Positions 1-32,685 of a DNA stretch of 32,685 nt are shown piece after piece (the stretch's first letter is position 1; each line of letters begins with the position of its first letter). The stretch is from contig CAITKI010000025.1 of the NCBI GenBank assembly GCA_903892905.1, positions 1 to 32,685 on the forward strand. Reading direction: 5' to 3'. A program made the position numbers and the translations under genes. The stretch is from an uncultured Microcaldota archaeon (GTDB lineage: Archaea > Micrarchaeota > Micrarchaeia > Anstonellales > Anstonellaceae). The notes beneath the pieces were generated by a model. The model saw nothing but the letters and a program-made list of their open reading frames with translations. It was not told the DNA's origin and did no database searches.

Positions 1-1307
1 ATTACGCGCTTCTCGTGCGTGGGCTTGCCGTTGGGAAGAAGCGAGGGCATGATGCCGCCTGTGCCGCAATAGACGAGCGGCTTTCCAAGATACCTGTCGT
101 CAAAGTAAAGCGAGCCGTTCACTGTCGGGATGCCTGACGCATTGCCGCCAGCTGCCACGCCTGCGCGCACGCCTTCCAGCACGCGGCGCGGGTGGAAAAG
201 CCGCGGCGGGATTTCGCCAGAGTAGTGCGGGTCTGCAAAGCAGAAAACGTCGGTGTTGAAAATGGGGCGCGCGCCCATGCCGCAGCCAAGGATGTCCCGG
301 TTCACGCCCAAAATGCCTGTGAGCGCGCCGCCGTACGGGTCAAGCGCGGATGGCGAGTTGTGCGTCTCCACCTTCATTGCCGCGTTCCAGCCAGGCACGA
401 ACTCGAATATGCCTGCGTTGTCCGAAAACACCGAGAGCAGCCATTTCTTCTTCTTGGCAAGCCTGCTAGTGGCGCCTTTTATGTACGTCTTGAAAATCGA
501 GTCCACCACTTTCTTCTTCCTGCCGATTGTGAGCGTGATTTTCGCATTGAATATCTTGTGCTTGCAGTGCTCGGACCATGTCTGCGCAAGAACCTCAAGC
601 TCCACGTCGGTGGGCATTGGGGACAATCCTGCCTTCCTGCGCTCCTCCGCGACCGCAGGGTCCAGGTAATATGACTTTATTTTCTTCATTTCCTCAAGCG
701 AGAGCGCAAGCAGCCGCTCGCGCGAAATCTCCACCAGGCGCTTGTCAGGCACGTTGAGGTCGATTTCAATTACCTTGCCCCCGCCTAGCGCGCCCGCGCG
801 CGGGACTTCCGCCGCGAACCCCAGCACGCCAAACTCCTGCGCACTTTTCACCTCGAAGCGCTGTATGAGCTCGTTTGCCAACAGGTCGCGCGCCACTTTC
901 TCCGCCCGGGGCTTGTCCGCCTTGCCTGCGATGAGATAGTGCTTGCTGGTATAGACCGCGCCTGCAAGCTTCTTTCCCAGAAGCTCCCCTATTGCCTCGT
1001 GCGCAGTCCCGCCCACGTTGTCCTTAACGCCTGGGCGGAATGAGACTGAGATTGCAATGGTGAATTTCGGCGGGGAGAAAAGAGGCTTGTCCACTGAAAA
1101 GCATTGGTTTACAGGGTCGCAAAGAAGCTCCGCCCCGATGCGCGCAAGCTCCTCCGCGGGCAGCTCGGCGTCAATTGTGTAAACGTCCAGCACGCGCACG
1201 GACTTTGCCCCTGCCATGCCAAAGTCGGACTTTATCCTGCGGAGTACAGCATCGCCTGCAGGGTCGACAAATTCCGGTAGGTAGCCAGTTTCTATCCTGT
1301 GCGCCAT
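1..1307 (-). CDS. purL: Phosphoribosylformylglycinamidine synthase, PurSL type (partial)
   Basis: This is the N-terminal 435 residues of FGAM synthase, which makes FGAM from FGAR, ATP and glutamine-derived ammonia in purine synthesis. The reading frame leaves the window at base 1, so the C-terminal half is absent. The first ~150 residues look like the PurS-like region of PurSL fusions (RIETGYLPEF near the start, then SFRPGVKDNVGGTA). The PurL catalytic part follows with EHCKHK, KVETHNSPSALDPYGGA and a GGNASGIPTVNG stretch. ATG at 1307 is chosen because a TATA box lies about 30 bp upstream, so the mRNA is probably almost leaderless. The fused PurS explains why no separate purS gene is seen next to it. 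The family call is firm; full length cannot be judged. Confidence 0.93.
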   Translation of the reverse strand, partial: MAHRIETGYLPEFVDPAGDAVLRRIKSDFGMAGAKSVRVLDVYTIDAELPAEELARIGAELLCDPVNQCFSVDKPLFSPPKFTIAISVSFRPGVKDNVGGTAHEAIGELLGKKLAGAVYTSKHYLIAGKADKPRAEKVARDLLANELIQRFEVKSAQEFGVLGFAAEVPRAGALGGGKVIEIDLNVPDKRLVEISRERLLALSLEEMKKIKSYYLDPAVAEERRKAGLSPMPTDVELEVLAQTWSEHCKHKIFNAKITLTIGRKKKVVDSIFKTYIKGATSRLAKKKKWLLSVFSDNAGIFEFVPGWNAAMKVETHNSPSALDPYGGALTGILGVNRDILGCGMGARPIFNTDVFCFADPHYSGEIPPRLFHPRRVLEGVRAGVAAGGNASGIPTVNGSLYFDDRYLGKPLVYCGTGGIMPSLLPNGKPTHEKRV

Positions 1308-1336
1308 CTTCCCACGATAGTGCATGCGGGAGCAAC

Positions 1337-1345
1337 ATTTATAAG
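1337..1345 (-). promoter_or_regulatory. TATA box for purSL
   Basis: The minus strand reads CTTATAAAT, centred about 34 bp before the purSL ATG at 1307. This predicts a transcript start only a few bases before the start codon. The 1308-1401 gap holds nothing else I recognise. Confidence 0.55.
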
Positions 1346-1401
1346 CAGGAAGAGGATTTTGCCCGCGAAAGAACAGGGAAAAACACTAAAAACAGGGTTT
1401 T

Positions 1402-3477
1402 TTACTCATCCTTGCATAAGTAGATGCGGAGGCTCCCACCCTTGCCGGTTGCAAGGGCTTCAAAGTAGTAGCCTTTTGGCGCCGAGACAACTTTCAAATC
1501 ACCTATCATAGAAGTTTTAAGCAGATTGTTGTCGGAGAGAGGATAATCTGATGAGGAAGCAAAAAACCTGCCTGTTTTTTCCATGTAATGCGGGAAATGG
1601 TTCAGGAGCTTTGATGCTTTGTAGTGACGTGTGCCGCCTATGCCAGCAAACAAGGTGTTTCCAAACTCCTGGTTCTCGCCAAACCCTATCACGCCGCCTG
1701 CATTCCTAAGGTGGATGTTACGGTCGTTAGAGGAAAGCCATTGCCCAACTATGGCGACATATGGTTCCTCCCGGGTTGCATCCAGATTCTCCAGCCGTGC
1801 AACCGCCTCACGCGAGTCTGCCTCGAAAAATTGCCTGAACTTGAACCGCGCCTGCCCAAGAATGTCATCTACTAGGCATATCCGTTCGCCCTTGGGCTCG
1901 AGCAGCGAGAATGAGCCTTTCTTTTCCTGGATGATGCTGGACTGGACGACGTGGGCTTCTGCGCCAGGCGCGCCTTTCTTTTCGCTTGGGCAGGCTGCAA
2001 ACTCTATGCGCATATCGCGGCCAAAGATTTTTGCGGCTTCTTTCAGGCGCGCAGCAAACTCAAGGAAATTGAATTTATCGGCATGTTCCATTATGTTTGT
2101 GCTGAACTGTGAGAATACCTCGCATTCAAGACGGTAATACTCAAACATCGCTTCGCCCTTTTCAGGGAAAACTGTGCCCGCGCCGATATCGTAGCCCCGT
2201 GTCCGCTTCATTTCTTCCATGAGCTCGCCCGAGAGGCTATAGATTAGTTTTGAGCCAAACCCGCCGTGTTTTGAAGCTTCGGCGGCTTTGATGTCAACAT
2301 AGCGCGAAAAGACACCGCCTGCTTTCTCCATTGCTTTCCAATCGATGGTTTCGCCGCCGCCCCCGACCACGCCGCCAAAGCCCAGGTCAACTGCAACCAC
2401 AATCTCGCCTGCCCTGATTTCCGCCACGCCGGAAAACACGGGCGCGAATATAGGATAGTCGTTTTTTATTTCAAGCGCCCTGCCGACCGCGGGCTCGATG
2501 ATGATGCCGAAACCTTCCCCCGTAGCAGCAGTAGCACGCAAATCCCTTGCCTTTGGCGAATAATACGATGCCAGGACTTTCTTGGATGACTCCAGGACCC
2601 TCTCGAGGCTGTTTTTGCACCTGAAGCTGCCATATGCGCCCGTGCCCTCATCATCGCCTTTGGCAGACGAGCGGGCAATTGCCGGGGCAAGCAAGGAATG
2701 CTTTGCAACTGTGAAAAGCGCGAATGCTGGCTCGCGCGGTTGGGACTTGGACCATTTCAGGTATTCTGCGTCCTCGTGTGCAACAACTTCCCGCACTGAA
2801 AGAACTGCGATGAATTTGTCTCCCAACGGAATTTCCTTTTCCATTCGGATATATTTGCCTTCATCATCCTTTTCCCGCTCGGCAATCTTCCACCCATCCT
2901 TCGAATCTGCAGCTGCCCTAAGATGCCCAAATTCCTGCTGGAGCAAAGCAAGATCTGGTTCATCGACAATGTATTTGGCGGCCCGCCTGAACTTTTCAAA
3001 ATCAATTTCGCAATGTTCTATCCCGACGGAATATTTTTTCGGCAGCTTATTGAAAAGCTGTTTCGTAAGCCCTGATTCCGGGAAAGCTCCGATTTCTCTC
3101 GCAATCGCTGCCTCGAGCTCAGGTGGAAATTTCGTTTTCGGATCCAGAATTAGTTTTTCAATGTCAGAGATGGAATTGCCTTCCTCAAGCGTATTGCAGA
3201 TGCTGTTGTACCTCAGGAAATCCTCCAGCACCGATTGCGCGAGCACGAGACGCTCGCCAACATAAAGTCCCGCCTTCTTGTAGCCTTCTGCGTCGCGATT
3301 GAGCGAGCGCGCCTTGTCGCCGATTTCGCCCTCACCAATTATCCTAAGGATGCCGTCCTGCCTGACTGCGTACTTTGATACTGTTTCGCTCAGAGCTGGA
3401 GGCTGGATGAATGCGCGCACTGGCTGCGGAGTTTTATCTGACCGTTTTTGATTAGGCTGTTCTACACTCTCGGGCAT
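1402..3477 (-). CDS. PEP/pyruvate-binding (PPDK N-terminal-like) domain protein
   Basis: A 691-residue soluble protein. An early IGEGEIGDKARSL (about 47-59) resembles the N-terminal GGKGASL region of PEP synthase and pyruvate phosphate dikinase. ARSSAKGDDEGTGAYGSF (about 268-285) matches the family's VRSSAxGED...FAG signature. VFSGVAEIRAGE follows, and RIEFA then VVQSS near 493-510 matches the 'DIEWA...QSR' end of the ATP-grasp domain. The phosphohistidine swivelling domain and the C-terminal TIM barrel of true PEP synthase are not visible. The last ~180 residues (NAGGVIGFGE, GIGGTRHYKA) are unfamiliar. It could be an ATP-dependent kinase or ligase acting on an unknown substrate. Its own TATA box lies 25-30 bp upstream. 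The domain call is moderate; the function is unknown. Confidence 0.6.
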   Translation of the reverse strand: MPESVEQPNQKRSDKTPQPVRAFIQPPALSETVSKYAVRQDGILRIIGEGEIGDKARSLNRDAEGYKKAGLYVGERLVLAQSVLEDFLRYNSICNTLEEGNSISDIEKLILDPKTKFPPELEAAIAREIGAFPESGLTKQLFNKLPKKYSVGIEHCEIDFEKFRRAAKYIVDEPDLALLQQEFGHLRAAADSKDGWKIAEREKDDEGKYIRMEKEIPLGDKFIAVLSVREVVAHEDAEYLKWSKSQPREPAFALFTVAKHSLLAPAIARSSAKGDDEGTGAYGSFRCKNSLERVLESSKKVLASYYSPKARDLRATAATGEGFGIIIEPAVGRALEIKNDYPIFAPVFSGVAEIRAGEIVVAVDLGFGGVVGGGGETIDWKAMEKAGGVFSRYVDIKAAEASKHGGFGSKLIYSLSGELMEEMKRTRGYDIGAGTVFPEKGEAMFEYYRLECEVFSQFSTNIMEHADKFNFLEFAARLKEAAKIFGRDMRIEFAACPSEKKGAPGAEAHVVQSSIIQEKKGSFSLLEPKGERICLVDDILGQARFKFRQFFEADSREAVARLENLDATREEPYVAIVGQWLSSNDRNIHLRNAGGVIGFGENQEFGNTLFAGIGGTRHYKASKLLNHFPHYMEKTGRFFASSSDYPLSDNNLLKTSMIGDLKVVSAPKGYYFEALATGKGGSLRIYLCKDE

Positions 3478-3500
3478 GATAGAGAAAGTATATGTAATAG

Positions 3501-3512
3501 TTTATAAATAAA
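3501..3512 (-). promoter_or_regulatory. TATA box for the PEP-binding-domain gene
   Basis: The minus strand reads TTTATTTATAAA, about 25-30 bp before the ATG at 3477. This fits a leaderless or nearly leaderless message and separates this gene from the one upstream. Confidence 0.6.
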
Positions 3513-3539
3513 TGTGGTAATTCTCAGGGGATGCGTACC

Positions 3540-4619
3540 TCAGAACAAGTACCCGCTCGCATCTTCCGCAAGCCCCACTCCGCCACCCAAATCTTCCAAC
3601 GTGTATTCGCGCGCGCCATCTTTGAATGCAAAAGCCTTCACGCGCACCAGGAACTCGTCGTATTGGAAAACGGTCTTCTGCTTCATGATGAAAGGCTGGA
3701 CTGAATATGATTCCAGTGCTGCCACGAGATTCTTGTTTGTGAGCAGCCACACGCGCTTCTCGCCTTCCAGCCAGGTTTTCAGCTTCAGCCCGCGAAGCTT
3801 CACGCGCCTGCCTGCAAGCTCGATATAGGCGTTCGAAGCGATGTGAAGCCCTGCCTTGTCGCCCAAGGGCTTTCCAGTGAAAAAGTCCAGCGAGTCGCCG
3901 TTGCCAAATTCAAGGCGCACCCAGTTCCAAGGCGCTAAAGGCATTGCCGCAACCACTTTCTGAAGGTATGCCTTGCCCTTCATGGGCTTGCCCTCCAATG
4001 TGCCCTCAAACTCGAAATAGTAGTTTATCATCACCGTGCCAAAGCTCGGGGCAAACGGGTTTTCAAGTATGTTCACCATCTCATAGGGGTGCCCCTTGCA
4101 TGGATGCGATGCGTGCGCGTAGAAAATCCTCTTGCCGCCTTTCTCAAGCGAAATGTCAAAGTGCGGGTACTTGCCTGTTATCGAGATTTTCCCGTCCCCT
4201 TTCTCCGCAATTATGCTGTTGCGCTCGCCCTTTTTCAGCCGCACGTTGGTGGTGGTGTCGAATATCACCTGCTTGCCCTTTTTCGAGTGAAGCCAGCACA
4301 CGGCAGCGCACACCACGCCCTGCTGCTCGTCAGATTCAGGCACGGATGCCGTGTTCACGCGCACAGGGTCCACTGACCTTCCGAATGTGAAGATTACCTG
4401 CTCCTCGCGCGGAGGGGAGCAGAAATGCAAAAACCAGTATTCCTTGCCCATGGACGGCAAATCCTCTATCTCGAAGAAAAGCTCGTCTGGCGTAGGGTAT
4501 TTCCTTGACTTGAAAAGCCTGTAGAACTCGGAAAGCTTGTTGTTAAGCTCGTTGGTTTTCTTCTTCCACTCAGGCGCGAACTTGAAATTGCGCCACTTGG
4601 AAAATGTTCGGAGAGGCAT
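3540..4619 (-). CDS. Hypothetical protein, possible lipocalin-like (CrtC/AttH) fold
   Basis: A protein of 359 residues if translation starts at MPLRTFSKW. An upstream ATG at 4670 in the same frame would place the TATA-like TTAATTAAAG (4646-4655) inside the coding region, so I prefer 4619. The protein is rich in beta-strand-like segments. The segment with GKPMKGKAYLQK then PWNWVRLEFGNGDSLDFF resembles the 'G.aW.d..wG...W.W....L.dG..l' pattern of carotenoid hydratase/AttH lipocalin-like proteins. No signal peptide or transmembrane segment is visible from the chosen start. No pathway partner lies next to it. Fold and function are tentative; the reading frame itself looks real (long, codon use like its neighbours). 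Confidence 0.6.
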   Translation of the reverse strand: MPLRTFSKWRNFKFAPEWKKKTNELNNKLSEFYRLFKSRKYPTPDELFFEIEDLPSMGKEYWFLHFCSPPREEQVIFTFGRSVDPVRVNTASVPESDEQQGVVCAAVCWLHSKKGKQVIFDTTTNVRLKKGERNSIIAEKGDGKISITGKYPHFDISLEKGGKRIFYAHASHPCKGHPYEMVNILENPFAPSFGTVMINYYFEFEGTLEGKPMKGKAYLQKVVAAMPLAPWNWVRLEFGNGDSLDFFTGKPLGDKAGLHIASNAYIELAGRRVKLRGLKLKTWLEGEKRVWLLTNKNLVAALESYSVQPFIMKQKTVFQYDEFLVRVKAFAFKDGAREYTLEDLGGGVGLAEDASGYLF

Positions 4620-4645
4620 GGCAATCAAAGCAGCTTCAGCGGCAA

Positions 4646-4655
4646 CTTTAATTAA
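4646..4655. promoter_or_regulatory. AT-rich TATA element, possibly the original tRNA-Pro promoter
   Basis: TTTAATTAAC lies about 30 bp upstream of the tRNA-Pro fragment starting at 4682 (plus) and about 30 bp upstream of the ATG at 4619 (minus). It is near-palindromic and could serve both directions. The plus-strand spacing is what a tRNA gene starting at 4682 would need. Confidence 0.4.
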
Positions 4656-4681
4656 CGTTTGGCACCCCACTAACCATCATC

Positions 4682-4700
4682 GGGGGAATGGGCTAACCTG
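4682..4700 (+). repeat. 19-nt copy of the 5' end of tRNA-Pro (possible attachment site)
   Basis: GGGGGAATGGGCTAACCTG is identical to the first 19 nt of the intact tRNA-Pro gene at 5464. The flank is also similar (ATCATC here, ATCAT there). The sequence diverges right after the 19 nt, and the rest of a tRNA is absent. The two copies are direct repeats 782 bp apart and enclose an AT-rich segment with one lipoprotein gene. They may be att sites of a small integrated element or the remains of a tRNA duplication. 4701-4778 holds nothing further that I recognise. Confidence 0.75.
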
Positions 4701-4778
4701 CAACAGACTGAAGCGGGGGCACCGAGATGCGAGCAAGCAGTTTCATCTTGTTCTTTCGCCCTTCCATCCAGTGCGATT

Positions 4779-5273
4779 TCATGCTGGCAGCGAAGCAGGC
4801 TCCAACGTTTTGATTCCGCCACAGCCATGAATCATAAGCTCTCCTCCGATTTCTTTCAGGTAAAGTCTTTTTTTACCCGTATCCATAGTTGGCGAATCCT
4901 CTACGCCTTGGCACATCCCAGCAATGCATCCGCCATCAGTAACTATCTGGATTTTATCGTATGTGAGCGGTTTGCCTTTGACATATTTCTCAATTGTGAA
5001 ATCTGAATAGGTATAAATATTTCTTCCTTCGCTCCCTTTATTTTCAACCCATTTAGACTCGGTGGAGGTTATTTCCCCTTCAACAATATAATCAGAGGTA
5101 TTTTCGATATAAGACGGGTCGTTACATTGTGCACTAAGCATGGACGACCCACCTGATTGCTTTACGATTACACGACCTTCAGATGACGGAATGCTCGTCA
5201 TTGCGCAGCCTGCAAGAATGAGTACAAACGCAGCAAACACTATTGCAAATATTGCGATATGCCCTTTTGCCAT
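4779..5273 (-). CDS. Putative lipoprotein of unknown function
   Basis: A 164-residue protein with an N-terminal hydrophobic signal segment ending in a lipobox-like LILAGC (Cys near residue 23), so probably anchored outside the membrane by a lipid. The mature part contains DYIVEGEITSTESKW...IYTYSDFTIEKYVKG...GGCIAG, a pattern seen in many uncharacterised secreted proteins (a GTV...S.W....IYTYV.F.VE..LKG layout). Four or more cysteines in the mature part could form disulfides. AGGTG 7-8 nt before the ATG supports the start. The DNA is AT-richer than both neighbours, and the gene sits alone between the two tRNA-Pro repeats, which suggests transfer. No function can be assigned. Confidence 0.75.
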   Translation of the reverse strand: MAKGHIAIFAIVFAAFVLILAGCAMTSIPSSEGRVIVKQSGGSSMLSAQCNDPSYIENTSDYIVEGEITSTESKWVENKGSEGRNIYTYSDFTIEKYVKGKPLTYDKIQIVTDGGCIAGMCQGVEDSPTMDTGKKRLYLKEIGGELMIHGCGGIKTLEPASLPA

Positions 5274-5306
5274 TCAAAACACCTGTTATAAATAGGAATC
5301 CGGCTG

Positions 5307-5315
5307 CATTTAAAG
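5307..5315 (-). promoter_or_regulatory. TATA-like box for the lipoprotein gene
   Basis: The minus strand reads CTTTAAATG about 38 bp before the ATG at 5273, leaving a short leader that includes the AGGTG ribosome-binding site. The closer CTATTTATAAC (5286-5296) is too near the ATG to be its TATA box. The remaining 5316-5463 stretch shows no gene I can support. Confidence 0.4.
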
Positions 5316-5463
5316 CGTTAGCTTTTTGTTCGGCAAGCCGCCCCTCGCCAACGCGCCCACCCGATAGCTTTTTATCGTGTTTGAGAATAAGCTCGATGCT
5401 GGTTGGCAACGTTAGGATTGGCGAGAAAAAACTGGCACGTCATAACCTGATACGATCTATCAT

Positions 5464-5536
5464 GGGGGAATGGGCTAACCTGGTATGCTACTAGGTTTGG
5501 GACCTAGTGATTCGAGTTCAAATCTCGATTCCCCCA
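5464..5536 (+). tRNA. tRNA-Pro (anticodon TGG)
   Basis: The 73 nt fold as a standard cloverleaf. The acceptor stem pairs GGGGGAA with TTCCCCC, with discriminator A. The D-arm loop is AACCTGGTA. The anticodon stem is CTAGG/CCTAG with loop TTTGGGA (anticodon TGG). The T-stem is TCGAG/CTCGA with loop TTCAAAT. CCA is not encoded. No strong TATA element lies 25-35 bp upstream, unlike the fragment copy at 4682. The dihydrouridine synthase gene starts 32 bp downstream on the same strand. Confidence 0.93.
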
Positions 5537-5568
5537 CTTCATCATCATATCTCGTTTTAGGTGCAAAC

Positions 5569-6534
5569 ATGAAATATGGAAACTCGGAATTGCGCGGCAA
5601 ATTTGTGCTTGGCCCTATGGCAGCCTACACTGACATTGCATTCAGACTTCTTTGCCGGCGCGCGGGCGCGGCAATGTGCTTCACTGAGTTTGCAAATGCA
5701 GAGGCGATAAACCGCGGCGGGAAAAACACCGACGCTCTTTTGCAGACGTGCAAGGAGGAAATGCCTGTAGGCATCCAGATATTCGGCGCGACGCCCGAGG
5801 CAATGGGAAAATCTGCTGCAGCAATAAGCGCGCGCGTGCAGGATGGGGAGCTGTTCGCTTCCTGCATTGACATCAACTTTGGCTGCCCTGCAGGAAGCGT
5901 CATCCGCGCGGGCGCAGGAAGCGCGCTTCTGAAAAGCCCGGAGAAGATGCACGCGATTGCAGAGGCGTGCGTGAAGCATTCCAGCCTGCCTGTGACTGCA
6001 AAAATACGCGCGGGCTGGAGAAACGACAGTGCGGTGGAGCTTGCGAAAATGCTGGAGAGCGCAGGAGTGGCAGGCATCACAGTGCACTGGAGGACGGCAA
6101 CAGAGGGAAGAAAAAGGCAGGCCGGCTGGGAGATGCTGAGAGAAGTGAAAGAGGCAGTGGGCATTCCCTTGATTGGCAATGGCGGCGCCTCCACGCCTGA
6201 AAAGGCAGTGCGCTTCCTGAATGAAACCGGCTGCGATGCTGTGATGATTTCATCCGCTGCGCTTGGCAACCCTCACATTTTCACGCAGGCAAACGATTTG
6301 CTTGAGAAAGGGAAATACAGAGAAACGCTGTGGGGGGAAAAGCGCGCGTCGTTTTTGGAATATGCATCGCTTGCCCAGAAGCATGGGGTTGCAACGCCAA
6401 AGAGATTGCGCGCGCAGGCAATCGAGTGGGTGACTGGCTTCAACGGGGTAAAAGAGGCAAGGAAAAGGCTCAACTCCGCGAAAACAGAGGAAGCCGTGAC
6501 GGGAATAATCAGCTCTTTTACGCCTAACCAGTGA
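5569..6534 (+). CDS. dus: tRNA-dihydrouridine synthase
   Basis: A flavoenzyme that reduces uridines in tRNA D-loops. At 321 residues it is normal for the family. The N-terminal TIM barrel begins LGPMAAYTDIAFRLLCRRAGA. The catalytic-loop motif DINFGCPAGSVIRAGAGSAL carries the conserved Cys that protonates the base. KIRAGW and ITVHWRTATEG follow, then the FMN-phosphate site LIGNGGA and DAVMISSAALGNPHIF. An in-frame start at 5485 would overlap the tRNA gene. ATG 5569 has AGGTG five bases upstream and begins where homologues begin. Location just behind a tRNA gene fits its role, though co-transcription is only inferred. Confidence 0.92.
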   Translation: MKYGNSELRGKFVLGPMAAYTDIAFRLLCRRAGAAMCFTEFANAEAINRGGKNTDALLQTCKEEMPVGIQIFGATPEAMGKSAAAISARVQDGELFASCIDINFGCPAGSVIRAGAGSALLKSPEKMHAIAEACVKHSSLPVTAKIRAGWRNDSAVELAKMLESAGVAGITVHWRTATEGRKRQAGWEMLREVKEAVGIPLIGNGGASTPEKAVRFLNETGCDAVMISSAALGNPHIFTQANDLLEKGKYRETLWGEKRASFLEYASLAQKHGVATPKRLRAQAIEWVTGFNGVKEARKRLNSAKTEEAVTGIISSFTPNQ

Positions 6535-6570
6535 TGCTATTAATAAAAATCCTCGCAAGGGAGAATTTTC

Positions 6571-7251
6571 ATGGAACTATTGCTTGAAAGGGTGGAAGAG
6601 GAGGGCGGGGACGTGCGCAGCCTTTACTTTGGCGGCAGCGTGCCCCCTTACAAGCCAGGCAACTTCTTCAGGCTGCACCTCAAGAACAGCGAGGGCAAAA
6701 AGATGTTCCGCCCATATTCAGCGGCATCGCATCCATCAGAGCAGAAGCTCCGCTTCAGTGTCAAGAAAAACGGCATGTTTTCCGGCATGGTCTTCGATCT
6801 TCGCGAGGGCGACAGGGTGGAAATCGACGGGCCGTACGGGATTTTCACGCTGGGCGCCAATGACGGCCAGCGCGTCTTTGTTGCAGGAGGAGTAGGCATC
6901 ACGCCGCTTCGCAGCATGATACTGCAGACGCTTTCCGAAGGAAACCCTGCGGTGCTTTTCCATTCTGCGCGCACGCTTGAAGGCATAATCTGCAACGACG
7001 AGATGAAGCTCCTTGCCCTGCAAAAGCCGGGCTTCAGGTACTTTCCGGCAGTCACGCGCGAGCAGATGCCGCAAGGGTGGGCAGGCATACGAGGCAGGAT
7101 TACCCCGGATGAAATAAAGGCAAGGCTGGGCGGACTTGAGGGGAAAACATTCTACATCTGCGGCCCGCCCGAGATGGTGGAGGGCATGGCAAAGGGACTG
7201 CTGGACTCCGGCGTGAAAAAGGAGCATGTAAAGAAGGAAGAGTGGGGCTAG
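6571..7251 (+). CDS. FAD/NAD(P)-binding oxidoreductase (ferredoxin reductase family)
   Basis: A 226-residue protein with the two-domain layout of ferredoxin-NAD(P)+ reductases. FRPYSAASHP near 50 is the RxYS FAD-binding motif. GDRVEIDGPYGIF (about 80-92) is the GPYG loop. FVAGGVGITPLRSM (about 99-112) is the NAD(P)-binding turn. FYICGPPEMVEGM (about 192-204) is the C-terminal nucleotide motif. It ends EEWG without the cysteine-rich [2Fe-2S] tail of PyrK, so it is not a standard dihydroorotate dehydrogenase partner. GGGAG precedes the ATG and a weak TTAATAAA lies about 30 bp upstream. The electron partner is unknown. Confidence 0.85.
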   Translation: MELLLERVEEEGGDVRSLYFGGSVPPYKPGNFFRLHLKNSEGKKMFRPYSAASHPSEQKLRFSVKKNGMFSGMVFDLREGDRVEIDGPYGIFTLGANDGQRVFVAGGVGITPLRSMILQTLSEGNPAVLFHSARTLEGIICNDEMKLLALQKPGFRYFPAVTREQMPQGWAGIRGRITPDEIKARLGGLEGKTFYICGPPEMVEGMAKGLLDSGVKKEHVKKEEWG

Positions 7252-7290
7252 AACATTATAGCCTAGCTGGCAGAAGAGCGGGCTAGCCAA

Positions 7291-7725
7291 TCAGCTGGGT
7301 CTTTTTCTCACAAGAACAAGCGTCTCGCCCATCCTTTTTTCGAAAAAGCCTAGCGAGAGATAGAGCTTGGATGCCGTGTTGAGCGCGCGCACCTTGAGGT
7401 AAGTAACGCGCGCACCGTGCTTGTCCGCATATGCAAGCGCCTCGCGCATCAATGCTGTGCCAAAGCCATGCTCGCGGTAGTGCGCAAGCACGCCAAGTCC
7501 GGATATGTAGCAGCGGTCGTCGCGCATGCGCAGGTGGCAGAAGCCAATGGGCATGCCGCTTCTCTCCGCTATGAAAAAAACGTCGTAAGGAAGGTTGCGC
7601 AGTTTCGCGTTGGGGAATAGGACCAGCACCATTTCCTCAATGGCTGGCATGTCCGCCTTCCTTGCGCGCCTGATGGAGAATATTGTCGCGCCATTCGCTG
7701 TTTCAACTTCTTTTTCCAAAGCCAA
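7291..7725 (-). CDS. GNAT-family N-acetyltransferase
   Basis: A 144-residue single GNAT domain. ISGLGVLAHYREHGFGTALM (about 93-112) is the acetyl-CoA pyrophosphate-binding motif A (R-x-x-G-x-G/A). LKVRALNTASKLYLSLGF is motif B with the typical N...A..LY...GF pattern. It resembles RimI-type enzymes that acetylate protein N-termini, but the substrate cannot be read from sequence. It starts 9 bp after the metallophosphoesterase gene, so it is the last gene of a nop5-phosphoesterase-acetyltransferase operon, and it converges on the flavin reductase gene. Confidence 0.88.
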   Translation of the reverse strand: MALEKEVETANGATIFSIRRARKADMPAIEEMVLVLFPNAKLRNLPYDVFFIAERSGMPIGFCHLRMRDDRCYISGLGVLAHYREHGFGTALMREALAYADKHGARVTYLKVRALNTASKLYLSLGFFEKRMGETLVLVRKRPS

Positions 7726-7734
7726 GGAACCACG

Positions 7735-8367
7735 CTACAGGTCTATGAATTTCACATCTATGCTTTCGCCGATCGTTATTTCCGCCCCGCGCATCTTTTC
7801 CGCAGGCGCGAGCTTGACAACCAAAGTCTCGCCAAGTATTTCCCTGCCCTCATGCTCGTGCACATGCCCGCATATTAGGAGTATGGGGCGGCGCGCCTCC
7901 ACCATTTTCCTCACTGCCTTGCTGCCCACATGCATGCCGTTTCCCACCTCGTCAAAAAGCCCGTATGGCGGCGGGTGGGAAAGCACTATGGAAAAGTCGT
8001 CCACGCCTGCGCGAGCAAGCAGGGAGGCGATTTCCTCCTCGCTGTATTCGGAAGGCGTGCCAAAGGGGGTGGGGTTGGAGCCGCCCAGGCCCACGAGGTT
8101 CCACTCGCCAAGCTTCACTTTTTTCCCATGCACCAGCACGCCCATCTCGCCAAGCTTGGCGATGACGTCGGGCGTGTCCATGTTGCCGTGCACTGCATAG
8201 GTTTTGGGGAAAAGGGAGAGCACTTCCTCTGCGTATGAAACTGGCCCGCGGTTGGTGATGTCGCCGCAAAAAAGCACTGCGTCGTATTTCTGGCGCGAGG
8301 ATATGGCGCGCAGCCTGTCCAGGAGCTCCTCGTCCGCGTGGAGGTCGGAGAGTGCAAGAAGCCGCAT
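7735..8367 (-). CDS. Calcineurin-like metallophosphoesterase (YfcE/MJ0936-like)
   Basis: A 210-residue protein with the full dinuclear metal set of the family: SDLHAD (7-12), CGDITNRG (about 34-41), HGNMD (about 59-63), LSHPPPYG (about 129-136) and GHVHEHEG (about 167-174). These correspond to DxH, GDxxNRG, GNHD/GNMD, H and GHxH. It probably hydrolyses phosphodiesters or phosphomonoesters in the cytoplasm, and the real substrate is unknown. It lies 12 bp after nop5 and 9 bp before the acetyltransferase on the same strand, so it is almost certainly co-transcribed with them. Confidence 0.88.
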   Translation of the reverse strand: MRLLALSDLHADEELLDRLRAISSRQKYDAVLFCGDITNRGPVSYAEEVLSLFPKTYAVHGNMDTPDVIAKLGEMGVLVHGKKVKLGEWNLVGLGGSNPTPFGTPSEYSEEEIASLLARAGVDDFSIVLSHPPPYGLFDEVGNGMHVGSKAVRKMVEARRPILLICGHVHEHEGREILGETLVVKLAPAEKMRGAEITIGESIDVKFIDL

Positions 8368-8379
8368 ATGGATACCCCG

Positions 8380-9219
8380 TCAGTTGCGCCTTTGCTGGAA
8401 ATTCCTGTCCGGGCGGGCGGAGTCCGCAGGGCCTGCCTTTGCCATTATGCGCTTGACCTGCGCATCGAACTGGTCCTTGAGCTTCTCGGCAATGAAATTG
8501 TGCGAGAATGCGTCGGCCTTTGCCGCGATTGCAAGCTTGGCGGCAAGCGCGCGCGAAATCTTTCCGCGCACCTTCTTTGGCGCCATGCCAATCGCAGCGT
8601 GCTGGAAGATAAGGCCGTGCTTGGGCGGGCGGCTGCCGCTCTTGAGGTGCTTGAAAAGCGCCTTCTCCGCGCCGAGCACCTGTATGGTGCTTGCGGGGAA
8701 CATTGCCATCCTCTGAAGGCCGCCTGACTGCGCAACGAGCTTTGCCGCAAGCTCAGGGCCTGCGAGATGGGACATGTTGGGGCAGATTTCGCGGGCGATT
8801 TTCGCCTCGTAAGCCTCGATGTCGTTCCTAAGCGCCCACATTGACTTCACCTGGAGCGCCAGCGAGCGTGCCTGGGAAATATCTTCTTCTGAGAGGACGG
8901 TGCCCATGGAGGCGCGCGCCTTGTCCGCAATGGACTGCGCCTGCGGGCCGAAAACCGGCGTGAGCTTTGCCATGTCGGGCTTCATCCTGTCAATGGCAAG
9001 CACTCCTTCCACGTACTTCGCATTGTCAGGCGTGCGGAATTCCGGGAAGTGCATGCCGTACCATTCTGTGAGCCTCTCGAAAAGCAGGTTGGAGCTCTTG
9101 TTCAACTCGTCCACTGCCGAAACTGATTGTATGAGCAGGTTGTCTCGCGATGAAACCGCAATTGTTACCTTCTTCTTTGCCCTCTTGAAAAACTCGTCGC
9201 GCGATTGCATTGGTGACAT
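8380..9219 (-). CDS. nop5: Nop5 (NOP56/58 homologue), box C/D ribonucleoprotein core
   Basis: A 279-residue scaffold of the archaeal box C/D sRNP that guides 2'-O-methylation. RLTEWYGMHFPE begins the conserved coiled-coil region. The NOP domain has GAEKALFKHLKSGSRPPKHG followed by IFQHAAI, and the tail is basic. ATG 9219 is chosen over the in-frame ATG at 9369, which would run through the promoter and into glyS. GGAG lies 8 bases before 9219. Most archaeal Nop5 proteins are near 400 residues and begin with a ~120-residue fibrillarin-binding domain. Here the protein starts almost at the coiled coil, so that domain is short or missing. Fibrillarin is not adjacent. Confidence 0.88.
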   Translation of the reverse strand: MSPMQSRDEFFKRAKKKVTIAVSSRDNLLIQSVSAVDELNKSSNLLFERLTEWYGMHFPEFRTPDNAKYVEGVLAIDRMKPDMAKLTPVFGPQAQSIADKARASMGTVLSEEDISQARSLALQVKSMWALRNDIEAYEAKIAREICPNMSHLAGPELAAKLVAQSGGLQRMAMFPASTIQVLGAEKALFKHLKSGSRPPKHGLIFQHAAIGMAPKKVRGKISRALAAKLAIAAKADAFSHNFIAEKLKDQFDAQVKRIMAKAGPADSARPDRNFQQRRN

Positions 9220-9263
9220 GTTACCATCTCCTATATTTCGCTCCCGAGGTATTATCCTCAAAA

Positions 9264-9272
9264 CGTTTATAG
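9264..9272. promoter_or_regulatory. Shared divergent TATA element for nop5 and glyS
   Basis: CGTTTATAG on the plus strand lies about 28 bp before the glyS ATG at 9296. Its complement CTATAAACG serves nop5 with a predicted ~24-nt leader carrying GGAG. One AT core apparently drives both directions: glyS leaderless, nop5 with a ribosome-binding site. Confidence 0.5.
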
Positions 9273-9295
9273 AGCTTCGCGGCAAGAAAAGTACC

Positions 9296-10822
9296 ATGAA
9301 AAGCAAGGAACCATCATTCCCGAAAGCGGAGAGGCTCATCGACGTTGCCATCAGGCGCTCATTCATCATGCCATCAGCGGAGATATACGGCGCCCCGGCA
9401 GGCTTTTACGATTACGGGCCAGTGGGCTGCGCCATCAAGCGCAGGCTTGAAAACCTCTGGAGAAGCGAAATGCTGCAGAAGGAGGGCTTCCACGAGATTG
9501 AGACATCCATGATACTGCCGGAGGCAGTGCTCAAGGCATCAGGGCATGCCGAGAACTTTTCCGACCCCATAGTTTCCTGCAAGAAGTGCAACGCGCGCTT
9601 CCGGGCAGACCATCTACTTTCCGAGAACCCGGCATTTGCAGCGTCAGGGGCAAAGGCAGAGGGCATGCAGGACGCTGAGCTTACTGATGCTATTAGAAAA
9701 TACAAAGTTGCATGCCCGAACGACAAGGGAGAGCTTACTGAGGTGGCGCGCTTCAACATGATGTTCAAGACGGCAATCGGCGCAGGCGACGAGAGAGTGG
9801 CATACTGCCGCCCTGAGACTGCGCAGGGAATTTTCCTTGATTTTGCAAGGATTGTAAGGAATTACGGAAGCCGCCTTCCAATAGGCATTGGGCAGGTGGG
9901 CCGCTCGTTCAGGAACGAAATCTCCCCTCGCCAGGGCATCATCCGCATGCGCGAGTTTTCCCAGATGGAGCTTGAGTATTTCTTCAACCCGGAAAAGCAG
10001 TCGCACGCGGGATTCACAGGGATTTCAGGCGAGAAGCTTGTGTTTGAGCTGGAAGATGGCAAGGTGGAGGAGCGCACGCTGGCGCAGGCGCTATCCGATG
10101 GCATTGTGCCAAATGAGATAATGGCGTATTTCCTTTGGAAGCAGGAAAGGATTTACCTTGCATCAGGAATACCTCGGGGGAAATTCCGCTTCAGGAAAAT
10201 CCCTGCAAACGACACCCCGCACTATTCGCGCGGCAACATCGACCTCGTGGTGGACACTTCATACGGCTGGATTGAAACGACAGGCACGGCCTATCGCACT
10301 GATTATGACTTGTCCTCGCACGCAAAAGCTTCGGGCGCAGACCTGTCTGTTTTTGTCGAGGAAGAGAAGAAGAAAGTGGTGCCCCACGTGGTGGAGCCCT
10401 CCATGGGAGTGGACAGGATGTTCTGGTGCGTGCTGGAGCACTGCTTCATGGAGAAAACGCCTGAGAAGGATTGGGAGTGGTTCAACTTCCCGCCTGCAAT
10501 CGCGCCATACCACGCCTGGATTTTCCCGCTCATGAGGAAGGACGGCATGGAGGAAAAGGCGCGCGAGGTGGAGTCGCTCCTTCGCGAGTCAGGGCTTATA
10601 GTATATTGCCAGGAGTCAGGCAGCATCGGCAAGCGCTACGCGCGCGCGGACGAGATAGGCGTGCCCTACTGCGTCACAGTGGATTATGACACTCTGAAAG
10701 ACGGCACGGTGACGCTGCGCTTCAGGAACGACGGCAAGCAGGTGCGCCTTGCCATAGGCGAGCTTGCGGAAAAAATAGCTTCTTTTGTGAAAGAAGGCAA
10801 GGTCGCATTGGACCTTGCCTGA
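9296..10822 (+). CDS. glyS: Glycyl-tRNA synthetase (class II, archaeal/eukaryotic type)
   Basis: Charges tRNA-Gly. 508 residues. The N-terminus AERLIDVAIRRSFIMPSAEIYG is followed by GFYDYGPVGCAIKRR, standard for the dimeric alpha2 GlyRS. A CKKC pair near 85-90 is part of the zinc-type insertion. RPETAQGIFLDF is in the motif 2 region, with FRNEISPRQG after it. PSMGVDRMFW is motif 3, and the C-terminal anticodon-binding domain begins near FPPAIAPYHAW. The frame is open upstream to 8819, but that stretch is antisense to nop5. ATG 9296 matches family N-termini and sits ~28 bp from the TATA box. Confidence 0.95.
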   Translation: MKSKEPSFPKAERLIDVAIRRSFIMPSAEIYGAPAGFYDYGPVGCAIKRRLENLWRSEMLQKEGFHEIETSMILPEAVLKASGHAENFSDPIVSCKKCNARFRADHLLSENPAFAASGAKAEGMQDAELTDAIRKYKVACPNDKGELTEVARFNMMFKTAIGAGDERVAYCRPETAQGIFLDFARIVRNYGSRLPIGIGQVGRSFRNEISPRQGIIRMREFSQMELEYFFNPEKQSHAGFTGISGEKLVFELEDGKVEERTLAQALSDGIVPNEIMAYFLWKQERIYLASGIPRGKFRFRKIPANDTPHYSRGNIDLVVDTSYGWIETTGTAYRTDYDLSSHAKASGADLSVFVEEEKKKVVPHVVEPSMGVDRMFWCVLEHCFMEKTPEKDWEWFNFPPAIAPYHAWIFPLMRKDGMEEKAREVESLLRESGLIVYCQESGSIGKRYARADEIGVPYCVTVDYDTLKDGTVTLRFRNDGKQVRLAIGELAEKIASFVKEGKVALDLA

Positions 10823-10839
10823 ATTTGGCAAAGCCAAAT
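10823..10839. terminator. Hairpin directly after glyS
   Basis: ATTTGGC-AAA-GCCAAAT is a perfect 7-bp stem starting at the base after the glyS stop codon. There is no T-tract on the plus strand, so it may act as a 3'-end stabiliser rather than a true terminator. A second weaker repeat (GATAG...CTATC) lies around 10858-10875, between the two convergent genes. Confidence 0.4.
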
Positions 10840-10875
10840 CAGAAGGGAAAGTGACAGGATAGGTATGCCCCCTAT

Positions 10876-11211
10876 CTACGTGCCGTCGCAGGAGATTGTC
10901 CCGGCGTCAGCGTAGATCATCTGCAGCACGGGCTGCGCCACCACCACTATGAGGATGGCTATGAGCGCGCCTGTGAGGCAGGCTGTCGCCCAGACATTTG
11001 CGCGCGCCCTCGTCTCTGCGCCGAGTATCTGCCCTGCGGCATAGATTACCCCGGCAAGCACCAGCATCATCATTGCCACTACGGGGAGCATGGACTTCAG
11101 GCTGATGCAGAGCTGCGAAACCGCGTTCTGCACCGAGTAGAGCATGCTGGTCGCGGAGAAAAGCACGGCTATAGACGCAAGGAGCGCGAATGCGATGATT
11201 TTGAACCTCAT
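10876..11211 (-). CDS. Small membrane protein, VirB2/TrbC-pilin-like
   Basis: A 111-residue protein with a signal-like first hydrophobic stretch (about 5-25), then two strong transmembrane segments (about 43-62 and 77-97) joined by a short polar loop GAETRARAN. This signal + two-helix layout with a short charged turn is that of VirB2/TrbC-type pilin subunits. No conserved motif proves it, and no ATPase or other secretion genes are nearby. AAGGTG about 5 bases before the ATG supports the start. It could equally be an unrelated small membrane protein. The gene is real by start signal and hydrophobic pattern. Confidence 0.6.
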   Translation of the reverse strand: MRFKIIAFALLASIAVLFSATSMLYSVQNAVSQLCISLKSMLPVVAMMMLVLAGVIYAAGQILGAETRARANVWATACLTGALIAILIVVVAQPVLQMIYADAGTISCDGT

Positions 11212-11246
11212 AAATGCACCTTCTAATCCCGTTAGACAGGGAAAGG

Positions 11247-11333
11247 AATAAAAACAAGCGCCGGAAGCGCCCGCCCCCTCGTTTCCCCTGATGGCTTGAT
11301 AATGCAGGTATGCCTAATAGTGTTTATAAATGT
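11247..11333 (-). promoter_or_regulatory. Candidate promoters of the VirB2-like gene
   Basis: Two minus-strand TATA-like elements precede the ATG at 11211. CATTTATAAAC (11323-11333) would give a leader of about 90 nt. A weaker TTTTTATTCC (about 11247-11256) would give a leader of about 15 nt. The sequence does not decide between them. Confidence 0.35.
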
Positions 11334-11373
11334 ATCCACGTGTTTTGCTTCCGCTAGGGGAACTGAAAAAATA

Positions 11374-11505
11374 CGCCGGGGGGGAGATTGACAGCCGCAG
11401 GCTGGCAAATTTTTGGCGCCAGCCAAAAGCTTTTGAACTCCCGAGTAGGTTTCCCCACAACAGGTTAGCAACCTGCCGCACTGGACCGGGCTATGCGACC
11501 CCAGC
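11374..11505 (-). tRNA. tRNA-Ser (anticodon GCT) with a probable T-loop intron
   Basis: Read on the minus strand, GCTGGGG (acceptor) pairs with CCCCGGC, and G73 is the archaeal serine discriminator. The D-arm is GCA/TGC with loop TAGCCCGGTCCAG. The anticodon arm is GCAGG-TTGCTAA-CCTGT. The long variable arm is GTGGG-GAAA-CCTAC, which makes it class II. The T-arm halves GGGAG+TTCAA and AT+CTCCC are separated by about 44 nt (11389-11432). Removing that insert gives a perfect TTCAAAT loop and an 88-nt tRNA. A TATA element (11538-11549) lies ~35 bp upstream and a run of six T follows the gene immediately. The exact splice points are ambiguous by one or two bases. Confidence 0.88.
11389..11432 (-). 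other. Putative 44-nt tRNA intron in the T-loop
   Basis: This insert interrupts the T-loop of tRNA-Ser between about positions 58 and 59. It contains GGCTGGC/GCCAGCC, a perfect 7-bp stem with an 11-nt loop. The alternative stem TTTTGGC/GCCAAAA has a 4-nt loop. Next to the first stem, AGCT can pair with GGCT across 3-nt gaps (TTT and TGC). This is close to, but not clearly, a bulge-helix-bulge. Archaeal tRNA introns at non-canonical sites, including the T-arm, are known. Confidence 0.72.
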
Positions 11506-11537
11506 ATATTGATGCTGCCCTTTTAGGATGAAAGCAG

Positions 11538-11549
11538 GCTTTTATTCCT
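11538..11549. promoter_or_regulatory. Divergent TATA element for tRNA-Ser and the zinc-ribbon/YIP1 operon
   Basis: GGCTTTTATTCC on the plus strand reads GGAATAAAAGCC on the minus strand. The minus reading predicts a start about 12 nt before tRNA-Ser. The plus reading predicts a start about 26 nt before the zinc-ribbon ATG at 11595. Confidence 0.45.
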
Positions 11550-11594
11550 TTGCCGAATAATAAGCGAAAGACGGCAAGACCGGAAGGTGTGAAA

Positions 11595-11732
11595 ATGTAC
11601 AACAATTACCTCTCATGCGAAGTTTGCGGCGCTGAGCTCACGCGCGTCACCCAGAAGCAGAAGCTGGACGGCGCAGGCTACACGCACAACTACTGCGCGA
11701 AATGCTATTCCGAGAAATACCCCGGCAAGTAA
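11595..11732 (+). CDS. Small zinc-ribbon protein
   Basis: A 45-residue protein with two CxxC knuckles, CEVC near residue 8 and CAKC near residue 36. This is the layout of a one-domain zinc ribbon. An in-frame start at 11550 exists, but ATG 11595 has AAGGTG 7 bases upstream and begins just before the first knuckle. It is followed 12 bp later by the first YIP1-like gene, so it is the first gene of that operon. Such small ribbons may bind nucleic acid or partner proteins; no specific role is visible. Confidence 0.75.
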   Translation: MYNNYLSCEVCGAELTRVTQKQKLDGAGYTHNYCAKCYSEKYPGK

Positions 11733-11744
11733 AGAGGACTTTTT

Positions 11745-12542
11745 ATGGGAAAGAAGGCAACCCCCCGCACCAAAGCGCCAGATGGCCCTAAAGGCGCGGA
11801 CGGGTGGATGGGAAGAATCTACCGCTTTGCAGAAAAGTTCGAAAAAACCGCGAATGCCGCTGCAGCTCCCCTGCCTTCGCCGAGGATAAGGCTCTGGCTT
11901 GCCGGCTTTTTCCACCCGGAGGAGACATATGAAAAGGTGGAGAAGGATGCCTCCCTTGCCAAGATAGTCGTGAACCTCCTTATCTTTTACTTCGCATATT
12001 CCCTGATATTCTTCCTGTTCATGCTTGCGCTTACCTCCAGCCTCCCGGCCGATGATCTGCTTTCCATGGGGCTGAAGAAAAATCCCGACCTTGCCCAAAT
12101 CGCGATAGGCTCCCTGGTCGCAGGCCCGTTTGTAAGCGCTTTTTTTGCGCTGGCGGCGTTTGCAGTCGTCTTCGTGCCTGCGCGCGTCCTCGGAGGGAAG
12201 GGAACCTATGTCAAGCAGTCGCATTCGATGGCCCTTGTGCTTTGCGGCAGCAACACGCTGCTCCTCGCGTTGGTGTGCATTGCATTTGCCATTTTCCTGC
12301 CATCTTTCATTTTGCGCGACTCGGCATTTGTCGGGACGATAGTCTCGCTCCTGACGTTGCTTGCAAACGTGCCTGTGCTGCTGCTTTGCCTGGCGATATT
12401 CCTGTATACTGCGTATGCGTATTATCTCGTGGTGAGAAAAGCCCACGGCCTTTCGGCTGTGCGCTCGGCAATATCGATTGTGATTGCTGCGGCGATTGTG
12501 GTGCTGGCTGACGCGTTGGTCACCAGCATAATGGGAGGATAA
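11745..12542 (+). CDS. YIP1-family-like membrane protein, paralogue 1
   Basis: A 265-residue protein with a polar, basic N-terminal ~50 residues, then FFHPEETYEKVEKDASL and five hydrophobic segments. The FxxPxxxFxxi..d..l start and the later ARVLGGKGTYVKQSHSMALV loop before a helix match the general pattern of YIP1/YIP1-like domain proteins (multi-pass membrane proteins of unclear role in prokaryotes). AGAGG precedes the ATG. The next gene is a clear paralogue that starts about 28 bp downstream. No enzymatic residues are apparent. Confidence 0.7.
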   Translation: MGKKATPRTKAPDGPKGADGWMGRIYRFAEKFEKTANAAAAPLPSPRIRLWLAGFFHPEETYEKVEKDASLAKIVVNLLIFYFAYSLIFFLFMLALTSSLPADDLLSMGLKKNPDLAQIAIGSLVAGPFVSAFFALAAFAVVFVPARVLGGKGTYVKQSHSMALVLCGSNTLLLALVCIAFAIFLPSFILRDSAFVGTIVSLLTLLANVPVLLLCLAIFLYTAYAYYLVVRKAHGLSAVRSAISIVIAAAIVVLADALVTSIMGG

Positions 12543-12570
12543 AGAGATAAGGAAAATGAGAGGTGTTTTG

Positions 12571-13311
12571 ATGGCTGTGAAAAAGAAGGCGAATGTTGCC
12601 AAGCAGGCAGTGCCTGCCAAGGCTGCGGATGATAAGACGCTTGCGCAGGTCGAGGAATGCGCGATGGGCGCTGCCAAGTCGCTTGGCATGCCGCAGTTCC
12701 CCGCATGGGTGACCGCGTACTTCCACCCGTACCAGGCGTATGGGAAGGAAAAGAAAAACTCGGAGCTGGGGAAGGCGGTGAGCACGTTCGCGCTTATCGG
12801 GCTTGTGGAGGCCGTGGCCACCATAATCATGATGGCCCTTGTGCTTGCATTTGCGCTGCCGATTGTCGGGATCCCATTCACCATCGTAGGCGCAATCATA
12901 ATGCTGATTGCATACCCGATCACAAGTGTGATTGGCGGTTTTGTGGTGTCCTGCCTGTACTTCGTCCTGGCAAAGGTGCTGGGGGGCAAGGGCAGCTTCA
13001 TGGAGCAGACGTATTGCATGGCGCTTGTGAGCGGAGGAGTGGTGCTGATGATGGCGCCGTTCAACATCCTGCAGGCAATCCCGATAATCGGCGGGATATT
13101 CGGCCTTGCCGGGCTTGTGGTGGCGCTTTACGGGATAATCAGCCAGTACCGCATGATACGCGCGGTGCACAGTTTGTCGCAGCTGCGCGCAATCGTGGTG
13201 CTGGTGGTGCCCGCGCTTTTGATAATTGCGCTGATATTCCTCGTGATAGGGGTGGCGACAATTGCGGCGATAGGGGCATATGGGAGCGGCGTGCCTGTGC
13301 CGCTGCAGTGA
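12571..13311 (+). CDS. YIP1-family-like membrane protein, paralogue 2
   Basis: A 246-residue membrane protein. Shared landmarks with the preceding gene are YFHPYQAYGKEKKNSELGKA (its FFHPEETYEK region) and AKVLGGKGSFMEQTYCMALV (its ARVLGGKG loop). Five hydrophobic helices follow the same order, so the pair arose by tandem duplication. An ATG at 12556 lies in frame, but its own downstream AGAGGTG acts as the ribosome-binding site for ATG 12571, which I prefer. A long T-rich tract follows the stop codon and probably ends the operon. Confidence 0.7.
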   Translation: MAVKKKANVAKQAVPAKAADDKTLAQVEECAMGAAKSLGMPQFPAWVTAYFHPYQAYGKEKKNSELGKAVSTFALIGLVEAVATIIMMALVLAFALPIVGIPFTIVGAIIMLIAYPITSVIGGFVVSCLYFVLAKVLGGKGSFMEQTYCMALVSGGVVLMMAPFNILQAIPIIGGIFGLAGLVVALYGIISQYRMIRAVHSLSQLRAIVVLVVPALLIIALIFLVIGVATIAAIGAYGSGVPVPLQ

Positions 13312-13312
13312 G

Positions 13313-13356
13313 TTTTTTCCTTTTTTATTTTTCTTCTTTTTTCCTTTTTCTTATCA
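13313..13356 (+). terminator. T-rich terminator of the YIP1 operon
   Basis: Several runs of four to six T interrupted by C or A begin 2 bp after the stop codon. Archaeal RNA polymerase terminates on such tracts without a hairpin. Confidence 0.6.
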
Positions 13357-13388
13357 AAAAATAGCGGCAGCTAGGGAAAATAAATTAT

Positions 13389-13523
13389 GGCAGGACCTTC
13401 AACTGCCAGAGCAGTTGGAGGGAGCTGCCATCGTGAACACGATGGCACCGCAATGTCTGACCGTGCCCTTATCTTATCCTGATGGCACGCCCAGCGCGCT
13501 TGCGCTGGGTTCGTCAGACATTG
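13389..13523. ncRNA. Structured region abutting the SRP RNA 3' end (three stem elements)
   Basis: Three strong inverted repeats lie in tandem. CTTCAACTGC/GCAGTTGGAG (13397-13420) has a CAGA loop, flanked by GGCAG/CTGCC. TGCCATCGT/ACGATGGCA (13426-13447). CAATGTCTGAC/GTCAGACATTG (13451-13523, 11 bp perfect) encloses two further hairpins, CGTGCC/GGCACG (13462-13489) and CCCAGCGC/GCGCTGGG (13490-13509), forming a three-way junction of 73 nt. It begins at the base after the SRP RNA closing stem. No reading frame explains it. It could be a trailer of the SRP transcript, a separate small RNA or an inverted-repeat element. I do not recognise a family. Confidence 0.5.
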
Positions 13524-13789
13524 TGGCAGGATTTCCGGCGGGCCTTGATAGGAACAGCCAGTGTCCGCACCGCTGCTCAGTCTTGTATCTTCCCAGCACG
13601 GGACAGAATGCGTAGGGCTGCTCCTTCCGGCCTGACCCGATTGGCACTATGAACCGTCCGGAAAGGCAAAACGTCGACGCTTAAGGCACGGGCTTAACCG
13701 CCCCTTGTCAAAACATCACCGGACATTCGGCTTCGCCAAAGGGGATTTGCGATGAGGGAGGCCCCTACTCTCCCAGCCTATCCTGCCGC
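13524..13789 (-). ncRNA. ffs: Signal recognition particle RNA (7S/SRP RNA)
   Basis: On the minus strand GGGTCAGGCCGGAAGGAGCA, followed by GCCC, is the helix 8 SRP54-binding hairpin with its GGAA tetraloop and the AGCAG internal-loop strand. The ends close by GGCAGGAT (13787-13780) pairing with ATCCTGCC (13532-13525), the archaeal helix 1. The 5' part (GGGAG...CTCCC, then GGCGAAGCC) fits the Alu domain, and the length of ~266 nt is near the archaeal norm. A TATA element TAATATTATATAC lies ~25-35 bp before the 5' end. It is transcribed in the same direction as aRF1 but from its own promoter. Confidence 0.88.
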
Positions 13790-13811
13790 ATTTTTCCTGA
13801 AAGAAGGAGTA

Positions 13812-13825
13812 TATAATATTACCTA
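13812..13825 (-). promoter_or_regulatory. TATA box for SRP RNA
   Basis: The minus strand reads GTAATATTATATAC, 22-36 bp before the inferred SRP RNA start. It is one of the strongest TATA elements in the window, as expected for an abundant RNA. Confidence 0.6.
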
Positions 13826-13846
13826 TGCTGGGAAGCTGCGCGCCCG

Positions 13847-15052
13847 CTACCTGTACCTAAGAAAAGCACCTATTCCATAGAAGCTGCCGAGGAACTGCGC
13901 GCCCTCCGCAGTGTCCGGCGAGACTACGAAGATGTCGATTCCCTGCGAGTCTGCAAGCGTGATGAGGTCGTCCACGAGGGAGATTTCAGACTCCACCTTC
14001 ACCGTGCCGCCTATTGCCTTTATCTTCTCCTGCAAGTCGAAGGGGTTTTTCGAGGTGACATACTGCGCCTCGCCCGTGGTGGTGTCCACGAGCTTTGCGC
14101 GCTTGTAGGTGATGCCCTCTGAGATGAGAAGCTTGTTCGCCTGCTTGCTCTCAAGCGCGGCTCGCACCTCGTTCTCGCCGTAGGTGGCAAGCCCGCCTGC
14201 CACGACCTCTTTTATGAACCTCTCGATTATCACGCGCTCCTGTATGGCTTGCTGCTCCGAGAGGATGTCGGTGGACTTTGCCATCACCTCGCGCACTCCG
14301 TACTCGTCGGTGTAGCCAGTGTCCACAACCCCAAGGATTTTGATTTGGTAGTTGAACGGCGACATCTTGTAAAAGTCGTCCTTTGCAGGCCCTGGCCCGC
14401 CAATGATGACACCCTTGACGCTGTTGACAAAGTACTTGTCCATGTATTCGCCAATGCGCTTGTAGTAAAGCTCGATGGATTCCTCGATAAGCCTTTCATA
14501 CCTGCGCGCCGACTGCCCGCCTTTCCTTATCTTTGCGTGCGCGGTGGAATTCAGCCTGTGCAATATCCTTGTGTTGGTGCCGCGAAGCTCTGCAAGCGTG
14601 CACTCCCTGCCGTCAAGCACTACAAGCCCGTAGGAGTCCGTGACCTCAAGCGTGCGCTCAAGCGGCTCGAGGAAGAAGCGCGAGTCGCAGCGGTAAATCT
14701 GCACCATGACAGGCTCGGGCGGGTAGATTGTGAAAAGCTCGATGTCCACCTTGGCAGGGTTGTTGGAAACGTTTCCGCAGAAAATGGCAACTCCTGATTG
14801 CGGAGCCACGTTTCCATAGCTTTTGAGGTGGTGCAGAATCCTCTCCAGTGCGTCCACGACGTTCTTCCTCGTGCTTTTGCTCTTGATGTTCGTCGCCTGC
14901 CCGGCCTCTCCGCGCAATTTGTTCGAGGTCTCGTGTATGGCTTGGCCTGAGGGAATGTACACCGAGATGAGCTCGGTGCCGCTTCCTTTCATGGTCTTCA
15001 GGTGCGCGAGCTGCTTTTTCAGCTCGTACTTCAGCTTTGTCTTTTCTTCCAT
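13847..15052 (-). CDS. prf1: Peptide chain release factor aRF1
   Basis: Recognises all three stop codons and releases the finished peptide. A 401-residue protein with all signature motifs: NIKS (55-58) and YRCDSRF (120-126) in the stop-codon-reading N domain, and GGQ (178-180) in the peptidyl-transfer domain. The C-terminal domain with ILGVVDTGYTDEYGVREV and DIFVVSPDTAEGAQF is the aRF3/ABCE1-binding part. GAGGAAG precedes the ATG. It lies between SRP RNA and the carbonic-anhydrase-like gene on the same strand; the gap after the latter is 74 bp. Confidence 0.96.
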   Translation of the reverse strand: MEEKTKLKYELKKQLAHLKTMKGSGTELISVYIPSGQAIHETSNKLRGEAGQATNIKSKSTRKNVVDALERILHHLKSYGNVAPQSGVAIFCGNVSNNPAKVDIELFTIYPPEPVMVQIYRCDSRFFLEPLERTLEVTDSYGLVVLDGRECTLAELRGTNTRILHRLNSTAHAKIRKGGQSARRYERLIEESIELYYKRIGEYMDKYFVNSVKGVIIGGPGPAKDDFYKMSPFNYQIKILGVVDTGYTDEYGVREVMAKSTDILSEQQAIQERVIIERFIKEVVAGGLATYGENEVRAALESKQANKLLISEGITYKRAKLVDTTTGEAQYVTSKNPFDLQEKIKAIGGTVKVESEISLVDDLITLADSQGIDIFVVSPDTAEGAQFLGSFYGIGAFLRYR

Positions 15053-15126
15053 AGCAACTTCCTCGTGCTTACGGAGATTAGGCTAGGTCGGAATGGGAAT
15101 AAAAAGGGGCGGGTGCCCCATGCAGG

Positions 15127-16305
15127 CTAGGCCAGGCGCTTTCCATCCTTGTCCATTGCGATGAGCGTGACCTCGAATTCCTTGATGAAATAGCCCATGA
15201 GCGGGTCGTTGAGTATGCGCTCCTGCATCTTCTCGGCCTCCTTCAGGTCGCGGCCCATCACAATCCAGGTGCGCAATCCCAGGTGCTTCACGCCGTAGAA
15301 AAAGCCCGCGTTCTTGTACGGGCCGAACGTCTTGAAGTAGTCGGGCACATTCATGCTACCGATTGCAAATACCTGGCCCACATGGTACTTGTCCATGTTG
15401 AAGAAGTATTTCATGCCGAGCGCGCGCGCCTGCTGGATGGAGGAGTGGTGGAACATCCCCAATGACGGGTTCTGCTTCTGCGTGTGCGAGCCGTCCTGCA
15501 CGTGCCCGCTCTTCCTCACCTTGTCGTACACGAGATCAAGGAAGGTGTTGAGGTGCGTGTTGCCGTCCACCCTGTAGTATTCGTTGGTGTGGTAGTTCTT
15601 CACGCCTGCAGTCAGCGTTATCTTGAGGTTCTCGAAAGTTGAATCCGAGTCCAGCGACTGGCGCAGTATTTTCTTCTGCTCATAGGCGTGCGTGCATATG
15701 TTCACTATGCTTTTCACCCAGTTGCCCGCGATAGTGCCGTTGTGGCCGTACGCGCGCTTCATCAACGTTTCGACGTCCTCCTCGGTCTCTATCCTCAGCT
15801 GGTGGCGCTTGCCCCTCAGGCCGTATTCGAGCACCGCGCGCTTGGCAAGCAGCATGCTTTCCATCTCCAGCGCCACTTCCTGCGCGTGTATCATCCCGCA
15901 GTTGAAAGGCGCGTCCTCCACCTCGATATCATGGTAGCTCCTTGTAGAGTGCAATCTTCCCTTTTTCAGCATCACGTTGCCGTGCGCGGTGAGGTGCACG
16001 AAGATGTCTATGGGGACGCCTGACTTGTAGTATGTGAAGTACTCGCGCATTTTCTCCTGTATGTGGGACTTTATCTCGTCGATGATTCCCGGCGTCACGA
16101 AGGTGCCGGCAACGGACATCCTCTGGAAGTCGATCAGCGTGCCCATTTTGAGCTCCTCCTCGCGCTGCTCGTCAAGCGCAGTATAGAAGGCGGCGGACAC
16201 GTCCCTTGCGTCTGCGCAGCCTACGACGATGTGAAGCTCGATTTTCTTGACTGCTGCCCGCGGCGGCTTGGCAGTGCCATCCGCTTGCGCTGCGTTGTTT
16301 TCCAT
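15127..16305 (-). CDS. Beta-carbonic-anhydrase-like protein, paralogue 1
   Basis: A 392-residue soluble protein with no familiar full-length match. After a hydrophobic strand it has GCADAR (C30, D32, R34), the layout of the beta-carbonic anhydrase C-x-D-x-R zinc motif. RMSVAGTF (62-69) resembles the R-N-A-G-N segment. IFVHLTAHGN (101-110) resembles the strand ending in the zinc histidine. FNCGMIHA (134-141) carries a Cys and His shared with the second paralogue. The usual HxxC is not exact. Further conserved blocks with the paralogue are NEYYRVD and the region around GQVFAIGSMN...FKTFGPY. GGTGA lies 5 bases before the ATG. The gene is divergent from the hydrogenase-like operon. Carbonic anhydrase relationship is inferred from motif order only; activity is unproven. 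Confidence 0.6.
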   Translation of the reverse strand: MENNAAQADGTAKPPRAAVKKIELHIVVGCADARDVSAAFYTALDEQREEELKMGTLIDFQRMSVAGTFVTPGIIDEIKSHIQEKMREYFTYYKSGVPIDIFVHLTAHGNVMLKKGRLHSTRSYHDIEVEDAPFNCGMIHAQEVALEMESMLLAKRAVLEYGLRGKRHQLRIETEEDVETLMKRAYGHNGTIAGNWVKSIVNICTHAYEQKKILRQSLDSDSTFENLKITLTAGVKNYHTNEYYRVDGNTHLNTFLDLVYDKVRKSGHVQDGSHTQKQNPSLGMFHHSSIQQARALGMKYFFNMDKYHVGQVFAIGSMNVPDYFKTFGPYKNAGFFYGVKHLGLRTWIVMGRDLKEAEKMQERILNDPLMGYFIKEFEVTLIAMDKDGKRLA

Positions 16306-16500
16306 TGTCTCACCTTTGTCCGGCCCGAACTGCCCACACGAATGCCATGTATAACCTGAAAAGGATTAAAAATGAAGTGCGCCGGGCGCGCTGCCGAAGC
16401 TTCCCGCAATGCCCGCGTGTTTCCGCCGGCTTAAGCACCATTTATATAGTTTTCTCTGACCATGATAGCTGCACGAGCCTTAGGCAATATGGTGACCAAT
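16306..16500. promoter_or_regulatory. Divergent promoter region between CA-like gene 1 and the membrane-complex operon
   Basis: The plus-strand TATA box TTTATATAG (16441-16449) would start the operon mRNA near 16470, downstream of the first in-frame ATG (16462). The minus-strand TATA-like TTTTTAATCC (16363-16372) serves the CA-like gene with a leader of about 35-40 nt. The two transcripts face away from each other and could share a regulator. Confidence 0.5.
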
Positions 16501-18480
16501 ATGGCGTTGGAATTCCTCATGTTAAATGCACTGCCAATTTCCATCGCGCTTTTCCTGTCCGGAGCAATATTTTCCCTCGCATTCCCTTCCAAGCCCAAAT
16601 TGAGCGCCAAGATAGGGTTTGGATTTGGCCTTCTTGGCAGCCTTTTCGCGCTTGTCGCAGGCGTTTCCGCGTTGCTTGGCATGGGCACAGAGGGCATCAC
16701 ATTGGCAACGCTTCCGTATGTCGGCTCGCTTTCTATAAGCATGGATGCGCTCTCGGGCTTTTTCGTCGCGTTCATTGCGTTCGTGGGCGCCGCCACCTCA
16801 GTATATTCGCTTGGCTACGTCGGGGAATATGCGAAGAAGGGTTACAGCCTCGGGCGCTTCGGCTTCCTCTACAACATCTTTGTCCTGTCCATGATACTGG
16901 TGGTGTCCGCGCAGAATGCGCTATTGTTCCTTGTGCTTTGGGAAATCATGGCGCTAAGCTCGTATTTCCTGGTGACTTATGAGCACAAGGAGGAAAGCGT
17001 GCAGTCCGCTGGCTTCATCTACCTCCTCATCGCCCATGTCGGGGCGGCAGCGCTTGCGCTTATGTTCCTTGCCCTCGCCTCGCAGTCGGGCTCCATGGAC
17101 TTCGCCTCGTTCCACACAGCTTCGTACACGCCGTTCTTGGCAAGCGTGATTTTCATCCTTGCGCTGTTCGGCTTTGGCTCCAAGTGCGGAATCATCCCGC
17201 TCCACGTCTGGCTGCCCCTTGCGCACCCGCAGGCGCCTTCCAACATATCGGCGCTCATGTCAGGCGTCATGCTCAAGACCGCGATATACGGGATTGTGCG
17301 CGTGCTGTTTGATTTCTTAGGCGTTGCCAATGGCGCGCAGCTTTGGTGGGGCTTACTCATACTTGTGCTGGGCATGGTCTCGTCCATCCTGGGCGTGCTC
17401 TACTCGCTTTTGGAGCATGACATCAAGCGGTTGCTTGCGTACCACAGCATAGAGAACATCGGCATCATATTCATCGGCATCGGCGCCGCAGTGCTTTTCT
17501 CCTCGCTGCACCAGCCAGCACTCGCCGCGCTTGCGCTTTTCGCTGCGCTTTACCATACGCTCAACCACGCGCTTTTCAAGAGCCTGCTGTTCTTGGGCGC
17601 AGGCAGCATCATTCACGCCACGCACGAGCGCAACATTGATGAAATGGGCGGCCTGGCAAAATTCATGCCGCTCACCGCAGTGCTGTTCTTCCTGGGCGCG
17701 GCATCGATTGCAGCCATCCCGCCGCTCAACGGGTTTGCAAGCGAGATGCTGACCTTCCAGTCCCTCCTTTCAGGCATTGAGCCAGGGGTGCAGACATTCA
17801 ATTTCACCTCGCTCATGCTTGCAGTCGCCGTGCTCGCCCTTGCACTTACAAGCGCACTCGCTGTCGGCGCATTTGCCAAGGCGTTCGGAATTCCTTTCCT
17901 GGGGCTGCCGCGCTCCAAGCATGCCGAGCACCCGCACGAGTCGCCAAGGACCATGCTCATCGGCATGGCGCTCCTCGCGCTTGGCTGCATTGCTGCAGGA
18001 ATTTTCCCAGGCGCTCTTGCCCAGGCAACATCGGGCGTGCTTGAAAGCCTGCACTTCGCAGGCGCGGCAAGTTCCATCGTGCCTGCTGCAGACGCCCTTC
18101 CCAACGGCGTGATTTTCGTGATTCTCCTGGCAGGCTCTGCACTTGTTTTCTGGCTCCTGGGGCGCTCTGGCAAGAAGAGGCACCAGCATGTCGGCGAGAC
18201 ATGGGGATGCGGCTTCCCGAACGGGACGCCCCACATGCAGTATTCCGCCGCAGGGTTTGCCATGCCTGTCACCAAGGCGCTTGATGCCTGGCTCAACCCC
18301 GTGGAAAGGAAGGAGGCTTACGGGCCTGCCCTGTTCGACAGGTACATCTACGACCCGATTTCAGGGGTTTTCCAGTACATTGCCCCGCACTCGGCGATAT
18401 TCAACACTGGAAGGCTGAATGACTACCTGATGTATTTGATATTGACGCTGGCCATCGTGCTGGCATATGCGTTGCTGTGA
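16501..18480 (+). CDS. HyfB/HycC-like antiporter subunit of a group 4 hydrogenase-related complex
   Basis: About 659 residues with about 15-16 membrane helices, homologous to NuoL/M/N and Mrp antiporter subunits. Ion-path residues are kept: the glutamate in LVLWEIMALSSYF, the lysine in FGSKCGIIPLHVWLP, and the lysine in HDIKRLLAYHSIENIG on the discontinuous helix. The C-terminal extension ETWGCGFPNGTPHMQYSAAGFA is typical of HyfB/HycC. Three ATGs compete (16462, 16489, 16501). The TATA box predicts transcription from about 16470, and GGTGA sits 5 bases before 16501, which I choose. It is the first of five tightly packed genes and overlaps the next by 4 bp. Confidence 0.88.
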   Translation: MALEFLMLNALPISIALFLSGAIFSLAFPSKPKLSAKIGFGFGLLGSLFALVAGVSALLGMGTEGITLATLPYVGSLSISMDALSGFFVAFIAFVGAATSVYSLGYVGEYAKKGYSLGRFGFLYNIFVLSMILVVSAQNALLFLVLWEIMALSSYFLVTYEHKEESVQSAGFIYLLIAHVGAAALALMFLALASQSGSMDFASFHTASYTPFLASVIFILALFGFGSKCGIIPLHVWLPLAHPQAPSNISALMSGVMLKTAIYGIVRVLFDFLGVANGAQLWWGLLILVLGMVSSILGVLYSLLEHDIKRLLAYHSIENIGIIFIGIGAAVLFSSLHQPALAALALFAALYHTLNHALFKSLLFLGAGSIIHATHERNIDEMGGLAKFMPLTAVLFFLGAASIAAIPPLNGFASEMLTFQSLLSGIEPGVQTFNFTSLMLAVAVLALALTSALAVGAFAKAFGIPFLGLPRSKHAEHPHESPRTMLIGMALLALGCIAAGIFPGALAQATSGVLESLHFAGAASSIVPAADALPNGVIFVILLAGSALVFWLLGRSGKKRHQHVGETWGCGFPNGTPHMQYSAAGFAMPVTKALDAWLNPVERKEAYGPALFDRYIYDPISGVFQYIAPHSAIFNTGRLNDYLMYLILTLAIVLAYALL

Positions 18481-20132
18481 TTGATATGGCTGACATCCTA
18501 ACCACATTTGCCCTGGCTGCATTGCAGGTCATTTTCGCGCTTGTAGCAGCCCCGCTCCTGATTGGCATAATGCGCAAGGTGAAGGCGCGCTTCCAAGGGA
18601 GGGTGGGAAGCCCGATCATCCAGCCATACATCGACTTGCAGAAGCTTCTCTCCAAAGGCAGCGCCAGAAGCTCGGTCACCTCGTTCATATTCACCATTGC
18701 CCCAGTGGTGGGCTTTGTGTCGGTCGCGGCAGCGGCATTGGCGCTGCCCATCCTGTCCCCCTCGCCTGTGATAGCCGCGGGCATTGTGGTCTTCATCTAC
18801 CTCTTCGCAATAAGCAGGTTCCTCACGGCGCTTTCTGGCCTGGATGCGGGAAGCGCGTTTGGCGGCATGGGCTCAAGCAGGGAAATGCTTTATTCCGTGC
18901 TCATCGAGCCTGCGCTGTTCGCAGTCATATTGCTTGTGGCAACCGCGGGAAGCCTGAGCATCTCCCCCATTGCAAGCGACTTCGCATCATGGCAGGTGCT
19001 GGTCGCCACCCCTGCATTCTGGCTCATCGCAATCGCGCTTTTCATTGCAATACTTGCAGAGACCGGAAGGCTGCCTTTTGACAACCCTGCGACGCACCTG
19101 GAGCTCACCATGGTGCACGAGGCTATGATACTTGAGAATTCCGGGCCAGGCCTTGCGCTCATCGAGTGGGCAAGCGCAGTCAAGATATTCCTGTTCTTCT
19201 CGCTTGCAGGCATATTGCTCATGCCTGGCGACTTCCAGGCAAGCCTGCTTTGGCCTGCAATCCTTTTGGTGTTTTGCATTGCCTTCGGGGCATTCGTGGC
19301 TGCCGTGGAGAGCATCAGCGTCAAGGTGCGCCTGTTCAAGGTCTCAGAGCTTTTGATATTTTCCCTGCTGCTTGCGCTCATTGCATTCCTTACGCGCATC
19401 TTCGTTGCCAAGCCCGAGGGCGACGGCTGGTTCCAGGCAATCCTGGCGCTTGCCATGCTGCTCTGCGCCATCTATGTGATGTTCAGCCTCACCTTCCGCG
19501 ACCGCATCAAGCTTTACATAATACAGAGCATCTGCCTGGTCGCAATCCTTTTCCAGATAACCCTCACCACGGGCGGGGAAGGCATGAACTACCTGTTCCT
19601 GTTTGCCATCGCCAGCTTCAAGATAATCGTCATCCCGTTCGTGCTGTACCACAGCATGTCATGGGGCATGAAGCTCATGCCGCTGCAGTTCTACCTCAGG
19701 TTCGGCGAGGCCCAGAAAAAATTCAAGCTGGACCTGGAGGCCGACCCGCTTTTCATGAGCGCCCCCATCACCACTTCCCGCGCGCTGATGTACGCAGGCG
19801 TGCTGGTCACGCTGGCATTCGCAGTCTCGTCCGTGCTTGGCGGCACCACCATCATGCTGCCCCTTGCAGTCTCGCTCATACTCATAGGCATGCTCATCAT
19901 CGCGTCCAAGACGCATTTGCTTCTGCAGCTGCTGGGCTTTTTGATGATGGAAAACGGCGTGGTGCTGCTCCCGTACGCACTGCACGTCAACATGCCCTTC
20001 ATCGGGGAAGTGGTCACGCTCTTCGACCTGGTCATCCTGGTGAGGATTACATTGCTATTGTCATTCAAGATGAAGGAGACGCACGGCTCGCTTGACACCA
20101 AGCAGCTCATCGAGCTTGTGGAGAAAAGGTGA
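18477..20132 (+). CDS. HycD(NuoH)-HyfE(NuoK-like) fusion subunit
   Basis: A 551-residue membrane protein. Residues 1 to ~315 are HycD/HyfC (NuoH-like): GRVGSPIIQPYIDLQKLL, then AETGRLPFDNPATHLELTM and VHEAMILENSGPGLALIEWA. This part anchors the peripheral arm to the membrane. From ~320 onwards the chain continues as a HyfE-like protein, ending with a NuoK-like helix set (ASKTHLLLQLLGFLMMENGV, glutamate kept) and VVTLFDLVILV. These are normally two genes. The start is GTG at 18477, overlapping the previous stop by 4 bp (an ATG at 18486 is the alternative). No frameshift is needed and both halves are intact. Confidence 0.87.
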   Translation: MIDMADILTTFALAALQVIFALVAAPLLIGIMRKVKARFQGRVGSPIIQPYIDLQKLLSKGSARSSVTSFIFTIAPVVGFVSVAAAALALPILSPSPVIAAGIVVFIYLFAISRFLTALSGLDAGSAFGGMGSSREMLYSVLIEPALFAVILLVATAGSLSISPIASDFASWQVLVATPAFWLIAIALFIAILAETGRLPFDNPATHLELTMVHEAMILENSGPGLALIEWASAVKIFLFFSLAGILLMPGDFQASLLWPAILLVFCIAFGAFVAAVESISVKVRLFKVSELLIFSLLLALIAFLTRIFVAKPEGDGWFQAILALAMLLCAIYVMFSLTFRDRIKLYIIQSICLVAILFQITLTTGGEGMNYLFLFAIASFKIIVIPFVLYHSMSWGMKLMPLQFYLRFGEAQKKFKLDLEADPLFMSAPITTSRALMYAGVLVTLAFAVSSVLGGTTIMLPLAVSLILIGMLIIASKTHLLLQLLGFLMMENGVVLLPYALHVNMPFIGEVVTLFDLVILVRITLLLSFKMKETHGSLDTKQLIELVEKR

Positions 20133-20136
20133 AAAT

Positions 20137-21600
20137 ATGCTTGAACTCATCATCCTTCCGCCGCTCCTTGCAGGGGCGCTCGCGTTCGTGTTCCACCGCC
20201 AGCCGCGCCAAGTGGAGGCGATTGCATTTCTCGGCGCATGCTTGGCTGCGTTCTTTGCGATATTGTCCGTGGGCGCATTCCTTTCCACCGAAGTCGCTTT
20301 CAGGGATTTCTACGGGCTCCTTTACATGGACGCTGTTTCTGGACTTTTCACCGCGATTACCGCAGTGGTCGCATGCTTCATCTTCCTATACTCTGTCGGC
20401 TACATCCGCCACGAGGTGAAGGAGGGCGTGGTGGAGAAGGACCAGATAGGGCTCTACTACGGCCTGCTTTCCTTTTTCCTTGCGGCAATGCTTGCAGCCA
20501 CTCTGGCAGCGCACCCGGTGGTGATGTGGGCGGCAATCGAGGCCACCACGCTGGCATCTGTTTTCCTGATAAGCTTTTACCAGACCTCAAGCTCGATTGA
20601 GGCTGCCTGGAAATTCTTCATCATCAACTCTGTCGGGATACTGCTCGCGCTTGCAGGAATACTGTTCCTCATGTTCGCCCTCATCCCGGCAGGCGCGACG
20701 TCGGGGGGAGACTGGGACGCGCTCATGGCATTCCACGACGCGCCCAACCTGCTCTTCCTCAAGATTGCATTCGCATTCATACTGGTGGGCTTTGGCACCA
20801 AGGTGGGCCTGGTCCCGCTGCATGTGTGGCTCCCCGATGCGCACAGCCAGGCGCCCACGCCAATCAGCGCCATACTCTCGGGCCTCTTGCTCAATATCGC
20901 ATTCTTCGGCATAGTGCGCTCCTACCAAGTCGTGGCGCCCTATGATTCCATGGTGTCATTCGCATCAGGCCTTCTCATAGGCTTTGGCGTGCTCTCGCTT
21001 GCCATCGGCGCGCTTAGGATATATTTCCAGCACAACATCAAGCGCATGCTTGCATACTCCAGCGTGGAGAACATGGGGATTGTCACGCTCGCATTTGGCC
21101 TGGGCGGCCCGCTTGGCGTTGCCGCTGCGCTGTTCCACATGGCGTCCCACTCGCTTGCCAAGCCCCTTGCATTCTTTGCAAGCGGCATAACCGCGTTCGC
21201 ATTCAACACCAAGGAAATGCCGTACATCAGGGGCGCGGCGCAGGTCATCCCGCTGGTAGCCATACCGTTCGTGTTCATTGCAGCAGGCCTTGCAGGCAGC
21301 CCGCCGTTCGGCACCTTCCTCTCCGAGCTTGGCGTGCTGGCGGTATCACTTTCCAAGGGAGAGATGCTGATTGCAGCCGCGCTGATAATTTTCACCACCA
21401 TTGCGTTTGCCAGCCTGCTTTACAGAGTCTCGGCAATGTGCTTCGGCACTGCGCCATCCGACAGGCATGCATTCTCGCCATCCTTGACCATGATGGTGTC
21501 ATTCGCAGCGCTATTGATTCTCACAATCATCATGGGCATAATGCCCCCATCGCAATTCGTGCACTTATTGGAACTTGCAGTGCACGCCATAGCAGGCTGA
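20137..21600 (+). CDS. HyfF-like antiporter subunit (NuoN/MrpD-like)
   Basis: A 487-residue protein with about 14 membrane helices, the second antiporter-like subunit. Conserved ion-path residues are visible: glutamate in WAAIEATTLASVFL, lysine in GTKVGLVPLHVWLPDAHSQA, and lysine in HNIKRMLAYSSVENMG. ATG 20137 is chosen because AGGTGA lies five bases upstream; an ATG at 20092 in frame would overlap the previous gene by 41 bp. The gap to the previous stop is 4 bp and to the next start 4 bp. Together with the HyfB-like subunit, the complex has two full ion-translocation modules. Confidence 0.88.
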   Translation: MLELIILPPLLAGALAFVFHRQPRQVEAIAFLGACLAAFFAILSVGAFLSTEVAFRDFYGLLYMDAVSGLFTAITAVVACFIFLYSVGYIRHEVKEGVVEKDQIGLYYGLLSFFLAAMLAATLAAHPVVMWAAIEATTLASVFLISFYQTSSSIEAAWKFFIINSVGILLALAGILFLMFALIPAGATSGGDWDALMAFHDAPNLLFLKIAFAFILVGFGTKVGLVPLHVWLPDAHSQAPTPISAILSGLLLNIAFFGIVRSYQVVAPYDSMVSFASGLLIGFGVLSLAIGALRIYFQHNIKRMLAYSSVENMGIVTLAFGLGGPLGVAAALFHMASHSLAKPLAFFASGITAFAFNTKEMPYIRGAAQVIPLVAIPFVFIAAGLAGSPPFGTFLSELGVLAVSLSKGEMLIAAALIIFTTIAFASLLYRVSAMCFGTAPSDRHAFSPSLTMMVSFAALLILTIIMGIMPPSQFVHLLELAVHAIAG

Positions 21601-21604
21601 TAAC

Positions 21605-23176
21605 ATGGACGAACAAACAAAGCAATTCATCCGCTCCGTCGAGTATTCGGTCAGGACAGGATGCCTGGACGATTCTTTCGAGCAGGGCACCAGCCTGTTC
21701 CTTAACGTCCAGCCAAAGCACCTCATGACGATTGGCAACGCCTGCATGATGGAAGGGGCGGTGTTCGATTCGGCATTCGTCTCCTCGGCAGACCCTGCCA
21801 TGGAGGAATTCACGCTTTACTATCTCTTCCGCGCAGCATCCATCGGCCGCATGCTGGTGGTCAGCGCCAGGGGAAGCTCGTTTGACGCGCTTTCAGAAAC
21901 AGTGAACGCGGCGCAATGGGATGAGAGGAAGATACAGGACCTCACGGGCTTGCGCCTGGCAGGCATCCCTGATTCCCGCCCGCTCATATTCCACCCCGAA
22001 AGCGGCTTCCCAGCCGCGCACCCCATTGGTGGCATGCCATACAAGCACCCCAAGGGCACGGAATACCCAATGGAGGGCACTGGCGAGGAAGGGGAATTTG
22101 AGGTTGCAGTGGGGCCTGTGCACGCAGGCATCATCGAGCCAGGCCACTTCAGGTTCCACGTGGTGGGCGAACGGATAAACAAGATGGAAACCAGGATGTT
22201 CTACCTGCACCGCGGAATTGAAAAGAAGGCAGAGGGCCAGCAGGCAGCATCCATACTTCCACTCATCGAGCAGATTTCCGGCGACGAGGCAGTCGCAAAC
22301 TCAGTCGCCTATTGCCAGGCAGTGGAGCAGGCGCTCAAGATGACTGTTCCCAAGCGCGCAGAGGCAATCCGCGCAGTCCTTATGGAGCTGGAAAGGATTT
22401 ACAGCCACCTTGCGGATTTGGGCGGCATGGCAACTGACGTGGGCTTCACGCTGCCGGCTTCGCGCTTTGCAATCTGGCGGGAGGATTTCATGAGGCTCAA
22501 TGCCGCGATTTCCAAGAGCCGCTTCCTGCACAATCAGATAGTGGTGGGCGGCGTGGCTGCTGACATTGACGAGGCCAAGGCTGCAAGGATTGCAGCCTTG
22601 CTCAAAAAAGTGCTCGAGACCCAGACGCTGGAGCGCATGGCGTTTTCCTCCTCCACGTTCCTGGACAGGGTGTTCCAGGCAGGCACGGTGTCAAAGGCGA
22701 TTGCCAAGGACCTCGCGCTTGTCGGCCCGCCTGCCCGCGCATGCGGCATGCAGACGGACTTGCGGCTCGTGCTTCCGTATGGCGCCTATTCCCACATCAC
22801 AGTCAATGAATCGATAGAGAAGGAAGGCGGGGACGTGCTCGCGCGCTTCAGAGTCAAGCTTGCGGAAATCAAGGAGTCCGCCAGGGTTGCCCATTCGCTT
22901 GTGCAGCACCTGCCGCCGGGCGCATTGCGTGAGAAGGTGCCTGCGCAGAAGAAGCATCCGGAAGCTGTCGGCGTGGGCTGGGCAGAGGCTGCGAGGGGCA
23001 GCTGCACTTTCCTTGTGGAGATATTGCCAAGCGGGGCAATCAAGCGCCTTGCATGCCGCACGGCGTCTTTCAGGAACTGGCGCGCGCTTGAGAAGGCGGT
23101 GGAGGGCAACATCGTGCCCGACTTCCCGCTCATCAACAAGAGCTTCAACCTGTCCTATGCAGGCACAGACGTATGA
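21605..23176 (+). CDS. HycE-like (NuoC-NuoD fused) large subunit lacking NiFe ligands
   Basis: A 523-residue protein. Residues 1 to ~145 are the NuoC-like domain (FTLYYLFRAASIGRML...). The rest is the NuoD/hydrogenase large-subunit domain (PVHAGIIEPGHFRFHVVGE, then RMFYLHRGIEKKAEG). In real hydrogenases the L1 motif is ERVCGICxxxH; here it reads EQISGDEAVAN (222-232), so both cysteines are gone. The C-terminal L2 motif DPCxxC is replaced by SFNLSYAGTDV at the very end. NiFe cannot be bound in the usual way. This matches the 'Ehr' (energy-converting hydrogenase-related) group, known to lack these ligands. The fold is intact and no frameshift is present, so the loss is evolutionary rather than a broken gene. 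Confidence 0.9.
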   Translation: MDEQTKQFIRSVEYSVRTGCLDDSFEQGTSLFLNVQPKHLMTIGNACMMEGAVFDSAFVSSADPAMEEFTLYYLFRAASIGRMLVVSARGSSFDALSETVNAAQWDERKIQDLTGLRLAGIPDSRPLIFHPESGFPAAHPIGGMPYKHPKGTEYPMEGTGEEGEFEVAVGPVHAGIIEPGHFRFHVVGERINKMETRMFYLHRGIEKKAEGQQAASILPLIEQISGDEAVANSVAYCQAVEQALKMTVPKRAEAIRAVLMELERIYSHLADLGGMATDVGFTLPASRFAIWREDFMRLNAAISKSRFLHNQIVVGGVAADIDEAKAARIAALLKKVLETQTLERMAFSSSTFLDRVFQAGTVSKAIAKDLALVGPPARACGMQTDLRLVLPYGAYSHITVNESIEKEGGDVLARFRVKLAEIKESARVAHSLVQHLPPGALREKVPAQKKHPEAVGVGWAEAARGSCTFLVEILPSGAIKRLACRTASFRNWRALEKAVEGNIVPDFPLINKSFNLSYAGTDV

Positions 23177-23185
23177 GGGATTACC

Positions 23186-23746
23186 ATGCTGCTTGAAAAT
23201 CTCAGATACATATTCGACCGGCGCTACACGGACAAGGTGTCTGCAAAATCCGACGACCCAGCAATCCGCGAGGTCGCGCAGCTTCTCAAGGGCAGGTCGC
23301 ACTCGCCTTTTGCCCGCTCCATCCATGTGCGCATGGTGGACGCAGGCTCGCCAAACGACGTGGAGCTTGAGGAGGGCCTCATGATGTCGCCGCGCGTGGA
23401 CGCCGAGCGCTTCGGCGTGCATTTCGTGGCCTCCCCCCGCCATGCAGACGTGCTGCTTGTTACAGGCCCCGTGGCGAAGAACATGCACATTGCACTTATC
23501 AAGACGTATGAGGCAATGGCGGAGCCGCGCGCAGTCGTGGCTGCTGGCGATGGCGCCTGCTTTGGATGGGAGGGCAAGGACAACTACGCGCTTGCGGCAG
23601 GCACTGGCAAGGTTGAGGATGTCCTCCACGTCGATGTAAAAGTGCCGGGCAACCCGCCCACGCCATACCAGCTTCTCGCAGGAATACTCAAGGCGGGCTC
23701 AGTGCTTGCGAAAAAAAGCGAGGAGCATCACCACCACAAAAAGTAG
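23186..23746 (+). CDS. HycG/NuoB-like small subunit lacking all [4Fe-4S] ligands
   Basis: A 186-residue protein clearly in the NuoB/HycG family: VDAGSPNDVELEEGL, then DAERFGVHFVASPRHADVLL, then VTGPVAKNM and VDVKVPGNPPTPYQLLAGIL. The four cysteines that hold the proximal cluster (GSCNGC, GDCxC, VPGCPP) are replaced by P56, V59, G123 and N156. The only cysteine left is C125, two positions off. The cluster therefore cannot form in the normal way, although the surrounding motifs are well kept. It ends with a natural run of four histidines. GAGGGA precedes the ATG. Last gene of the operon. Confidence 0.9.
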   Translation: MLLENLRYIFDRRYTDKVSAKSDDPAIREVAQLLKGRSHSPFARSIHVRMVDAGSPNDVELEEGLMMSPRVDAERFGVHFVASPRHADVLLVTGPVAKNMHIALIKTYEAMAEPRAVVAAGDGACFGWEGKDNYALAAGTGKVEDVLHVDVKVPGNPPTPYQLLAGILKAGSVLAKKSEEHHHHKK

Positions 23747-23800
23747 CTTTTATCCTTCTTGGGCACGAAGGCTGCTTGCGCACAGGTAAATAACGCAGCC
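23747..23800. terminator. Convergent intergenic with inverted repeats
   Basis: CCTTC/GAAGG and GGCTGC/GCAGCC inverted repeats lie between the operon end and the convergent CA-like gene 2. They could end both transcripts. No T-tract is obvious on the plus strand beyond CTTTTATCC. Confidence 0.3.
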
Positions 23801-25060
23801 TCAGCGGCGCCGTATTGAGCGCGCTATAAACCTGTCCCGGTTAGGGTTGGCAGACGGGAACGACTGGCGCGGGTTGACAACGCCGAACGAGTGGATGTCC
23901 TTCACGTATGTGTCAACCACTTTGCTCACAATCTGGTCCTGCATTATCTTGCCTGAGATGAAATTGATCCCATCCATTTTCCTGCCCACCATGCCAAGCA
24001 CCCCCTGCTCATGGCTGTTCAGGTGCTGCGGCGAAAGGTCATAGAATACCCCGACAAAGGATGGAAGGTCGAATGGCCCGGAATGCATCATTCTCGCAAT
24101 CGAGAAAATCGTGCCTGCCTGGTATTGCACTTTCATCACGTTTGTCGAAAACAGCTTCCTGGCTTCGGTGACATAGGGGTCGTTGATGAGAAGCGCTGGT
24201 GTCGAGAGCTCTGCCTGCACGCCCACCCTTGTCTTGTGGTCTGCGGGCACCTCCGGGCTTTCGCGGATTTTCTTGAATATGGGGCGGAGCACCATGTCTT
24301 CCTGCGTGTCCTTGCAGTCCACCCTGTAGAACTTGTTGTTGGTGTAGTTGAGGACATAGCCGAAAGTCTTCACTTCCGGTATTTCCTTCATGAAAACCTC
24401 ATTCGCCTTCGCCTCTGCCTCGAACAGCCTTATTTGCTCAAGTGGGTGTGTCGTGAGGTCGTGGATGGGCTTTATCCAGGTGAGCAAGTCGCCATCCCAC
24501 TCGCGCGGGGCGCCCCGGTCGCTATAAGTCGCCCTCATGAATTCGCGAAGGTTGTTTTCATTGCTGATGGTTATTTCCTTTCCCCCGGCTATGAATGTAG
24601 GCTGGGTTGAAATCAGGAAGTTCTGGAGATTTGCAGCTGCCACGTCGGCGTGCCCCATTCCGCAGTTGGTGCAGTCCTTGATGACTGCAAGAGATTGAGG
24701 GTCGAACGTATGAGTGCCCTGATATTCCGGCTTGTGCTGCGTGCACGCATGCCCCACGGAATAGAGATGGTATTCGATGGGCACGCCTGCCTGGGCAAAA
24801 TTCGAATATTCGATTTTCTTCTGCATGAAGTGCCACATGAATTCGGCAGAGGCCATGGGCGTCATGAATGTTCCCGGGTCGTTCATCCTGAAAAAGTCGA
24901 CCAGTATGCCCCTGCTTGAAAGCTCGCCCAGAACCTCTTCCTTTGCGCGGTAGTATGCCTCGGTGGTGTTCCTGGAGTCTGAGCAGAATTCCGAGCCGAG
25001 CACGATTATCTTCTCGACCTTGGGGTCGAATTCCCGCACAAATGGGGTGCTTCCAGCCAT
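23801..25060 (-). CDS. Beta-carbonic-anhydrase-like protein, paralogue 2
   Basis: A 419-residue paralogue of the protein at 15127-16305. After the strand KIIVLG it has CSDSR (C26, D28, R30), an exact C-x-D-S-R match to beta-carbonic anhydrases. Then come DFFRMNDPGTFMTP, YSVGHAC (H104, C106) and CTNCGMGH (C130, C133, H137). Shared landmarks with paralogue 1 are the G-x-x-x-DF-x-RM...GTF-x-TP block, GVPI, NCGMxHA, a N(N/E)xxYRVD block and a C-terminal Q-x-G-x-x-F-x-I segment. An upstream in-frame ATG at 25078 exists, but GAGGTTG precedes 25060, which I choose. Zinc-site spacing differs from classical enzymes, so catalytic activity is uncertain. Confidence 0.6.
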   Translation of the reverse strand: MAGSTPFVREFDPKVEKIIVLGSEFCSDSRNTTEAYYRAKEEVLGELSSRGILVDFFRMNDPGTFMTPMASAEFMWHFMQKKIEYSNFAQAGVPIEYHLYSVGHACTQHKPEYQGTHTFDPQSLAVIKDCTNCGMGHADVAAANLQNFLISTQPTFIAGGKEITISNENNLREFMRATYSDRGAPREWDGDLLTWIKPIHDLTTHPLEQIRLFEAEAKANEVFMKEIPEVKTFGYVLNYTNNKFYRVDCKDTQEDMVLRPIFKKIRESPEVPADHKTRVGVQAELSTPALLINDPYVTEARKLFSTNVMKVQYQAGTIFSIARMMHSGPFDLPSFVGVFYDLSPQHLNSHEQGVLGMVGRKMDGINFISGKIMQDQIVSKVVDTYVKDIHSFGVVNPRQSFPSANPNRDRFIARSIRRR

Positions 25061-25110
25061 AGTTTCAACCTCTATCATCTTTGCTAAGCGTTATCCGGTT
25101 TCAATTGTTG

Positions 25111-25138
25111 TATTTAATTAACAAAAGGGTATTTAAAG
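25111..25138 (-). promoter_or_regulatory. TATA elements for CA-like gene 2
   Basis: Two minus-strand candidates are TAATTAAATA (25111-25120) and CTTTAAAT (25131-25138). Both would place the transcript start 25-50 bp before the preferred ATG at 25060 and leave room for the GAGGTTG ribosome-binding site. Confidence 0.45.
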
Positions 25139-25168
25139 CCTGCTGTTTACCTCGAATGGGGCTATTGC

Positions 25169-26938
25169 CTACCAATCCTCTGCCCGAGTCTTCCCCGCCC
25201 TGGCAAATATCAGAAGCGCGAGCGCGAGCACCGTGCCCAAAAGGGCAATGATTGCCGTTGCCTGCTGGGAGTAGACTATGGTGCGGCCAGGCAATGCTGC
25301 GCTTGCCTGCTCGCTTTTCTTCACGGCGCTTGCGCCTGTTTGGTTGGCAAGCGCAGCGTCTATCTCGCGGCTGGCCTCGTCAAGCGCCTCTGAGTAGGAA
25401 AGTATGCGGTAGGCGTCAGTGTCTGCTGCGAGCTTTTCCTTTGAAGCCGCATTTAGGTAAAGCCCCTGGCCGAAGTAAATCTTGCCCCAAAGCGAGTCGC
25501 GCGTGCCATTGGCAAGCGTGTCTGCCGCGCTTGTGAAGTTCTTGCTCCCAGCATCGTCGGCGGCAGCCTGCATGGACTTCGCATATGCCGCCTCGTAGAT
25601 TGCAGCGCCGTATGCGCCTGAGTCGTACGCATCGAGCCCTTTTTGGAGGTGGTCGAATGCATCGGCGTTGGGGAAGGAAGAGGCGCCAAGCGCATCCTGC
25701 GCCTCTGCCAGGCGCTTGTCGGACAGCTTCTCAAGCGCAGACTCGTTTATCGGCGTGCCGCCAATGTCATCCGCCTGCGCTGCAAGCTCGCGCGAGATGC
25801 CGCACCAGCCATAGGAGAGCAGCAGGTCCCGAAGCGTGGAATATGCCTCCCTGTCGGAGCGCGCAGTGATGGTGTCGTTGAGCTTGCCTTGCGCCCAGAG
25901 CCTGCGAAGGTCCGCCCCGATTGCCCAGTGGATGTTTTCCTTGGTCTTTGCAGGGGTAGGCAGCGATGAGAGGCAATTGGAGACGTCGTCAATGCTCCCG
26001 TTTATGTCCACTTCCTTGCTTCCGATAGAGAGGTACTCGGCGTCAACTGAAAGGAGGAATGCCGAATTTGCCGCAGTGAACGGGTAACCCTCGGAGATTT
26101 GGCTGCGGTACTTGGACAATTCATCCGAGAAATATTTCTTGGTTGCGTCCGAGGACGCTGCCGGCTGCTTTGCCTCGGAAAGCGCGCTTGACACTTCATT
26201 GTCAAGCGAATCCACTATGCGCTTTGCAACAATGGAGAAGCGCGCGGTGTCGGAGTCGTATGGGATGCTTGCGAGCTTGGAGGGCATGGCATCGCTTTTC
26301 GGGGTGAAATTGTACGTGAAGTTCTCGGAAGGCCCTGAGTACAGTATGCGCTCCGCCTCGGAAAAGTTCGTCACCTCGATTGCGGCGAAATTGCCTTTCT
26401 GGGAAACCGAGGAAAGCAAAAGCGCCTCGCTGAACATCATCTTGGGCACCAGTATGTATTTCGCCCCGTTGTCCTTTGCCGCAAGCGCTTTTTCGATGAT
26501 GCCGCCCACCTCGCCGACCTCGCCGTCCTGCGAGATGGTGCCTGTCATCACCACGTCGCGCCTTATCGCCTTGTTGGTGAGCGCCGCCTTCACGGCGATG
26601 GACATCGCCCCGCCTGCGGATGGCCCGTCTATCTTGTTGCTGCCAAAGTCCCCGCTCATGGAGAAGTACACGTCGCAGTCCTTGGGATTGATGTTTGATT
26701 GCGAGAACGCGTAGTCGACCGCAGCCTGCTCGGATTCCTGCGTGGAAAAGCCGATGCGGGGGTTGATGGATGTGTAGATTGTGCCGTTGCCGGGCCTCGT
26801 CTCCACGTGCAGCACGAAGATGCCGCCGGAGTTCTCGCTCACCACCGCAGCCATGTTGACCTCGCGCGACGCAGTGGGGCAGAAGGCGAATGCTAGGGAT
26901 GAGAGTATAAGGAATGCAAATGCGGCACGTCGGAGCAT
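25169..26938 (-). CDS. Secreted, membrane-anchored Lon-type (S16) serine protease
   Basis: A 589-residue protein. The N-terminal signal peptide (hydrophobic to about residue 19) is followed by a Lon proteolytic domain: DGPSAGGAMS with catalytic Ser107 and GEVGGIIEKALAAKDNG with catalytic Lys150. MTGTISQDGEVGEVGG matches the Lon 'TGEI...G.V..IGG' region. There is no AAA+ ATPase domain, so cleavage cannot be ATP-driven through it. Residues ~220-545 are helical and alanine-rich, with no known domain. A single C-terminal transmembrane helix (about 562-582) and a short basic tail anchor it, placing the protease outside the cell. It may act on surface proteins; no substrate is visible. It has its own promoter within the 3' end of tyrS. 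Confidence 0.87.
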   Translation of the reverse strand: MLRRAAFAFLILSSLAFAFCPTASREVNMAAVVSENSGGIFVLHVETRPGNGTIYTSINPRIGFSTQESEQAAVDYAFSQSNINPKDCDVYFSMSGDFGSNKIDGPSAGGAMSIAVKAALTNKAIRRDVVMTGTISQDGEVGEVGGIIEKALAAKDNGAKYILVPKMMFSEALLLSSVSQKGNFAAIEVTNFSEAERILYSGPSENFTYNFTPKSDAMPSKLASIPYDSDTARFSIVAKRIVDSLDNEVSSALSEAKQPAASSDATKKYFSDELSKYRSQISEGYPFTAANSAFLLSVDAEYLSIGSKEVDINGSIDDVSNCLSSLPTPAKTKENIHWAIGADLRRLWAQGKLNDTITARSDREAYSTLRDLLLSYGWCGISRELAAQADDIGGTPINESALEKLSDKRLAEAQDALGASSFPNADAFDHLQKGLDAYDSGAYGAAIYEAAYAKSMQAAADDAGSKNFTSAADTLANGTRDSLWGKIYFGQGLYLNAASKEKLAADTDAYRILSYSEALDEASREIDAALANQTGASAVKKSEQASAALPGRTIVYSQQATAIIALLGTVLALALLIFARAGKTRAEDW

Positions 26939-26971
26939 GTCATCACGGCGTATGGAATGCTGGGGGAAAGC

Positions 26972-26980
26972 CTATAAAAG
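26972..26980 (-). promoter_or_regulatory. TATA box for the S16 protease gene
   Basis: The minus strand reads CTTTTATAG about 38 bp before the ATG at 26938. It lies at the junction with the tyrS stop codon, so the protease can be expressed independently of tyrS. Confidence 0.5.
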
Positions 26981-26984
26981 CAGC

Positions 26985-28043
26985 CTATACTTGCCCCAGC
27001 AGCTCGCTTCTCTTCTCGAAGTATTTCCTCGAGGGCTCAAGCATCTTGGCAAGCGCAGAGGCCGTTGCGTTCTTCAGGTCCATCGGGTGCAGCTTGCCTG
27101 AAGCGTAGGCGTCGCGAAGCTCTGCGTAGCTTGCGAACTCCACGTCGCCTCCGAATTTTGCGGGCCGCGTTACCGAAAGCGGCGCGCCGCCCCTCATTAT
27201 GAACACGTCGCACATCTCAAGCACGGGGTTGTTCTCCGCCACCTTCTCGGGGCAGTAGGCCGACTTCACCTTGCGCGCGATTTCCGCCTCGGAATCATGT
27301 ATGAATATGCACGAGTCTGGCTTGCTCTTGCTCATTTTCGACGAGATTGCGGTGTCGTCTTTCTCATTTTCCTCGAATCCCATCTTCTGCGGGCCCAAAA
27401 GCCCCATGAGAAGGGAGTGGTGGATGGCAACAGGCTTTTTCCACTTGTGCTTGTCCGCGATTTCGCGCGCCAGCATGTGCACTTTGCGCTGGTCCATGCC
27501 GGCGTGCATGATGTCCACGTCAAGCATGTGGATGTCCGCGGATTGCATGGCGGGGTAGAGCACGGACGCGCAGTCCATTGCCTCCTTTTGCGTCCTGCCC
27601 ATGATGGTGGTGCAGCGCAGCATCCTCTGCATGGTGGTGTCCTTGCTTATGCCAAGCACGTCGCGCCAGTAGTCCTTGCCGTACATTTCCGACGCCAGCA
27701 CGTAGTTGACCTTGTCCTCTGTGAGGCCAAGCGAGATGAATGCGCTCTTGAAGTATCCGCGCGCGACTGATTGTATCTTTTCAAGGTCGCCGCCCAGCTT
27801 GCCGTTTATCCAGGCGTGGTAGTCTGCCAGGAAAATGGTGGGCTTTATGCCTGCCGCTATGAAATCCTTGAGGAGAAGGGAGGTGAGCAGCCCGCTTCCG
27901 AGGTGCACCTTGCCGGATATCTCGAAGCCTATGTAGTGCTTGGGGTGCGCGTTTGACTCGAAAAGCGACTTCAGCTCGTCGCGCGTCACCACTTCTGCAA
28001 CAGGCGCGCGGCACACGAGGTCGATTTTATGCTCTATGTCCAT
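26985..28043 (-). CDS. tyrS: Tyrosyl-tRNA synthetase (archaeal type)
   Basis: Charges tRNA-Tyr. A 352-residue class I enzyme. YIGFEISGKVHLGSG is the HIGH region (HLG) with the archaeal GFExSG lead. FLADYHAWINGKLGG follows. ADIHMLDVDIMHAGMDQRKV is the tyrosine pocket. SSKMSKSKPDS is the KMSKS loop. It lacks the S4-type C-terminal domain of bacterial TyrRS, as expected for archaea. An in-frame ATG at 28145 would run through the promoter and two hairpins. ATG 28043 has GGAGG about 9 bases upstream and matches the family start. The leader is structured (see separate entry). Confidence 0.94.
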   Translation of the reverse strand: MDIEHKIDLVCRAPVAEVVTRDELKSLFESNAHPKHYIGFEISGKVHLGSGLLTSLLLKDFIAAGIKPTIFLADYHAWINGKLGGDLEKIQSVARGYFKSAFISLGLTEDKVNYVLASEMYGKDYWRDVLGISKDTTMQRMLRCTTIMGRTQKEAMDCASVLYPAMQSADIHMLDVDIMHAGMDQRKVHMLAREIADKHKWKKPVAIHHSLLMGLLGPQKMGFEENEKDDTAISSKMSKSKPDSCIFIHDSEAEIARKVKSAYCPEKVAENNPVLEMCDVFIMRGGAPLSVTRPAKFGGDVEFASYAELRDAYASGKLHPMDLKNATASALAKMLEPSRKYFEKRSELLGQV

Positions 28044-28134
28044 AAAAAATTTCCTCCGAAATTTTTTAGCAGATGCAAAGCCAGCAGGATTTGCATCTCC
28101 AATGGCAGTGATGGGTGAAAGAAGAATTAAAACT
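28044..28134 (-). promoter_or_regulatory. tyrS promoter and structured 5' leader with hairpin over the ribosome-binding site
   Basis: The TATA-like AGTTTTAATTC (28124-28134) predicts a start near 28103. The leader then holds two perfect inverted repeats. GATGCAAA/TTTGCATC (28072-28097) has a 10-nt loop. AAAAAATTTC-GGAG-GAAATTTTTT (28067 to 28044) has a 10-bp stem that ends at the base before the ATG. The ribosome-binding GGAGG lies in the loop and the closing base pair of the second hairpin. The stem is almost all A-U, so it could open with temperature or by binding of a factor. Confidence 0.6.
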
Positions 28135-28163
28135 GTTTGTCCCAAAAAGCGCGTCTGCGCAAG

Positions 28164-28715
28164 CTACCCCAGCTTGCAGCTCGTGTTGAAGCTTTCATCC
28201 ACCGTTATCTCCGCGTGGTGCAGGAAGAACTTGGTGGACGGCATGCCGCCTTTCACGACTATGTAGGGCGCCTCGCCAAGCTTTTTCTGCACCTGGTCAT
28301 AGGTGAGCGTGGTGCTGCCGTTCGAGGCGGAACTCGCGGATATGCAGCCGCTGCTGTCGCAGGCGTAAGTGGTGACCGTCTTTGAGCCAAACAGCTGCCC
28401 GCCTGCAATGTCCACCCCGCACTGGTATATCTTGCTTGCAGCCTCGGGAGGCGTGTTCCTCATGTCAAAGAACAGGGAAACCGACGGGGCGCCAAGCACC
28501 CTGCCCACGAACGTGTCCATGTCGGAGGGCGTGTCGGAAGGAGGCGCAAGGAACACCACGTATGCCACAAGCGCGATTGCCGCAACCGCCAGCAGGGCAA
28601 CCCCTGCCTGCCTGTCGCGCTCGGAGAGCTTGATGGATGGGAAGCCCCCCTTGCCTGCCGGAGAGGATGCTGCCTTCTTTTCAATAGGTGAAACTTTCTT
28701 GTTTTCGTTCTTCAT
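28164..28715 (-). CDS. Single-pass membrane-anchored protein of unknown function
   Basis: A 183-residue protein. A basic, polar N-terminus (~40 residues) precedes one transmembrane helix (about 39-57) and an external domain with four cysteines (CGVDIAGG, ACDSSGC, TSCKLG). The external domain resembles, nearly without gaps, the C-terminal domain of the 701-residue protein encoded just upstream. Compare FVGRVLGAPSVSLFFD here with FMGTVTASSKVAVIVE there, and the P-x-E...C...A..Q spacing after it. GAGGT lies 8 bases before the ATG. The gap to the upstream gene is 18 bp, so the two are co-transcribed and probably form a surface complex. Function unknown. Confidence 0.72.
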   Translation of the reverse strand: MKNENKKVSPIEKKAASSPAGKGGFPSIKLSERDRQAGVALLAVAAIALVAYVVFLAPPSDTPSDMDTFVGRVLGAPSVSLFFDMRNTPPEAASKIYQCGVDIAGGQLFGSKTVTTYACDSSGCISASSASNGSTTLTYDQVQKKLGEAPYIVVKGGMPSTKFFLHHAEITVDESFNTSCKLG

Positions 28716-28733
28716 CGAAATAACCTCGCACCA

Positions 28734-30839
28734 TCAGCCAAGCACGTTCGCTATGTCGCACATCGGCTTTTTGCTGTAGTAGGCATCGTTGCCCTTCACT
28801 ATGGCCTGCTTGGTCACCACTGTTGTGAATGCGGGCGCGACGTTGTCCTTTGCGTACTGCAAGTCGAAAATTGGCACATCAGGGATGTTGTCAAGGCATG
28901 TGGATGATGAAAGCCCGGTTGTCACGTCGTAAGTGGCGTTGGCCGAGCTTGCCGTGGAATTCTTGGGGGCATACCTTGTGCACGTATTCCCGTTTATGTA
29001 GTATTTCACGGTCGTCTTGTTCATCATGCGGGCCTGCAATGCCACCTGGTCCGCGCATGCGTGCATGCCTGCGATTGTCTCGCTTGGCGCAGCGCCCTCC
29101 TCGACGATCACAGCCACCTTGGAAGATGCCGTCACCGTCCCCATGAACTCGGTGAACGAGGTGAACTTCTCCGTGCTCATCACGATTGAATAGAAGCCAA
29201 CCGAGCCAACCAGGAGCAGGAAGGTGAATCCCAAAAGCGAAAGCACCCAGCCGGAAACCATCAGCTTGCTTCTGAAGAAATGCCTGAAGCGGTAGAAGAC
29301 AACTGCCGAGATTATCACCGCGATTGCAAGCACCGAAAGGTCGACTGCCGCCACCACGATGGGCGGCACGAATTTCGCAAAGCTCTGCCTGGTCTTGAAC
29401 GAGACTGGTGTTATGCTGCTTGCAACTGACATCGCCCCGTCCACAGTCGCGCGCGAGAACGAGTTCCCGAAGTCGAACACGGACTCCTGCGCGCTTTGCG
29501 ATGCCGTGACATAGGTCTGCGCAGAGGATGACAGGTTCTCGAACTTGGCTGCAAGCGAGATGTACTGCGCCGAGGTCATGGGCGGCGCGAGCTGCGCGTT
29601 GAGCTTGTTGTCCTGGTCGGCAAGCGCATTGTAGGAGTCGACGGACGCTGTTGAAAGCCTGTTCACGCGCCACTGCGCCTGGAGAAGGCTGTCCCCTGCA
29701 TTGTCCTGGGCGTTCACTGCAATCTTGTATGCGGATGTTGAATTGTTCAGCATCCCGGCAAGCATCCTGCCCGATGTTTCATACGATGAGAGCGACGAGT
29801 CAAAGCCGGCAAAGTCGCGCTTGGAAATGTCCATCTCAAGCTCGTCGCCCTTGGCGATGAAGTTGTCCGCAACCGATACGAAATTCACATCGGATACGAG
29901 CGCCTTTGCCTCCACTGCCTGCGCCTTCAGGCCGCCGTATTTCGCCTTGGCGGAATCGTACTGGGGCGAGAGTATGGCTGCCTTTTCCTCGCCTGCGAGG
30001 AAGTTCATCCTGTCCTGCGTTGAAATCACGAGCTTGCTAATCGTTGTGTCAAGCAGCACCAATGGCGCAACCTTGGTCTTGAGCGTTGCCACCTCTGCCC
30101 TGCCAGCAGTAAGCGAGGCATAGTCGAAATGCGCCTCAGGGCACCTGCCCAGGCAATCCAGGCACGAAGTCGTCTCCGGGAAGCGGAGCTTGCTCTGCGC
30201 CACCTCGTCAGCCGCTGTTTTCATGGCTGCAAATGCCTCGTCCATGGAATTGAGCGAGGTCACCGCTGTTGCTGTTGAGATTGACGAGTACGCCTGCTGG
30301 AACTTGGCATCGGCAGCATTGAGCTTGTCTATGCTTTTCTTGTAGGCAAGGATGTGCGTGGCAAGCAAGTCGGCGATGCAGCCGTCCGCGCCTGAGATTG
30401 TGCATATGAGCGATGCTGTCTGCATGCAGGAGGAGAGGTCGTTGCAGGGCTTGTAGGAAAGGAATGTGCCGCTTGTATAGCACGTCTGCTCAGCAGGCCC
30501 GTACTTTGTCTGGTAGTTCCTGCTTGCATTGAACAGGTCGTGGTATTTCTTCAGGTCCGCCAGGTCGGATGATGACAGGTAGTACGTGTCGGTGTAGTAT
30601 TTTGTGAGAAGGGAGGCTATCTGCGCCTTTTCCGTGACAATCTGCCCGTTTTGCACAAGCAGTGTTTCCACGCCATTGACCTTGTAAAGCGTGGCAGTGC
30701 CGTTTGCGGATGCAAAGCTCGCCGTTGTGACGGATGATGCAGTCTCGCCCGAATAGAGATAGGGCGCCATGGAAAAATCGGCGAATGAATACGAGCAGAA
30801 GAGCACCAGGACGGCAAATATGGCGGAAATGAACCTCAT
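28734..30839 (-). CDS. Large surface protein with signal peptide, helical ectodomain and two transmembrane helices
   Basis: A 701-residue protein. The signal peptide (about 1-20) precedes a long helical, alanine/serine-rich ectodomain with a cysteine-rich patch (CYTSG, PCNDLSSCMQ, CTISGADGC, then SCLDCLGRCPE near 215-235). Two transmembrane segments lie near 494-513 and 528-550, and a C-terminal external domain of about 145 residues ends CDIANVLG. That last domain resembles the ectodomain of the following 183-residue gene. I do not recognise the family. The disulfide-rich, coiled-coil-like layout suggests a structural or adhesive surface role, but this is inference. A GGGGGT stretch precedes the ATG, and the mRNA has a ~105-nt leader with hairpins. 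Confidence 0.75.
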   Translation of the reverse strand: MRFISAIFAVLVLFCSYSFADFSMAPYLYSGETASSVTTASFASANGTATLYKVNGVETLLVQNGQIVTEKAQIASLLTKYYTDTYYLSSSDLADLKKYHDLFNASRNYQTKYGPAEQTCYTSGTFLSYKPCNDLSSCMQTASLICTISGADGCIADLLATHILAYKKSIDKLNAADAKFQQAYSSISTATAVTSLNSMDEAFAAMKTAADEVAQSKLRFPETTSCLDCLGRCPEAHFDYASLTAGRAEVATLKTKVAPLVLLDTTISKLVISTQDRMNFLAGEEKAAILSPQYDSAKAKYGGLKAQAVEAKALVSDVNFVSVADNFIAKGDELEMDISKRDFAGFDSSLSSYETSGRMLAGMLNNSTSAYKIAVNAQDNAGDSLLQAQWRVNRLSTASVDSYNALADQDNKLNAQLAPPMTSAQYISLAAKFENLSSSAQTYVTASQSAQESVFDFGNSFSRATVDGAMSVASSITPVSFKTRQSFAKFVPPIVVAAVDLSVLAIAVIISAVVFYRFRHFFRSKLMVSGWVLSLLGFTFLLLVGSVGFYSIVMSTEKFTSFTEFMGTVTASSKVAVIVEEGAAPSETIAGMHACADQVALQARMMNKTTVKYYINGNTCTRYAPKNSTASSANATYDVTTGLSSSTCLDNIPDVPIFDLQYAKDNVAPAFTTVVTKQAIVKGNDAYYSKKPMCDIANVLG

Positions 30840-30976
30840 TGCAAATACCCCCTTTGCGCGCGTGCTTTGCAGTAGCCCTTCGGGCTACTACTGGCCAAAC
30901 CGATGTCGTTAACGGTTTGTCCATGGTCGCTATATCATGCGCGGCATTCTATTCTGCTCGCCACAGTTTATATATG
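30840..30976 (-). promoter_or_regulatory. Promoter and structured leader of the 701-residue surface protein gene
   Basis: CATATATAAAC on the minus strand (30966-30976) is a strong TATA box. It predicts a start near 30944 and a leader of about 105 nt. The leader has AAACCG/CGGTTT (30897-30918) and an 8-bp stem AGTAGCCC/GGGCTACT with a 3-nt loop (30871-30889). The leader length is unusual beside the nearly leaderless mRNAs elsewhere in the window. 30977-31078, between this TATA box and the upstream terminators, holds no gene that I see. Confidence 0.5.
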
Positions 30977-31078
30977 TTATAGCAACTCGCACGACGCGAA
31001 AGCAGGTCGTTGGCTGAAGGGGATAAAAATTTCAGATGGCGCATGCACCGCGGGAAAGCTGGGCTCCGCTAAGGAGAA

Positions 31079-31115
31079 TAAAAAAATTCTGAAGTGCGGC
31101 CCGTTAGAGCCGCAC
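31079..31115 (-). terminator. Second terminator after the S-layer gene
   Basis: On the minus strand GTGCGGC/GCCGCAC (31094-31115) forms a 7-bp hairpin, followed after 7 nt by seven T (31086-31080). This is the layout of an intrinsic terminator. Confidence 0.6.
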
Positions 31116-31127
31116 CCAGTCAATAAG

Positions 31128-31162
31128 AAAAAAGGGGGTTGGAGCACCCTTGCGGATGCCCC
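31128..31162 (-). terminator. First terminator after the S-layer gene
   Basis: On the minus strand GGGGCATCC-GCAA-GGGTGCTCC forms a 9-bp hairpin (two wobble pairs) with a GNRA tetraloop (31162-31141). It is followed by AACCCCC and six T (31133-31128). It starts 13 bp after the stop codon. A palindrome CCAAATATTTGG (31161-31172) lies between the stop and this hairpin. Confidence 0.7.
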
Positions 31163-31175
31163 AAATATTTGGACC

Positions 31176-32685
31176 TTACTGCCTCTTCACACCAGCGATG
31201 AACTGGTCTGCTGCGGCCATCGTGTCCTGCGCGGTCTTACCGGCAACCACTATCTTGTTGCCGATTTCCTTGACCACCACGTTGTCAACGTCAAAGTTGA
31301 CGCTGCTGTCCTGGAGCGCCTGCGCGGTCACTGTGTTGACCATTGGGCCTCCGACTGTGATGGCCACTCCGCTTACCGCCTGGCTGTCAAGCATGACCAT
31401 GCTTGAGGTCAGCTTGTACGGCTGGGACACCTGGACTGATGCCGCGTTGGCTGGGCTGATCACTGCAGATACGCCAGTGGAGTCCACTGTGCACTGCGGC
31501 GTTCCGCTCGAGCCAAGCACTGAGCAGCTTCCAGCTGTTGCGTCGATTGCCTTGACCTTGACGGTCACGCCACCGAACACCTTGCTCTCGCCCACGCCCA
31601 TCACATAGTTGTCAGCAGATGCTGCTGCAGTTGCTGTGTCGGCGTATGCGAACTGGAAGGTTGGCTGCCCGAGCTTCTTCGCAATCTTGAAGCTCGTGTC
31701 AGATGTTCCAACAGACAGCGTCTTTGAGCCCCTCTCGCTTACGAACGTCGGCTCGTACCCTCCGAATGTGGTTACGGGGAGTGCGTCATAGTAGACGTTC
31801 TGCGTCGAGGAGTCAGTTGCCTTGAACCTGAACGTCGACACGGTTGTGTCGGTCGTAAGGACAGGCACGCCTGTGTAGACGAGGTTGTTGCTGCTTGTTC
31901 CGTACTTGCCAGCATCCTCCTGATAGATTATCGACACGTTGCCGAAGCTTCCGAAGCCAGTGTTGTTGAAGTAAATTGCTCCCTGTGCAGCACTGTTGTC
32001 GCCTGCTGTGTCGAACCTTATCTTGTTGGTAAGCCCGGTGCTAGAGGCTGGGTTCTGTCCAACGTAGGTCACACTGTCCCAGTTCCAGCAGTCGCGGCCA
32101 GAGATCTTGTAGAAGACCTTTGGCGTGTAGTTTGCCACTACTGCAGACTGCGTCTGCGTCCCGTTCAGGTTGGTAGAGCCGTTGAGCAGCGAGGTGCCGA
32201 TCGGGTCGAAGAGCACTCTCTCGAACATGTAGTCGCCCGAGAGCACGTCGCCGGTTCCAGACAAGAGCGTGTTGCCGCTTGTCTTGATCTCGATCAGCTT
32301 TGCCGTGTACGAGTAGTCCAGCGCACTTGATGCGCCGCACTGCTGGTCACCCGATGTCGTTGACACCCTGTAGCTGTCGGATGAGAGGCCGCTGTAGGTG
32401 AGGGGCACGTAGTCTGCGTCCGTGAGGTCAACACCCTGGTACGTTACCTTGAACGTCGGGACTGACTTGATGAAGTTCACCACGTCGCCGGACACTGTCT
32501 TGTCTGAGAATCCGTCGATGTTGTAAACCACTATCTCGCGGAGCGAGTCGGTCTTGTTGTTGGACGCCGTTCCGGTTGATCCGGACGTGAAGTCCCTGTT
32601 CTTCCACAGGAGCGACACCTTGAAGTTCTTGTCAGTGTCTGTTGAGGACACTAAGTTGTACCTCTGGTTGTCCTTCAGGGTTATC
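31176..32685 (-). CDS. S-layer protein, C-terminal part (partial)
   Basis: The last ~503 residues of a large secreted surface-layer protein. The frame is open to the window edge (codons continue beyond the GTG at 32651), so the N-terminus and signal peptide lie outside. It is rich in Ser, Thr, Gly, Val and Asp and low in Lys and Cys. It shows beta-sandwich-like repeats and a C-terminal SGVAITVGGPMVNTVTAQ block, which matches the 'VGGPAVN' region near the C-terminus of archaeal S-layer proteins of the Methanococcus type. It ends AADQFIAGVKRQ. The tandem strong terminators behind it fit a highly expressed gene. It forms, or is part of, the cell's outer protein coat. Confidence 0.82.
   Translation of the reverse strand, partial: ITLKDNQRYNLVSSTDTDKNFKVSLLWKNRDFTSGSTGTASNNKTDSLREIVVYNIDGFSDKTVSGDVVNFIKSVPTFKVTYQGVDLTDADYVPLTYSGLSSDSYRVSTTSGDQQCGASSALDYSYTAKLIEIKTSGNTLLSGTGDVLSGDYMFERVLFDPIGTSLLNGSTNLNGTQTQSAVVANYTPKVFYKISGRDCWNWDSVTYVGQNPASSTGLTNKIRFDTAGDNSAAQGAIYFNNTGFGSFGNVSIIYQEDAGKYGTSSNNLVYTGVPVLTTDTTVSTFRFKATDSSTQNVYYDALPVTTFGGYEPTFVSERGSKTLSVGTSDTSFKIAKKLGQPTFQFAYADTATAAASADNYVMGVGESKVFGGVTVKVKAIDATAGSCSVLGSSGTPQCTVDSTGVSAVISPANAASVQVSQPYKLTSSMVMLDSQAVSGVAITVGGPMVNTVTAQALQDSSVNFDVDNVVVKEIGNKIVVAGKTAQDTMAAADQFIAGVKRQ

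Follow-up and report, generated by a model that had tools for sequence, protein, structure and literature searches.

An archaeal clade of Ehr-type complexes that has lost both sets of metal ligands, and its possible link to CO2/bicarbonate chemistry

The window, i.e. the whole 32,685-nucleotide (32.7-kb) stretch of micrarchaeal DNA that we analysed, harbours a tight operon of five genes on the forward strand (16462-23746), with intergenic gaps of -4, 4, 4 and 9 bp. Pfam and NCBIfam matches give the gene order HyfB, HyfC-E, HyfF, HyfG and HyfI. The first gene (16462..18480, + strand) codes for a HyfB/NuoL-like antiporter subunit of 672 residues (PF00361, E 2e-51; NF005086, hydrogenase 4 subunit B, 666.9 bits). 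The original prediction had placed the operon at 16501-23746; its end and gene content were correct, and 16501 is an alternative in-frame ATG of a gene that opens at 16462. The second gene (18477..20132, +) encodes a 551-residue protein in which a NuoH-like HyfC is fused to a HyfE-like C-terminus (PF00146, E 2e-36; PF00420, E 1e-4). It is followed by the gene of a HyfF/NuoM-like antiporter subunit (20137..21600, +; PF00361, E 2e-48), whose ORF opens at 20092 and has its ATG at 20137. The last two genes code for a HyfG/HycE-like large subunit with a fused 30-kDa-like N-terminus and no NiFe ligands (21605..23176, +; PF00346, E 2e-35, along with matches to PF00374 and PF00329) and for a HyfI/HycG-like small subunit with no [4Fe-4S] ligands (23186..23746, +; PF01058, E 1e-18). 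The best PDB matches of these two proteins are HycE of the Escherichia coli formate hydrogenlyase (FHL; 8e-56) and Pyrococcus MbhJ (3e-22), respectively. The domain and PDB matches bear out the predicted five-gene complex related to group 4 hydrogenases and complex I. No second HyfI/NuoB homologue was found in the genome of the window, a fragmented draft. A 76% match was found in a same-genus relative (G003, locus L024).

We scored the ligand positions by alignment to E. coli HycE/HyfG and HycG/HyfI and to NuoB/NuoCD. All eight cysteine ligand positions, four for NiFe and four for the [4Fe-4S] cluster, are replaced in the operon. In alignments of the large subunit with HycE and relatives, QISGDE stands for RVCGIC, with S225 and E228 at the cysteine positions (S225-G226-D227-E228, 22277..22288, +), and NLSYAG for DPCYSC, with S517 and G520 at the cysteine positions of the D-P-C-x-x-C motif (N515-L-S-Y-A-G520, 23147..23164, +). 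In the small subunit, CNGC is replaced by PNDV (P56-N-D-V59, 23351..23362, +), GAC by GDG (G123 for the third cluster cysteine, 23552..23554, +, aligned with relatives) and PGCPP by PGNPP (N156 for the fourth, 23651..23653, +). The substitutions read beforehand from the sequence, SGDE for CGIC, NLSYAG for DPCxxC, and Pro, Val, Gly and Asn at the four [4Fe-4S] positions, are thus those found in the alignments. Two residues past the position of the lost third ligand there is a cysteine, C125, which a gap in one local alignment can bring into register with that ligand. We rejected C125 as a retained third ligand, because it corresponds to the '+2' residue found in cluster-bearing Ehr complexes as well (GACAC), and because two relatives (L136 and L138) have a valine there. 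No ferredoxin motif (CxxCxxCxxxC) is present in any frame of the window, in keeping with the predicted lack of a NuoI/HycF gene. With eight ligands gone and no such motif, the claim that no electron path is left holds for the window.

The complex is neither a hydrogenase nor complex I. Its large subunit lacks the two CxxC motifs of group 4 NiFe hydrogenases, and its NuoB-like subunit lacks the N2 cluster cysteines of respiratory complex I. It shares homology across all subunits with E. coli hydrogenase-4 and FHL (HyfBCEFGI, HycCDEG; PDB 7z0s); unlike them, the micrarchaeal complex has no NiFe site, no proximal FeS cluster, no HycB/HycF ferredoxin subunits and no HypD in the genome. Respiratory complex I (NuoB/NuoCD/NuoH/L/M) shares the fold family of all subunits and the proton-path Glu and Lys residues, but the operon has no N2 cluster ligands, no NuoI and no NADH module. 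By gene set, ligand loss and phylogeny, the complex is a member of the Ehr group. HyfB/C/E/F/G/I-type genes are gathered in one operon, and the large subunit is devoid of the NiFe-binding CxxC pairs, a lack that the original prediction had rightly ascribed to Ehr and that is their published mark (PMC6349859, PMC10284858, PMC10432482, PMC7304191). In a large-subunit tree built with the ligand columns removed, the protein nests with Ehr, with a 100/100 split from HycE/HyfG. Ehr complexes, including ehrABCDLS of Methanospirillum hungatei, have the same gene set and order, carry SGDx and NLSYxG at the NiFe sites and are the nearest relatives in trees. The complex differs from them by the loss of the last cluster: the four proximal [4Fe-4S] cysteines of the small subunit, which are usual in Ehr and lie outside the published definition, are all missing (0/4 kept). 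A further difference is the HyfC-HyfE fusion, found in 14/14 micrarchaeal operons, in contrast with two separate genes elsewhere.

We searched for relatives by scanning 85,000 species genomes with an alignment query, which found many of them; a scan with the single HyfG protein as query gave no match. All relatives read lack the NiFe ligands. The same operon was identified in 14 micrarchaeal genomes of several families, and all eight ligands are gone in 14/14; in two additional genomes (G005 and G006), its 5' part lies at contig ends. The original prediction had proposed to look for the cysteines in sister genomes; all operon-bearing sisters lack the same ones. Outside Micrarchaeota, 61 of 70 small subunits have all four cluster cysteines, and seven carry D, A/T, D and N instead. 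The latter come from Methanosarcina, two Methanoregula, Bathyarchaeota, a Dehalococcoidales contig, a euryarchaeote and Altiarchaeales. The remaining two are a Rokuibacteriota sequence that lacks one cysteine and one of an unplaced bacterium (L053) that lacks three. Thus, 61 of the 63 Ehr small subunits outside the cysteine-less clade keep the four cysteines, and the archaeal clade keeps none. The Rokuibacteriota protein (L074:3367-3873) reads P, C, C, C; that of the unplaced bacterium (L053:2397-2693 and upstream) reads T, C, D, D and appears to have lost part of its ligand set independently. The Dehalococcoidales-binned contig (L035) carries an archaeal-type cysteine-less Ehr, by lateral transfer or misbinning.

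In a class-wide sample around Methanoregula, the cysteine-less type is present in 39/199 genomes, and the Methanomicrobia-class loci read have D-A/T-D/E-N in 37/37 cases. In the class around Methanosarcina it occurs in 22/238 genomes, all 22 of which were read and are cysteine-less (22/22); this class has a second, cleanly separate set with CCCC in 7/7 loci read. The cysteine-less methanogen loci of the two classes total 59. No common substitute ligand set links the subclades (P/S, V, G, N versus D, A/T, D/E, N). In the large-subunit tree, a single clade (bootstrap 99, SH-aLRT 96) unites the Micrarchaeota with the remaining archaeal cysteine-less members, among them many Methanomicrobia and Methanosarcinia, Bathyarchaeota and Altiarchaeales. 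This clade lies near the cluster-bearing Ehr found in Nitrososphaerota and Bacillota, whereas L053 branches elsewhere. Given this topology, a single early loss of the cluster in the archaeal clade, with a further partial loss in L053, is the simplest explanation. The loss of NiFe ligands in M. hungatei, Methanosarcina acetivorans and Methanosarcina mazei was already noted in 2009 (PMC2686161). The new finding is the additional loss of the small-subunit cluster in one well-supported clade of archaea. The literature searched, to which the founding Ehr paper (Marreiros et al. 2013) did not belong, yielded no report of this loss or of a link to carbonic anhydrases (CA). The non-redox role that had been proposed from the window is supported, with the addition that the loss is not peculiar to one genome and marks an archaeal Ehr clade.

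The five genes are under purifying selection, with dN/dS values of 0.07-0.17 when the window is compared with its nearest relative, as expected of a complex selected for another job. The antiporter modules are also intact, as had been predicted. We checked NuoL-, NuoM- and NuoH-type positions, leaving out HyfE because its mapping onto NuoK was unreliable. E161, K241, K373 and E428 of HyfB are kept in all relatives, and E150, K237 and E412 of HyfF (numbered from 20092) are kept in Micrarchaeota. With few exceptions, the proton-path Glu and Lys residues of NuoL, NuoM and NuoH are conserved across Micrarchaeota, the remaining archaeal members and the other Ehr complexes. HypD, of the Hyp maturation system, is absent from 14/14 micrarchaeal genomes and present in the 4/4 non-micrarchaeal genomes tested. 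Catalytic subunits of an A-type ATPase (ATP synthase) are encoded in 14/14 micrarchaeal genomes. The lack of an electron path, purifying selection and intact antiporter modules together argue for a non-redox job.

The operon is flanked on both sides by CA-like genes, which had gone unreported in the original prediction and point to CO2/bicarbonate chemistry. The upstream one, divergently transcribed (15127..16305, - strand), codes for a beta-CA-like protein of 392 residues with two domains and the residues C30-x-D-x-R34, H108 and C136. Its downstream counterpart (23801..25078, -) codes for another protein of this family, which is more divergent and has 425 residues and CSDSR, GHAC and NCGM motifs. 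The two proteins are 27% identical and share the same invariant residues. In eight aligned members of their family, called family A, C-x-D-x-R, H and N-C-G-M are invariant, which is the zinc pattern of beta-CAs. Neither protein has a Pfam match, the cut-off of PF00484 (beta-CA) being missed, nor did the flanking proteins match the DabA family PF10070. By contrast, a different CA-like protein adjoining a related operon (L015:11278-12558) passes the PF00484 cut-off. A sequence-profile comparison gave no significant match between family A and methanogen beta-CAs, with a better result for a second family (family B), and an hmmsearch of family A against the PDB returned no CA. For family B, the AlphaFold model was of poor quality (pLDDT 53), and the fold search was run on the family A model alone. 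For the 15127-16305 product (pLDDT 80.5), the top Foldseek match is 1ddz, the two-domain beta-CA of Porphyridium (E 5e-7, probability 1.0), with low TM-scores (0.36); 1ddz is the only strong PDB match of this model, and other beta-CAs come next. As the profile searches gave no significant CA match, the CA assignment of family A is based on its motif, its fold and the genomic context, and the flanking proteins are predicted to be divergent two-domain beta-CA-like proteins.

A CA or CA-like gene adjoins 11 of the 14 micrarchaeal operons; these genes code for members of the window family and of a second family, for a PF00484 protein and for two further CA-like proteins. In G048, a PF00484 CA gene lies 12 bp downstream of the operon on the same strand. 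In L136 and L138, which belong to another micrarchaeal family, CA-like genes follow directly, at 17 and 44 bp, that of L138 having a degenerate motif and no Pfam match. Among methanogens, an ordinary beta-CA is encoded at most 1.35 kb from the complex in 16/39 genomes, in at least three arrangements. None was found adjacent in the other 23/39, nor in those loci that were read from Methanosarcina, Bathyarchaeota and Altiarchaeales, and complex-bearing methanogens usually have an ordinary CA as well. No CA was found in the retrieved flanks of the 71 other Ehr loci (0/71), 44 of which had at least 1.5 kb retrieved on both sides. The linked CA genes are mostly on the strand opposite to the operon, and no fusion of a CA with an Ehr subunit was seen.

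In two micrarchaeal families, a strong ordinary beta-CA is present in 0/12 genomes with the complex versus 43/51 without it (0/8 versus 11/12 in the window's own family), and family A is found in 8/14 complex-bearing genomes versus 17/301 overall, with Fisher 5e-8 and p 4e-8, respectively, in tests that treat genomes as independent and ignore shared ancestry. This distribution resembles a replacement of the free CA by the divergent CA-like proteins in genomes with the complex. Such a replacement is what a DabAB-like system needs, since free CA would short-circuit the accumulated bicarbonate, an established principle of CO2-concentrating mechanisms. Nevertheless, in Micrarchaeota devoid of the complex, the same genomic place next to aRF1 is occupied by an ordinary CA gene, so the complex may have landed beside a CA gene. 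The micrarchaeal CA linkage is thus partly a matter of synteny and shared ancestry. The proximity of aRF1 (13847-15052 in the window; relatives L220-L235) to a CA gene is seen in many genomes of the order, whether or not the Ehr operon is nearby. Furthermore, in some Micrarchaeota without the complex (L222, L223, L224, L225 and L236), beta-CA genes adjoin genes for 400-residue CA-like proteins of family B.

The loss of the metal sites, the conservation of the ion channels and the CA-type neighbours together suggest that the probable role of the complex is to move ions in a process other than redox chemistry, e.g. one related to CO2/bicarbonate. The reading we favour, although we put it at slightly below an even chance, is that of a redox-free, ion-translocating machine that belongs to the Ehr branch within the complex I superfamily and is probably coupled, via the adjacent CA-type protein, to the chemistry of CO2/HCO3-. 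Its membrane arm (HyfB, HyfF and HyfC-E) would conduct protons or Na+ through the conserved Glu/Lys relays. HyfG and HyfI, the former catalytic module without NiFe and the proximal [4Fe-4S] cluster, may serve as a connector or proton relay that couples the membrane arm to a cytoplasmic partner. The likeliest partner would be the CA-type protein encoded alongside, i.e. the 15127-16305 and 23801-25078 products in the window and an ordinary beta-CA in some methanogens. Ion flow would be coupled to CO2 hydration or HCO3- release, as in DabAB with its NuoL-like and beta-CA-like subunits; the physical association with the CA, the direction of coupling and the identity of the ion are what we infer. 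The original prediction of ion transport driven by conformational change agrees with this reading as to non-redox ion transport, and it left the driving reaction unnamed.

The analogy with the DabAB/DAB2 vectorial CA lies in the combination of a NuoL-like channel with a two-domain beta-CA-like protein harbouring C-x-D-x-R, H and C (PMC13144422). DabA2 has two beta-CA-like domains with C351, D353, R355, H524 and C539 and a NuoL-like partner; it is driven by the pmf and active only with a membrane potential (PMC13144422). The neighbour encoded here has the corresponding invariant residues and predicted fold. In contrast with DabAB, there is no PF10070 protein, and the putative assembly would combine two antiporters with NuoH-, NuoD- and NuoB-like subunits. 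We suggest that it may work like DabAB, and do not claim membership of that family. The more specific proposal of an archaeal DabAB analogue on an Ehr chassis, which would link ion translocation to CO2 hydration/HCO3- dehydration via a divergent beta-CA in Micrarchaeota and cultured methanogens, is somewhat more tentative.

The main rival is a plain cation/proton antiporter or pH-homeostasis device, redox-free and Mrp-like, with no coupling to CA, the CA genes being nearby by ancestry or their products serving as a proton source. Mrp antiporters likewise have NuoL/M-like ion modules and no redox function. The intact antiporter residues, the CA-aRF1 synteny in genomes without the complex and the many methanogen loci with no adjacent CA all fit such a device, and some host organisms inhabit acidic peat. 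However, Mrp has no NuoD-, NuoB- or NuoH-like subunits, whereas HyfG and HyfI are both kept under selection here; moreover, the ordinary CA is replaced in complex-bearing genomes, and CA genes have been placed near the complex repeatedly in differing arrangements. We regard this explanation as rather unlikely. It is improbable that the complex is a sensor or regulator of CO2/HCO3- or pH, in which the CA-like protein would gate a channel with no energy coupling. The divergent CA-like proteins do keep the metal triad in changed surroundings, as a sensor might, but two antiporters and a NuoH-like subunit make a large machine for that purpose, and no regulatory domain was seen.

Still less probable is that electrons flow nevertheless, via a non-canonical cofactor or a missing redox partner protein. 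In favour of this possibility, Geobacter has raised levels of Ehr when grown on formate (PMC7894505), formate dehydrogenase genes are found close to some Methanospirillum-type loci, as we observed and as was published (PMC11346949), and the genome paper on M. hungatei gives Ehr a role in ferredoxin reduction (PMC4704411). Against it, the eight ligands are gone with no common substitute set, C125 is dispensable, the window has no Fer4 motif, and a search for a redox neighbour conserved across loci found none. As for sequencing error or recent decay, the draft status of the genome could have raised that suspicion, but the ligands are equally absent from 14 micrarchaeal genomes and 59 methanogen loci and the dN/dS values are low; the relatives refute this explanation, to which we assign a negligible probability.

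If the favoured reading of a redox-free, CA-coupled machine is correct, the complex is a natural relative of complex I with its ion-pumping half and connecting arm intact and zero redox centres. The question of what drives a redox-free machine would then become directly testable. Methanosarcina acetivorans is a genetically tractable host. A homologous operon is present in this organism (PMC2686161). The published annotations of such operons would need correction. We take the G397 locus to be the operon of M. hungatei JF-1. If so, a function of the Methanospirillum operon as a ferredoxin reducer (PMC4704411) or an H2-evolving hydrogenase (PMC11346949) does not fit the residues.

Several other features were observed around these loci. 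In some cysteine-less methanogen operons (L153, L158, L159, L160 and L029), an acetyltransferase-like gene lies directly upstream, at 0-122 bp. The window contains an envelope-type gene pair (28164-30839; 183 and 701 residues), and similar pairs are found near CA or aRF1 genes in several micrarchaeal relatives. Lastly, an Orc1/Cdc6-like gene of G053 (L013:9152-11428) carries an apparent intein at its P-loop (GKTG-CVSGSTLV...) and is uninterrupted in L225 and L236.
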